From NCBI GenBank assembly GCA_963575645.1, contig OY754464.1, positions 66,500,948 through 66,564,947 on the forward strand: DNA of 64,000 nucleotides. Direction: 5' to 3'. The DNA is from Xanthostigma xanthostigma (taxonomy: Eukaryota; Arthropoda; Insecta; Raphidioptera; Raphidiidae). Positions within the stretch are counted from its first letter, which is position 1; the number at the start of each line of letters is the position of its first letter. The notes beneath the pieces were generated by a model. That model had not been told where the DNA came from and did not search any database. It was given only the letters and a program-made list of their open reading frames with translations. Of this stretch, positions 1-64,000 are shown in pieces. The translations under genes were made by a program, and so were the position numbers.

Positions 1-199
1 GTTGCACGGTTTAATATGGTAATATAAAGATTACGTTTGTTCTGTATTAAAATAAAACGATTGCATTTGTTCAAAAACGGATGGCATTTCAAATATTTGT
101 GAAATGCAACGCCTTCTGAGTTAACAATTTGAATAACTAATTATTAGAACTTAATACCTACTTTGACAGATGCAAACGTCATTTTTGACATTTCTTACC

Positions 200-680
200 A
201 TTCCGACACCACGGATGAGCGGATTGAAACCAAATTTTGGGAGGATGTTTGATATGCAAATATGAAGTGGCCTATTGTCGACGCATGCGTAAAAGAGTAT
301 ATCTTTTATAATGTTGTTTTAGATAATAATAATATAGTTTTTAAAAAGACATTATTTTATCTATTTTTACATGAAAGTTTTGTAAATTTTTTGGGGAAAA
401 TCGGCGCATGCGCAAAAGAGATATGGGCTATGACGTTGTTTCTTATATAATAATGCTTTACATTTCATAACGGTTGATTATTCTATCTGTTTTACAAGAA
501 AGTTTTGTAATTTATTTTTGGGGAAAATCGGCGCATGCGCAAGAGATATTATGTGCTATAACGTTTTTTATATAACAATGGTATACTTTTCATAGCGGCT
601 TATTATTCTATCTGTTTTACAAGAAATTTTTGTATTTTATTTCGGGAAAAATCGGCGCAGGCGCATCAAAGATATATCTT
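200..680. repeat. ~125-bp tandem repeat in a dispersed repeat family
   Basis: About four degenerate units of 123-127 bp. Each carries a palindromic core GCGCATGCGC or a variant (near 281, 404, 531 and 654), followed by an AAAGAGATAT-like stretch and an ACAAGAAAGTTTTGTA-like stretch. The leading part (GATGAGCGGATTGAAACC... TTTTGGGAGGATGTTT) recurs at 17450-17760 and, inverted, at 7171-7450, so this is one dispersed family that has expanded in tandem here. The 62-codon reading frame inside it looks incidental. Class unknown. Confidence 0.7.
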
Positions 681-1215
681 ATTACAAAAAATAAAATAAT
701 AATAAAAAGAAAGTTTTTATTGAAATGTACCAAAATGGAAATATAATTATTTTAATAATTTAGGGTAATAATTATAAAAAAGTTGGTTGTGACTAATTAT
801 TAATAAATTATTAAAATGATTTTTTCCTTTCTGTGTTTCAATATTTTAACTGTAATTTTTTTCGTAGATTAAGTTAATTAAATTATATTATTAAGCTCAA
901 AGTGTCGTTAAAAATATACAACAATTTTCAAACATAACGCCGGGGTATATTTTATAGAATTTCGCGCCTTGTAATTCTTGAATTACTTGTGCCTTCAAAC
1001 AATATTTTTTGTTAATATATTTGACTGAAAAATTGGTCGATTAAATAGTTTTTTTTTATCTAACAGTAAATTTTGTACAAAACACATACATAATAAAATA
1101 TAATACGAAACGTGGCAAATTGGAAAAATTTTGCATTTATTTTATTTTGTCCAAGTTCCCACACGTTTTTCGTTACGTCATTCACTGTCATATTACGGTA
1201 CCGTTTTCCTAGGAA
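681..1215. other. AT-rich stretch, no gene seen
   Basis: Very AT-rich with no protein-like reading frame. Around 1015-1050 it holds a fragment of the Penelope-like end repeat (TGAAAAATTGGTCGAT). Nothing else was recognised. Confidence 0.5.
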
Positions 1216-1216
1216 A

Positions 1217-1482
1217 CTAGTGGCCCGGTCCGGCTTCGCCCGGATTTGTAAAATATTGAGAGGTGCTGAAAAGCTGAAAGTTTGGTACTCTATGTTTTTT
1301 ATGTCAAAAATAAAAAAAAACTATAAAAAAAATTGGTCGGAAAATTAAAAAAAAATTGGATCGCGCCAACTATAGCTAAGGACCACCGAGGTGATTACAT
1401 AATTACAAAAAAATCGGTCTAGCCGTGTAGGAGGAGAAGAATTACGAACACACGGACACTGGAATTTTCTATAATATAAAGA
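1217..1482 (-). mobile_element. Helitron-like non-autonomous element
   Basis: Read on the minus strand it starts with TC (5' end TCTTTATATTATAG) and ends with CTAG at 1217-1220. Twelve bases before that end is a short hairpin (TCCGG-loop-CCGGA). The flanks are A before the 5' TC and T after the 3' CTAG, the usual Helitron insertion between A and T. At 266 bp it has no coding capacity. Confidence 0.7.
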
Positions 1483-2540
1483 TGATTGAAGAGTGTCGTT
1501 ACTCAACTGTTTTTAACTCCATTGAAGTATGAAGGGTTAAGGTTAAGGAGAATCATCTCTGTGAACGAAACAGTGTCCATCAAAAAGCGTTAAATTAGGG
1601 GACCGCCACTGTCGCAAAAGGGTAAAGAGACAAACATTATTAGAGTAAAATAGAAAAGTAAACGAGGAAAGAATAATTTCTGCTTTTTTATGGTGCACTT
1701 TTCAAAAGTAAAACATAAATAAAAAAAAAAATTATGATATAAAATAATTTTTGGTTTAAATGTCATTTTTAAACGTGCTATTGTTATGAATTTAGTAGTA
1801 AATAAACGATTATAGGTACTGATATGAATAAACTATAAAATGAATAAAAAATATTAGTTAAAGCTAACAAAAATGAAATCACTCTCGATAGCAGGTTTTT
1901 AGGTTATATTTATTAAATTATTTTGGACTACGAAAGCAGTTTAGATTTTATATACTGCAGTGTTATTAACGACTCTAATCATTAAAAATACAAAATTTTC
2001 CAAATCAGTGCACTTCAATTCGTTTATAACTGCTATGAAGGGTAAACAATTGCTAAATTCATTTTATACTCGGATGCAGCGATAGCGCCATTCCGGACGA
2101 TTTTTGAATTGTTATTTACAGAATTTATTGGACACTTTTTCAACTTATCTCCCATTATGTCCCATATAAGATAGTCCTCCTTACCTCTACCCTCCATACA
2201 TTGAGGTTAGATAACATGGTTGCATATTTACATTACAGATAGCGCAAGTGCTGCTGCATCTTCTACAAATCTATAAGAGATCGGTTTATGACAGTAATTT
2301 TACACATAACCTCTTGCATATGCAAGTTTCACTTTCATTATTATATTACAGGTACAAGATACTCTTTTCATTACAACTTCCAACTGCTATTATTATTATA
2401 TAAGAGATTTAACAGTAGCGCTTCTCAAACTTTTTTATAGCTCACTCAGATTTTAGCTCTCGATTAGCCTTAATTCAATGAACAAAACACCCGGACGGCA
2501 GTTTTAAGGCCGCATAACATATTTTATTTTTATTGCCGTT
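1483..2540. other. unannotated AT-rich stretch
   Basis: No protein-like frame, RNA gene or repeat boundary was recognised in this kilobase. Confidence 0.45.
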
Positions 2541-2616
2541 AATTAAAAAGCCTATATTATGACAAGCGAAACCGAACGCGATCGGTTTCGCTTGTCATAA
2601 TATAGGCTTTTTAATT
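2541..2616. repeat. perfect 35-bp palindrome with 6-bp spacer
   Basis: Arms 2541-2575 and 2582-2616 are exact reverse complements and are separated by ACGCGA. The arms begin AATTAAAAAGCCTATATT and end AAGCGAAACCGA. No TSD or related copy was seen. Perfect arms imply a recent origin or ongoing homogenisation. Confidence 0.9.
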
Positions 2617-2784
2617 ACTGACCAACTGTAGTAGAATTGCGACAGTAATATAATATTTCCCCTAATGTATACTGATGTATACTTTTAACAAACATTATAT
2701 GAAGGAACTCGGAACAAAGAAGGATGTAAACAGGAGACCTAGCTTCCTTTTGTAAGCACTTAAAAAGTTCTTACTTTAAAAAAA

Positions 2785-3272
2785 TAATAGTTATTGGCGT
2801 AACTAGTAGTCTAAGTCATTCATCGCGCTGACAGGTCATGACTTAGCCTACAAGTTACGCCCATAATTTTATTCAACAATTGCGCGTTATTCATGTTTTA
2901 TTTATTGTTATTAATGAGATGTTGTAAATGTCTATTTATTTCTTTATAAAAAAAACTGTCAATACTAACAGCACCAAACAGCACGATTCAATGTTTTGGT
3001 TTGAGGTTAGCCGGTTATGAATAAACTCCATGTCGAAAACATTCGGCCTCTCAATTTTAGTCTCAATGGGTAACAACGGAGTTGTTGTTACCTACTATTT
3101 CGTTACGACTCAGAAAATAGTTACGTTTATTTTCATTACTCCACAATGGCCGAGCTAGTAGGAATTTTCATTGAGTTATGACAAGTAATTGTCACCAGTC
3201 GGTAAATGGCTATTTAGGGTTCGGTTTTTAGGCATGATAAAACGTGAATAGCGCGCATGAGTTGAATAAAAC
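2785..3272 (+). mobile_element. unclassified ~490-bp repeat, copy A
   Basis: Nearly identical to 42067-42550. It begins TAGTTATTGGCGTAAC and ends GCGCATGAGTTGAATAAA. An internal segment near 2870-2902 (TTTATTCAACAATTGCGCG) is inverted relative to the last 33 bp. No terminal inverted repeat at the very ends was seen. Both copies lie against Penelope-like end repeats, and the 42-kb copy clearly interrupts one. Non-autonomous, class unknown. Confidence 0.7.
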
Positions 3273-3289
3273 GTTTTACTTTGTTGAAT

Positions 3290-3385
3290 TATAAACAACA
3301 ATATATATGGTCTGAGAAAAATTGGTCGACAATTTTATTCATTTGATGAATTATAAACAATTCGTAAACTGATGTTTTCTCTAGA
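3290..3385 (+). mobile_element. Penelope-like end-repeat fragment
   Basis: Contains GAGAAAAATTGGTCGACAAT followed by TTTATTCATTTGATGAATTATAA, the dispersed end repeat also found near 14750, 24600, 27190, 30410 and 42630. Other copies run into hammerhead-like motifs, which is why I link the family to Penelope-like elements. Confidence 0.45.
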
Positions 3386-4120
3386 GAGGCAATTAATCAA
3401 TTGAATTTTTTCCAGATTATAACAACACTCATTTCTCCTGCGTAGCTAAAAAAAACTAATTTTGACAATACATATTACAAAAGAGAGAAGGAGAGAGAGT
3501 TAATGCAACAATACTTGCTATGGTTGCCGTGTTTCGAGACGGACCGTTTTTTGGCGCACGCGAGATGGCGCTGTTATCACTTTCGATCGAGGTATGAAGA
3601 AAAAATATTTTTAATCGCAAATTTCTAATTGACATAAACTCTAGCTTAAGGATTTACGTTAAATAAAAAAATAAAAAACAAATCAAACCAAACAGCTAGC
3701 ATGAGCCCTTAAACTTGTCCGGTACAACAGCGCCAGTTCAGCGCAGTGTGATCCGAGTCTACTAGATCATGCCGTTCGATTTTAATTGAGATAAAGGCGT
3801 CACATTTCACGTTTTCACCTTTTCAAGAATGAGCACATTTCATTTTTATATTACAACTAAGTATAGATAATAATATATAAAATCGTAGTTTATTCAGAAA
3901 TACTAACTTTGTTCGCACTGTCAATGAACGTTTAGAAATCTAGCACGCAGTTCCTGCATAAGGATCATTCCCATTTGACACAAACAGCGTAGTACTGGGC
4001 CTAAGAAGCCCAGGTGGCATCATGATTTTAAATACCCGCTGCCCGCCTTGGATCAGGACAGAAGGATAACATCAAGTAAACCAACAAACTAAACGATAAT
4101 AATAATCAAATAGCCAATCA
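3386..4120. other. no recognisable feature
   Basis: No convincing reading frame or repeat boundary. A purine-rich GAGAGA patch lies near 3481-3500. Confidence 0.4.
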
Positions 4121-4123
4121 ACA

Positions 4124-4707
4124 TTTATATCATTTCCATTATTTCAATCCTTATCGCTGTTGCCCGTTAGACATTTATATATTTATAAGGTTCTAAAAAT
4201 ATTTTATATTAGAAGTGGTAATACACGCCTTACTGTGGAATATCCTTATAGACTCAGGCACACAAAAATGGGTGTACCTAGACCTTATAAATCATTATTT
4301 AGAAGCTATTTTTTATTTACTGCTCCCTTTTTGTTTAATATATTACCTGTCCATATTCAAAATTGTAACAATAAAAATATTTTTAGTTCTTTACTCAAAA
4401 CTTGGCTCTTGAACCAAGCAAATGTTGAAAATTTATTTTGTATTTGCCAGTAAAAGGTATATAATGTGCTTTAGTTTTTCTTTTGATATTACATTTATTT
4501 TTTTTCTATTCAAATGTTTTGTGTCCAGGGTAATTCAACCCACTTAAGCTTTAATTAAAATGTCCACATAATCTCTTTTTTTTTCTTAATGGCTCCTTCA
4601 GCACAGGTTTTCCTTGGAAGGAACCTATATACTTTCATTTATGTGTATTTTGTTTGTTTATAAATAACTGTATTTTCATGGAAGTAATAAATTATTATTA
4701 TTATATT
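4124..4707 (+). pseudogene. non-LTR retrotransposon reverse-transcriptase C-terminal fragment with 3' tail
   Basis: The frame is open from about 4124 to the stop at 4451-4453 with no start codon of its own. It encodes a basic, hydrophobic segment containing LPVRHLYIYKVLKIFY and later VPRPYKSLFRSYF, which matches the pattern I know from the C-terminus of CR1/Jockey-type LINE ORF2, after the polymerase domain. The 3' UTR follows, ending in an ATT/TTA-repeat tail at 4686-4707, typical of such LINEs. Everything upstream (endonuclease and catalytic reverse-transcriptase core) is missing, so this is a 5'-truncated dead copy. A Helitron-like fragment abuts the tail. The CR1/Jockey placement is from memory of the family. 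Confidence 0.65.
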
Positions 4708-4710
4708 ATC

Positions 4711-4935
4711 ACTATAGTGGTACGGTTCGACTTCGCCCGAATTTGTCGATTGTCGTCGGTTTTTCGTCGACTTGCGTTGCAAAATTGGTCTCCACGAAAA
4801 GCGCTTTTATTTAAACGCGATAATATATAACCTGTATCCATCCTGAAGGTCCATTCTAAATATTGGTGAAAAAAAAAATTCAAATCGGATGAGTAGTTTC
4901 GGAGATTCGTGAATCAGTACTTATACCTATACTAA
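4711..4935 (-). mobile_element. Helitron-like element, degenerate ends
   Basis: Carries TACGGTTCGACTTCGCCCGA at one end and ATCCTGAAGGTCCATTCTAA then CGGATGAGTAGTTTCGGAG inside. It is the same family as 7993-8235, 11357-11566 and 12061-12162. The 3' CTAG has decayed to ATAG and the 5' TC end is unclear. Confidence 0.55.
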
Positions 4936-5039
4936 ATTATTAAACATTTAAAAGTGTTAGATTGTGTAAAAACTTCACTTGTTATCATACTCCTGATGGT
5001 AGGCTAGTTTATGAAAATTGCTGTTGAATTGATTAGATA

Positions 5040-5300
5040 GTCTACTTTTGTTTTACTTTACGCACTAGTGTTAAATGGGTCATTTTGTGATCGCTCCAGA
5101 TGCATGAAAAGCAGCTACTTTATAGGGGGTCGTGCAAAATAGTAGTTTGTAATTCGTTATTTTATGACGATTTGTGAAATTGTGGTAATAACGAGAGGTC
5201 AGCGAATTTCAACAGTCACACGAGTCATAAAAGCATTACAATCGGGATACATACTAATTTTTTTTTGCACATGCCTCCTATAAAATAACTGATTTTCACA
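5040..5300. repeat. dispersed repeat with an empty insertion site
   Basis: TTTACGCACTAGTG... AACAGCTAC-like ...TTTATAGGGGG is shared with 60940-61370, where a pogo MITE is inserted. The inverted motif CCTCCTATAAAATA follows near 5274, so the element may be a foldback of about 230 bp. No coding content. Confidence 0.55.
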
Positions 5301-5567
5301 TCATAAGAAGTATACTTTTTTGACAGTTCACGTTCGGCCATATTGGCATATTTGTATTTTGCATTGTTCGTTCATCTGGATTTAAATGGCAACTGACGAA
5401 TATAATAACTCTTGAACTGGTGAAATCGCATTACTTCTGTTTTACTTTACGTTCTTGTGCGAAAAAGGGTAATTTTACTACCGCCAGCTTCTGACTCTTG
5501 GAATATAATGCGAGTTAGTAAGAAGGGTACAAGTTTTTATATTCGACTGCCCTCATTCACTGATAAC

Positions 5568-6282
5568 TACAGAATACAATCCCGGGATACCGAATCTTGG
5601 GATCCCGGAATCCCGGCCGTTTTCTGGCCCCGAAAATCCCGGGACTGTACTTGACTAATTTCGGGATTTTCGGGATTGCCACAAACAGATCTAGTTTGCA
5701 TTTCGTAATCCGTTGCGCCTTGACAATTACCTTGCCTAGATTATATTAATATTATTTATTGCATAACGACAAAAAACAATTCTTAAATACGCGGTACGAT
5801 ACGTAAGAGTATGAAATCTCCAGATTCTGAAGTACAAGTACAAAATGAATCGGGGTTGGCAAATAGTATTAGACGTGAAATGAGTCTGTTTTAAAATGGA
5901 GTAGTTAGTGGATATCACTTAGGAACAGCAGTAGGTATCTATTGTCTATTCCTCCAACCAGCGTAGAACCTGAGCGAGCGTTTTCAGCTGCTGCTTATGT
6001 TGGCAATAAACTACGAAGCAGGCTTGGAAGACAAACATTGGATTGTATTTTCGAAATTCTAAATAGTTTTTTTGTGTTGTCTTTTTGATTTCTTGCAAAA
6101 GTAAAGTTTTTTTTTTGTCTATTTTCTTTTCTGACTATATTGTGATTTGTGTTGTGAAACGATATTAAAAACATTTTTTAAGAAATTACTCAAGTTTTTT
6201 TTTCATTTCAGCCCAATTAGAAACCACATAGTCTAATCCCGGGATAGCCCCGGGATTACGCATCAGAAATCCCGTAATCCCG
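5568..6282 (+). mobile_element. hAT-type element with transposase relic
   Basis: Subterminal regions are packed with AATCCCGGGAT and GATCCCGG-type motifs at both ends (5575-5670 and 6232-6282). The imperfect 8-bp flanks CTGATAAC / ATGATAAC (7 of 8) fit a hAT TSD. The right terminal sequence has diverged, so the exact boundaries are tentative. The interior holds a short transposase remnant, listed separately. Confidence 0.6.
5918..6088 (+). pseudogene. hAT transposase C-terminal dimerisation region (remnant)
   Basis: The frame ending at the TGA at 6086-6088 has no start codon. It reads YLLSIPPTSVEPERAFSAAA, then NKLRSRLGRQTLD. This is the conserved hAT C-terminal signature (P-x-S-x-x-x-E-R-x-F-S, then a basic K-x-R-x-x-L block) that mediates transposase dimerisation. 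Only about 50 codons remain. The catalytic DDE region and BED zinc finger are gone, so it cannot act in mobilisation. It lies inside the CCCGGGAT-rich element, consistent with an internally deleted hAT copy. The hAT assignment is confident. The subfamily is not resolved. Confidence 0.75.
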
Positions 6283-6595
6283 ATGATAACATCGTATAAA
6301 CAACGATGCTCCAACGATATCGGCTCAAACTCACGTCTGTACTAAATAGCGTATAGTTGTAATATATACGCATAGCTATCTGTCGGTATATTAATATACA
6401 GGTAAACAAGTTTCATATTCCCATATATGGTAGTTAAAATGTATAAGTGCAAGTGTGCCAAAGTCGATCGTTCAATAACAGCTCCTCAGCTGATACATCC
6501 ACTTACTATTGTAACCATCGACTTTTAGAATGGACTGTTAGTCTGAGTCAAATGACAAAGAAAGGGATATCGATCAAGCCTCCGAGCATCGACTT

Positions 6596-7162
6596 CAGCG
6601 TTGCCAGTTTTTTTTTTGCCAAGTCGGGATTTTGGAACTCTTTGAGTGAAAACAGCGGGATTCTTTCGTCGAAAGCGGAACATAGTAAAAAAACGTATAT
6701 AATAATCAGAAGTTTTCAAATACCTATTTATCTTTTTATTTGAATTAAAATTACGTTTACGTGACAATAGATAGCAAAAAAAGCCATAGAAAATGTATTT
6801 TAATAAAAATATAATATTTTAAATCAGATTTACCCTATCGTTAAATAGTTGAGTCTTATTCGTCTTCAGAATAAAAAAAAAAAAACAAATCAAAATCAAA
6901 AAAGTTTTATTCATTAGAAAAATATGGCGTTTCAAACAATAGTCTGTGGAGTGAGAGTTACAAATTACAACTTACAATAAGAGAATAATTATATATTTAT
7001 AAGAATTACTTATTCATGATATTTCTGTGAAGATTTAACTTTTTTTAAAGTTATCCCCGAATTATCCCCGAAAAGCGGGACTGAGCCTGTTCCGCGCGGG
7101 ACATTTAATTTTGATTTAAAAATCGGGACGTCCCGCCAAAATCGGGACGTCTGGCAACGCTG
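6596..7162. mobile_element. hAT-type non-autonomous element with perfect 8-bp TSD
   Basis: Termini CAGCGTTGCCAG and CTGGCAACGCTG are exact inverted repeats. The perfect TSD ATCGACTT occupies 6588-6595 and 7163-7170. Subterminal motifs such as GTCGGGATTTTGG and AATCGGGACGTC recur. At 567 bp it has no transposase frame. It split a copy of the dispersed family that continues at 7171. Confidence 0.9.
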
Positions 7163-7170
7163 ATCGACTT

Positions 7171-7450
7171 ATACTTATAAATAGAATAAACCGTTATGAA
7201 AAGTATACCATTATTACATAAAAACACCGTTATAGTATAATATATCTTCTGCGCATGCGCCGATTTTACCTAAAAACAATAGGGCTCTTCATATTTGCAT
7301 ACCAAACATCCTCCCAAAATTTGGTTTTAATCTGTTCATCCGTTTGACCTGTATCGTGCTCACAGATAAACAGACGCACCGAGTTTTTCCAAAATATGTT
7401 TTTTGGATTCGGGGGACCTTAAAACGAAAAGATATTGTAACATTTTGAAA
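7171..7450 (-). repeat. dispersed family copy (GCGCATGCGC family), inverted
   Basis: Reverse-complement relative of 200-680 and 17450-17760. It contains TGCGCATGCGCCGATTTT, then CATCCTCCCAAAATTTGG and CATCCGTTTGACCTG. Class unknown. Confidence 0.6.
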
Positions 7451-7990
7451 AGTGATTTTTGACCTAAACTAGTACCATTCCCCACTAGTGGGTTGGAATG
7501 GTAAACAATGTAAATAGAAATATTCTCGTTGCTATATTTCCCAAATCATTCTTTAATTTTTGTGACAAATTTACCAGGCTGTATTTGTAAAATTTGGTTT
7601 TTGAATTTTTATATTTTTTAATTTAAAGGTCAGAGAAGTTCGCATAAGCACTTGTTTATACATTTTGATCTCTCTTGTAATCTCACAGATTTTTTGTCTT
7701 TAATTTTATGACATCATATAGCTATTTATTTGTTGATAAAATGGTAATATAAGCCAAAAAAGCGTTTCGTGTAATATTTTTCTTCTGAGAAGTGAAAAAT
7801 GAGATACAAAATATTGCTGAATTATTGTGCCAATTAAAAAATCAAGAATGAATAATCGTTAATTAGTCATCTAATAAATCACCTATGTGGGTTTTAATAA
7901 GAACCGGCTTTGCTCAATTATCAATATTATATATGAATTGTAAAAGTTGCCAACTAAAAAATAGTAGGTGTTCTAATCTTATGAAAATCG
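7451..7990. other. no recognisable feature
   Basis: AT-rich sequence with no supported gene, RNA or repeat boundary. Confidence 0.4.
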
Positions 7991-7992
7991 AA

Positions 7993-8235
7993 AATTTTAC
8001 TTTATATTCCAACCAGCGGTTTGGTCCGGTTTCGCCCGAGTTTGTAGATTGCCCCCTTTGTTCGTCGATTTACGTCGCAAAATTGGTCTCCACGATTTTA
8101 ATGCGATAATATATAGCCTATATCCATCCTGAAGGTTCATTCTAAATATTGGTGAAAAAATTTTGAAATCGGATGAGTAGTTTTGGAGATTACCTCCTAC
8201 ATCGAAACTTTATCTCTTTATAATATTAGTATAGA
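7993..8235 (-). mobile_element. Helitron-like element
   Basis: GTCCGGTTTCGCCCGAGTTTG at the 3' side (minus-strand view), CATCCTGAAGGTTCATTC inside, and a TTCTATACTAATATTATAAA-type 5' end near 8221-8235. The 3' CTAG has mutated to CCAG. Non-coding, and the same family as 11357-11566. Confidence 0.6.
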
Positions 8236-8236
8236 A

Positions 8237-8650
8237 GAAAAAGAAATATCCATCAGTTCATTACTTACAAAAAACTATTTAAAACATAACAGAAAGAGAA
8301 AAAGAATACAGTTCTACGTGTAAATAATTGTCATCGTTAGATAAGAATAGCATTCTGACATTCAATTAGGTCAAAATAATTAAATGTTTGCTTCTGTCAC
8401 AGGTTGTTCAAACCCGATAGTAGATTTTCGTGTACCAGTGCGGTATCATTAATTATAAAGAAATCCTGTGCACCTCCTAGGCTAATTCTATACACCATAC
8501 TCATTACTCCGTATGCGCATATCTTGTACGTGCAAGAGTGAACAGCTGTCAGTTATCGGCCTCGTGTTCCTTGAATATGCAATTTTATTTTGGTAAACCT
8601 TGTAAAATTTATTAATAGTGTTAAATTGTGTATGATTAACTTTAATTTAG
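8237..8650. other. no recognisable feature
   Basis: No protein-like frame and no repeat ends were recognised. Confidence 0.4.
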
Positions 8651-8714
8651 ATTGAAGGAGATTTATTTGGTTGATGAACAATTGAAAAATAAGCTTTACC
8701 AGAGTATCGCTTGT

Positions 8715-8754
8715 GGACAACGTTTCGAAAAATATAAATTTCATCATCAGGGCC
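8715..8754 (-). ncRNA. hammerhead ribozyme motif (type I-like)
   Basis: On the minus strand: stem I GGCC, core CTGATGA, stem II closed by GAAAT.../...TTTTTC, core GAAA, two-base-pair stem III ACGT, cleavage-position T, then GTCC. Both invariant core boxes are intact. Stem I has one mismatch (GGCC against GTCC). Such minimal stem III forms are known to work best as dimers. Cleavage activity is inferred, not shown. Confidence 0.55.
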
Positions 8755-8865
8755 TATGAACATGTATAGTATTCATTACATTTAATATTATTTTGATGTC
8801 TAAATTACAAATATAGATAAAACTAAACATTACCTCAATGCAAGTTGATATAATAAATTATCATA

Positions 8866-8904
8866 GGCCCTGATGATGAAAATATATTTTTCGAAAGGTT
8901 GGCC
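8866..8904 (+). ncRNA. hammerhead ribozyme motif, stem III mutated
   Basis: GGCC, CTGATGA, TGAAAATATATTTTTC (stem II pairs G-AAAA with TTTT-C), GAAA, GGTT, GGCC. Stem I and both core boxes are intact, but stem III reads AGGT instead of ACGT, which probably weakens it. Confidence 0.5.
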
Positions 8905-8955
8905 ACAAGCGATAAATTGTTCCTCAACCAAATAAATCTCCTTCAATACATATTT

Positions 8956-9390
8956 TTGGAACAAAACTTCTACTAACAATTTAATTTAGATACTTATGAT
9001 CTCCCTTGTCGAGCGTCTATAATTAAATAATAAAATTTCATTATGCGACTTGATCTTGGTGAGCGTTGAAGTGTCGTTTTGAGTTTTCGACGCTAACATA
9101 AACTGTCAAACATGGATAATCTACAATTTCTCTCTGTCTCTTTGTGGGTTGGAAATAGCTGTTGTAATGGAAGGCTAGGTAAGCAAAGTTTCCATAATCT
9201 TTTGTCGTTTTTTTCATGTTTCGTGTTGAAATGTTGTTTTAGGTTGTGCAAAAAACATTTTAAGGTTAAATAAAAATAGCACAAAGAAACTTTAGTTCTG
9301 TATTTGATACGTTTGTCCCAAAACCGTGAGTGTAAAAATTGAACCAGTGACTTGACACTAGGTTACTCATTAAGATAGTATAAACTTTTC
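8956..9390. other. no recognisable feature
   Basis: No supported gene. The small reading frames here lack family features. Confidence 0.4.
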
Positions 9391-9392
9391 AA

Positions 9393-9480
9393 GGTCTTGA
9401 AGAAGATAATAATTTCTGCCGAAACGTTGCCTATTAAATGAAGTTCTAGTGAATAAAAATTGTTTTTATATTTAGCCTTG
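9393..9480 (+). mobile_element. Penelope-like end fragment with decayed hammerhead
   Basis: GGTCTTGAAGAAG...GCCGAAACGTTGCC followed by TATTAAATG and an AT-rich tail. The GAAA box and ACGTT are intact, but the first core box reads TTGAAGA instead of CTGANGA. A related GAAACGTTGCCGATTAAAT tail lies at 14263-14285. Confidence 0.5.
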
Positions 9481-9925
9481 TATCCCGTTAATTTCATTAT
9501 AAACTTTTCTATCTAGAATCTACTGTGTGTATCTATCTAATGAAATCTTTCGATTTATTTATCTTTTATTTTATTAAATACTAAATTTGAAGGTATTAAA
9601 ATTTCAAAATGCCTCAAGAGCCTTTTTTGCAAAGTCAAAAATTCAAGGTTCGTCTAGGTCCCACTATACCATTCAGCCAGGTCTTCGATTTTGTGTTACA
9701 AAAGAAGTGATACACAATTTTTTATGGCGCCTCTAACACTCAAAAAATGTTTTTTGGACTATAATGTTTTACGTATCAAAAAGTTTGACAACGACTTTTG
9801 ACTCTTCCTGCACCTGTTGTAACAACTGTGGTTGAATACAGGACACGTTCACCGGTGTAGAGTTAGCCCCCCAAATGCGAATTTTTGGTTATTATTTATT
9901 GCAATCGTTTCACGGCATAGCAACT
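9481..9925. other. no recognisable feature
   Basis: No protein-like frame or boundary was recognised. Confidence 0.4.
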
Positions 9926-9928
9926 GGT

Positions 9929-10317
9929 GTAGAATTACTGTATTACTATCTCACTTTATATACACGATCCCGTAATTGTTTTTTAAAGAACTCCCCCCAA
10001 ACATCCTCCCCTTTTCACTGCGCAAAAAAACGCCATCGCATCGACAACACCCGTAATTGTTTTTTAAAGAACTCCCCCCAGACGCCTTCTGATTTTCACT
10101 GAGAAAAAAAACGTTATCGCATCGACACGACTCCGTAATTGTTTTTTAAAGAACTCCCTTCAAATGCCTTGCCCTTTTCACTGCACAAAAAAAAATAATT
10201 TATAAAAAAAAATTCTGCTCCTAAAACGGCTAATAACCCTGTTATATTATGTTATATAAAATAATAATTGGGTATTTCCAATGGATATTTTGCACATCGA
10301 GTTATCGTACTCTAACC
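9929..10317. mobile_element. GATAACTCGATGTGC-family element, 5'-truncated
   Basis: The right part matches the complete copy at 57525-58369: CAACTGGTGTAGAATTACTG, about three units of a minisatellite (CGTAATTGTTTTTTAAAGAA), and the right end TTTTGCACATCGAGTTATCG then CTCTAACC. The left terminal repeat is absent. Non-coding. Confidence 0.65.
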
Positions 10318-11350
10318 TACTATTTATTCTGAAATGAAATGAAATCCAAATTATTCTAATTTTTGTAAGAGCCGGTCCTGTACAAAGATTTACCTAACAG
10401 TGTTCAACTGTGCATATTATTATGTTACGAGTATGGAACCAAGCAAAAAAATATATATTAGGTTAGGTTAGGTATACACAAGTACTGCGCCCAGCTCAGC
10501 GGGTTGCACGACATCGTCAAACATTTATTTTCCGGAAATGTCTGATTCATGCCGATTAAAATCGTTTGAAGAGTCGAGTAAAGTATTCTAATATAAAGAA
10601 GCTGGAGCACATTCTTCATGGGATTTTTTATCATGAAATGAGAAACAAGGTATCCATGTATAGTCCGGTGCATTTAGGAATTGACCCAAAAATTTCAGAT
10701 ACATTTTTTCTTTTGTTGCTCATTCGAAAGGGTCTTCGATGGAGACCTTAACCTTGAATTTGCGCATTCTTCAAATTGCCCCTCCGCCGCCATCTTGGAT
10801 TCTGTTTTTTATTTTCAATTGCTCATATCTCGCGTTCTAATAATCCCACAGTAATCGCTTTAGGGTCGTTGGACTCGTCAGGATTTACTCTTTAATTGAA
10901 TGTCTATCAAGTAAAACTCTCCAATGTACTGGAAAAAAGTTATTAGCGTCCAAACTCCAAAGTTACAAGTTTTTTCCTAAAAGTTCTTGCGCCCGGTTTT
11001 TCCGTGCGCAGCTCTTTCCAGTGCATCTGAGACCCCCGCCGACAATTTACTATTTAAACTAGACTCAATTTCCAGTATTTCAAAAAAAAAAAATCATCCC
11101 GATCGGTTGATTCCTCGCCCGCCAATCCACGCTCGAAGCTGCGCTGTCATTATCGTGCTATTTTGAAGCCTCTAAAACTCACACTTCACGCTGCATTTCT
11201 CGCTTAACATCCTTCTATCTGACTCAATTTCCTAAGTCTCGAATACTCACCCGTCCTGAGCACTTCGAACATACTGGTGCTCAAAATTTAAGAACTTTCT
11301 TCAACAAATTCAACCAATAACGGAATTGTGTTTACCGTTCTTGAAAACCC
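10318..11350. other. unannotated stretch; short interstitial TTAGG run
   Basis: No gene recognised. At 10458-10473 there are three TTAGG units, the insect telomere motif, too short to interpret. The segment 10735-11340 has higher GC than its surroundings but no supported frame. Confidence 0.4.
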
Positions 11351-11356
11351 CTCTTA

Positions 11357-11566
11357 TCTATACTAATATAAAGAAGTCAAGTTTGTAAGTTTGGATTAGG
11401 AGGTAATCTCAGAAAACTATTCGTAAATAATTTTCACTTATATTTAGAATGGACCTTCAGGATGGTTATATATTATCGCGTTAAAATAAATCAATTTTAT
11501 CAACGTAAGTCGACGAAAAAACGGTGGCAATTTACAAATTTGAGCGATGCCGGGCCGGACCGCTAG
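11357..11566 (+). mobile_element. short Helitron-like element, complete ends
   Basis: 5' end TCTATACTAATATAAAG preceded by A. 3' end CGATGCCGGGCCGGACCGCTAG followed in the flank by T. This gives A|TC...CTAG|T, the Helitron insertion signature, in a 210-bp element. Internal ATCCTGAAGG-type sequence (inverted) is shared with the other copies of this family. Confidence 0.75.
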
Positions 11567-11572
11567 TAGGTA

Positions 11573-12055
11573 AAAAAAGGTAAATATTTACAAACGAGGT
11601 TCCAGACAAATATCACTCCTAAATTTTTTTTAAAAAAAGTACAATGACATAAATATTAATATTTGAATTTACATTAGGTACTTAAAATTGAGATAAAAAA
11701 ATAAAAAAATTCAAAATCGTCTAATATAGATAGATACTTAAATATATCTATTATAGTGCATACGATAAACTCAAAAAACTACCGAACGAGTTTTCATACG
11801 GTTTTTACCAAAGAACGGAGTGTTTCAAGAGGAAGATTTATGTGTACAATTCATTAATGTTTTGTGTAAATTGATTGAAATATGACGATGATTGTTGAAG
11901 ATGTCGGAAAAAATGAAGCCGACTGGGAATTTTCATCGAAAACGCTGCCTAATCCCTTTGAACTATAATAATGTATGGTGGAATTGTTCCTCTTTATAGG
12001 TCTACAGAAAAGTCCGCGATGGCATATGTCTATATTTTAAGGATAACTTACTATA
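11573..12055. other. no recognisable feature
   Basis: No supported frame, RNA or repeat boundary. Confidence 0.4.
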
Positions 12056-12060
12056 CCAAT

Positions 12061-12162
12061 TTTAATGTTATGCGCTTTTCGTGGAATTCAATTTTGCAAC
12101 GTAAGTCGACGTAAAAACGGTGGCAATCTACAAATTCGAGCGAAGCCGGACTGGGCCGCTAG
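12061..12162 (+). mobile_element. Helitron-like 3' fragment
   Basis: GTAAGTCGACGTAAAAACGG...GAGCGAAGCCGGACTGGG and terminal CTAG at 12159-12162. Only the 3' part of the family seen at 11357-11566 is present. Confidence 0.55.
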
Positions 12163-12165
12163 CAA

Positions 12166-12654
12166 TATAATATTAGGAGCTTTATAGTTAGGTAAAGGCT
12201 GTGTATACGAAGCCTACTAGCGCCGCTAGTGGGTAATAGAGAATTATTGAACTCACTTTTTATAGAAATCGCGACATGTTTTTAAGGTGATAAATCAAAA
12301 ACTTTAGTTGGCCATGATGTGTCAGAAAAAAAAATGTAATAAGGAAAACTGATGTTAATTTGTTTACGCTGACAGAGGAACGTCAAATTAGGGCGCCAAT
12401 GGTCTTTATTTTACTTAAATCGCCATCAGCGCAACAGCCCGGAGCACAACAAGCATTTCCGGATCTCTTAGTTTTCCTTTGTTTTCTTTGTAATTAAAAA
12501 ACTTCATAAAATTATAACTATTTTCACTTTTAATAAACATTGCTCACTGACATACGGAAAATTTGAGCTTGAAGTTTCCCTAGTGCTCACCACAAACGCT
12601 CGCATCGAAAAATTTGTAACTCCGCCTCTCTGCACAGTGCACATAGCCCGTACA
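12166..12654. other. no recognisable feature
   Basis: No protein-like frame or repeat boundary was recognised. Confidence 0.35.
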
Positions 12655-13146
12655 CAGTGCCGGATTAAGACTCCTTGATGCCCTAAGCATTTATTGCTTA
12701 TGGGCCCCCATCTCTAATATGTCCAGTTTATAAAAAAATTCAGTTGATAGAAATAAGTTAAAAAGCATAGATTTTTAGGAAAAAAATTGAATTTTACTAT
12801 CAATACTCTCATTGAAAATTTGGCTCTCTATAAAATCGGACCTTAGGCATTCTTATACAATTAATAGAAATAAAGTTTCAAAACTTTAATATTAAAAAAA
12901 ATTACCCTTAAGAAATCATGTTTTGTTCGTTTTCTTTTTCAAAAATAAAATATTATTTATATTTAACTTTTATACTTCTAAAGACATATCAGTGGATGAA
13001 ATTTTTGAGAACATGACAAAAAGAAAAAATAATTGTTGACACGATTTAGTGAGGTACTTTTTATTTCTGAGTTGTGCTTCTTCGTGCCCCCTGAGAAGTG
13101 AGCCCTAAGCAATTGCTTATTTTGCTTATAGGTTAATCCGGCACTG
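12655..13146. mobile_element. hAT-type non-autonomous element
   Basis: Termini CAGTGCCGGATTAA and TTAATCCGGCACTG are inverted repeats. Flanks CCCGTACA (12647-12654) and CCCATACA (13147-13154) match at 7 of 8 positions, as an aged hAT TSD would. Subterminal GCCCTAAGCA.. and ..GCCCTAAGCAATTG motifs mirror each other. At 492 bp it has no transposase coding. Confidence 0.85.
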
Positions 13147-13775
13147 CCCATACATGCTTTTATGGAAAAAAAATACTTTAGTGTTGATTATTTTAATGAA
13201 TCTGTCGGTTCACACGTGACGCTACTGATCTGCATAATATTATTCTGTGTGTAATATAATAATAAAAAAAACTCGGGTCGCAGTGCGAAACCCTGCCGAC
13301 AATATAGTGTATTTGCTATTATACGCAGTGTGACTCCCTTATATGAACTTACTTAATTTTTGAACAAAATACAAAATTTAACCCCTTAATGCACCCCTTA
13401 AAATAATATTTTTTTCTTCATTTTAATATTACTATTAATACAACACATTAAATTCACCCTTCACTAAATAAATCCCTATCTACAAACTGACGTTTTCATA
13501 AAATTTTCAAGTCCGGTCCTGTCAGGCCGATTTTAATAAAACTTTGGTAGCACATTTTAATCATTACTAAAGGGTTACATTTCAATTTTGAAACGATTCG
13601 GAGAAATTTATCGGTATTTTTGGGCCCAAAAATATTTTTCAACCCCTAAAACCTACCCTTAAAGTGGCCCGATTGGGCCCATTTTAAATAGGCTTCGTGC
13701 GGTGATGGATTTCAATATGTGGTCCAAATTTCGTTAAAATTAATTTACTCCTTCGAAAGTTATTGCCCGTACACT
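13147..13775. other. repeat-like stretch before a microsatellite, no gene
   Basis: From about 13490 the sequence (GTCCGGTCCTGTCAGGCC, later GGCCCGATTGGGCCCA) has the look of an old repeat that ends in the TA array. Family not identified. Confidence 0.35.
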
Positions 13776-13916
<141 letters not shown>

Positions 13917-14249
13917 AACAGACTTTTCCAAAAATGGTGCCAAACTTCTTAGGAGGCTATGAAACGTCGAGAAATTTTGGTCCGAGCCCTAGGTCCCGCC
14001 ATCCGACCGACGCCAATAGTGTAAGTGCCTTATGGCAAATACACTAATAATAGAAAACGTAAGTCCCTTGCGAATTGACCATCCTCGTAATGAATATGAT
14101 GCGACAATCTCCACAGAGAAATCAACTTCTGAGAATCTTGCTGCTTTAATGTACGGGATCCGTCAAAACAATTGGATGCCTTTTAATAGACTTAACTATA
14201 TTTTATCACAAAATTTTAAAACAAATATTTTTAACATTAAAATTCTAAA

Positions 14250-14300
14250 GAACAATTCGTGTTGAAACGTTGCCGATTAAATAATTTATCAGATAAATAT
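14250..14300 (+). mobile_element. Penelope-like tail fragment
   Basis: TTGAAACGTTGCCGATTAAAT, the same conserved tail as at 9420. No complete hammerhead remains. Confidence 0.4.
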
Positions 14301-14640
14301 TGTTATTCTTTTGTCTTGAATCTCATTCTAGTAAAGCAAATAATCTTCAAACAAAATGTTTTAAGAAAATGAATATCAAGTAGGTACTCATTTAATTAAA
14401 GATAAAAGAAACGAATATTTTAGAAGGGAGAGTTGAGTGACCTTACTCTCCAGATTCCAGACCTTCGACCATAAACTCATGGACTACTCAGCGCAGCTGT
14501 GACTTGCGTAAGCTTTTATATCATATAAATTGTGTAATGTCGTTATAAGTTGATAGTATTAAAAGCTTTAAAGGAAACGTTTATTTTATTCTTTTCAGCG
14601 CATTTTCACAAAAGCTTGTTTTTAAAAAAGCTTTTTTTTC
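14301..14640. other. no recognisable feature
   Basis: No supported frame or boundary. Confidence 0.4.
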
Positions 14641-14671
14641 TTTTAATTTATTATATTTTTATTTTTTAGCT

Positions 14672-14800
14672 CAATTCCGAAGAATATCCAAATCCGGATC
14701 GAAACGTTAATTGTTTGAATTATATTATTTATTTTTTGTCAATATATTGTCTGAAAAATTGGTCGGTAATTTTATTTGTCATAATCTAATAATAGGGACC
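14672..14800 (+). mobile_element. Penelope-like end unit with degenerate hammerhead
   Basis: CAATT, CCGAAGA, ...CCAAATCCGGATC, GAAACGTT, AATTG. Stem I (CAATT/AATTG) pairs perfectly and the GAAA box is intact, but the first core box carries C for T. It is followed by TTTTTTGTCAATATATTGTC and TGAAAAATTGGTCGGTAA, the dispersed end repeat. Confidence 0.5.
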
Positions 14801-14976
14801 AAAACGCCGGGACCAAAACGGTCTTATCAAAAAGTTATGTACCGAAAAAAATTCTCCCAAAATTTCAGCTTCCTAGATCAAACCTGTGAGCGGCGCAAAT
14901 CGAGTTTGTTTCCCATTTAATTAACATGGGAAAAACGACATTTTAATCAAACATAGCTGGTAGATATATTTTTTTG

Positions 14977-15700
14977 ACGTGATAACGTCTTATAAATTGA
15001 TGAAACACCAATCTTATAAATTGATGAAACACCGGCTGCATGTACGAAAAAGTGTCACGTTCCGAAATCTGTCCCGTTCCGAATCTGTCCCGTTCCAAAA
15101 TGTGTCACGTTCCGCCTGACTTAAATATGATATTCGAGCGGCAGAATCATCAACCGATTGAGATGAAAATTTGTATACACGTTTAGTTTGAATGACAATG
15201 CATGGTTAGCTGTGTGACGTCACTCTAAATCCAATATGGCAGACTTCTAAAGATGGCGGAAATGCCTTCGGTAATTTTGAAGCAGATATCATCAACCGAT
15301 TGAGATCAAAATTTGTATACAGGTTTAGTTTGAATGACAATGCATGGTTAGCTGTGTGACGTCACTCTAAATCCAATATGGCGGACTTCTAAAGATGGCG
15401 GACTAATCTTATTATGCTTTCCTACAATATGGGTATCAAATGAAAGGGCTTGCTGAGAATAACTCGAAAAATAAAGTGACTTTAGTTTAAATCCAATATG
15501 GCGGACTTCTAAAGATGGCGGACTAAGTTTTTGACGTGATAACGTCTTATAAATTGATGAAACACCAGCTGCACGCACGAAAAAGTGTAACGTTCCGTAA
15601 CGTTCCGCCTGACCCTGTGCGTGCAAGCGAGAGCACAGTAATGTATTATTAAATATGATATTCGAGCGGAATACGTTATCACGTAAAACTATCGTCCGTA
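14977..15700. repeat. GTGATAACGT family with internal ~120-bp direct repeats, copy 1
   Basis: Shares long blocks with 23238-23930: TTGACGTGATAACGTCTTAT, TCAACCGATTGAGATGAAAA, and CTAAATCCAATATGGCGGAC repeated at spacings near 120 bp. ACGTGATAACGT and its inverse ACGTTATCACGT lie near the two ends. The 131-codon minus-strand frame (15348-15743) has no recognisable domain and recurs only because the repeat does. Class unknown. Confidence 0.65.
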
Positions 15701-15726
15701 AACCGACTTTACAGACAACCAATTTT

Positions 15727-15940
15727 AAATTTGATAGCAACATTTTGTAGAAAATTAAATTTCTTATAAAAAAGATCCTTAGTACAAAATCCGTGAATTC
15801 ATTAGGTTCAAAGATATGTTCGTTTAAACATTCTCAATCTCATAAAAATCGGATTTCATTCAATTAATTTCAAAATAATGAGTACTGAGGATCTTTTTGT
15901 GAGAAATTTAATTCTCTAGAAAATGCTGCTATCAAAAATG
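15727..15940. repeat. foldback, ~60-bp arms
   Basis: GATAGCAACATTTTGTAGAAAA...AGATCCTTAGTAC pairs with GTACTGAGGATCT...AAATGCTGCTATC. Loop of about 95 bp. No TSD was seen. Confidence 0.55.
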
Positions 15941-16084
15941 AAAAAAAAAATTTTATCAGCTATCCATGTTTGAGTAAGCGTCGTCTTTCCCATGTTAATT
16001 AAATAGGAAACAAACTCGGTTTGCGCCGTTCACAGGTTAGATCTAGGAGGGTGTAATTTTGGGAGAATTTTTTTAGGTCCAATG

Positions 16085-17440
16085 CTGATTATTAGCCAAT
16101 GGAACCGAAACAAATAAAAATTACAAAAACACCCTAATGCAGCACGTACCTAGTATCTGATTGGTTGTTCAAATGACTGATCAATGCTAGTTTTATTTTT
16201 ATATCAATGCTCTAATACGTTTTAATCGATACTCTGCAGGGATAGTAGGGATAGTACACATATTTTGTGAAATTATTGTAATTTTAAAATTTGTGTTTAC
16301 AGACAGAAAACCAAAATCCAGATAACCTCATATTTTCAGATTCACGAAAATGAAAACCGCAAAAATCCTAACACTATTATTACTGTTCTTGCTATTTCGT
16401 GTGTTAAAAGTGCTATTAACCCTTTCCCGGTTAGGAGCCACGAAACGTATCGGAGTAAGCATTGAGGCGAAGGTTGAAGTAACTGAATCGTGTTTTCTCA
16501 AACTATGTATGAGATTTAAGAGTAGCAGTGTGTACGTGAGATTTTCCACTTCGCTGGCTGCATTTTTCTTTACGCAGTACCGTACCACGAATAAACTAAC
16601 TCCCTAACTGCGATTGTAATCTAACTCGTCATTCATAATGTAGTTTATTCAGTTCAACTTACTTAAAAAAATCTTGTTTTGGAAAATAAAAACTCCTTTC
16701 AACGACATACTTTATTCTAATTACTATATTTGTATACTTACGCCAATGGCCGCAACTCCTTGCCACACACTCTCGTTTCATAATGCTCCGCCTAACTCCA
16801 GAGTAGAGATTTAAGGTCAACCGGGACAGTTATTTTATTCTTTTTAATCGAAAATAGTTTTTTGTTTCACCTGCAACTGTTATTCGGAATTACGGAGTCC
16901 ATGAATGTGTGGCCAAAGGTTCATATTCTAGTTATTAAAAGCTCATAAAAAGTAACCATAGTACCAAAGCTAAACTGAAAGTCACCTGCAAAAAGGTAGC
17001 TTTGTTTGAAACATTCTCTGTTCAGCCGATAAGCGATGTTTGTGCAAACAAAAACAACACGTTTGACGCCCACGTATGGAAAACATAAAGCTGCGAAAAA
17101 CGGCACAAGCTCAGTCAGCAAGACTGCGGTCTGCGTCAAAAGCGGGTGTTTAAAATTGTGCACAACTTAGGGCGCTCAGGTTTGTAACTGCTTTTACTTA
17201 AGTGTTTATTGAGTTTTGTAGTACTTGTTACAAAAGCCATTAAAGTATTGTGTTGTTTATTTAAAATGGTTTGTAATTACAATTTAATAGTTTAATTTTA
17301 TTATCGTAGATACTTGATACAATGTTTCGAACAGCTGTTGGTTCCGAAGATTCTGTTACCTTTAGTTTATAATTAATGTTAAAACTGCAGTTTTAAGTTA
17401 ACCTTTTGTTTTCTCTCATTTGCCAATCCAACCCCACAAT
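16085..17440. other. unannotated stretch with an unassigned ORF pair
   Basis: Overlapping frames at 16350-16607 (+, 85 codons, leucine-rich N-terminus) and 16328-16588 (-, 86 codons) occupy the same bases. I recognise no domain in either, and their co-extension suggests one is a shadow or both are repeat-derived. The remainder shows nothing supported. Confidence 0.35.
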
Positions 17441-17449
17441 GTTACTAGT

Positions 17450-17760
17450 TAAGGTCAAAAATCACTTTTCAAAACTTTAAAACATTTTTTCGTTTTAAGG
17501 TCCCTTCAATCCAAAAAACACATTTTTGGAAAAAAAACTCTGTGCGTCTGTTTGTCTGTGAGCACGAACAGGTCAAACGGATGAACGGATTGAAACGAAA
17601 TTTTGGGAGGATGTTTAATATACAAATATGAAGGAGCCCTACAGTTTTTGGGGAAAATCGACGCATGTGCAGAAGAGATATATGCTATAACAGTGTTTTT
17701 CATGTAAGAATAGTATACTTTTTATTTTTTCAAGAAAGTTTCAATAATTTTTTTTCTAAA
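17450..17760 (+). repeat. dispersed family copy (GCGCATGCGC family)
   Basis: Contains GGTCAAACGGATGAACGG, TTTTGGGAGGATGTTTAA and GGGGAAAATCGACGCATG in the same order as 200-680, but only one unit, so it is the non-tandem form of that family. Confidence 0.6.
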
Positions 17761-17874
17761 CTTATAGTTTGGGAAATATTTTAAAAATAAAAAAATCAGC
17801 TTTTGTTTTGTAAATCTGTCAGAAGTAAACTTGTTAAATTTGCTTTGATTCATTTTTACATGACGTGGAACATA

Positions 17875-18105
17875 CATAGAGATATAAGCAACTAGAATAC
17901 GCTAGTTCGTATGCTTGCCATAAGTGAAAGTGTCTTCAGTTGAGAGAGAGAGAACGCTGCAGAAATTCCAGAAAAGCAGATATTTGTTTACTTAAATCAG
18001 TATTGTTTTGTATCATTAGTTACCATAGAGATAAGGAACTGTTCTCTGTCTGAATTGCAGACACTTTGACGGCTCACTGGCGTACTCTAGTCTAATATCT
18101 CTATG
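17875..18105. mobile_element. CATAGAGATAT-family MITE with perfect 8-bp TSD
   Basis: Termini CATAGAGATATAAG and CTAATATCTCTATG are inverted. The TSD GGAACATA is exact at 17867-17874 and 18106-18113. Subterminal AACTAGAATACGC and GCGTACTCTAGT also mirror. 231 bp, non-coding. A second member is at 25659-25965. An 8-bp TSD fits hAT or P superfamily transposition, and I cannot choose between them. Confidence 0.85.
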
Positions 18106-18159
18106 GGAACATATTTTGTAGGTAACCATGTCAACGAATAGCAAATATCATATTGAATA

Positions 18160-18240
18160 CTAGCCATCACCCGCGTCACCTCGCGCGATATCAGAAATTT
18201 TATTTTCTTTATTATACTATACCTATTATATGTCAATATT
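18160..18240 (-). mobile_element. Helitron-like 3' fragment
   Basis: CTAGCCATCACCCGCGTCACC, with CTAG at 18160-18163 preceded by A on the plus strand. It is related to 28817-29287 and 45487-45981 but truncated. Confidence 0.45.
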
Positions 18241-18482
18241 TTTAAAGTTGGAATGGTCACATCGTCCAATTGGTTGGAATTTTTTTTCGCAAGAATGCAC
18301 AAACATAACCACTGAACTATCTACGTTCGTGTTGTGAGACAAGACCATACGTCTGTCAAGTCAACGAAAAATAATTTTTTCTAACCCATTTCGATTTCGA
18401 TTTGCGAGGCAATTTTTAGAAATACACGCAACTCAACTTGTTATGTTCGTGTTGTGTACTTGCGACTTGCGAGGCAATCTAA

Positions 18483-19269
18483 TAGGCCCCACTCACGATC
18501 ACACTTCATGCAACAGTTCAGTGTTCAAACTTATAGTTCAGTGAAGCATGATAGTGTGTGGGACAAATAAACACTGAAACCAACACTGAAGTCAAGCATG
18601 AACTCATCAAATGCATCTTGATTTTTGAACGACTTCAGTGTTCAGTGTTCAAGTAAACTGTTGTGTGTGTGGGTGTTTTTCAGTTCAATTTTGGAGTTCT
18701 GTGTTTTGTACAACCAGAAGCCAAAAATCTCAATGTTGCTGCCTTTCTTGTGCAGAAATAGATTTTCACATATTTGTGTCCTGGTTCTTAATAAATAGGG
18801 TAACTAATTCCAGTAAATAATTGTAAGTTAATTTATTCATTCGTAAATAATTATTGCAATCAAGCGACTCAAGATGTAATTCATTAATCAAATAAACATG
18901 ACTTCTTGAATCACGCATTTCTAACCAATTTTTCACCCATATTCTTCTTTTTTTTTCTTATTTCTCTGTTTTAAATACAATCCCATAGCTCTGAACAGCC
19001 AATCCTCACCATTTAAATTACTCATTTAGTTCTTATTAATGAACTATACTCTATAGTATAATATTATAGTGTGTATATTATATAATATATCTTATGTATC
19101 TATACTCGACGAGTGTATGCCAACAACTGAACCAAACTGAACACAAAAAATTTAAAAAACTGAGCAGTTTGCATGAACTGTGTGTGGTGCCAGTCAGTCT
19201 TTCGATTAATCTGTCCAACTTCACTGAACACTGAACTGTGGCATGAAGTTTGATCGTGAGTGGGGCCTA
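18483..19269. mobile_element. PIF/Harbinger-like element, subterminal TTCAGTG repeats
   Basis: Termini TAGGCCCCACTCACGATCA and TGATCGTGAGTGGGGCCTA are inverted. The flanks are TAA (18480-18482) and TTA (19270-19272), a TWA-type TSD. Both subterminal zones are crowded with TTCAGTG/CACTGAA motifs, a possible transposase-binding array. The host sequence reads across the site (GAGGCAATCT / CGAAATATAAGCAACTC), similar to a neighbouring unit at 18410-18435. 787 bp, no transposase recognised. Confidence 0.7.
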
Positions 19270-19670
19270 TTACGAAATATAAGCAACTCAAACATGACAA
19301 CTCAACTGGTTACGTTCGTGTAACGTAAAAACTTGATAGGTGACTGGAGAACGCTGTATTTGTTTTATTTATTGAAGCTAAAACAGATTAAAGTTAATAA
19401 TGATGTTTAAAATATTGACAGAGTGTATATATATTTATATTGCCAATGGTGTTTATTTTTAATGTTTTATATGACCATAAATTTTACGAACAATTATAAA
19501 CCAATAAAATACAATAATTAAAACCAATAGTTTTTCATTCACGCTGGTAGTTGTAAGACGTAAATTTTATTGGCGCCAGTTTAGTATTTTTTACAAATGA
19601 ATTTTTTCCTGTTGGGAATGTCAGATTCCCTTTTGTGTCTTAATCCGGGCTTAGCCTGGTCAAAAGTATA
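19270..19670. other. no recognisable feature
   Basis: AT-rich, no supported frame. Confidence 0.4.
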
Positions 19671-19673
19671 ATC

Positions 19674-19806
19674 AAATTTAAGTTTAGTTAGGAATATTAA
19701 TCGTTTATCAACTTTCTTCACATTTGGGTCAGCCGTACTCGAATGATGTCATAAGAATTGTGGAAAAACGATATTTTATCAGGGAATTATATAAACAGAT
19801 CCGGAA
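19674..19806 (+). repeat. ~130-bp repeat shared with 22722-22850
   Basis: TTTAAGTTTAGTTAGGAATA through TATTTTATCAGGGAATTATA is about 95% identical to the second copy. Family unknown. Both copies diverge just after ATAAACAG. Confidence 0.65.
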
Positions 19807-19855
19807 ATACACAAGAAAAGGAAATAACAAAGGTTTCGTTGCAATTTTAAAATTA

Positions 19856-20092
19856 CTAGCGGCCCGTTCCGGTTTTATCTGAGTGTAAACTGTTCTGGAA
19901 ATAATATATTGACCTTCTCAACTACACACCTATCAAAGCACTTTGTTTTGATGTATCTCTAAAGATTTGGTCACCGGCGTTACCATGTAAGCGTACGAAA
20001 ACAGATTTTTTTTTATCAAACACCGTCATAGTTCAATCATTTTATACAAAACATTTACAGAAACCTTCAAACTTTACCTCTTTATAATATTA
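19856..20092 (-). mobile_element. Helitron-like element, first of three abutting
   Basis: CTAGCGGCCCGTTCCGG at the 3' end (minus view), preceded by A on the plus strand. The other side ends CTCTTTATAATATTATAG and runs directly into the next Helitron-like element. Confidence 0.55.
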
Positions 20093-20234
20093 TAGCGGTT
20101 CGTGCCGGTCTCACATGGGTGCGATAGATATAATTCTGCAAAATGTATTTCGATTGCGTCCCGACATGTGAACTAATAGCTTTGAGCAAGTTCTAACAGG
20201 TGTCGCTATTTGGCACTAAAACACTTAAAGCTAA

Positions 20235-20265
<31 letters not shown>

Positions 20266-20997
20266 AGTTTATTTATTCCGTTGATATAAATGTGTGGAAC
20301 AAGTCAAACATAGAATTTACAATGAGGTCGAAAAAAATTCTTGGATTGAATAAAAAGTGTGCTGAATTAAGAGACGCTTGATGGTGCGTTTGAAACAAGA
20401 TAGGCTATTAATGGATTTAACATTAGCTGGTAATTGATTATATAATTTTATAGGCATAGAATTTGGGCCTTTAGCAAACAGATTTAAATGGTGCTTCGAA
20501 ATTGTTAGCTGATCATTATTACGTAGAAAGTGACAAGTAGTGTCGCTAACTTTCGAAAATGTGTTAATATTTGATTTAACATACGTTAAGCAATTATAAA
20601 TATATAAAGAAATGACTGTTAAAATTTGATGTTTTTTAAACAGAGGGCGGCAAGAGTCTCTATAATTTGAAAACGACATCAGTCTAATTATTCTTTTTTG
20701 CATAATAAGTATATCGCCAATACGCGTGGAATTACCCCAACATACAATTCCATAACTGAGCGTGGCAAATTTACTAATAGCTTTGAGTAAATTCTATCAG
20801 ATGCCATTACGTGTTACTAAAAGAAATTTTTTGAGAAAATACCGTAATTCCATACAATAAATATTTAATAAAAACTATCCTATAGCGTAAGTTGCACTAA
20901 CACACATTTACAAAATTCCATTAAAATCTGTTCAGTGGTTTTGGAGATTAGCGCGGCCAAAATTGTGACACGGGAATTTTATATATATTTATATAGA
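20093..20997 (-). mobile_element. Helitron-like element split by a LINE
   Basis: 3' end region GCGGTTCGTGCCGGTCTCAC, and a 5' region matching TCTATATAAATATATATAAA at 20978-20997. The interior (ATTCTGCAAAATGTATTTCG and TGTTCAGTGGTTTTGGAGAT-type) matches 56127-56325. The middle, 20236-20793, is an inserted non-LTR fragment. Confidence 0.6.
20236..20793 (-). pseudogene. non-LTR retrotransposon reverse-transcriptase C-terminus with tail
   Basis: The minus-strand frame is open from 20793 to the stop at 20317 (about 158 codons), well upstream of the first ATG at 20703. It reads LSYGIVCWGN, then QKRIIRLMS, CRPLFKKHQILTVISLYIY and KGPNSMPIKLYNQLP. This is the conserved C-terminal part of Jockey/CR1-type ORF2, downstream of the catalytic palm (Y/F-G-x-x-W-G-N, Q-K-R-x-I-R, L-T-x-x-S-L-Y-I). 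The 3' UTR ends in a TAA/TTA microsatellite tail (20239-20266). No frameshift was seen in this piece, but the catalytic core and endonuclease are absent, so it is a 5'-truncated dead copy. Flanking sequences 20171-20225 and 20773-20825 resemble each other and may be a long, old TSD. Confidence 0.85.
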
Positions 20998-21508
20998 TAG
21001 CTGACCCGGCAAACTCTGTGGTGTTTGTTGGGTGAGAGGTGACATAAATGTAGACGCCTGGCGGGGATAACTGATCGATTGATAATAATTGATAAGTTAT
21101 CGACCACATTATAACAATCGCACTTTCTGTTTTCACTGGGTTAAATACATAAAAATTTGCCGTTGTAAATTCACCGTTATATTGCAATCCTATTGCGCAT
21201 CTGTGGACGAAAGTAAAAATACTAATATCGCTATTAAAAAATAGGGGTTGGTGGTAGAACGGTGAAAATTTAGAGTTATAAGTATTTTTTAATGGCAAAT
21301 CATAAAAAAATAAAAAAAATTGTCCAAGAAAGTAAAAAAAAATTCTGGAGAGGACCACCCTTATCACCTAAGGGTATAAAAAATAGCCTACGACCTATTC
21401 TCAGACCTACTAAGTGTACACAAAAAATTTCATAAAAATCGGTCAAGCCGTTTCGGAGGAGTTCGATAACAAACACTGTGACACGAGATTTTTTTATATA
21501 TTATGGAT
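20998..21508 (-). mobile_element. Helitron-like element, third of three abutting
   Basis: Starts TAGCTGACCCGGCAAACTC and ends with TTTTTTTATATATTATGGA, opposite a TAATATATAAAA-type 5' end. CGGTCAAGCCGTTTCGGAG and ACACTGTGACACG are shared in form with 1217-1482. The CTAG end has become ATAG. Confidence 0.5.
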
Positions 21509-21517
21509 AATTCAATA

Positions 21518-21557
21518 AATTAACGTTTCGGTCCTTATTTGGATTTTCTTCAGAATT
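21518..21557 (-). ncRNA. hammerhead ribozyme motif
   Basis: Minus strand: AATT, CTGAAGA, then AAATCC-loop-GGACC, GAAA, ACGT, T, AATT. Both catalytic boxes (CUGANGA, GAAA) and stem I (AATT/AATT) are intact. Stem II is short with a mismatch. Stem III is the two-base-pair ACGT form. It lies in the Penelope-like end repeat (TTCAATAAATTAACGTTTCG on the plus strand). Confidence 0.55.
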
Positions 21558-21559
21558 GA

Positions 21560-22280
21560 AAATTAATTAGTAAATAGTTTTCAATAAAATTCGGTTTAAG
21601 CTTTTTTAATATAGAAATATTTCGATATTAAAAAAGACAGAATTTTATTAAAAACTAATTACTAATTAATTTTTATATTTTTTAAAGAAAAACAGATACA
21701 TTTTTTCAAATAGTTTGTAAAAAAATATACGAACACAAATACGATCGGGAGCTCGTTACATAATTTCGAGTATAAAGAGATGTACGTCTTCTTACAAATA
21801 CATAATTAATAGAGCCCTCTTTTACTGACAAATCTTTAGAATAGAACCAGCAAGTTTTGAATAATAATCTTCTTTATAATACTTATTATCCTGTTGTAAC
21901 AGATTGTCCCGACATACAGTCAACATACATGCAAATCGACGTCCTCGAAAATTCAAAAGCACTTATGGTCGACGTCAGGAGTCGGGATTTTTTAAGGTTT
22001 TTGCTTTTTTTTTGCCAAAGCACCAATCTAGAGATCTCCCCCCGTTTTCAAGGTTGCTGAACACGATGGTAAGGGTCTCACAATTTTTTTTCCTCGGCAA
22101 CCCCTTCAAATTGACCTCCCTGATTTCCTCCCCTTGGAAAAAAATTATAAAAAATTTTGAACACAGCCGTTTTGTAGGAAATTTAATTCTCGACAAAAAT
22201 CTTTCTTGTTTTTTTTTCTGTAAATGTGGTACTTTAAGAATTACAGATCTTTAAAGATGATCATTTATAGGAATTTTTGC
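21560..22280. other. foldback remnant and unannotated stretch
   Basis: 21569-21656 contains an imperfect inverted repeat (ATAAAATTCGG... / ...AGAATTTTATTAAAAA). From 21850 to 22260 three overlapping frames occupy low-complexity pyrimidine-rich sequence. I recognise none. Confidence 0.35.
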
Positions 22281-22284
22281 ATAA

Positions 22285-22619
22285 ATGATGATCTACAAGT
22301 TGTTCGAAATTTTTTTCCAAGAGGTGGATATCAGGGAGGCTATTCAACAAGCACTTGATGCCGCCAAACTTATCGAAAAATTTCTATTGTTTAATGAAGA
22401 TGATTCCACCACATCCCAAGACATAAGATACTTAATAAAATACAAAAAAAATATTGGTATAGCAAAAAACGTCAGGCAAAGTTTACAGACTATAATATGT
22501 GTTTGGAATAAATTAATTAGGTGAAATTTGATTATTTTTCTTTCTTCCCTCTACGAAAACTCTTTATAACGAAACAAAATGCTCGGTCCCTTGAGATTGG
22601 TTTTAAAAGGGCTACACTG
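22285..22619 (+). pseudogene. pogo/Tigger-type transposase C-terminal fragment and right element end
   Basis: The frame to the stop at 22522-22524 reads REAIQQALDAAKLIEKFLLF, then NEDDSTTSQDI and NVRQSLQTI. This resembles the acidic C-terminal tail of pogo/Tigger/jerky-like DDE transposases (helical A-L-x-A-A-x-x-L-x-x-F segment, then a K/R-Q-x terminal motif). The same peptide is encoded on the minus strand at 63218-63445. The right terminus GCTACACTG ends at 22619 and is followed by TA. No matching left end was seen within 1 kb, so the copy is 5'-truncated. The catalytic domain is missing. Confidence 0.65.
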
Positions 22620-22721
22620 TATTTGTAAAAATAAAACCATTTTGATTAAATTTCAATGACAGAGACTTTTTTAGACTAATTTGTCTGATTAGTTCATTTC
22701 AGAAAACTCAGGAAAGCCGAC

Positions 22722-23035
22722 AATTTAAGTTTAGTTAGGAATATTGATCGTTTATCAAATTTCTTCACATTTGGGACAGCCGTACTGGAATGATGTCATA
22801 AAAATTGTGGAAAAACGATATTTTATCAGGGAATTATATAAACAGGTTCCAAATTTCGTTTCGTTAAAATTCTTGAACTTGAAAACAAAAGAGACAGTGT
22901 TTACAAAATTACTGATTGTTACGACGGCTTTCATTGAGACCGTCGATGTGATGCGTGAGAATGGACATGACCCCGCATATATTATCACGGGGTGCTTTAA
23001 CACTTCCGGATCAACATAATGCCATCCTCCTTTTG
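22722..23035 (+). repeat. second copy of the 19674 repeat with an unassigned ORF
   Basis: 22722-22850 matches 19674-19806. A 91-codon frame (22744-23019) runs across and beyond the shared part. No domain was recognised. Since the repeat copy at 19.7 kb has no corresponding open frame, coding is doubtful. Confidence 0.4.
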
Positions 23036-23237
23036 TAAGACGCCTAGCCTAACCCTACAGAATACTGAATGTAATGTGTCTGGGATTATCGGAGTTAAAA
23101 TATTTGTCTTATTATTGATGTTTCACAATGCAAAACAATGTGTCTACAGCATCTACAGTTACAAGTAGGTACGGGTGTTTTTTTTTAAACTTTGGACGTT
23201 TTTTTTATGTGAAAATGAACATCTTTTGTCTGAATTT

Positions 23238-23930
23238 TTTTGACGTGATAACGTCTTATAAATTGATGAATCACGTCAAAATAAAAAGATGAAACACCGG
23301 CTGCATGTACGAAAAAGTGTAACGTTCCTAACGTTACTAAGTGGACGACTAGAATGCCTTCGGTAATTTTGAAGCAGATATCATCAACCGATTGAGATGA
23401 AAATTTGTATACACGTTTAGTTTGAATGACAATGCATGGTTAGCTGTGTGACGTCACTCTAAATCCAATATGGCGGACTTCTAAAGATGGCGGACTAATT
23501 TTATTATGCTTTCCTACAATATGGGTATCAAATGAAAGGGCTTGCTGAGAATAACTCGAAAAATAAAGTGACGTCACTCTAAATCCAATATGGCTGACTT
23601 CTAAAGATGACGAACTAATTTCATTATGATTTCCTACAATATGGGTATCAAATGAAAGGGCTTGCTGAGAATAGCTTGAAAAATAAAGTGACGTTACTCT
23701 AAATCCAATATGGCGGACTTATAAAGATGGCGGACTAAGTTTTTGACGTGATAACGTCTTATAAATTGATGAAACACCAGCTGCACGCACGAAAAAGTGT
23801 AACGTTCCGCCTGACCCTGTGCGTGCAAGCGAGAGCGCAGTAATGTATTATTAAATATGATATTCGAGCGGAATACGTTATCACATAAAACTATCGTCCG
23901 TAAACCGACTTTACAGACAACCAATTTTTT
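23238..23930. repeat. GTGATAACGT family with ~118-bp direct repeats, copy 2
   Basis: Same family as 14977-15700. Three units starting CTCTAAATCCAATATGGC lie near 23458, 23577 and 23697. GACGTGATAACGTC and, at the far end, ACGTTATCACAT are present. The two copies share long identical blocks, so they are not old. Confidence 0.7.
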
Positions 23931-23934
23931 AATT

Positions 23935-24298
23935 TAGATTTTTTTAGATTTTAATTTCTTTGCAAATCGTTAATAATGATTTTTAAGGAGCGTTTTGATA
24001 AATAAATACGAGCCAAATTGAAGTAAATTCAGAGAAAAAATGTTTTTTTCTCACAAAAAACAATATCCAGCCATAAAAAATGTGGGTTCTCATTTAAAAA
24101 AACAAAGGTCACTCCCCTACTCCTGCTAATTAGTGAGGTGGTGGGGGTGGGTATTATGTACAAACTATTTCCCCCGTCGAACCCAACAACTTTCGTTCGA
24201 ACTTTTTTTTTATTCAACCTGTTGTTTTTACAGAAAAACGTCCCAAGTTTAAAAAAAAAACACCCAGTATATATTTTGTTCATAAATTGTATTTTTAT
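23935..24298. other. unannotated stretch
   Basis: The frames at 24029-24283 (-) and 24138-24407 (+) overlap each other across homopolymer-rich sequence. No family recognised. Confidence 0.35.
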
Positions 24299-24299
24299 A

Positions 24300-24580
24300 C
24301 TAGCAGCTCGGCCCGGTTCGATAAGTTCAGAACTGCTACACTACATAATTCTTCGGATACAATTGCGTCTTTGTTGGTCAAATATTTGGATTCTTCGGGC
24401 TATTTGAACTTGGTTTTAACAACTCTAGGCTCTGAGAACTGCTAGAAGCCAAAAACTGCTAGAGCTTATTTTCAAACAGTTAGAAGAGTTCGAGAATTTG
24501 ACCAATAAACACGCAGTTGTGCCCGAAGAGTTCTGTATTATCAACAAATAATGTTTGCAAATAAATAAATTTATCTACCA
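24300..24580 (-). mobile_element. Helitron-like 3' end followed by a small foldback
   Basis: CTAGCAGCTCGGCCCGGTTCG with CTAG at 24300-24303. 24352-24389 and 24494-24528 form inverted arms (CTTCGG..ACAATTGCGTC / AACACGCAGTTGTGCCCGAAG). The 5' end was not identified. Confidence 0.4.
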
Positions 24581-24584
24581 GTTT

Positions 24585-24665
24585 TTTCAGACTATATATT
24601 GACAAAAATTATAATTATTATTTTTGTCTGAAAAAATTGGTCGATAATTGTATTTTCTTCATACT
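24585..24665 (+). mobile_element. Penelope-like end-repeat fragment
   Basis: ACTATATATTGACAAAAATT and GAAAAAATTGGTCGATAATT, the recurrent end repeat. No hammerhead in this fragment. Confidence 0.45.
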
Positions 24666-24751
24666 TCGATCGAAAGTGCATACTTTCGGCACCAATTCTA
24701 AGGCAGAAAGTCTAACATGTACTCCTTGGTGGGATTACACGCTATAGACGG

Positions 24752-25561
24752 AGAGCTAGCTACGGAAATAGGTTTGCAATTTATAGAGCAACGAAATCCC
24801 TCTAGTTAGTGTGCCATACTATCATTATTAATTAATCCGGGCGCCTGGCAGCTGTTCAGCGGTGGGTGTGAGAGTGGATGGGCAACAAAGGGGTTGTAAA
24901 ATCAATTGAAGGTGTGCAATTTATAGAGCTCTGTGTTTCGTGTAATATTATAGCTAATTATGTATTTAATTCGAATATAACATTGCCAGGAGTTTTAATT
25001 GGGGGAAAAGTAGTGCCAGGTAACATCCAAGGTGCGGGGAAAAGTGCCAAAGTCGTCTCATTTATAGAGGACTGGGCCTATACTTTTTTCATTAGGACGA
25101 GTATGAATAAAAGTAAGCGTGGTAGCATTAATGCTTCAGGTATACTTTATTTATTATGTAATAAACTAATTAAGAATGATATCGTTGCAAGATATTATAT
25201 ATTGATAACTATTAATTCATGTTTCAGGTCACAATAAAATTTGACCCAGTAAATGAGACGACTTGGCACTTTTTCCCGCACCTTGGATGTCACCTGGCTC
25301 TACTTTTCCCCCAATTAAAAATCCTGGCATTGTTATATTCGAATTAAATACATAATTAGCTATAATATCACACCAAACACAGAGCTCTATAAATTGCACA
25401 CCTTCAATTGATTTTACAACCCCTTTGTTGCCCATCCACTCTCACATCCACCGCTGAACAGCTGCCAGGCGCCCGGATTAATTAATAATGATAGTATGGC
25501 ATACTAACTAGAGGGATTTCGTTGCTCTATAAATTGCAAACCTATTTCCGTATCTAGCTCT
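24752..25561. repeat. long inverted repeat, arms ~320 bp, ~165-bp spacer
   Basis: Left arm 24752-25078 and right arm 25243-25561. I count about ten substitutions plus one single-base and one 6-bp indel in the nearly 290 bp compared, roughly 96% identity. Transcripts through both arms would fold into a long double-stranded hairpin. Each arm encodes the same short frame: + 24878-25237 and - 25229-25435, both starting MGNKGVVKSIEGVQFIELC. The two predicted peptides differ at about six of the first 60 positions. No domain recognised. A TTTATAGAG motif recurs in the arms. Confidence 0.85.
24878..25237 (+). CDS. hypothetical 119-codon frame in left arm of the long inverted repeat
   Basis: Begins ATGGGCAACAAAGGGG. 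The first 60 residues include NIIANYVFNSNITLPG, a GGK.VPG motif and QGAGKSAK, and the frame then runs through the spacer. The right arm encodes the same N-terminal 60 residues on the other strand, so the frame is duplicated with the arm. Most changes between the arms alter the residue, which argues against strong selection on the peptide. I do not recognise it. It may not be translated. Confidence 0.2.
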   Translation: MGNKGVVKSIEGVQFIELCVSCNIIANYVFNSNITLPGVLIGGKVVPGNIQGAGKSAKVVSFIEDWAYTFFIRTSMNKSKRGSINASGILYLLCNKLIKNDIVARYYILITINSCFRSQ

Positions 25562-25658
25562 TGGACTACTACAATACAAGAAGTTCGTAAAAACAACCAA
25601 TCAACTGTTGTTTATATGTCGTTTCCATAGCAACCTTATTACATTTTAGCATGTAAAT

Positions 25659-25965
25659 CATAGAGATATATTAAGTAACTAGAGTCCGCGAGTGAGCCTT
25701 GAAAGTGTTTGCGATTGAGAGAGAGAAGGCTGCTTACAATTCCGTATCACTATGGTAACTAAAGATATAAACAGCACAATATGGCTAGTTACATAAGGGT
25801 GTCGTTTTCCCCGCCCTCCCCTCTTCAGTTAACGATCTGTCAACGAGCGCTCATGAGAGAGAGAGAATGATACGGAACGATTGCAGCGTTCTCTCTCTGA
25901 ACTGAAGACACTTTCACTTATGGCAAGCATACCCACTAGAGTACTCTAGTACTTATATCTCTATG
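25659..25965. mobile_element. CATAGAGATAT-family MITE, second member, perfect 8-bp TSD
   Basis: Termini CATAGAGATATATTAAG and CTTATATCTCTATG. TSD ATGTAAAT is exact at 25651-25658 and 25966-25973. Shares CTGAAGACACTTTCACTTAT with the 17.9-kb copy (inverted there). 307 bp. GAGAGA tracts lie near both subterminal zones. Confidence 0.85.
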
Positions 25966-25973
25966 ATGTAAAT

Positions 25974-26630
25974 ACACAAATTATTTAATTTATGAACATT
26001 AATTTTGTTGCCTGATGTAAGTCATTTTGTCTAGAGACCACAGATACATTATAAATTATAATAAAATAGTTGGTTATCTGGTGATTTAATAAAGCGTGCT
26101 GTCGGTGCAAGATGCAAGCTCAGCTATTGAAGAGATCATGGCTGTCTCCGTGTTCCGGCATCGGATTATTACATATGTTCTCGCGACTATTATGTTACCG
26201 CGGCGCCGCATAACTCTTTTGCTGCATCCACTTCTTGAATGCAACGTAAAAAATACAATCATTTTAGGACGGATTATAGTTAGGTCTTCCAATCACCAAA
26301 TCTGGTTCAGTCACGATTATCTGAAACCTAAGACAGGCTCAATTGCCTCAAGTTTTGAACCTAGTTTCAATCATGTCTAAAAAAAAATGCCTCGCACAAA
26401 TTTGATGACTTTGACGTCGTCGGTTTTTAAAACGCAACGAGACAAACCGTCAATTAAAGTGATTCTTCTTTTTGGAACATCTTATCAAAATTTCAACTGT
26501 AAGATTTCTCGTTAAATGCAACGCCTTTCGCAATTTCAATTAAAATTTTCATATATAAAACAACGACATTCGATCGACTGATTGGAAGTGTGTATTCAAA
26601 TGAGGATTATCATTTAAAATAGTTCTTAAC
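25974..26630. other. unannotated stretch with a GC-richer patch
   Basis: 26096-26380 (+) and 26086-26292 (-) are overlapping frames in a GC-richer patch containing CCGCGGCGCCGC. No family recognised. It could be a gene or transposase exon remnant, but nothing supports that specifically. Confidence 0.3.
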
Positions 26631-26634
26631 TGTA

Positions 26635-27034
26635 AAGGCCGCTGCACACGAGGCCGGAAACACTGCTAGAAACACTGCTTGGACTTCTGCTGGTCGGCAG
26701 GCTGGCTACAAGGCTGGAAATGACATCACTATGAGGTTTTAAAATTCGAACAAGGGCTATTTTTCTTGCTCGATCCGCTGCTAGGTATGAGCAAGAACCA
26801 ATCAGAAAACAGTGGGCGACATGAACAAACGCCCGCAAACCAACATGGCGTCATTCTGCTCAGAGTTAGACAACAGACACGTTTTGCTCTAAAAGCCACT
26901 GTGCGCACACCAGACTTATCCACAAAACAAGCTTCGTCTCGTGTGAAGCAATTAAGAAAACCAGCGCTAGAAAACTAGTAGTCAAATCTAGCAAGGAGTC
27001 TAGCGCCAAATCCAGCCTCGTGTGCAGTGGCCTT
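26635..27034. mobile_element. MITE with AAGGCCRCTGCACACGAGGC ends
   Basis: Left end AAGGCCGCTGCACACGAGG and right end CCTCGTGTGCAGTGGCCTT are inverted with one difference. Flanks TAA / TAG are compatible with, but do not prove, a TWA TSD of PIF/Harbinger type. Interior units such as GAAACACTGCT repeat. A truncated relative is at 44396-44480. Confidence 0.65.
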
Positions 27035-27120
27035 AGGTTCTTCCTTTGAATTAATCTGTCGCCAGTTCCTTACCTATAAGAGGAACGATAAAAATATTAA
27101 ACAAGAACTGATTTTAATAT

Positions 27121-27224
27121 TTCAATAAATAAAATTATCGATCAATTTTTCAGACAAATATATTAACAAAAAATAATAATTAATACATTGTCTGAAAAAT
27201 TGGTCGATAATTTTATTTATTGAA
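27121..27224. repeat. foldback made of two opposed Penelope-like end repeats
   Basis: Arms 27121-27157 and 27188-27224 pair over 37 bp with one mismatch (TTCAATAAATAAAATTATCG at the left). The loop is AT-rich. The arms are the same end repeat seen singly elsewhere. Confidence 0.75.
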
Positions 27225-27594
27225 GAATTATAATCAGACGTTAATCAAAGATTTGATTTTAATATTTCTTGTGTACATTTTTGCGATCTGGCTACGCTAC
27301 GGTAGCATGTTTGCTATTCTCTTAAAGGTTATTTTTTTATACTGCAACTATGAGATATAGAAGAATGAAATCGGTTTGACATCCGTGCGGTTTTAATCCA
27401 GTCATAATCCGATTTTTAAGGTCAAATCGTTTACTTTTAAATCTATGTATAGCCGTCAATATATACGTGAAATGTGTCAACATAATATGCAATACTTGGC
27501 GCCTAAACTGTTGCATTAAGGCTAGTCTGTACCGTGTAACCGTATACAGACTGTTCTAAAAAGGTGTACTGTACGTAACTCAGCATATTCTTGA

Positions 27595-27880
27595 CTAGCG
27601 GTCCCGCCCGGTTTAACCCGGGTGCAAAAGAACGAATGGGGAAGGAAAGGACATGAGTACGCACATTCATCTTAGTTTACAGAGATGAATGTTGTGTCCA
27701 AACTTGATAATGATCGGAGTTACCGTTCAAAAGTTTTTGTCGTTAAAAAGCAGTATTTATACTTTTTTTCAAGTAATAAAATTTCTTTCAATACATATAA
27801 TAAATATTTAATTTTAATTAGTCGCAATAAAATTTAAAAAAATTGAAATGTAAGCTTTAGAAGAAAGCAATGTAGAAAAG
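27595..27880 (-). mobile_element. Helitron-like element, 5'-truncated
   Basis: 3' end (minus view) ACCCGGGT...AACCGGGCGGGACCGCTAG with CTAG at 27595-27598 preceded by A on the plus strand. The body (AGATGAATGTTGTGTCCAAA, TGATCGGAGTTACCGTTCAA) matches 34856-35474. It diverges after about 27880. Confidence 0.65.
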
Positions 27881-28815
27881 TTATGATATGGCGAAAGCAT
27901 GTCCACTTATACTATAACTCTATTCTGTCGGTAACCTTTTTCTGCGAGAAACTTCGTTCTGTTAATTTTAATGTTGCATCGTAAAAATTCACTCTTATTA
28001 TTTTTTCACAACGCGTCAAAAGAAGTATAATTTCAAAAAGTTTTTTTTTTAATATAGATTTTATTGGCTTTTGTTTTTAATAACATTTAGCCACGACAAA
28101 TATGCATTTATTTTTTAACCATTCATTTCTTAAAATTAATTAATTAATTAGACAGGGACACAATAGAGGGATGGACCATGGATATCAAAAAGTTGATAAA
28201 TCGGTTTTGACCGCTGGTAGACTGGAAAATGCAAGAAAACGACTTAACTGTGCTTTAAATACATAGATTCTATCAATTACAAATATACGTTATCTGTTAT
28301 CAATCATTTGATAACAGATAAGTTGCGTATTTACGTTGTTAACAACCGATGGCTATTATGATGCGCTCTCTGATTACACATCCGGTTCGGACTATGTGTA
28401 ATCGAAGAACTTCGGCTCGTACTTGTGAGGAGTTTTACAATGAACAAGAAAAAAACATGTGCGTTTTTTTGTGTCGGCCATGACTAAAAAAAAACAAAGG
28501 TTAATAATATTTTAACGTATATATATCGAAATGTTAAATGGCACTGCAGGCCGCAACTCCAGCTGTTCAAAAATGATGTCGTTTACCATTTTTGGTAAAA
28601 ATTAATAATGTTTTAATAAACAAACATCATTACCGGTAAATACACTTCACCTTGTCAAGTCATGAGCTCTATTTTCTGTTAGATTCAAATGCCATTCGCA
28701 AAATCATCAACATCTGTTTTTTTAATGCCGATTCACACTTTGAGTGCTTTACCTTGAACTGTGACGTATGACAGCGTAACTTGTCTAGATTATCACAACA
28801 CTATTATATAAAACT
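27881..28815. other. unannotated stretch with one small palindrome
   Basis: 28290-28321 is an inverted repeat (TTATCTGTTATCAA / TTGATAACAGATAA, 4-bp loop) extendable by imperfect pairing. No gene recognised. Confidence 0.45.
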
Positions 28816-28816
28816 A

Positions 28817-29287
28817 CTAGCTGCTACCCGCGGCTCCGCACGCGATTGAGATGAAACAGCGACAACGGCTTCACCGTATTGTAGTACCACTTTAAAAAAC
28901 AATGTTTATACACTTTGACATTTTTGCCAGCAGTCTTTGCATGCTATAGATATATAATGTGTGAATTTTGAAATCACCCCCAATTTTACCCTCTTGAGGG
29001 ATGCTTTTGCAAAAACGCTGAAACACGTAATTTTTTATTTCTTATACCAAAAGCCTAAATATGAATTTTCATATCCCTAACTTGAGCGATGATCGGTTCT
29101 CCATACAAACTTCCATTCCCTATTTCGCCCCTTCAGAGTTGTTTTTTGAGACAAACAGTAGCCTATGTCCTTCCTCAGGATGCAATCTATCTCCTTGCCA
29201 AATTTTATCGAAATTTGTTCGGCCGTTTATGCGTAAAAGCGTAACAAACAAACAAACTCACATTCGCATTTATAATATTAGTTAGGA
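28817..29287 (-). mobile_element. Helitron-like element, complete ends
   Basis: 5' end TCCTAACTAATATTATAAA (minus strand) and 3' end GCGGAGCCGCGGGTAGCAG then CTAG at 28817-28820. Hairpin GCGG-AG-CCGC lies close to the end. Flanks are A/T as expected. 471 bp. Same family as 45487-45981. Confidence 0.7.
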
Positions 29288-29625
29288 TTAGCTATTAAAA
29301 GCCCGGCGTTGCCCGTGCCTTCCTAAATTAAGCGTGATTTTCATTTTAAGGATGAATGAGGTGTTTAAAGTCGCAGACAAAAGTATATCCATAACCGCAA
29401 ATTATAAGATGGTAGCACCGTCAAATTATACCAAAACTTCTATTTTGATACAGTTTGTTAGACGGCAATAAATGTGGACTTATTTGTGCATATGAGTGAG
29501 CAACTAGCATGGAATATATTGTGCAAGTGTTTAATTGAAACGTGTATTAAATGTTTAAATTTCATTGGTTAGTTATCAAAAGTAAACGGTAGTTATGGTA
29601 AAAATGTTTACAAACTATAATCTTT
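29288..29625. other. degenerate Helitron-like start, otherwise empty
   Basis: CTATTAAAAGCCCGGCGTTG at 29291 resembles a decayed Helitron 3' end. Nothing else is supported. Confidence 0.3.
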
Positions 29626-29779
29626 AAGGTTCGTTCTAAGCAGCCAGCAAACGTAACCGTCACCAGCATGCGCAACAGGTAAAACGAAGGTGTTACTGGC
29701 TATTTTAGAACACGTTTTAGCTACTGCGCATGTGGGTGACGGTTTCGAAACCGTTTGCTGGCTGCTTGGAACGAACCTT
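29626..29779. mobile_element. small foldback MITE, ~50-bp inverted arms
   Basis: AAGGTTCGTTCTAAGCAGCC...ATGCGCA pairs with TGCGCAT...GGCTGCTTGGAACGAACC. 154 bp in total. No clear TSD, so the superfamily is open. Confidence 0.7.
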
Positions 29780-30190
29780 GTAACATACTCTACGAGTGCG
29801 CTGTTGTTCTGCTAAAACAGTTTTAGAAGCACTGTATGAGAGGCTGCTGCATAGATAACTAGCGCCGACGGCTTAGACTTCAGTTGTAGCAGGTTAGTCA
29901 TAATTACCTTGGACTAATTTGACCTAATTTGGTATTGTCTTTTATTATCTAGCTAAACTCAATAGCGCCAATTCACCTGCTCAACATAAGTCAATATATC
30001 AGAGAACCTGTTAGAATCATTGATCTGATTATAGCGGATAGTGGCTATAGTGTGAAAGCAATCTATGTGCACCGCCATATTGATATTTCATGGGTGACTT
30101 TTTTCGCGGGCTGTTTAATTTGACATTTTTCTAAGCGCATAGTAAATTATATTGTAAGTGCAACTCGGGAAATTTTAGAAGCTTATATGC
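29780..30190. other. no recognisable feature
   Basis: No supported frame or boundary. Confidence 0.4.
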
Positions 30191-30195
30191 AATAA

Positions 30196-30861
30196 GGGGC
30201 CATTCATTAATTATATAAGGGTTTCAAGGGGGAGGGGGGTTCTCAAAATCTTGCCATGCCAAAGCCAATCTTACGTATTATTTTTTAAGTCGAAATGTGT
30301 GATTTCTAACATAAAATAATGGATATTTGAGAGAAAAGTTGTTGGGAGAAACAAATATGAGATCTTCAAATCTTAGATTAACGTCTGAATAGAACTCTTC
30401 AAATAAATAAAATTATCGACCAATTTTTTCAGACTCTATATTGACAAAAAATTATAATTCAATAAATTACGTTTCGTTATTTATTTGAAAAATGTGAGAT
30501 CTATTTTTATTTTTAAATGTACAATTCTATTGATACATATTTTTATTTCAAAAAACTTACTTTTATTATTATAAAACTGATATTCCAAAGACTATAGACA
30601 ATTATCTAATAATAATAAAATCATAATCTAAATCCCACGATAATAATATATTGGTATAATCTAAATTATCTTTTAAAGAATAAAAAATATTATTGATTTA
30701 CATCAAATTATAAGTTTTAGTGCAATTGATCCTTTTCTAAAACCAGATAAAATCTTACGTAAGAAGGGGGATCCGATAAATCTTATGTGCCCTTACATGG
30801 AGGAAGTGGGGGTCAAAAATGGCCAAAATTAAACGTCCTTACGTAATTAATTAATGGCCCC
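30196..30861. mobile_element. PIF/Harbinger-like non-autonomous element, TAA TSD
   Basis: Termini GGGGCCATTCATTAATTA and TAATTAATTAATGGCCCC are inverted. The TSD TAA is exact at 30193-30195 and 30862-30864. 666 bp, with no transposase frame. It contains a nested Penelope-like end repeat at about 30404-30480, so that insertion is younger. Confidence 0.75.
30404..30480 (-). mobile_element. Penelope-like end repeat nested in a Harbinger-like element
   Basis: AAATAAATAAAATTATCGAC, TTTTTTCAGACTCTATATTG, and AATTCAATAAATTACGTTTC. Only the GAAACG half of a hammerhead remains at its end. Confidence 0.5.
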
Positions 30862-30864
30862 TAA

Positions 30865-32300
30865 CCGAAATAAGCGATTCATAAGTAAAAAACTGCACAT
30901 ATTTTCACACTTTACTCCTTTATTTCAAATTCTAGAGGAGGGATTCTGCCCCCCGCGCAAGTACGTCTATGTCTCTTAATATTTACAATGCTGCGTCTTA
31001 TAGACGTGTGGTAAAAATTGTTTCCCAGCTCGAGTTCCTAAAGGATTCTCCTGAAAATATTCCAGAACTGCAGCATCTGAGCAACATAGTTATCCGGCGC
31101 CTAATGTTACGTATACTAAAATCTGCACCGGGGTGCGGTCCTGGCGACAACAGTTAAAAAACGATGGTTCGCGGGAGTAGTGGATAGGTCGTGGCTTTCT
31201 TGAGATGACAGAGCCCCCGCAGGCTAACCGACAGACTCACGGACAAACTGGCACCGACCATCTGTGCAATGTGCATAGTGTTCATTATACAGCGTGTACT
31301 ACAAAAAATAATACTCAGGCCGCCAAACAGTGTTCCGATTTTGCAGAGGGATCGGTCTGGAAATTATTTTGTCTTGTCTCGGGTCTCAAAAGGAAGGTAT
31401 CGCCCTCGGTCTCGATTTGCCTGCAACGCTGATTAGCTGCTGTTTGAACTGACTTTCAAATTTGACGGAAAGTGGCACCCAATTTGACGTTTACATATAG
31501 CACTATAAATTGTTACCAATCGTCATAAACTTACTCTCTTTTAAGACTAAAGAAACAAAAGAACACACAAATTAACGTTACTGATTAAATGTACTCTGTA
31601 CAAAACGAAATATTAACCATCATAATACATACACAGGTTAGAAAAACAAGTGCTGTTTAATTTCGAGACTTTTGTTTGTATAGCATAAACGGCTGTCGAA
31701 ATGCCGTGGATTGTTCATGAAGGTCACGCGCCGACTGACGATCAAACAAAGCGAGCCAATTGACACTTTGTACGGGGTTTCATTCGAGCTGTATGAAGGA
31801 TTCCCTGATATGCTCCACTTCCCCATTATGCCCCCCTCCCCTAATAGTCGAGTCAAAACGTATATGTTTAAAAAATAATGAATTTAGTAATTGATAGATG
31901 TCAAAACAAATACATCAGAACTCATGCAAGTATTTTCAAGCTGTCGGGACGAACCAACTCATGTATTTTCAACTTCCCTTCATCCTGACTTCGTGCCAGT
32001 CATAGACCAATCAGAAAAAAACACTTTATTAATTTGAAGTTAATTTGCGTGAAAAGTGGGGGACTAAAAACTTGAAAATGCATGAGTAAAATCAGTTGAA
32101 AATAGATAGCATTGAAAATACATGATTCCGACTTGAATGAAGTTGATTTATGACAAAGAACAAGTTTCGTTTGTTGTTTCTACTAAAGAGTTATAAAATT
32201 AATGCAAATTCTGTTTATTGTTGTTGATTTAAAATTGACTGAGCTTTGATTTATTTCGATACATTCAGTATATTTGATATACTGTTAATTTCTTGTCATA
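30865..32300. other. unannotated stretch
   Basis: Frames at 30969-31157 (+), 31205-31432 (+) and 31638-31856 (-) show no domain I recognise. They could be repeat-derived. No RNA gene seen. Confidence 0.35.
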
Positions 32301-32304
32301 AACG

Positions 32305-32324
32305 CACACACACACACACACACA
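32305..32324. repeat. (CA)n microsatellite
   Basis: About ten CA units. Confidence 0.9.
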
Positions 32325-32568
32325 TACATTTATGTGTTCGGTCACTTTCGATTTCGGCCATTGGGTCACGATCACATCAAACCATAGTGCACATGGCGCC
32401 TGTTTTATTAAATTAAACTTTGTACCATTTGTCCCTATCCTTCGTCATAAATAACACCATCATCGAAACAGTGTTTCCATCAACATGCAAGGCCTAATGA
32501 GTTTTGGCAGATTATCGATAATTGTTGTTAGGAATTAACAACAGAGACAAATGAACATTAATATACAG

Positions 32569-32875
32569 CAGGGGTGGCGAATATTTCTACATCTACGTGC
32601 CAATTTTTTCAATAATTTTTAATGTAACCATGACGTGCCGACAAGCAACCAAAGAAATTTAGTTGTCAAAAAAATGAATCAAACATAGATAAAAATGATA
32701 ATTTCGATAATACACAAAGCGCTACGAAACTTTTGTTATTATTGGTGATAGTCAATTTCTTTCGAAATCTAGCATATTTTTAATTATTTCGATTTTGCAT
32801 CTCAATCAATTACGTGCCCATAATAATCTGTCGCGTGCCATCTTTGGCACGCGTGCCATAGGTTCGCCACCCTTG
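32569..32875. mobile_element. hAT-type non-autonomous element
   Basis: Left CAGGGGTGGCGAATA and right TTCGCCACCCTTG. Subterminal GTGCCA / TGGCACGCGTGCCA motifs. Flanks ATATACAG (32561-32568) and ATATACCT (32876-32883) agree at 6 of 8, an aged TSD. 307 bp. Confidence 0.75.
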
Positions 32876-32883
32876 ATATACCT

Positions 32884-33600
32884 ACAGTGAGCTTACGGAA
32901 AATAGTAACAGTGAATAAATTTGTGTATCCACTAGATACAAAAAAAGTTTGAATAGTTTTTATTCGGCTCGAAATTTACTATCGAAAACTGCTGTGGTAT
33001 ATTTTTATGTACTTCAAACTCAACCGGAAGTGTATTTTTCGAAATCTCAATGTTCCTCGTGTAAAATTTTCATAAGGTTACATAAGAAAATATTCGAGAT
33101 AAACATTATCGAAATATTAATCAAATACACAGTAAGAATTATTTTTGTAGTGCTATGAAAAATAATTATTATGTACTGTGTATTTAATTAATAAATTTGA
33201 TAACGTTTTTTGTCGAATATTTTCTTATGTACCTAACCTTATTCTGACGTCTGATATAGGTGCTAGAAGTTAGACGGTTTCGATATTGTTGATGTTGCCA
33301 AGAAAAATCAAGGTCCAACATTTTCTTTACACCTTTGCACCTCAGTTTTGAGACAGTTGCTGCTGCAGAAACTCTGCAATATGAAATTTGTGAATACATT
33401 TCTTCTATAACGTACGCATCCACTAAGTAAAAGGTTTATAACTTGTTGTAATTTCCCTGTTTTTAATTAAATTTTTAGTTGTCAAGTATGTATTTTTCTG
33501 TCTATATGTTCCATTTTGAGTGGAACGATTTCCTGTAATTCATTATTGATTTCCATTGCTACAATAAAACTCACGTATCATACATGAAATTAACTGTAGA
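32884..33600. other. no recognisable feature
   Basis: No supported gene or boundary. The 79-codon minus frame at 33184-33423 has no recognised domain. Confidence 0.35.
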
Positions 33601-34125
33601 TTAGTGATGTGCCGGATCGTTAAAAATGTATATCCGCGGATACGGATCTGAATACGGATATTTGGTTTCAAGATCCGCGGATACGGATACGGATCTTAAC
33701 TTTCATTGCACATCTGCCTTTGGAAAGAGACTATCTGTTATGGGAAAAAGTTATTGACCTCTTTAAGAGTTAACTCTCATAACAGATTGTCTCTTTCCAA
33801 AGATCGATGTGCAATATCTCATTATAAAGATAGTTTTTTAGTACCTTTGAGTTATGTACTATTGGTATGGTACTCACTACGATAAATGTTTGCAATATAA
33901 AGGTGCCAAATACGATTTTAAAAAATAAAAAATAATCTGAATGGAATTTAACAGTTTTCATTATTACCTAATCACCTATATATATAAAATTTCATCTATG
34001 AATTGAAAATTAATAGGGTAAAAAATCCGTAAAAGATCCGCCAAAAACGAACGGATACGGATACGGATCTTTCTTATCCCTCGGATATCCGCGAATATGG
34101 ATACGGATATCCGGCACATTAGCTT
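33601..34125. mobile_element. hAT-like element with GGATACGGAT subterminal array
   Basis: Left GATGTGCCGGAT and right ATCCGGCACATT are inverted. Both ends carry repeated GGATACGGAT / ATCCGCGGAT motifs. An internal foldback lies at 33719-33803 (TTTGGAAAGAGACTATCTG / CAGATTGTCTCTTTCCAAAG). No TSD could be fixed, so the boundaries are approximate. Confidence 0.6.
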
Positions 34126-34140
34126 AAGCAACGAATAATT

Positions 34141-34393
34141 TGTAGATGGAAAAGTCGAAAGCAGAACATTTGACTTAGGAACTTTGTTTGGACTAGTTAG
34201 GAGATAAACATACTAAAAGTCCTTACCCCTCCGAGGTACGCCCGAAGGGGGGAGCACAAATAAGGTCCCGTTTTTTGGTTTTTTGCTTTCACCTCGAAAA
34301 CGGAGGGGTAAGGACTTTTAGTATGTTTATCTCCTAACTAGTCCAAACAAAGTTCCTAAGTCAAATGTTATGCTTTCGACTTTTCCATCTACA
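34141..34393. repeat. foldback with ~93-bp arms and 67-bp loop
   Basis: Arms 34141-34233 and 34301-34393 are almost exact reverse complements (TGTAGATGGAAAAGTCGAAA at the left; one mismatch noticed). The loop is GC-richer. No TSD. It lies just 3' of the hAT-like element. Confidence 0.9.
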
Positions 34394-34855
34394 TTCCCCT
34401 TATGAGCACTCATTGACCAAACTACATCACTACTGTAGATATATATATGTATCAGTGTAACACAGGTTCCCAGTAATGGTCCGGTAATTAATAATGACAA
34501 GAGACTTATTTTGTGTTAATTAGAGGCGTCATGGTCTTCCGGTTTGAATTCACAATACAAAAAAATGATTGAAACATTAATATTATTTGTTTGTTTATAA
34601 CATTTAGAGGTTTCATAATGATGAATAGTACGTGTTACCAACATGACGAATTATTTAACAAATTGCTGTTGTCATCACACTAATTTACTTGGCAGTCGAC
34701 ACCATGCAATTAAAAATCTATTATATATATCTTCATTGTAGGACACAAAAAAGGTACCTCTACAATCGGGACCGTGGTAATTGTTCTCATTGTACTGCAC
34801 TGAATGTACAGACCGCGGCAAGACTGCCTGATGGTAAATCTAGGTGTATTAAGTA

Positions 34856-35474
34856 CTAGCGGTCCCGCCCGGTTTCACCCGGGTGCAAAAGAATGAATGG
34901 GGAAGGAACGGACATGAGTACACACATTCATCTTAGCTTACCGAGATGAATGTTGTGTCCAAATTTCATGATGATCGGAGTTACCGTTCAAAAGTTTTTA
35001 TCGATAAAGAGCAGTATTTAAACTTTTTTTAACTAATATATTTTTTTAAATGAATTAAATAAAATTAAAATAAATTTAAATGTAAGCCTTGGAAGAAAGC
35101 AATGTAAAAAATCAGAAAAAAAATAAAAATATATTCACCCAACGAGGGGCTTGAACCCACGACCCTGATATTGACAGTCGCTTGCGCTACCGATTGATCT
35201 ACCTGAGGTTGTGTTCTTTCATCACAAATATGAGTATATCTAGTTAGTGCATTTCACATGAATAGAAGCTTATTTTTGAGATACTTTTTGCAACATTTTT
35301 CATTAAAGCTCTGCTCCTAATGGTCGTAGCGTAATATTATATAGCCTATAGCCTTCCTCGGTAAATGGGCTATCCAAAAAAATTTTTTTTATTCAATTTG
35401 AACCAGTAGTTCCTTAGATTAGCGCGTTCAAACAAACAAACTCTTTAGCTTTATATATTAGTATAGAGTATAGA
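34856..35474 (-). mobile_element. Helitron-like element carrying a tRNA-derived segment
   Basis: 5' end TCTATACTCTATACTAATAT (minus strand, flank A) and 3' hairpin CCCGGGTGAAACCGGG followed by CGGGACCG then CTAG (34856-34859, flank T). 619 bp. The body matches 56376-56745 except for an extra stretch between roughly 35000 and 35270, absent from the 56-kb copy, which includes a tRNA-like sequence. Both end signatures are intact. It has no Rep/helicase, so it is non-autonomous. Confidence 0.8.
35138..35212 (-). other. tRNA-derived sequence inside a Helitron
   Basis: Minus strand: A-box-like TAGATCAATCGG and B-box GGTTCAAGCCC at tRNA spacing. With standard numbering the anticodon loop reads CTGTCAA (GTC at the anticodon position, aspartate-like). 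The T stem pairs at 4 of 5, but the acceptor, D and anticodon stems are poor. It is therefore a relic with a possible pol III promoter, not a working tRNA. Confidence 0.5.
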
Positions 35475-35824
35475 TTTGTTTGTCTAATCCTAGAACGCTT
35501 CAATAGAACTCTTCGAAAATTGAGATTAAAAAAAAAAATAAAGCGGCCCTAAGGCTCACAAGACCAATTTCTCAGTTTGATGAATAGTGAATATTCGTAA
35601 TAGGATCAAGGGGCCTAAAAATGAGACGGATTTAAGAACTTTCAACTTTCTGTAGCTATTATGCACTTTCTTAGGAAACGTTATAAACAGACTTTTTTCT
35701 TTTTACATTGTACACGTGTTTTAATAACAATTTTGACTAAATACACACATTAAAAAAAGATATTTGACAAAAAGTGTGTCTCATTTTTACATTTGATTTT
35801 GGCTATACATGAGACATCTTAGGG

Positions 35825-36257
35825 CAGCGTTTTCCAAACTGGGAGGCGCGGAGTAGTCTAAAGGGAACCGCGAAAATTAGTCACAGTGAACAAATTTCCA
35901 AATTACAAACAAAGCTTTGAAAGTACTGCTGCCGTTCGCAACATCATATTTATGCGAAACGGGATTTTCTGCCTTGGCTGCAATGAAATCCAAATATCGA
36001 GCTTGTTTAGTTGTAGAAAAAGAGCTACGAGTAGCTATATCGTCACAAACACCAAGATTTGATAAACTTTGTGCTAATAGACAAGCACATCCATCTCATT
36101 AAAAACTATAATAAAATATCGTTTTCCATTAGTTTGTCTGATAAATTTTATAAGAGTAAAAATGTTTGTGTTTTTATTTTATGAAATATTCAGGGGGGGG
36201 GGCGCCAAATGATTATTTTTAAGGGAGGCGTAGTAACATCAAGTTTGGAAACCACTG
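35825..36257 (+). mobile_element. hAT element with residual transposase C-terminus
   Basis: Termini CAGCGTTTTCCAAACT and AGTTTGGAAACCACTG. TSD TCTTAGGG / CCTTAGGG (7 of 8). 433 bp. The transposase relic is listed separately. G-rich GGGGGGGGGGCGCC lies near the right end. Confidence 0.85.
35888..36102 (+). pseudogene. hAT transposase C-terminal dimerisation domain (ZBED/SCAND3-like)
   Basis: The frame is open from about 35891 to the TAA at 36100-36102. It reads LLPFATSYLCETGFSALAAM, then KSKYRACLVVEKELRVAIS and ends NRQAHPSH. This is the conserved C-terminus of a hAT lineage related to ZBED5/FAM200/SCAN-type proteins (F-x-T-x-Y-L-C-E-x-G-F-S...K-x-K-Y-R...L...Q-x-H-x-S-H). Only the dimerisation tail of about 65 residues remains. 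The BED finger and catalytic acidic residues are gone. Its position inside matched TIRs and TSDs shows that the element was internally deleted before or after it inserted. Confidence 0.85.
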
Positions 36258-36399
36258 CCTTAGGGGAAAAAAAGACATGCTTTATTTCAATGTATTAACT
36301 GTCTGTTTTCTGGTTTTAACTACAAATTGTAAATGGGTTGGTACCACAGAACAGTGTGGTTGGTATACTCAAGACAGTAGAAGTCAAAAAAGACAAGAA

Positions 36400-36601
36400 A
36401 TAACAAATTTTTATTTAAAAAATAGTGTTTTGCAAAATCGTAGCTTAGTATTCAGACATTTTCTACCAAAAACGTAATTCCCTTATATTAATTAGCAACA
36501 AATAACTAAAAAATATTTCTTCGCTCCATATAACGAAAACCCTTTATAACAAAAAAAAAATGTTCGGTCTCTTGATATTCGTTATAAAGAGGTTACGCTG
36601 T
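36400..36601 (+). mobile_element. pogo-type right end with possible transposase tail
   Basis: GTTATAAAGAGGTTACGCTG ends at 36601, followed by TA, and matches the pogo-type ends at 63573-63593. The frame ending at 36477 contains RSQKRQEITNFYLK, reminiscent of the pogo C-terminal K/R-Q-x-x-I-T-x-F-F motif. No left end was found. Confidence 0.5.
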
Positions 36602-36603
36602 AA

Positions 36604-37170
36604 TTACGTTTTGAAGCATTGCTACAATCATCGAAACCTCGCATACTGTGAACGCAAACGCTTCGCATAGGGCGGTCATATTGAATATTTTAAAATGGGC
36701 TTCGCCTCCATTTAAAATTCCAATAACTAAATATTTTGTCCCTAACTACAGTATATAGAACGTGCGTGTTTTGTTATGTCTTTATTTTATGACATAACTT
36801 AATTAAAATTGAATTAAATTATAGGTGTTTGTTATTATATTGAAAACTAATTAATATTAAATAGGTTGTATATAAGGCGCATTTAACTGGAGATAATATT
36901 CGAAAGATCCATATATTAGGAGCCTAGGAGGGTGTGATAAACTGCGACAATGAGGAAATGGGGTTCACTGACTGTGACTGACTGAATGATAGATCATGAT
37001 AAATTTGGAACATAGATAGTGTTTAAGGTGATAAATTCGAGAAAAGTTAAAAATCGTTAAAAATCCAACGTATCGGATTACACAAAATAGCGACTTCTGC
37101 TTTGGAAAGTACGGAGTACAGACAGGCGCGCGGTGTATATATTCTAGTAAATACCAACTAGGTAGTTAGA
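36604..37170. other. no recognisable feature
   Basis: No supported frame or boundary. Confidence 0.4.
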
Positions 37171-37179
37171 TGAGATTAT

Positions 37180-37665
37180 TGGGTCCAGTTCCATAACTCG
37201 ATGTACCCAAATTTTGACTTTTTTTAAATCATTGAAAACGCTAAATTTTGACGTTCCAAAAAGAAAACTTTCAAAAATACATAAAAAAATGACACTATTT
37301 TCCGTCTTTCGCTGTCATTTTTTTAATCTAACCAACCAGAAACCACATAGACACGCCATAGCAACTGGTGTAGAATTACTGTATTACTATCTCATTTTGT
37401 ATACACGACCAGTAATTGTTTTTTAAAGAAAACGCCCTCCCTTTTTCACTGCGCAAAACAAAAAACGCCATTGCATCGACACGATCCCGTAATTGTTTTT
37501 TAAAGAACTCCTCTAAATGCCTTCCCCTTTTCACTGCGTATTTCTTTTTTTTACAAAAATCAACTTTCGGTACCTACTTAAAAGTTAAAACGACTAATAA
37601 CACTGTTATTTGTTATATAACATAATAATATTGTATTTCCCGTGTATTATTATCGTACTCTAACC
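37180..37665. mobile_element. GATAACTCGATGTGC-family element, second copy
   Basis: Left end CATAACTCGATGTACCC, right end TTATCGTACTCTAACC. Flanks GAGATTAT / GGGATTAT (7 of 8). About two minisatellite units (CGTAATTGTTTTTTAAAGAA). 486 bp, shorter than the 57.5-kb copy because the array is smaller. Confidence 0.7.
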
Positions 37666-37673
37666 GGGATTAT

Positions 37674-38148
37674 TTACTGAACAAACAGTTATGAAATCTC
37701 ACCAAAAACATAAATATGAAAAAAGGGGTCAAGCTCGGTACATATAATATACAAAAGAGAATCGAGATCTCAATTATTATTTTTTGTTTTTGAACTTGGC
37801 TTTAAGATTTGCTGTATGTTATGCCTTTTATCGCTCACCGTATTTTTCCTATATCAATAAAATTCAATCAATATTCAATATTATGAAATGATTCGAGCGG
37901 GCATAAAAGATGCACAAATAGAATCACAGTTTCCCAATAATATGAGCTCAGTTGAATGCTGATGCAAGGTTTTTCTTTTATGGATTTTAAGTAAGTCAGC
38001 ACTTTGTATATTGTATCCGATATTAGTATAATATGTAAACAGAATATTTTATTGTCGATAGGCAATTTTCTTGCCAGTTCAGTGTTGCTCTCTAAAGATG
38101 TTAGGTCAGAAGCGGCTCGTTAAACAGATATTAAATAAATATATTCAA
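37674..38148. other. no recognisable feature
   Basis: No supported gene or repeat boundary. Confidence 0.4.
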
Positions 38149-38149
38149 A

Positions 38150-38345
38150 TATCAAATAATAAAAACATTTGACAATTCTAAAAAATAGTTTCTCTCTCGA
38201 CGATCGTTTCGGACTTCAGGAGTACAGACATTATACTATACTGATATTCAGTATATATTATGTCTCTTGAAGATGGACTGATTGTCCGAAACAATCGTCG
38301 AGAAAAAAAAGATTTTGTAAACATTTCAGATGTTTTTATTATTTT
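38150..38345. repeat. foldback with hammerhead-like inner arms
   Basis: AATAAAAACATTTGACAATT...CTCGACGATCGTTTCGGA pairs imperfectly with TCCGAAACAATCGTCGAG...CAGATGTTTTTATTATT. The right inner arm reads TTGAAGA-TGGAC-loop-GTCC-GAAACAAT, a degenerate hammerhead layout. The left lacks a stem II. Confidence 0.5.
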
Positions 38346-39205
38346 TGTTATTAATCATTGTCCTACCAAGTGCCGAGTGAAAAATCAGTGCAAATTATAT
38401 ATTCAAATATTATAATATGCTTAATGATGAATCAAACATTTTAAAACCAAAAATATGACGAAGTGGAAAAAAAATAAAATTCATGAAAATTGTATGCGGA
38501 ACGCTCGAGTTGCACAACTTATTTTCTCTATTGTCCAAGGCGTGAAATAAAAATTATTTCATCTTTATTTGCATAATAACAATCTCACAATAAATTACAA
38601 TGACATGATAATTATTGGTGGTCAGAATATTTCAAACACGATTATCAAATTTTGACATGTTTGTTTCTGAATTTCTGAATATTTGCCTTCGGGTTTGAAA
38701 CTACACCCTGACCTTGTCTTTAAAAATAAACATCATTTATTGCCATTGTTAGATAACATTCCGCAACATTTTTATTATGTTGGATCCAAGCCTATGACTA
38801 ACCTCACCTCAACTAAGAATAAAAAATATGTTAATCTTTATTTTCAAATTAACCTTTTAATTCGTCATAACTAATTACCAATGCTATTAGTAACTCTTAA
38901 TAGATTTATTCTTTATAAATAAACGTAAACGATTTTATAGGTGGTTCCTAAAATTTGAATGATTGACTTTTATCTATACCATTTCGTTGTAGGGCCAGCG
39001 CACACATGGTTTTGTTTGAAACACACAACTGACGTACCGATTGTCGAATGAGAAACACTCATCGGCTCGCCCTGACGGTTCTACTCAAATTTTCAGATAA
39101 AGATACATATCGTTTTTAAATCAATAACGATTAGATAATAAAAATGCACTAAAATTGATTCTCCATTTGAAACCAACGTTCCTCTCTGATGAAATAAGAT
39201 AAAAA
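38346..39205. other. no recognisable feature
   Basis: A 63-codon frame at 38683-38874 has no recognised domain. Nothing else is supported. Confidence 0.35.
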
Positions 39206-39290
39206 ATTGTCTATACTAATATTATAAAGTGGTATTTGTTTGCATGTGGGTTTGTATGTAGGAGAATTACTGAATCGATTGTAAAAATTC

Positions 39291-39928
39291 TGTTACAAAC
39301 TCACCGCTGAGACGATAAAGAAGTTCGTGAGACAATAATCGACTCGTCATTCTAACAAAGACACACCGATTCTTGTGGGAGACAATAATCGGCTTGATTG
39401 TTGTTCCAACAATAGGCGTAGGTAAAAAGGGCTTTGTTACCAAATTCCAGACAACAATGAAAGCAACAAAGGAAAGAACTATCCAGCGCCTATATAAATC
39501 CCGGGATAGCTTGACACAGTCACTCAGGGACTGTCATCATAAAGTGATACATCAGTGAACAATCGATATACATTCGACATAAATTAACAGTCAGTGAACA
39601 GTGCTGAGTTAACTGCTGAAATAAATAGTTTAACATACATAATCTCTTATAGATAAGTAAATAAATGAACTGTGTAAATAATAGTGTACGAAATAAATGG
39701 ATATAGTTAATAAATAAACAGTGTGCTAGATAAATTTTGGTGTGCTCCTAGTAAATAATCTTGTGCAGTGACTTTGTACTCTTCATTACTTATTATTTTA
39801 TTAGTTAGAACTGTTGTTTGTTTCTATTACGTTTAGAGAAGAGCTTTTTAGTTTGTTTATTTGTTCTGTTAGAGTTTTACGATTGTAAATAAATATTTTC
39901 CACCACGAACTAGAACAGTTTTGTTACA
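39291..39928 (+). mobile_element. solo LTR (638 bp) with 4-bp TSD
   Basis: Begins TGTTACAAACTCACC, ends GTTTTGTTACA, with the canonical TG...CA. The TSD ATTC is exact at 39287-39290 and 39929-39932, and the host Helitron-like sequence is restored across the site. It contains a TATA box, a plausible initiator and several AATAAA signals (for example 39888-39893). No internal coding region or second LTR is present, so it arose by LTR-LTR recombination. A 4-bp TSD suggests Gypsy-type integration, but the class is not proven. Confidence 0.8.
39491..39525 (+). promoter_or_regulatory. probable LTR promoter
   Basis: TATATAAA at 39491-39498, followed about 25 bp later by ACACAGTCACTC, which resembles an insect initiator. 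It lies centrally in the LTR, as expected at a U3/R boundary. Activity untested. Confidence 0.5.
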
Positions 39929-39998
39929 ATTCTTTCACTAATAAAAAGCTACACTATCCCTGAGTAATATAGACCAAATGGTTGAATATACGTTGATA

Positions 39999-40070
39999 GA
40001 TGGAATAGTTTAACTGGAAAAATATTCGACATGTAATCGAAAAATCAGGGTTCGAATTCCAGTTCAGGTT
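39999..40070 (+). pseudogene. tRNA-like sequence, anticodon position TGT
   Basis: A-box TAGTTTAACTGG and B-box-like GGTTCGAATTCC. The five-pair anticodon stem TTCGA/TCGAA is perfect, the loop CATGTAA places TGT (threonine) at 40032-40034, and the D stem forms one G-T plus three T-A pairs. The acceptor stem pairs only partly (about 5 of 7 with wobbles), the T stem has a mismatch, and position 33 is A instead of the invariant T. It is probably a pseudogene or SINE head. An A-rich run follows. Confidence 0.5.
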
Positions 40071-40136
40071 ATTTGAAAAAAAAATTAATTTCGAGTTATT
40101 CAAATGAGTTATTCAATATTGTCTGACTAACACATA

Positions 40137-40913
40137 CAGTGTAACCTCTCATAACGGACACCTCTAATGAGCGGACAGCTCTATTAGGCGGACACTATGT
40201 GATAGTCCGGAATGAAGTACAAGAGAATTCCATAAGACATAATCTCTCTTGAGCGGACTCTCTCTTGGGCGGACGCGGACGCAATATTTAAGTAGAAAAC
40301 TTGTAAAATTCTCTCTTAAACGGACACAAAATTAAAAATGTTGCAAACACGTTCCCCTATAAAAAAATGATTTAGGCGAATTCATTACCATCGATAATAA
40401 CTTATTAGTGGAAGATGATGATGACACCTCTTTTAACAAAATTGTAAAAAAAGGCGACAACCTGACGTTATTTGAATCTGACGAATCCGATGAAGACATA
40501 ACCATAACTGATCAATCTAATGCTATAAGTTATCAGCAGGCCATTGGTATGGTGAAAACAATTCAAGAATTTGCCAAAACTAAAGGAGATTCAACAGTAA
40601 TGCAGATGTTATCTGACAACATGCTTAAAACTAATACGCGTCAAACTACCATAATTTATTTTTTCAAGCCAACTAAGTTATACTTTTTATGTTTGTTTTT
40701 TTGATTTCATACGCATATATTAAATATTAATGTGTATGAGAAAACAATAAAATTCTACCCTATTATGTAAATAAAAAATATGTATGTACATATTATATAG
40801 TATGTACATAAATAATAATATGTGTTTTTTAATTTTTCCCATATGCGGACACCTTTCTTAGGCGGACATATTTTAATACTCCCGAAGGTGTCCGCTTAAG
40901 AGAGCTTTCACTG
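40137..40913 (+). mobile_element. pogo/Tigger-type element, internally deleted
   Basis: Termini CAGTGTAACCTCTCATAACG and CGCTTAAGAGAGCTTTCACTG are inverted and each is flanked by TA. GCGGAC / GTCCGC motifs recur subterminally (40163-40325 and 40845-40895). 777 bp. It retains only the transposase C-terminal tail. Confidence 0.85.
40408..40704 (+). pseudogene. pogo/Tigger transposase C-terminal tail
   Basis: 98 codons. An acidic stretch (EDDDDTSF, later ESDESDED) is followed by SYQQAIGMVKTIQEFAKTKG, and the tail TNTRQTTIIYFFKP. Acidic linker, helical A-x-x-M-x-x-x-Q-x-F segment and terminal K/R-Q-T-x-I-x-x-F-F motif are the hallmarks of Tigger/pogo-family C-termini. The CENPB-type HTH and DDE domains are missing, so there is no transposition activity. 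It is enclosed by matching TIRs, as expected of an internally deleted copy. The stop is at 40702-40704. Confidence 0.85.
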
Positions 40914-40977
40914 TATATTGATAATAATATTATGTGACATGGAACATTTAACGCGATTTAGATATATCTTCCCGTGA

Positions 40978-41244
40978 TTAATAACATGGTGGAGCTGAAG
41001 GCTCCACTACTGATGTTGGTATATCGAGCGGGGCGCAGCCCCTCGATTGAAGACTGTAATGAAGTGAAGCCATAAGCTTGATAATAAGAACCGAAGCTTT
41101 CTCCGAACACCCATGATTCTCCAAGTTTAAAATAATAATGTATTTAAAAAATAATATCATATTGGCAAAATTAAACTGTCGCGGGAAAAAGCTATAAAAC
41201 AGTTTATCAGCTCAATCGCATGCGGAGCCACGAGTAACGGCTAG
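40978..41244 (+). mobile_element. Helitron-like 3' end plus GC hairpins
   Basis: ATGCGGAGCCACGAGTAACGG ends in CTAG at 41241-41244, followed by T. Upstream, GTGGAGCTGAAGGCTCCAC and GAGCGGGGCGCAGCCCCTCG are strong small hairpins. The 5' end was not identified. The 60-codon minus frame here is not recognised. Confidence 0.5.
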
Positions 41245-41620
41245 TTTACAATAAAGCTACATAATATTCTTTCATGATTAGAACAAATAAATATTTTCGT
41301 CGTTACTTATATAGGGAAACAAAACAATAACGCATAATGTCATAATAACAGTGTTGCCACAACATAAAACTAATCTCCCACTTATATTATTATCATAGAG
41401 ATTTTAATGTACGACTGCATGTTATATACAATGTTATATTGTACATAGTCATTAAGCATTTATTATTATAACCACTTGACCATGCACTGGCAATATCCGG
41501 TGTTGCGCCCCGGATGGTGAGACTGCGCCCCCGCGACGTTCAGACATACTTGAGGATTCATTAAGTTAATGTGTCCGCATACATAACAAATATTTCTAAA
41601 TTGATTGTACCCTAAATATT
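41245..41620. other. no recognisable feature
   Basis: No supported frame. Confidence 0.4.
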
Positions 41621-41622
41621 CG

Positions 41623-41720
41623 TCTATACTATATAAGAGAAGTTTGCATCTATGTTACCTTACAGAATTTGAGAATCACTGAATCGATTTGAAAAATTCT
41701 TTCACAATTAAAAATACTTC
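41623..41720 (+). mobile_element. Helitron-like 5' fragment
   Basis: TCTATACTATATAAGAG at 41623, then ATCACTGAATCGATTTGAAA and TTCTTTCACAATTA, as in the split Helitron at 39210. The 92-codon minus frame 41676-41954 overlaps it and has no recognised domain. Confidence 0.5.
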
Positions 41721-42030
41721 TTCTTGATGAGTAGCATAGACTAATGAGGATGGACACTGCCACACTTGACCGCTAGACACGCCAGCGTTTACTGAGTACT
41801 TACAAAATTCGATGCGAACGAGACGATTCAGATTCAAAATTCGGGACTGTAGGGGAATATTGAACGTCTGATCTATGAAACACATGCATGCAGGTAACCC
41901 GTTCAAGACTGACAATCGAAACCGAGAGCAAAATTCATTCGAGAGTTGAAACATTCATTCATTCACGCATGGCACCAACAAGCAGACCCAGATTGCGAAG
42001 AAATCATTTCGAATGAATCTTTCGACTATA
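41721..42030. other. no recognisable feature
   Basis: Only the unassigned minus-strand frame noted for the preceding fragment. Confidence 0.35.
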
Positions 42031-42039
42031 ATATATTAA

Positions 42040-42690
42040 ACCAATTTTTTCAGACTATATATTGACAAAAAATAGTTATTGGCGTAACTAGTAGTCTAAG
42101 TCATTCATGGAGCTGACAGGTCATGACTTAGCCTACAAGTTGCGTCCATAATTTTATTCAACAATTGCGCGTTATTCATGTTTTAATTACAATGAGATGT
42201 TGTAAATATCTATTTATTTCTTTATAAAAAAAACTATCAATACTAACAGCACCAAACAGCACGATTCAATGTTTTGGTTTGAGGTTAGCCGGTTATCAAT
42301 AAACTCCATGTCGAAAACATTCGGCCTCTCAATTTTAGTCTCAATGGGTAACAACGGAGTTGTTGTTACCTACTATTTCGTTACGACTCAGAAAATAGTT
42401 ACGTTTATTTTCATTACTCCACAATGGCCGAGCTAGTAGGAATCTTCATTGAGTTATGACAAGTGATTGTCACCGCAGTCGGTAAATGGCTATTTAGGGT
42501 TCGGTTTTTAGGCATGATAAAACATGAATAACGCGCATGAGTTGAATAAATATAATTTAATAATTCAATAGATTACGTTTCGGTCCGGATTATAATTTTA
42601 TAATTTTTTGTCAATATAATATATAGTCTGAAAAAATTGGTCGATAATTTTATTTATTTGACGAGTTCTATTCAGACGCTAATCAAAGAT
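42040..42690 (-). mobile_element. Penelope-like end repeats interrupted by the 490-bp repeat
   Basis: AATTTTTTCAGACTATATAT then TTGACAAAAAAT stops at 42066 and resumes at 42551 as TATAATTTAATAATTCAATA with ATTACGTTTCGGTCCGG. An opposed end repeat follows (TGAAAAAATTGGTCGATAAT, near 42628). The interruption is exactly the 490-bp element. Confidence 0.6.
42067..42550 (+). mobile_element. unclassified ~490-bp repeat, copy B
   Basis: About 96% identical to 2785-3272 by eye, with a short deletion where copy A has TTATTGTTATTAATG. Copy B lies within a Penelope-like repeat, which dates it as younger than that repeat and fixes its approximate ends. Confidence 0.75.
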
Positions 42691-42844
42691 TTGTATAGTA
42701 TATTAATATTAGAACAATTATTATTCCCAAATATTCACTACGAATTATCCACAGACCGAGACGATTATACAGCTGCCTCCCCTATAGCGGTCAAGTTTGG
42801 CAGTACCTATATGGCCATTCTAATAGGTGAAGGTAAATTCTGAA

Positions 42845-43325
42845 AAAACTTTAAACGAGTCATATAAAAAACAGTCAACTTTTCTAACAGTGGGTATAAT
42901 TAATCTGAGATGTGTGAGAAACAGACGCATCGGTTTAATTTTATCCGGGCGCCGCAGTTCAGTTACCACTGGTATAAAATGCGATCGTATCGTTTGATTG
43001 GTATCTTTATTAAACGTTTATTACTTATTTATAAGTTAGGTTGCGTGTGTCGCACCCACCCACACAAAAAGTCCGACGGACGATGTCTTACGTAATGGTT
43101 ATGTGTGTTGCGTACATAATTGATCGACTGTACAGATTATCTATATTAGTCATGACTCTTTTGTTTTTCGAGTGTTGCGTCATCGAAGTTACCTTTAACA
43201 CGGCATTTTAGTGCTCATCAAAAAATTCTCCCATAAGTTTAAAAAAAGGGGAATTATAAAACGGTCGAATAAAAAAACAAATTTGGTGACTGATGATGAG
43301 ATACTGTTTTAATAACTTGAGATAT
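42845..43325. other. no recognisable feature
   Basis: No supported frame or boundary. Confidence 0.4.
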
Positions 43326-43328
43326 TAA

Positions 43329-43850
43329 AATAATAGTTGGGTGACTAAATTACTAAGTGAGCGACTAGAATGCCTTCGGTAATTTTGAAGCAGATATCTT
43401 CTTTTGTTATTACTTTTTATTTTTTTTTCACTTTGAGACTACAACTTAAAACTCACATTTTCATGAAGATTGAAAACCACCGATTTTTTTGATAAAGGGG
43501 TATGCGAACTGTCTCGCAGTGAAACGCGATGGAGCAAAGGTGGAGTTTTTAAAAAAATAATTCCGGGGTGAACGATAAACGCGTATGCGAATTGTAATGC
43601 CGGGGTGAACGATAAAGGGGTATGCGAATTGTCTCGCAGTGAAACGGGAAGGGGCAAATGTTGAGTTTTTAAAAAAACAATTCCGGGGTGAACGATAACG
43701 GGGTATGCGAATTAAGTAGTTAATTGTTTGAATAGAACTGCGTTTTCTAAAAAATGTATATTTAATTGACAGTCAATTAAATATATATTTTTTAGAAAAA
43801 GCAGTTCCATTCAGTCGCTCACTTAGTAATTTAGTCAACCAACTATTATT
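43329..43850. mobile_element. foldback element with minisatellite and terminal palindrome
   Basis: Ends AATAATAGTTGGGTGACTAA and TTAGTCAACCAACTATTATT are inverted. They extend through ATTACTAAGTGAGCGACT. Inside, GGGGTGAACGATAA...GGGTATGCGAATTG units repeat (43490-43710). 43730-43812 is an almost perfect palindrome of about 41-bp arms (TTTAATTGAC-AG-TCAATTAAA centre). GACTAGAATGCCTTCGGTAA is shared with the GTGATAACGT family at 23347. No TSD found. Confidence 0.65.
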
Positions 43851-44082
43851 TTCTCATCACGCGCAGTCAGTCGCTCACTTAGTATAATACAGTAACCCAA
43901 ATTGATTATTTTTGTCATCCAAAATTGTAATTTACAGTCACTCGTTTAAATACTACCCTTAAAAAAACACTAGTCGCGGCACGCACGACCGAAGTAAAAC
44001 TTCTTTTGGTATAATAAATTTAATATGAAGGAAGGTTTTTGGTTGAGGATCGCAAAATAAGCTTTACCAGTGTTTCGCTAGT

Positions 44083-44121
44083 GGCCAACGTTTCGGAAAA
44101 TTTATTTTCATCTTCAGGGCC
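44083..44121 (-). ncRNA. hammerhead ribozyme motif
   Basis: Minus strand: GGCC, CTGAAGA, stem II TGAAAATAAATTTTCC, GAAACGTT, GGCC. Stem I and both core boxes are intact. Stem II pairs GAAAA with TTTTC with a one-base shift. Confidence 0.65.
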
Positions 44122-44152
44122 TCAAGCTGGTCAAGTAGTGGTAAAAGCTTGA

Positions 44153-44191
44153 GGCCCTGAAGATGAAAATACATTTTTCGAAACGTTGGCC
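44153..44191 (+). ncRNA. hammerhead ribozyme motif, complete core
   Basis: GGCC (stem I), CTGAAGA, TGAAAATACATTTTTC (stem II, GAAAA/TTTTC), GAAA, ACGT (two-pair stem III), T (predicted cleavage position, GTT triplet), GGCC (stem I). It matches the type I consensus with the minimal stem III reported for Penelope-like elements. It is the best ribozyme candidate in the window. Confidence 0.7.
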
Positions 44192-44395
44192 ACTAGCGAA
44201 ACACTGGTAAAGCTTATTTTGCGATCCTCAACCAAAAACCTTCCTTCATCTTAATATTCTATTGGATCAACACTACTTTAACTGAAAAAATAAATTTAAT
44301 TTTTGGAAGCTATGTATCTAAACGGAGGCCTTGGTAGCAGTGAACGGGGGAAAAACAAAGGCGCACATATTATGTATTTGTATTCAGATCATAGC

Positions 44396-44480
44396 TTAAG
44401 GCCGCTGCACACGAGGCTAGAAACGCTGCTAGATTCCTTACTAGATTTGCCTTACTAGTTTTCTAGCGCTGGTTTTCTTG
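44396..44480 (+). mobile_element. truncated MITE, relative of 26635-27034
   Basis: TTAAGGCCGCTGCACACGAGG followed by AGAAACGCTGCTAGATTCC and ACTAGTTTTCTAGCGCTGG, then lost. Only one end survives. Confidence 0.6.
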
Positions 44481-44832
44481 ATTAATGTTAAGTGCTCGCT
44501 TCCGAGTATAAGCGAGTTAAATAAAACGTGGTAAAATAGGCGTTCATGCGAATGAATATTTTGAGAAAATTGACGTTGACGCGAACGCAGACGCGGGTTC
44601 AGGCTAGTAATTTAATGAGAGGATGCCCGGTATGTAATAAACTGCACAGTTGCACCATTTGCCGTGAAACGTGTCGGATCACTGTATTATGCAATCTAAT
44701 CAGAATGAAGGTTACTCTGCGGTTCCAAGGAACTTGACTCCAGTGTAGACATTGTCATTGATGCAACGAATGTCGTTACCGTGCCTTGTCTTGCGTTTGA
44801 ACATATCTGTGATTAGAAAAACAAAATCGTTT

Positions 44833-44996
44833 ATTGAAGGAGATTTAATTTGGTCGAGGAAGAATTGAAAAATAGGCTTTACCAGAGTATCGCTTGCGGT
44901 CAACGTTTCGAAAATTATATTTTCATCCTCAGGGCAAGCGATAGTCTTGTAAAGCTTATTTTTCAATTGTTCCTTAACCGAATTAAATCAACTTCA
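44833..44996. mobile_element. Penelope-like foldback, diverged
   Basis: TTGAAGGAGATTTAATTTGG with AAAAATAGGCTTTACCAG, then the inverse AAGCTTATTTTTCAATTG and AATTAAATCAACTTCA. The right arm lacks the hammerhead half. Confidence 0.65.
44891..44940 (-). ncRNA. hammerhead ribozyme motif with long stem I
   Basis: Minus strand: CGCTTGC, C, CTGAGGA, stem II TGAAAATATAATTTTC, GAAACGTT, GACC, GCAAGCG. CTGAGGA fits CUGANGA with N = G. A seven-pair outer stem I (CGCTTGC/GCAAGCG) closes the motif, but the GGCC next to the core is reduced, leaving an internal loop. Confidence 0.55.
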
Positions 44997-44999
44997 CTA

Positions 45000-45480
45000 C
45001 ATATTTTTGGAACAAAACTACTACACTAACAAAATCGTTAATGTTGAATTTTCGAAATTTTTACTTTCGAGCGACCACAGAAGTGAAGAAATTTTTATTA
45101 TGACTTGAAAAATCGAATCCGAGATTTCGGCGGATTAATTTTGGGTTTCTGATACCATTTTCAGTCTTAAATGTAAATTGTTTTCAACTCTCTGGAGTTT
45201 GAAACAATTTATGACATCTTAAATCTAAAGCTCAAAGTCATAGTAAAAACCGAGAAACCCGCAGCATTACACTATTCATTGTTCCTAACTTCCTACATAC
45301 CGAAAAATGAGTTGTGGAAACCCATCCATTCATAATCGATACACGGTTCAACGGAACCAAATTTTGTACTTTTGAGGTAATTCTAAGCGACGTTTTACTT
45401 ATTTTCTTCCCATAAATAAGGGTGGTTTTTACTGATGAACAAAATTAGAAAATTGCTATTTAGGTACTCGAATACAGCAT
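45000..45480. other. no recognisable feature
   Basis: No supported frame or boundary. Confidence 0.4.
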
Positions 45481-45486
45481 ATAAAA

Positions 45487-45981
45487 CTAGCCGTTACCCG
45501 CGACTTCGCACGTGATTGAGACGAAACACGGCTGCATTTCCATTATTTGGCATAGTTACCCCTAAAACTATGTAATCTATGGTTACTCCTTTCTCGACGT
45601 AGATCCCCCTAATAAATTTCAAAATTGATGACGTTTACGTGATCGACGTCTTGACAAACCTTGAAAATGACACTTATGTTGATTTTTAGGCTATTTACCT
45701 CTTTTCACCCTCTGAAGGGGTTGTTTTTGAAAAAGCATGAAACACGTGTTTATTTATTTGTTAACAGCAGTAATCCTGCGCATTTTCGAATTGATACATC
45801 TATCTTATATGAATTCTTCATGAAAATTTTGAATCCCCGTTACACCCTTTTAGGGGTTGAATTTTTAAAAATTCGTTCTTCTATCTGTGCGCCAAATTTC
45901 ACCCCAATTCGTCTAGTGATTTGAGCTGTGCGTTGATAGATCACTCAGACAGGCACGGTTTCCTTTTATATATTATTTAGA
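45487..45981 (-). mobile_element. Helitron-like element, complete ends
   Basis: 5' TCTAAATAATATATAAAAGG (minus strand, flank A) and 3' GCGAAGTCGCGGGTAACGG then CTAG (45487-45490, flank T). 495 bp. Contains CATGAAACACGTG and CACCCTTTTAGGGGTTGAA. Same family as 28817-29287. The plus-strand frame 45661-45924 is part of the repeat. Confidence 0.75.
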
Positions 45982-45984
45982 TTC

Positions 45985-46300
45985 TTTATATTATGTATGT
46001 GTGTAATGATGTATTTTTTTTAATTGATTTGACGGATTTTGATGATTTTTTTATTGTTTCTAATGATTCCAGAAGTGTTATAGTTTTTTTTTTAATTTTT
46101 AAATTAAAATTTGATTAATAAATTAATTACATATTTTATGTTCTTTTTTTAGCCTTTGTGATCGATTTGAATAAATATTTTTGTTTAATAGAGCATATTT
46201 AAGGTGGTCTCACATAAATTTTACTTAAATCAGTTCGGCAGTTTGTTTTAGTTATTTATTAAAATATTAAGAAACAAGGCGATTAATGACGTGCAAACTA
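45985..46300. other. AT-rich, no recognisable feature
   Basis: Poly-T-rich sequence without a frame. Confidence 0.4.
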
Positions 46301-46305
46301 TAATA

Positions 46306-46457
46306 CTTCCTGCAAAAAAAAGTCACCAAAAAGCGTTAAATAGCAAAGTTTTGAGGTCGGCGCCAATTTAGTAGTACATAAAACGTTACAGTAATTAAAT
46401 TGGCGCCGATCTCAAAACTTTGTTATTTTATGCTTTTTAATGGACTTTTTTGAAGGA
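46306..46457. repeat. foldback family A, copy 1
   Basis: AGTCACCAAAAAGCGTTAAA...GAGGTCGGCGCCAATTTA pairs with TAAATTGGCGCCGATCTCAA...TGCTTTTTAATGGACT. Same family as 54465-54636, which shares arm sequence and outer TCCTTCAAAAAA. Confidence 0.8.
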
Positions 46458-46459
46458 CT

Positions 46460-48100
46460 TTCAATTAAAAAATTTATTTTTACTCTGTAAAATTTAGATT
46501 CTAGTTTGCGTGGACCGATCAAATGGAGAACCGCGCATCTTTTGACAATAATGACGTCATTAAATATTGTGATGCTTATTCATAATAGTGTCCGGTTTTC
46601 GTTGAACGTAGCACCAACAAACAACAACAACGGCAATCATGTTGTCATAGTTTATGTGTTGGTCCGTTGTTGTTTAGAGAATGGATGGAAAGTCAGTGTT
46701 AATTATTTAACACACGCATTATCTGTCACCCACTCGCAGCTTCGGCAGTTGGCCGTTTGGCGCCTCAACGCCTGCCTCTTAGACTTGCTCATTTAATAGG
46801 GATGTGAACTGAACGGCTTAGGGTAGTTATCAGGGCCTATCTCAGGGTTGTGGAGGGCTCTGGGCAGTCAAATCGGTAGGGACCTGTTCAAAATTACGAG
46901 TTTTAGAGGACAACCGCTAGCGTGCTAGTCCTTGGGTCAAACCGTTGCAGTTTCTAATCCCACTTTCGCTAATGGAAATTTTAATTTAATTTGATGTAAT
47001 TTATTGCAAATAAACCTTATTTGTTGAGCGTCTATATTCTACAATATACGCTTAAATAAACATTTCAGTGGAGGCTTCCGGGCAGCCACCAAGCTCGTTC
47101 GGTACTTGTTTTCTAAGAAAATATGTACAGAAGACTTTCGTAAATCCTTTGTCGGGGAAGAAAACGCTGCCATTATTACGTAAAACAGTATTATCTATGA
47201 TTAAAAAAGTCGAGACTTTCTATATACTGCATCTTGTATTTTCATTAAATAAATAGTTTGCGGACGTACAGAAATTTGTCGCTACAGCTCCTGTTGCAGC
47301 GGTCTTTAATGAATTTCTTGAATAAAAATAGAACCTTTGATGTAAAGACATTGAATATTAAAAAAGTAACTACAAAACGTGTTTTACCGTTTGGTGTTTT
47401 GTCGTTACAGTTTTAATAATAATCGTCCAGGAGGCAATGAAGATTTTCGGTACTTATTTTACCAGTCAGCAAACACCGATAGATTTGTTATTCTAAGCAA
47501 AATTCATATATATGTAGGGGGAGGTTTTCCGATGGGTTGAGGCGGAAAATGCGTTAGAAAGTACAAATATGCTGCACTTTTTTCCAGCTATAAAAATAGT
47601 TCTATTAGTGAGAGATATAGTGAAGTTAAGAAAAAAAAATAGTCTGGCTAATCTGTGAGTATGGCAGGTAAAAAATTGAAAAAAAAATAATCAAAACCAT
47701 TGCCCTTATTTTCGCAGTCCTAAAAATTTGCCAGATGATAGTTATTAGCAAATATAGTCTGGCTAATGTGGAACACCCCGAAAGCCTTGCTCGTCAGGCG
47801 CGCTAAATTAGGCATGTTCAATTGTACAGGTAATTGTTGTCATCTCTATCTGACTTGTCTGGCGGGGCTTTCATGATTGTAAATGACTGCCAGACGTGTA
47901 TTTTCTATGAAATTATAGTATTATTTATCATGTGACAAATTTTCAAATCCGCGAAAATAAGAGCAAAAATTTTGTAATTTTTACGATTTTCAAGATGCCG
48001 CCAGACACCGTTAACGAAATTTTCGCAAAAAATCGTTTTTGTGACCTTACATCCTGCATAACATTTTTAGTAGCATATATGTATCGGTGGGAACTTTTGG
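46460..48100. other. unannotated stretch
   Basis: Frames at 46506-46796, 47068-47256 and 47932-48174 carry no domain I recognise. No repeat boundary was fixed. Confidence 0.35.
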
Positions 48101-48252
48101 TATATATGTCGCCGGGATATTGTCAAATCCGTGATTTTGTAATTTCACTAGTGAAATTACAATATCACGATTGACAAAGATTCGTGATATTATAATTTCA
48201 CTAAGTGAAATTATAATATCACGGGTTTGACAATATCCCGGCGACATATATA
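48101..48252. repeat. nested palindrome (152 bp)
   Basis: Outer arms TATATATGTCGCCGGGATAT...GTGAAATTAC / GTGAAATTATAATATCACG...CCCGGCGACATATATA. Two inner palindromes TTTCACTAGTGAAA and TTTCACTTAGTGAAA-like (interrupted) lie inside, and ATTGTCAAATCCGTGAT is repeated inverted. No TSD seen. Confidence 0.85.
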
Positions 48253-48536
48253 TTGTTTATAACTATGAAAGGAAGGTTCATGCAAAAATCCATCTTTCCC
48301 CTAATTTTTCTACTCTGAAATGGCTGTATAACCCGTATTACAGAGGTGTAAACAAACACATATAAATCGTGCCGTTCGATTGTACCAACTAACCAATCAA
48401 AACTCAAGAAACAAAAAGATGTCAAATGTATTACAAATATATTAGGTACTTCATGTGTCGGCTTTGTTTCGTTTGTCTCGAGTTTTGTTACCGGTAGATG
48501 AAGACGTAGTTAAATCACCAACTAGTTAATTCTAAC

Positions 48537-48887
48537 TAGAGCTGTAAAAGTAACGAGAAATTGTGTACCCGTATGTATTCATTACTTAAAGAACCAGTAC
48601 CCGTTACTTTCGTATCGTTACGTTACTCGTTACTTTTAATACGACATCCAATCGTGTACTAACAGCATCAAGCATGTACCATCGCATCGCATCGAGGCGC
48701 GTCGCATACGTGATACGGCATGACTTCGTTCGTATAACGTATAACCGCATCAAACGAGTCGAACTGACATGGATACGACAAATGCGATAAACGAAATGAA
48801 TTTGTAAGTAACGATTCGTTACTTCGAGTCAGATGATGTACCTACCCGTTACTCAGTAACGAATACATACGGTTTGTTATAGCTCTA
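48537..48887. mobile_element. hAT-type MITE with perfect 8-bp TSD
   Basis: Termini TAGAGCTGTAA and TTATAGCTCTA. TSD ATTCTAAC exact at 48529-48536 and 48888-48895. Many GTAACG/CGTTAC motifs lie near both ends. 351 bp. Confidence 0.9.
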
Positions 48888-48895
48888 ATTCTAAC

Positions 48896-49690
48896 ATTAG
48901 AAACTGTTGTTTCGTTGACGAACGATTAATAGTTAATTTAACTAGTTCGTTGAATCAACGTCCACCATTTTTTATTCTAATAAAAAATAAAAAATGAATA
49001 AGCCATTTTGTGACATCCTTGTACATTTATATTCTTTGGTTACATTCCGCAACAGGTTCGATTTCGGAGGCGTAAAGTGAGAATTAAAAAAAAAGTCGTG
49101 TTGTTTGACACTTTGTGGATGTACATTGTACAACTAATTATTATTAATCATATTAACAAACATCGTTTGTGTTCGAAGAATAAATTAGTGTTCAAGGTAA
49201 AGCGTATAATTGTTGCTTAAAATAGTTAAGATGCAGATTTGATTTCTTGAAATTAATAAATTGTGACTTTTATGAATTCATCTTCACATCCGCATATTTG
49301 TCATACGTTTGCAAATGGACAAAACAAAATTGTTTTTAATTACTATTTATACTAATAAGGGCAAACTGGAGATGCGCAATTTTTTCTAAAATTAAAAAAA
49401 AACATCGTAATAAAACAATCAAAGTTGTGACTTTAAACATTGTCAGTAAGCAAAATCAAATGTAAGCGCGAGCAAAGCCGAATATAAAATAGTCTGTTCT
49501 TTGAGTTAATAGAGTCATATACGGGGTATTTCAGAAGTCCCGGAATAGCTTAATATTTCTTATCGGTTAAGCCGGAGTAAAAATGTTTAAATAGTTTATA
49601 ATAACTTTTTCCTGTCTATCGAATGGCAAAATTATATTTTAGGCCCTAGGACCCTTCACACGAGAAGTCTTTTCAAACTAGTTTGAAAGG
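48896..49690. other. no recognisable feature
   Basis: No supported frame or boundary. Confidence 0.4.
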
Positions 49691-49756
49691 AGTGTTGTAA
49701 TTAAATGTAATATTTTCTATTTTTCCCATATTAAGATGCAATTTATTCGCAAAAAA

Positions 49757-50003
49757 AACAGGAATCAGCATCCGATTGTGAACCGCACGATTTATCACCT
49801 GTAGTACTTATTGTTTTTAACACCGTAGTGTCATCCGCATACAAGAAAGTAGAAGCTCCAGTAATATTGCCTGGTAGATCATTAATATATTATATTATAA
49901 ATAACAAAGGTCCTAGAATAGACCCTTGAGGAACACCGTGTTTAATTTTCTGAGTTTTCGATTCTTTACCATTAATATTGTTCTTACCAATTGTTCCTGT
50001 TGC
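49757..50003 (-). pseudogene. non-LTR retrotransposon reverse-transcriptase core fragment
   Basis: The minus-strand frame contains IKHGVPQGSILGPLLFII, a stop, YINDLPGNITGASTF, then LYADDT and VLKTIS. GVPQGS and YADDT are reverse-transcriptase motifs of Jockey/CR1-like LINEs. The two aspartates of YADD are the catalytic metal ligands and are present (49827-49841). A TAA at 49890-49892 interrupts the domain between these motifs, and another stop follows near 49757. A hAT element sits at the upstream edge. It cannot encode a working enzyme. Confidence 0.9.
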
Positions 50004-50011
50004 CATGTAAT

Positions 50012-50622
50012 TAGGGCATGCAGAACCGGGTCCGGTTCTATATTTTGCACACCCGGTTCTAGGGGTAGTCGGAACCGGTTCACCCGGTTCTACCCGGTTC
50101 CAAGCGAACAAATCGTATTTTTTATATATTTTTTTGTATAAATGATAATGGAGAGTTTGGTTACGTAGGAATTATAATGAGGTAATGAATAAAATCCAAT
50201 TTGATATTAACTGATTATATAATTAACAAAAACTAACTTTTGAAACTATTATTAAATAATCAACAAAAACTTACTCTTGGAACGCTTATTCAATAATCAA
50301 CAAAAACCTACTCTTGGAACTATTATTAAATGATCTACTAGAACTAACTCTTGAAACAATTTAAATAATTTGGTTTGAATTTTTTTGGTTTGCAGATGAC
50401 AGAAAATTAGGAAATAATAGTACCTACTTAAATAATAGATACTAAAACACTTAAAACAGAACACGCGCGTAATTTAAATTAGCAATTAATACAAAATTAT
50501 AATAATCTTATCAGAACCGGGCCAACCCGGTTCCATCGCTCAGAACCGGTTCCACAGACTTATTGAAATACCCGGATATACCCGGGTATTTCAGAACCGG
50601 GTACACCCGGGTGCATGCCCTA
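50012..50622. mobile_element. hAT-type non-autonomous element inserted in the LINE
   Basis: Termini TAGGGCATGCA and TGCATGCCCTA exact. TSD CATGTAAT exact at 50004-50011 and 50623-50630. AGAACCGGG / CCCGGTTC motifs are clustered at both ends. 611 bp, no transposase. Confidence 0.92.
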
Positions 50623-50630
50623 CATGTAAT

Positions 50631-51318
50631 AGGTACCTACTACTGTCCCGTGTCCGTCAACGCAGAGACAATGTCCGCTGCATTTACTACAAACAATGCA
50701 TCTCCGTAACAGCGGATATGACGTCTTGCATATTTCACTGGTCACAAGTCAAAATGACGTATGTCGAATTCTTTTGTCAAAATAAAATCATTGACGACAG
50801 CCGACAGGGTCCGTCTGGGATCTAAAAAATTACCGGAAAAATTGTCAAACAATTGTTTGAAATAGAGTAAATGAACACATCACGCCTCTGCGTGACCATG
50901 TAACTCAGAAAAAGATCCTGACCGGCAGCCCACCGACAATCAGCGACCCACCGGGAAAAGTCCCGATATTCCCTGAGATCAGACCGATGCTGATTGACGA
51001 TATAACCATTGCCATCCAGTTGTCCATTTTTTGATAGACTTTTTTTACAGATTGCAGTAAACCAGGACCGAATGTGCAATTTCAAAGGACGATAAAGGTT
51101 ACGATAAAATTTTTAAATAGTACGTTTCTAAAGAAACCGTTAAGTTACTGCATGTTTATATAAATTGGTACAGACGTAGATAAAATGCTTGCCAAATATT
51201 GGAGCAGGGAAAAAATAAAATCGTTTTAAAAGATAATAAGGTGTAAACATCTATTTTAATGAAGAAAACTTATCTCAAAGAAGAAATGACCGTGATTCTT
51301 GATTGATTATGACGTTTG
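50631..51318. other. unannotated stretch
   Basis: An 87-codon minus frame (50822-51085) has no recognised domain. If the LINE continued upstream it would lie here, but I could not follow it. Confidence 0.35.
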
Positions 51319-51327
51319 GATGAAAAA

Positions 51328-51487
51328 GTTCTTCTTAGCATAGGATCAAAAACAAAAGCAATACTATGGTAGAAATTGCATTTAGTATACTGACGTTTCG
51401 AAGATGACAAAAATATTTGTCAGAATAATAAATGCAATTTCTACCATAGTATTGCTTTTGTTTTTGAACCTATGCTATACGAAGAAC
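51328..51487. repeat. foldback, ~57-bp arms
   Basis: GTTCTTCTTAGCATAGG...GAAATTGCATTTA pairs with TAAATGCAATTTC...CCTATGCTATACGAAGAAC. The 44-bp loop has CTGACGTTTCGAAGATGAC. No TSD. Confidence 0.75.
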
Positions 51488-51489
51488 TT

Positions 51490-52328
51490 GGATAAGCAAG
51501 AGTTTAAGCGATCGTGATCTCTTTTCCGCTTATGGAGGATTTTTACTAACCCGAGTTTCTAGCTTATAGAGGTACATGAGTGGCCTTTCTCACTTATAGA
51601 GGTCTATAAAAATACAGCAAATATGTAGTGATAAATATGTATAGATGCTAAAATAAGAAAACAAAAAAAATTAAAATGTACCGTGTGCATGCTAGGTTGA
51701 CATATTTTCCATAAGACTACATGTAAAAGTTTTTTTTTAATTTTTAACTTTATAAATCTCCTAATGAGTTTGGATTTTTTACAGAAAATTTTGTCATTAA
51801 AATTCTATTTAAAAAAAAGCACTCCGGGAGTGCCGGCAGAAGTGAAAACTTGAATAATACCTCTACTCTCCATCCGTCTTACGAGTTTTCGGTCAGGTCA
51901 CGTGTCCTGACGCGAGTTTAACATTTTTTACCCATACCTCTACTCTCCATCCGTCTTACGAATTTTCGATCAGGTCACGTGTCCTGACGCGAGTTTAACA
52001 TTTTTTACCCATTACAAAAAAAGTGTACAACGCCGCTAAAGAAGTTTTCACTTCAAAAAAAACATGATACAAAAACAATGTTAGTTAGTTCTGCTACTTA
52101 TGACTCATTCTTAAATTTCGTGGAAATATTAATACGTTCGACTATTGCTTATAGAGGTACAGGCAAGTACTAGTCTCAGTAATAGAGGTCCATATGAGTG
52201 AAAAAAGTAATTCTCTTATAGAGGTTTCTGTTTCTCACTTAGAGGGTTACAAAGACGGTACTTGGCGATTACTCTCACTTAGAGAGTTTTCTCGCTTACC
52301 CAATTCTCTCTCACTCAGGTTTGACTGT
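51490..52328. mobile_element. possible pogo/Tc-type element, right end only
   Basis: The right side ends CAGGTTTGACTG followed by TA. TTATAGAGGT / CACTTAGAG motifs recur near both sides (51560-51605 and 52150-52290). The left terminus was not identified. The tandem repeat at 51857 lies inside. Confidence 0.4.
51857..52013. repeat. two-copy 78-bp tandem duplication
   Basis: CCTCTACTCTCCATCCGTCT through AACATTTTTTACCCAT is repeated head to tail with only two or three differences, so the duplication is recent. Confidence 0.9.
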
Positions 52329-52329
52329 A

Positions 52330-53300
52330 TGCTATTTTGTTCGCATGGTTTGGCATTGCGACCAGCCTTTTTTGTTAGTATTATTTCTTAGTTCAGAGAG
52401 GTCAATAAGCCACTCTGCCCCGTGGTCACAGCTGATTTTATATGTATGTGTGAAAGAAATGATCGCCGGAAATCGCTTGTCATCGACGATACGGTGTCTC
52501 GACAGTCGATCGTATTTGTAAGTTGCCATACGTCGCGTCGCGGCCGTCGTCGTGCCTACCGAAGTATAATGTTATTATCTGTGTGTGCATTACTTGTCTA
52601 TTGTATTGCATCTGCGTTTAGCTATTGTGTGCTTGCAATGTACCAACTTTCAACTATATCAGTTGCGAATGGAGATGGACACATGAGAAACGTAATATAG
52701 ATGGCTACCTAAGTTATGATTGTTTTTTATAGGAAAACGCGTTTTTTTCCTTCTGAAAACCACTTCTTTTTACCACGTTTATATTAACTCGCTTTTCGTG
52801 TATGTCGGGCGGAACTTTGTAATTGATTTTAAACTAATTTCCTGATGAGATAGAAACTTCAAATTTTTAACATAACTTAGAATTAGATAACAATATGAAA
52901 AAATACTAAAATAAAGAAGAATAGTATATTGTGCAACTATTAAAATATGTAGATACTGCATAGTAAATATAGCTTTTATATGAGAAATAAAAAAATATTA
53001 AATCATTTCTTACCTCATACCGATTAAGGTAGTCGTTTTGTTTTTTAAAATTTTCAAAATTAGTTTTTTATTGAACATGAATCATCTATTTTTTCATTAT
53101 ATTCGACTAGACCCGTAAGTTAATCAGTGAGTCAGTAATAGTTGTTTATTAGTATATTAAGTAGATGTAATATTGTATGTAAATGTGATAACGCATTATT
53201 AAATTCATACATATATTACATGTGTGTGTTGTAAGTTGGGGGGTCATTGTCACTTGTGTTCGAATCAGAGATTGATTTTCTTTTGTAGCCTCTGTTTTCA
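52330..53300. other. unannotated stretch
   Basis: Frames at 52321-52521 and 52422-52700 are not recognised. A locally GC-rich patch (CGTCGCGTCGCGGCCGTCG, 52529-52547) stands out. Confidence 0.35.
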
Positions 53301-53310
53301 AAATATAAAC

Positions 53311-53846
53311 CAGTGATTTCCAAAGTGGTCTATATCGACCCCCAGGGGTCGACGACAACTTACAAGGGGTCCATGTCAGCGGGAATAAAATTGGTGATCC
53401 ATGAAATGAAAATGGGGGTCAACGATAATGACTCTCCTAACAAAAAAAGAAACAAACTGGACATCGTTTACCGAAGAGATTTAAGATTAAATCTAACTAA
53501 ATTGATGCCAAATGTTGAAAATGTATTATTAAAGCATCAGGTTCATCCCTCACATTAAAAGCATTTATTTTTTGCTTAGTTATTTTATGTAACAGAAAGT
53601 AAATTTTAATTTTATTCGTTTAATTTGAATCTAATTAATAAATGTATAAAACTAAACATTTCACACTACACTTCACATCGTTATAAATTTAAATCGTTCA
53701 AAGTGAGTAGCACTATACCGGTTGTCAAAAATACATATGAAATTAATGAATTTGCAAAAAATCAATATCAGATAAGCAGGGGGGTCTACCTACAACCGAA
53801 AAACATGGCAAGTGGTCTACGAGACAAAAAAGTTCGAGGACCTCTG
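53311..53846 (+). mobile_element. hAT element with perfect TSD and transposase tail
   Basis: Termini CAGTGATTTCCAAAGTGGTC and GACCTCTG-type ends. TSD ATATAAAC exact at 53303-53310 and 53847-53854. Subterminal motifs TCGACCCCCAGGGGTCGACG and GGGGGGTCTACC. 536 bp. The right side keeps the CAGAGGTCC half of a CAGTGGTYC-type terminus. Confidence 0.88.
53451..53558 (+). pseudogene. hAT transposase C-terminus (ZBED-like)
   Basis: The last part of the frame reads RRDLRLNLTKLMPNVENVLL, then KHQVHPSH and stop at 53556-53558. It matches the extreme C-terminus of ZBED/Charlie-like hAT transposases (D-L-R-L-x-L-T-x-x-x-P-N...H-x-S-H). Codons before about 53451 derive from the terminal repeat region and are probably not transposase. 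About 35 residues survive, with no catalytic part. This subgroup differs in sequence from the 35.9-kb relic. Confidence 0.75.
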
Positions 53847-53854
53847 ATATAAAC

Positions 53855-54143
53855 AATAGTAAAACACTACACAACGGCCCCCTGCTCAAGAGTCGGAACT
53901 GATAATGTTTACTTTTAGTCCGACACTGAAATACTGAACAGGCCAATGTAACTTACATTTTTGTATAGTGTCAGAAGTGTTAACACTTTTTGAACTGGAG
54001 TATGATACCAAACACATCTAATGATCTAATTATAAAGGAATTTTGTGAAAATTCAAAAAAATACTTTAATCATCGGTAAAAACTAAACCTGAAAATACCG
54101 ACTGACAATGATATTATGAACAGGAGTTGCAATTTGATTTAAT
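53855..54143. other. no recognisable feature
   Basis: No supported frame. Confidence 0.4.
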
Positions 54144-54464
54144 TTAACCGACTTCAAAAAAAGGACGAGGTTCTTTATTCGATTGTATTTTTTTTTGTTT
54201 TTTGTTTTTTTTTTTTTGTATGGGTATTTGTCGATAACTTTGCCGGCTGTGAATCGATTTAGATAATTCTGTTTTTGACTAAAAATTGGTTCCATATATA
54301 AATTTTAGCAAAGTCGGCTCAGCAACTTTTTGGAATATTAACAAAAATCAAAGAAATATTGCAAAAGTTGTAATTGGCGTGAACGTTGTTCTTCGGTTTC
54401 ATTAGACACTAAAAACGGCCACTAATAAATTTAAAAAAATAAGAAAACGTAAAGAAAAATTGAA

Positions 54465-54636
54465 TCTCCTTCAAAAAATGATCACTAAAAAGCGTGAAAT
54501 AACAAAATTTTGAGCTCGACACCAATTTAATATACCTATATAAAACTATACTAGGTATATAAAACGTGATTAAATTGGTGTTGACCTCAAAGCTTTGTTA
54601 TTTTACGCTTTTTAGTGACCCTTTTTTGAAGGAGAT
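54465..54636. repeat. foldback family A, copy 2
   Basis: TCTCCTTCAAAAAA...CACTAAAAAGCGTGAAATAA pairs with TTATTTTACGCTTTTTAGTG...TTTTTTGAAGGAGA. Homologous to 46306-46457. Confidence 0.8.
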
Positions 54637-54682
54637 ATAATTTATTTAAAAAAAGTTTTTTAAGTACCCACTTTATTCATAA

Positions 54683-54936
54683 AAAAATATTTTTAACAAA
54701 AAAATTGAACCGACTTCAAAATATGCACTAGAAAGTAAAAAATAATAATTATTGTTATTTTTGGAGTCGGTGTCACATCGGAATTCGAAAGTAGCAATTT
54801 AAATCTTACATGTCTCTAGTTCTCGGAATAGATTTCATTTTGGCTGACACCGACTCCAAAAATGACAATAATTATTATTTTTTACTTTTTAGTGCATATT
54901 TTGAAGTCGGTTCAATTTTTTTGTTAAAAATATTTT
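54683..54936. repeat. foldback, ~93-bp arms
   Basis: Arms 54683-54775 and 54845-54936. AAATTGAACCGACTTCAAAA and TTTTTGGAGTCGGTGTCA are mirrored closely. The outer part of each arm repeats the CCGACTTCAAAA motif of the host element's ends. Confidence 0.85.
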
Positions 54937-55219
54937 ATTTTTCTCTTTTTAGTGTTAGATAAAGTATTGCAATGGGTAGGCCAAGTATGCGTGCTTTTGA
55001 AATTTAAGAGTTTCCCTCGATTTCTCCGGATTCCACCATCAGATCCTGACTTGGTTCCGATGAGACCACCTCGGAAGTGCACTCTATCGAATAAAAAAAT
55101 TTTTTGAAAATCGGTCCATAATTCACGGAGAAATCGGTGAACATACATAAAAAAACAAAAAAAAAAAATATACAGTCGAACATAGAACCTCCTCCTTTTT
55201 TGAAGTCGGTTAAAAATAA

Positions 55220-56120
55220 CCACAATGACGTGATAACTTCCAACCTACAATCGGACGCGAAACTGCGATGATATGATTGGTTATTTCCGCTTGTTTTGTG
55301 ATAAATGTGAAATGATCAGTATTTTGTTTTAATTGTTTTGTACATTAACAGATATCAATCTTTGTTACCGATTTGGTCATCTTATTTATCAAACAGGCCG
55401 CACTGGCTAAGCAATATTCAATGACATGGATACACGGCAATTATATAGTGACTCTGTAAAACCAAAACTAATTATTTCATGGCCAGGTGTTTTTAATTAA
55501 TTTTATATATATTGGTTCGTTCGATTTCTACATATGTTTACTAATAAATAATAACCAGTGGAGATTATATCAAGCAATGTCAACGAAACCAGCAAGAACT
55601 GTTTGTCGAAACATTGATTTTATCTGTAATGTGATCTGAAGTAAAATATGTGTTCAGAATTGATGAGATGAAATACATGTCTACACAATACACAGGATTG
55701 GTTGCAGGTGACTGACGGGGATTGAATCGGTAATAATTGAAAGGACTGTTTGATTTTGGTTCAAATGGTCTCCAGAATAAATATGAGTGGGCTTTTGGTT
55801 ACGGTTGCCATTCGTCCTGGTTTACCCGGATTTCTCCTCTTTTTAATGGCGTCCGGGGAGCGTCCAGACGTGATTTAGTCTACAATTCGGATTTTAAAAG
55901 ACTAGATAAATACTTTTTCCTCCCCCGACAAAAGGTGATATTCATTAATATCTTAAAGACAGTTGGAATCTTTGGTGTGAGGAAAGTTTGAACATAACCA
56001 CAAAATATCAATACACAATTACACGTTTTTCTCGACGCGCGTTCCGTTAACCATGTTGGGATCAGAACATGGTTAAAACTGTAATCATTCATGAATAAAG
56101 ATGTTTCATTTATATAATAA
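55220..56120. other. unannotated stretch
   Basis: GTCGAAACATTGATTTTAT near 55605 faintly resembles a Penelope-like tail. Frames at 55737-55991 (+) and 55880-56203 (-) are not recognised. Confidence 0.3.
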
Positions 56121-56126
56121 GTAGCG

Positions 56127-56325
56127 GTCCATCCCGATTTCAACCGGGTGAGATAGATATAATTCTGCAAAATGTATTGCGTTTGCAGCCCCGCGTTGTA
56201 CAAAATATTTAATAAAAAACTATTTTATAGCTTAAGTTGCACCAGGCAAGACACCTTTACAAAATTTCATTAAAGTCGGTTCAGTGGTTTCGGAGATTAA
56301 TTGTGACACGAGCGTATCTAAAATA
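56127..56325 (-). mobile_element. Helitron-like element, same family as 20093-20997
   Basis: AGCGGTCCATCCCGATTTC, ATTCTGCAAAATGTATTGCG and AAGTCGGTTCAGTGGTTTCG match the 20-kb copy. This copy lacks the LINE. CTAG has become GTAG. Confidence 0.6.
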
Positions 56326-56375
56326 TATCTGCGTCTCTGTTTTTGAAGTAATTCCCTGGTTATTCCAACAATATA

Positions 56376-56745
56376 TCTATAGTAAATATATAAAGCTGAA
56401 GAGTTTGCTTGTTTGTTTGTTTGGTTGAACGCGTTAATCTCATGAACTACAGGTTCGAATTGAAAATTTTTTTTTGTTGGCTAGTCCATTTATCGAGGAA
56501 GGCTGTATAGAGTATAGGCTATATAATATCACATTACGACCAATAGGAGCGGAGCATTAATGAAAAATGTTGCAAAATACAACTCAAAATTTGTCCGTCC
56601 GACAAAAACTTTTGAACGGTAACTCCGATCATCATGAAATTTGGACACAACATTCATCTCGGTAAACTTAGATGAACTTGCGTACTCATGTCCCTACCTC
56701 CCATTCGTTCTTTTGCACCCGGGTGAAACCGGGCGGGACCGCTAG
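56376..56745 (+). mobile_element. Helitron-like element, complete, without tRNA segment
   Basis: 5' TCTATAGTAAATATATAAAG, 3' hairpin CCCGG-GTGAAA-CCGGG followed by CGGGACCG then CTAG (56742-56745). Flanked by A and T. 370 bp. It interrupts a repeat whose two halves resemble 60436-60725, notably TATATCTGCGTCTCT and AAAAAAGACAGAA-type motifs. Confidence 0.82.
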
Positions 56746-56934
56746 TTTTATACTTATATTAGCATGGAGTATATCTCTCTTTATCAAAAGTTTTGATGTC
56801 TTTATCTATGGCGTTAGCCAATCAGAACCAACGAGCTCTTACGACTTAAAAAAAGACAGAAGTATATGTTTGCACCCTAATGGTTTGAATTCGATTTTGT
56901 TTCTATGCTCGATATGTAATAAAAGTATATGAGA

Positions 56935-57516
56935 TGTTGACACCTAAACACAAAACCCGTCGAATTTTTTGCACTCACCAGTTTATTCCTAACCTCAAAA
57001 TTTACTTTCAGAAAAACTTAAATATTTGTCTGTGACACAAAATTGATAAGTTAATTTTATGTAAAAAAATGAATGAATTGCTAATATTGCGAATTTAAGG
57101 ACTCTTTAATGAAACGTGGTTATCGAGCACATATAAATTAATTATTGATAACTGTAGACTACTTCTATTCTAGTATGAAATATTATGCTAATCATTTAAT
57201 ATATTATATTTTTCCATATTTGGAACGACTTTTTTATAATTTTGAAAGTGAACGTCGCAGTAGGTAGGCTGCGTATAAAACACAAGACAAATGACAACAG
57301 ATTGCTGTCGATTAGTTGAATAAAAAAAAGTCATTATTGAATAATTAACAAGTATAATTATTGATAACGAATGTTTATGTTATATTCATTATTTATTGGA
57401 ATTATGGTTAGACAGGAGCTTTTTAATATTTAATCGAAACTTAATTGTAACGAAACTTCTCTTGATTGTTATTTAATCAAATACAAATAAAAATAATATG
57501 AGCATGTTCCGATTAT
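56935..57516. other. no recognisable feature
   Basis: No supported frame or boundary. Confidence 0.4.
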
Positions 57517-57524
57517 GTTTGACC

Positions 57525-58369
57525 GGGGTTTAGTACGATAACTCGATGTGCCCAAAATTTTTACTTTTTTTTTGACGTTCAAAAAAAAAAAAACTGCGCA
57601 TTACTCACAAATTTCCTCGTAATTCACTGTCATTTTTTTAATCTAACTAATCAGAAATCACATGTACACGTCATAACAACTGGTGTAGAATTACTGTATT
57701 ACTATCTCATTTTGTATAAATGACCCCGTAATTGTTTTTTAAAGAACTCCCTCCCCTTTTCACTGCGCATAAAAAACGCCATCGCATCGACACGATCCCG
57801 TAATTGTTTTTTTAAGAACTCCGCTCAAACGCCCTCCCCTTTTCACTGCGCAAAAAAAAACGCCATCGCATCGACGCGACCCCGTATTTATTTTTTAAAG
57901 AACTCCCCCCAAACGCACTCATCTTTTTACTGCGCAAAAAAAAACACCATCGCATCGACACGATCCCATAATTGCTTTTTTAAGAACTCCCCCTAAACGC
58001 CCTCCCCTTTTCACTGCGCAATAAAGCGCCATCGCATCGACACGACCGCGTAATTGTGTTTTATACACGACCCTGTAATTGTTTTTTATACACGACCCAG
58101 TAATTGTTTTTTAAAAAACGCCCCCCCAAACCCCCTTACCTTTTCACTGCAAAAAAAAGGTCATCGCATCGACACGAGTCCGTAATTGTTTTTTAAAGAA
58201 CTCTCCCCAAACGCCTTTCCATTTTCACTGCGCAATAAAAAGAATTTTTAAAAATCAATTTTTCGCACTTAAAACGGCTAATAATAATTAGTACTGTTAT
58301 ATGTTATTTAAAATAAGAATTGCGTATTTCCAATGGATATTTTGCACATCGAGTTATCGTACTCTAACC
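57525..58369. mobile_element. GATAACTCGATGTGC-family element, full copy with minisatellite
   Basis: Left end TTTAGTACGATAACTCGATG and right end CATCGAGTTATCGTACTCTA are inverted. TSD GTTTGACC exact at 57517-57524 and 58370-58377. The interior is about eight units, mostly 70-90 bp, of CGTAATTGTTTTTTAAAGAA, C-rich, TTTTCACTGCGCAAAAA and CGCCATCGCATCGACACG. Two shorter units lie near 58046-58096. No coding. The superfamily is unresolved (8-bp TSD fits hAT or P). Confidence 0.85.
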
Positions 58370-58377
58370 GTTTGACC

Positions 58378-58985
58378 TTTTGAGAAAAGCGATATCAAAT
58401 TTTTGCGATTAACATGGGATTTTTATAACCCACTACTATTAAGAATGACGCTTGAACACAAAGGAACTGCCCAAATTTTTGAAAATGAAGTGAGAAGCAA
58501 AAAATACCATATATGCCTCGTGAGTAATGGTATTGCGACTCGTGTGACTGTTTAAACTCACTGAACTCATTGGAATATAAGACCTGTATATACTAGCTTC
58601 TGTTATAAAAAAGAAATAAGGGTGCGGCAGTTTAATTAAATGACAATTTTGAAAATCCAGAATATCACGGTTGGTTTACTAATAGAATGACAACTTTAAT
58701 GATAAGTTTCGATTTGATCGAAAATTGAAATCTCAAGCGTAAAATTATGAATAATCGTGCATATTTTTAACTTCACCTTGAAATTACTAAAAAAGGTTTG
58801 TTTACTTGGAAAAATTAATCTCATTCCACGTAAATGTGTAGAATCAGCGCTTTATTTGTAATTTACATTATCTTTCAGAAGCCGCTTTTGATGTTTGATT
58901 AGCGACGTAATATTTTAAAAGTCGTGTTTACTTTTATCTCTCTGTAATTATTATTAGTAAGGGGAAACAATGCTACGTAGCTATT
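58378..58985. other. no recognisable feature
   Basis: No supported frame or boundary. Confidence 0.4.
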
Positions 58986-58990
58986 TGTGA

Positions 58991-59224
58991 AAAAAGTTTT
59001 TAAGGTTTTTCAATATTTATAATTTAAGCTTTGAGATCATACAAAGTCAACTCAACTCATCGCAATTCCAAAAGTCATTTTCTTATTTCGGACCAAAACT
59101 TCTTAATGATATTATTCAATCAAAATGTTTTTCAGAAATTCTGTATAATATCTCAAATCCACAACGTAATAATTCATCCAAATTAGTTAAAAAAATTGTT
59201 TTGAGTATTTTTCGCGTTTATTAA
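58991..59224 (+). pseudogene. non-LTR retrotransposon ORF2 C-terminal fragment
   Basis: The frame is open from 58991 to the TAA at 59222-59224 (77 codons) and has no ATG start. The segment QFQKSFSYFGPKLLNDIIQS followed later by KLVKKIVLSIF matches the end of Jockey/CR1-like ORF2 proteins (S-F-x-Y-x-G-P-K-x-x-N...F-K-K-x-L-K). It is distinct in sequence from the 4.1- and 20.3-kb fragments, so three different LINE tails are present. No catalytic motif remains. Confidence 0.6.
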
Positions 59225-59394
59225 TGTATTTGCTAGCAGACATGGGCAGAATTGAAAACCAGTCTTTTAAACTGAATTCATATAGGTACCCTTTTGTAGA
59301 TTTTTATAAAATAATTTCTGCAATAATAGGATATTGTGCGACTAGTGAGAGAAGGAGAAGATTCCATGAGCGTGAAATTTGCCGCACGAGCGTA

Positions 59395-59724
59395 GCGAGT
59401 GCGGTAACACGCGAGTGGAGTACGCACGTTCATTATAGTTTACCAAGATGAATGTTGTGTCCAAATTTCATGATAATCGGCGTTACCGTTCCAAAGTTTT
59501 TGTCGGACGGACAAATTTTGAGTTACATTTTGCAACATTTTTCATTGATACTCCGCTCCTATTGGTCGTAGCATGATATTCGTGATATTATATAGCCTAT
59601 AGCCTTCCTCGACAAATAGGCTATCCAACAAAAAAAAAAAATTAATTCAAACCAGCAGCTCATGAGATTAGCGCGTTCAACCAAACAAACAAACAAACTC
59701 TTCAGCTTTATATATTAGTATAGA
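59395..59724 (-). mobile_element. Helitron-like 5' part with atypical 3' side
   Basis: The 5' end TCTATACTAATATATAAAG (minus strand) abuts T at 59725. The body (AGATGAATGTTGTGTCCAAA, GTCGGACGGACAAATTTTG) matches 56376-56745. Near 59382 a hairpin GCCGCACGAGCGTAGCGAGT replaces the usual CCCGGGTGAAACCGGG end. Confidence 0.6.
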
Positions 59725-60935
59725 TTTGCCGCCTACGAAAATTTGTCGTCGTAGGCTAGCCTATTTAAAAATCTGCCATTGCTCATTCCATCAAATTTCG
59801 ACGGGATGAGTCCAAGTTCACAGGTAGAATTTCTTACAAGTATTTATTAATTTGTCATTGTGTAATCCCACAGCTTTGTATATGATAAAAAAAAACATTT
59901 TTTGATTGTCTGCTAGTAGGTATCTATAAATAGTATTTTGACGTATGTAGGTACTTCCATTTTATATGTACACATATATTATTATCATCGTGTCTGTATA
60001 CGTTTTTCCATTTTTATTAGCGTAGAATTTATGTCAACCACCTGTGTAGATTCATTCGCATGCGTCAAACTGCCATATATAGAACACAATAATGTTCTAC
60101 GCGCACCGACATTATAATTTGCGCACAATTAAATACTGGACACGCATAACGGGTACACACGCTATACATACAAATTGTCTTCTTTGAATAATGCCAAATT
60201 TTTTTTGCACTTCCCCCATAAAATACCTGTTTTTATAACCAAAATATCATCACAACAGAGATATTTTTGCACGTATCTCCTATAAAATATTTTATTTCAT
60301 TTCATAATGATATTTCTGACAGCTGGTGTCACCGCTGTGTGCAACCATATAGCATTTCGAAAACTACGCTACTTTGCGGTGCTTTTCTCATTGTCTATCT
60401 ATACTCAATGTGCGGTGAGTGAAGGCAACAAAGTGTATTGAAAATATATCTGCGTCTCTTTCTTCGATGTAATTCGTTGATTTCTCCGATGATAGGATTG
60501 GTTGATGTACTTGCATACTTTGTCTTTTTCTATGACGTTAACATGGGCGTTCCCAGCTTTTGGCCCAGGAGGGGGCAAATTAGAAATGTCTTAAGCCGGG
60601 TCCCTTGTACTTGTTTTGCCCCCTGGGTACGTCCATGCTTACGGCTTAAAAAAGACAGAAATATATATTTGGACCTTAATCGTTCGACTGCGATTTTATT
60701 CCTATGCTCGGTATAGAATAAAAGTATAATATGCTTTCCTCTCTGTTCTCTGTGATATTTAATGGTAACTGATAGGTCGCTTTTAGAAATTAGAAAAGAT
60801 AAGATAAAAATACTTTATTGTCTTATTACATCTAAAAGCATTGTACAAAACTTAAAATTAACAATGGTTTTTTAATAGCGTACCCGGTAGTTTTAGAAAT
60901 TACTGTTGGGTTGATTAAATGGCATTTATTTGGTT
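59725..60935. other. repeat remnants, no gene
   Basis: 60270-60310 has CTCCTATAAAATATTTTA, as at 5274. 60436-60725 resembles the sequence split by the 56.4-kb Helitron. The 92-codon frame at 60438-60716 falls in this repeat and is not recognised. Confidence 0.4.
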
Positions 60936-60999
60936 TACTTTACGCACTAGTGTGTCATGGGTCATTTTAGTACCGATATACAGATATGAAAAACAGCTA

Positions 61000-61353
61000 C
61001 AGTGTAAGCTCCATATAGCGACACTCAAGAGATTGTGCACTTTGTGGCGTTAGTGAGAGTTGTCGTTAAACAGAGAGAAGAAATAATCCATTAATATTTT
61101 TTTACTATAATATGTATTTACTCAATATATACAATTTACAACTGACCAACAAACATTCATAATATCACAAATTAAAGCAGAGCTATATATATGAAAGATA
61201 ATCCCTACAAACAAAAGAATGAATTTCTTAGAATCTTCGGTACCCATGATGCCGACAACAACGCAACAAAATAACAAATAAGTACTGTTCTTTGCTGAAT
61301 GATGACGTGTTGTTGTCGTTATTTAGAGTGACATTAAATGGAGTTTTACCCTG
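61000..61353. mobile_element. pogo-type MITE, TA TSD, with empty site elsewhere
   Basis: Termini CAGTGTAAGCTCC and GGAGTTTTACCCTG, each flanked by TA. 354 bp. Flanking sequence AAACAGCTA / TATTTTATAGGGGG matches the uninterrupted repeat at 5105-5130. GCGACACTCAAG and GTTATTTAGAGTGAC motifs lie near the ends. Related to 62743-63082. Confidence 0.85.
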
Positions 61354-61355
61354 TA

Positions 61356-62637
61356 TTTTATAGGGGGTATGCAAAATAAATATTAAGTTACTATTTGATA
61401 TAACATTTTAAAATAATCAAATGATTAAAATATTAAGTAGAAACTTTTAATCATTTGTTTAACTATTTAATTGTTATCTAGTTACTTCAGATTTTTTTAT
61501 TGTTACTTGGTTTCAAAATTTATGTTCCAACTTTCCGAGTCGCCCGGTATGCGTGTTACAGTATAATTTTAAATCTTTGATCGTTTCAAAGATAATTCTT
61601 TGTCGCCAATAAAGGCACTTGTCTTAAAAATTATTACCTTACATTTCACCTATTGCGTTGGGCGTAATTGATACTTGTGAGCCCGTTTCCGCGAGTTTGG
61701 CGAAAACCCACTCGTTTAACGGTCCAACTATCTGTTTATCTATTAATTTACTGCATACTTACTGACGTATTTTAGATTGCAAATTTTCTAAACCAGCGGT
61801 GAATGGCAGATAAGATTTATCAATGAACAGAAACTTTGATTTAGTTTTACGTAATATCATAGAGACTATATATTTTTAAATCAAATTATTGTAATGTTAT
61901 ACGCTAGGAAAGTATCTTTGTCATGCGATCTTTGCGCCATCTCGTGTTTGATTTTTTAAAATCTGGTTCATTCATCTGGTTCGTCCGTAGCTATGTTTCA
62001 CCTTTCATTCATGCGTTTTAATGCCGCCATCTGTTAGTCGCAGAAACTGCGTAAACACGTTACTTCCGTCCGAAAAAAAAACATTTGAAATACTCTCAAG
62101 TCGCGTCTTAAGAAGTTTTACTTCAAAAAGTTATTATTTTTATATTTCCTCCCGACATAATAAAAAAACGGATGCGCACTAGAACGTGGGCCGCAATAAC
62201 TACGTAAATACTTTCAGTTTCTTTTTCGGTTAAATACATAAAATAAATTTCGGTACACGGACCCCATTCCGAGTCAAATATTGACAAAAACAGCGGCAGT
62301 TACACGTTCTATGTTTACATTAGCGTGGGCGATTCTTGTTGGCTGCTGCATTTTATTTCGTATACAGCCGTCGTATGTCCAAAGTGGCAAACACTTTCTG
62401 TGAGCTGTCCATTTTGCGATTTGAATTGTTGGTTTTTATTAATATGGTCACAAGACAACGTGGCTCATGTCAAAACATTTGACAGAACAAGAGAAATTAC
62501 TCGTTTTGATGTGTATCTGTAAGGCCAGTAATTTGGTGAATGCATTAAAGAAGTGAGAGAAGCGCGCCCTATTAAATTTACAATAACATGATTCTCTTTG
62601 ATGCGGCCTAAAGTTGGCGCATGTGCTGCAGCGTATT
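61356..62637. other. unannotated stretch
   Basis: No supported gene. The frame at 62325-62522 is not recognised. Confidence 0.35.
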
Positions 62638-62660
62638 AGAGAGAGAGAGAGAGAGAGAGA
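62638..62660. repeat. (GA)n microsatellite
   Basis: About eleven GA units followed by an A-rich run. Confidence 0.95.
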
Positions 62661-62742
62661 AAAAGGAAGAAGACACAGCTGCCTACCGTGCTTTTATAAA
62701 TACAGTGTGACATAAACATTTACAATATAAATTAAATAACTA

Positions 62743-63082
62743 CAGTGTAAACTCTATATAGCGACACTCAAGTTTGTGGGCAACTAAGAATATGATAGCT
62801 TATCGATAAACAGCTGAGCTAAACATATGAAAGATAATTCCAACAAACAAAAGAACAAATTTATTAGGTATGCATGATGCTGACAACAAAGCAACAAAAT
62901 AACAAACAAGTACTATTCATTGCTTAATGATGACGTATTGTTGTCGTGATTTAGATTGGGTGTGTCGTTATTTAGAGTGTATTATTGTATGAGCAACAAG
63001 GTAAACCAACTAGAGTTAAATAATATCGACGTTTTAAGGAGTTTGTTGTTATTTCGAGTGACGTTAAATGGAGTTTACACTG
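62743..63082. mobile_element. pogo-type MITE, TA TSD
   Basis: Termini CAGTGTAAACTC and GAGTTTACACTG are exact inverted repeats flanked by TA on both sides. 340 bp, close relative of 61000-61353, sharing GATGACGTRTTGTTGTCGTG-type sequence. Confidence 0.88.
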
Positions 63083-63118
63083 TATATATTATAATTCGTT
63101 AGTTGGGTAAAGTAAGTA

Positions 63119-63593
63119 CAGTGTAACCTCTTTATAACGAATCTCAAGGGACCGAGCATTTTTTTCATTATAAAGAGTTTTCGTTATATGGAGGGAAGAA
63201 AGAATAATAATCAAATTTCACCTAATTAATTTATTCCAAACACATATAGTCTGTAAACTTTGCCTGACGTTTTTTGCTATGCCAATATTTCTTTTGTATT
63301 TTATTAAGTATTTTATGTTTTGGGATGTGGTGAAATCATCTTCATTAAACAATAGTTTTTCGATAAGTTTGGCGGCATCAAGTGCTTGTACGATAGTTGG
63401 TGATGATTCAGAATCACCCTCTTTACGTCTGTAAATATTTGCTGACGCCTAAATATGAACATGAGAATGGCTGTTGCGCTATAAAGAGGGTATTAATGTA
63501 TGGGTTTTAAGGTAAGCCAACCAAATTGTAAAAATTTCTACGTTATAGGGAGTTTTTCGTTATAACATAGGACGCTATAAAGAGGTTACACTG
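63119..63593 (-). mobile_element. pogo/Tigger element, internally deleted
   Basis: Termini CAGTGTAACCTCTTTATAAC and GCTATAAAGAGGTTACACTG, preceded by TA on the left and followed by AT on the right. 475 bp. It retains a transposase tail. Confidence 0.85.
63218..63445 (-). pseudogene. pogo/Tigger transposase C-terminal fragment
   Basis: The minus-strand frame, without an ATG start, reads SSPTIVQALDAAKLIEKLLF, then NEDDFTTSQNIKYLIKYKRN and NVRQSLQTICVWNKLIR, with stop at 63218-63220. It is about 85% identical to the frame at 22.3 kb and continues further upstream in aligned form (RRKEGDSES). It is enclosed by its own matching termini, which confirms that the 22.3-kb frame is also transposase-derived. 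The N-terminal DNA-binding and catalytic domains are absent. Confidence 0.75.
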
Positions 63594-63594
63594 A

Positions 63595-64000
63595 TGTATT
63601 AATTAATAAAAACATTGGCGACTACTTGTAAGACTCTCTCAATTTTGTATTTATTTTTTTTATTATACATGTAATCTCTGTTGTTTTAGCTATGTAAAAA
63701 TCATATTATCAGCCTATTCAGTTACATGAACTCGTCGAAAACGTGAACTGCGATTCTACTGTAATTCCCAAAATCAAATGTCAGTTTCCTACATAGCCCA
63801 CTTTGGGTTGTGACCAGTAATTATAGTAAGTTTAACGTGCTATGTCCACCTGCATGTTTATTTTATTACTTATTATTGTATATAAAAATTGGAAAATAAA
63901 AACTACGTGCTGTTTTCTAAACACCTACGAAAATTGCGTGCCACCTGTCGGGCTACACGAGACTGACACTGGCTGCACTCAAAAACAGTATCCTTTTGAG
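63595..64000. other. no recognisable feature
   Basis: No supported frame or repeat boundary to the end of the window. Confidence 0.4.

Follow-up and report, generated by a model that had tools for sequence, protein, structure and literature searches.

How do two predicted hammerhead ribozymes come to stand back to back in one short foldback of an insect genome, and do they act there? The locus lies in a window of 64,000 nucleotides (the whole stretch of DNA that was analysed, from contig OY754464.1 of Xanthostigma xanthostigma). A sequence-only reading had described it as a near-perfect foldback with a back-to-back pair of hammerheads, and this description is confirmed: an inverted-repeat search places the foldback at 44020-44254, with a left arm on the minus strand (44020-44128) and a right arm on the plus strand (44146-44254), each of 109 nucleotides, that are 97% complementary and separated by a spacer of 17 nucleotides (44129-44145); there is one hammerhead core per strand. 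The true extent exceeds the 44022-44256 originally assigned: the whole inserted element runs from 44025 to 44288 on the plus strand, as defined by the bounds of its duplication and by comparison with 39 other copies, and is flanked on both sides by identical 12-bp target-site duplications, AATAAATTTAAT (44013-44024 and 44289-44300). The first five nucleotides of the left arm overlap the left duplication. Beyond the right arm the element continues for 34 nucleotides into an AC-rich tail (44255-44288, plus strand), a one-sided extension of the Penelope type. This insertion, called copy A here, belongs to a repeated family with two older relatives inside the window (copy B at 44835-45027 and copy C at 8653-8979).

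Both arms of copy A read GGCC-CUGAAGA-stem II-GAAA-CGUU-GGCC, with the core at 44157-44184 on the plus strand and at 44117-44090 on the minus strand. The arrangement proposed from the sequence, a core with a GGCC/GGCC stem I and a two-pair ACGT stem III in each arm and in opposite directions, is present in both arms, and all elements of a minimal type I hammerhead (CUGANGA and GAAA core, stem I, reduced stem III) are recovered by pattern and in the fold of the right arm. The predicted hammerhead of the right arm occupies 44153-44191 (plus strand; core motif and fold) with a predicted cut between 44187 and 44188, and that of the left arm 44083-44121 (minus strand; core motif) with a predicted cut between 44087 and 44086. 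Stem III of copy A, which is just ACGU, agrees with the minimal hammerhead forms of Penelope elements described in the available part of a review (PMC7761336). The pattern CTGANGA N4-30 GAAAC occurs six times in the window, with 0.56 occurrences expected and at most two in any of 100 shuffles, and four of the six belong to the foldback family.

Isolated-arm folding covered four arms (left and right of copy A, the arm of copy B and the left arm of copy C), with different outcomes. The right arm of copy A forms hammerhead stems I and II at -13.2 kcal/mol (z -1.97; 9 of 200 shuffles are equally stable), its pairing running from GGCC/GGCC through an internal loop and GCU/AGC to an A/U-rich stem II; its left arm retains stem I, and its best fold has stem II shifted. 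The arm of copy B has one stem I, one stem II and additional core pairs, and the left arm of copy C gave no hammerhead fold, 191 of 200 shuffles being equally stable. A search with the Rfam hammerhead models, which the sequence-only reading had recommended, yielded no match, whether at the gathering score over the whole window, at E ≤ 5 within 43000-46000 or at E ≤ 10 within 44136-44205; these models possibly do not cover the minimal forms. Stem II varies too little among the copies for covariation analysis. Between copies, 3.7% of the bases are changed in the hammerhead core and 2.7% in the rest of the element: the core is no better conserved, and no selection is thus visible on the inserted ribozymes, as would be expected of dead insertions.

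The two relatives in the window are older. Copy B (44835-45027, plus strand) has inverted flanks and a single hammerhead (44898-44932, minus strand), and its duplication, AACAAAATCGTT(T/A)AT, matches at 14 of 15 positions (44820-44834 and 45028-45042). Its right arm begins at position +35 relative to core C3, which is 4 nucleotides past the predicted cut (+31). Copy C (8653-8979, plus strand) has a hammerhead on the minus strand (8722-8750) and a second core on the plus strand (8870-8896) that is followed by G and not by C; it lies between exact 12-nucleotide duplications, TTTAATTTAGAT (8641-8652 and 8980-8991). The tails of both copies are alike and both are at the right. The CTCCTTCA/TGAAGGAG octamer of copies B and C recurs, oppositely oriented, in the ends of a different foldback at 54457-54643; this could be chance.

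Searching the genome (623 Mb in 28 contigs) returned 1809 first-look candidates, of which 40, copy A among them, were scored. Each of the 40 aligns as a foldback to the whole query or to the greater part of it, which gives 80 match rows, one per strand. All copy counts given here rest on these 40 foldbacks (39 retrieved with their flanks, and copy A), which were selected by similarity to the full foldback and are not representative of all insertion types in the family. The two arms are inverted in copy A and in all 39 retrieved copies. An AC-rich tail, with the outline TATTCTATTGGATCAACACTACTTTA-ACTGAAG, is found on one side only in 38 copies, on neither side in two (L018 and L036) and on both sides in none; a one-sided tail of about 30-40 nucleotides is a mark of Penelope pseudo-LTR ends. 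The left arm starts at ATGAAGG, in most copies after 0-5 nucleotides of TTAAG or a variant of it, and the right end is usually inside ACTGAAGAC or directly before it. Target-site duplications with a score of at least 9 were found in 33 of the 40 copies and in 0.96% of 1560 mismatched flank pairs. They have a median length of 12 bp (range 10-17) and an A+T content of 86%, compared with 69% in the flanks. Short duplications at A+T-rich sites are also typical of Penelope pseudo-LTR ends, the lengths here being somewhat above the 8-10 bp given for Penelope elements of the rotifer Adineta vaga in the available part of PMC3846280. One copy, L018, is included in every count despite a larger flanking palindrome: its foldback is at the centre of a palindrome with arms of about 275 nucleotides and no tail (L018:27-300 and its mirror), and it is either an insertion into another palindrome or of different origin.

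The copies differ most at their centre. The two arms extend unequally far into a common upstream sequence: relative to core C3, left arms end between -56 and +16 and right arms between -55 and +10, and this gives 35 distinct joins among the 40 copies. In copy A, where the join is contained in the spacer, the arms end at -28 (left) and -11 (right) and meet bluntly. Three further joins are blunt, 26 overlap (24 of them by 1-3 nucleotides) and ten have filler, of 1-9 nucleotides except in L037. The filler of L037 is 23 nucleotides long and could not be aligned with the sequence upstream in the element. Among the 30 filler-free joins, 26 overlap by at least one and 17 by at least two nucleotides, more than the 52% and 24% found among 919 simulated blunt joins; microhomology is thus enriched at the joins. 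Four joins recur, in nine copies altogether, and copy A and L048 have identical end points. The six pairs of identical joins compare with a mean of 0.97 after shuffling, and six were reached in 4 of 5000 shuffles; this excess needs caution because the shuffling breaks a length constraint imposed by the search. L028 and L032 have a common join and common left-arm variants at different target sites. This sharing and the recurrent joins may mean that some foldbacks were at times copied as whole hairpins. Left and right arm ends correlate at -0.77, which may be an effect of selection, and all 80 arms pass the predicted cut position, a result towards which the sample is biased by its selection.

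Partner arms are on average 96.5% identical, compared with 95.3% for left-right pairs from different copies, a difference that none of 5000 permutations reached. Rare variants common to partner arms were found six times, two of them in copy A; 0.65 were expected and the maximum in 2000 permutations was five. This suggests that both arms of each copy derive from a single source. The likeness of partners is a modest effect: an arm's own partner is among its nearest arms in no more than 13 of 80 cases (in a count that includes some flank bases), and arm grouping was judged from identity classes. The foldback, the tail, the duplication, the varying joins and the variants common to partner arms are all directly visible in the copies, and the joins, the duplications and the one-sided tail identify them as insertion scars.

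The statement of the sequence-only reading that the inverted pair has no reverse transcriptase beside it is borne out near the locus, where there is no frame of at least 110 amino acids between 40704 and 50490. The right-arm hammerhead of copy A contains an ATG (44163, plus strand), whose frame ends after 15 codons. Of the 40 right arms 32 keep CTGANGATG, and in all 32 the frame stops after 8-16 codons, in 23 of them after 15. In copy B it ends after three codons; the left arm of copy C is unlike copies A and B in that its frame is open to the end of the arm. The copies examined are all non-coding fragments, and the ATG at their hammerhead does not open a coding frame as it does in Penelope elements. 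Either the family is non-coding, to judge from these copies, or its parent is different at the ATG.

Which known elements have such an architecture? In copy A the predicted cut is 25 nucleotides after the A of the ATG, and the inner and outer starts of copying would be about 87 and about 126 nucleotides away. The closest parallel is PAc, the Penelope element of the green anole (PMC11167929), with its start codon at stem II and the hammerhead cut 26 nucleotides further. The tail of PAc is bounded by two internal start sites of reverse transcription, most of which begins in an AC-rich stem-loop 111-118 nucleotides into the frame; in vitro, the enzyme cuts and extends both strands, prefers A+T-rich DNA, uses uncut RNA and shows no strand difference in its start sites. 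The family described here is like PAc in the overlap of hammerhead and ATG with nearly the same distance from ATG to cut (25 and 26 nucleotides), in two start sites bounding the tail, in the AC-rich start region and in A+T-rich targets. The cutting and extension of two strands and the use of uncut RNA by the PAc enzyme also match the two-sided reading that we would give to the foldbacks. There are two differences. The ATG opens the coding frame of PAc and does not do so here; as the frames are short, the match to the PAc start codon is one of position only. Furthermore, one end is tailed and the other untailed in the foldbacks, which is more regular than the behaviour of PAc in vitro.

A second parallel is found in rotifers, for which the available part of PMC3846280 describes a Penelope insertion whose pseudo-LTR is inverted and which has a one-sided tail of 31 bp and a duplication of 9 bp. 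Pen2a of Adineta vaga and its relatives resemble the foldbacks in having an inverted pseudo-LTR, there beside a direct one, and a one-sided tail; unlike Pen2a, the foldbacks consist of two arms and a tail only, with no coding part. In the portions available, both PMC3846280 and PMC11167929 treat the one-sided tail as an optional feature. The proposal that these are hammerhead-bearing ends of the Penelope type in inverted arrangement is therefore supported, by the one-sided tails, the duplications and the likeness to published pseudo-LTRs. The inverted pair itself, which had been singled out as the unusual part, is less exceptional than was assumed, since inverted pseudo-LTRs with a one-sided tail have been published for Penelope (PMC3846280, in the part available). 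As for the ribozymes, the copies are like the minimal type I Penelope hammerheads of Cervera and de la Pena 2014 and Lunse 2017 (both via the available part of PMC7761336) in core, reduced helix III and position at the element's end; unlike those, the predicted motifs here form an inverted pair in one short insertion. Metazoan retrozymes (PMC7229834, in the part available) are also short and non-coding, with a type I hammerhead and long duplications, and most invertebrate retrozyme hammerheads cleave efficiently alone. Retrozymes, however, are direct tandem repeats of 150-450 bp each with a hammerhead, whereas the units here are inverted and occur as single pairs with a two-pair stem III. A search of open-licence papers returned no account of a head-to-head hammerhead retrotransposon, which proves no wider absence. 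Pattern scans of viral contigs gave zero and then three matches; the surroundings of these three were dissimilar by eye, and they were put down to chance.

We consider it probable that each foldback is one insertion, for which both target strands were primed on uncut RNA at two internal sites and the resulting short cDNAs were joined. The foldback looks as if just a very short terminal (pseudo-LTR) stretch of a Penelope-like retroelement, or of a relative that is non-autonomous, had been inserted, and in most respects it is laid out like the ends of Penelope-like elements. In the template RNA, the core of a minimal hammerhead would be overlapped by an ATG. The two strands of an A+T-rich target would be cut about 12 bases apart, and both DNA ends would then prime reverse transcription at two internal sites of the RNA, 34-39 nucleotides apart in copy A: one end would start beyond the AC-rich stretch and copy the tail, and the other would start before it. 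Both cDNAs would pass the position of the hammerhead cut and halt soon after; if the cDNAs read through this position, the template was uncut there, which fits the in vitro finding of an uncut RNA template (PMC11167929). The cDNA ends would be joined, usually via 1-3 nucleotides of microhomology or a short filler and in copy A bluntly, to leave two inverted arms with a tail on one side. We infer the participation of a Penelope enzyme, the simultaneous priming from two sides, a single RNA source and the lack of a later function.

The competing origin with the strongest case is an inherited foldback, a palindromic element that is transcribed and retrotransposed whole in the manner of a SINE, its hairpin having formed once or a few times. 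Forty copies of similar size were scored in one search, four joins recur, L028 and L032, from separate target sites, agree in their join and in left-arm variants, and no long frame follows the hammerhead ATG, as in a non-coding element. This origin is nevertheless unlikely for the family, as 35 of the 40 copies have distinct joins in which the common upstream sequence is used to different extents, and as partner arms are closer on average than left-right pairs of different copies. Less likely still is that a single cDNA folded back and primed its own inverted arm. Such self-priming, with an antisense template, is what the available part of PMC3846280 favours for the rotifer Penelope elements, where inverted repeats have palindromes at the join. 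Snap-back copying, however, predicts that the tail is copied through into the flank, and no copy has a tail on both arms; 33 of 40 copies have direct duplications, and inverted flanks were noticed in L018 alone (arms of about 275 nucleotides), the other loci not having been scanned systematically. For the foldbacks described here we favour priming from two sides over the self-priming preferred in that study. The two-sided explanation is weakened, and both the inherited foldback and snap-back copying gain, because the ATG opens no long frame and because inversion of the flanks was not scanned systematically.

The remaining two explanations are very improbable. Long inverted repeats with target duplications would suit a miniature DNA transposon or a foldback transposon with terminal inverted repeats, but such elements have symmetrical inverted termini and duplications of fixed length, and the copies have a one-sided tail, duplications that vary from 10 to 17 bp, ends that vary by a few bases, a hammerhead in each arm and a variable centre. 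The sequence-only reading had proposed a functional RNA switch between a long double-stranded RNA and self-cleaved ends, for which it speaks that both cores of copy A are intact and that its isolated right arm folds as a hammerhead. The predicted fold of the full foldback transcript has -189.8 kcal/mol, compared with -119.2 kcal/mol when the right-arm hammerhead is enforced, and none of the 14 hammerhead pairs appeared in the minimum-energy folds at 13 growing transcript lengths (44169 to 44289). With the duplex more stable by about 70 kcal/mol and the hammerhead pairs missing from the best folds, such a switch finds no support; core conservation is not above background either, and the structure is accounted for as an insertion scar. 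The foldback could possibly be a source of double-stranded RNA for small RNAs.

Two-sided target-primed insertion may also be placed in a wider context. It would be nearly an even call, and we put it forward tentatively, that a Penelope-like element, or a non-coding relative borrowing its enzyme, integrates in general by two-sided target-primed reverse transcription with end-specific starts on one RNA (far for the tailed end, near for the other), and that copying often breaks off shortly after the hammerhead, the insertion then being closed up as a foldback, so that individual integration events would be left as fossils in the genome. A hint that the hammerhead cut sometimes limits copying comes from copy B, whose right arm starts 4 nucleotides past the cut. 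If the proposal is true, start sites, template state, joining and cut-limited copying could be read from the foldback record. In the portions available, the texts consulted (PMC3846280, PMC11167929, PMC7761336) leave open how Penelope-like elements gain inverted ends and one-sided tails, and what role the hammerhead has. In a short foldback, the points at which the two cDNAs began and stopped, their join and the duplication are preserved together in a stretch of about 300 bases, and each foldback therefore documents one integration event directly; scars of this kind may reveal how the poorly understood Penelope-like elements integrate. Among the short palindromic repeats that are classed as miniature transposons, some could be insertions of the same kind.

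The neighbourhood of copy A contains further repeats. A near-perfect hairpin at 43729-43813 has arms of 42 nucleotides (93%) with one nucleotide between them, and gave sub-threshold matches to miRNA models, probably from its shape. A 40-nucleotide inverted repeat (43327-43366 and 43813-43852; 98%, 446 nucleotides apart) adjoins the end of this hairpin with its right copy and may mark the termini of a larger mobile element that encloses the hairpin. At 43491-43713 a unit of 103 nucleotides occurs twice (90%) with a spacing of 120 nucleotides. Further away, a minus-strand frame at 20317-20793 resembles, by eye, the C-terminal part of a non-LTR reverse transcriptase, and a tRNA-like match at 40003-40065 (plus strand; 30.7 bits with a threshold of 29 bits) is probably a degenerate tRNA-derived repeat.
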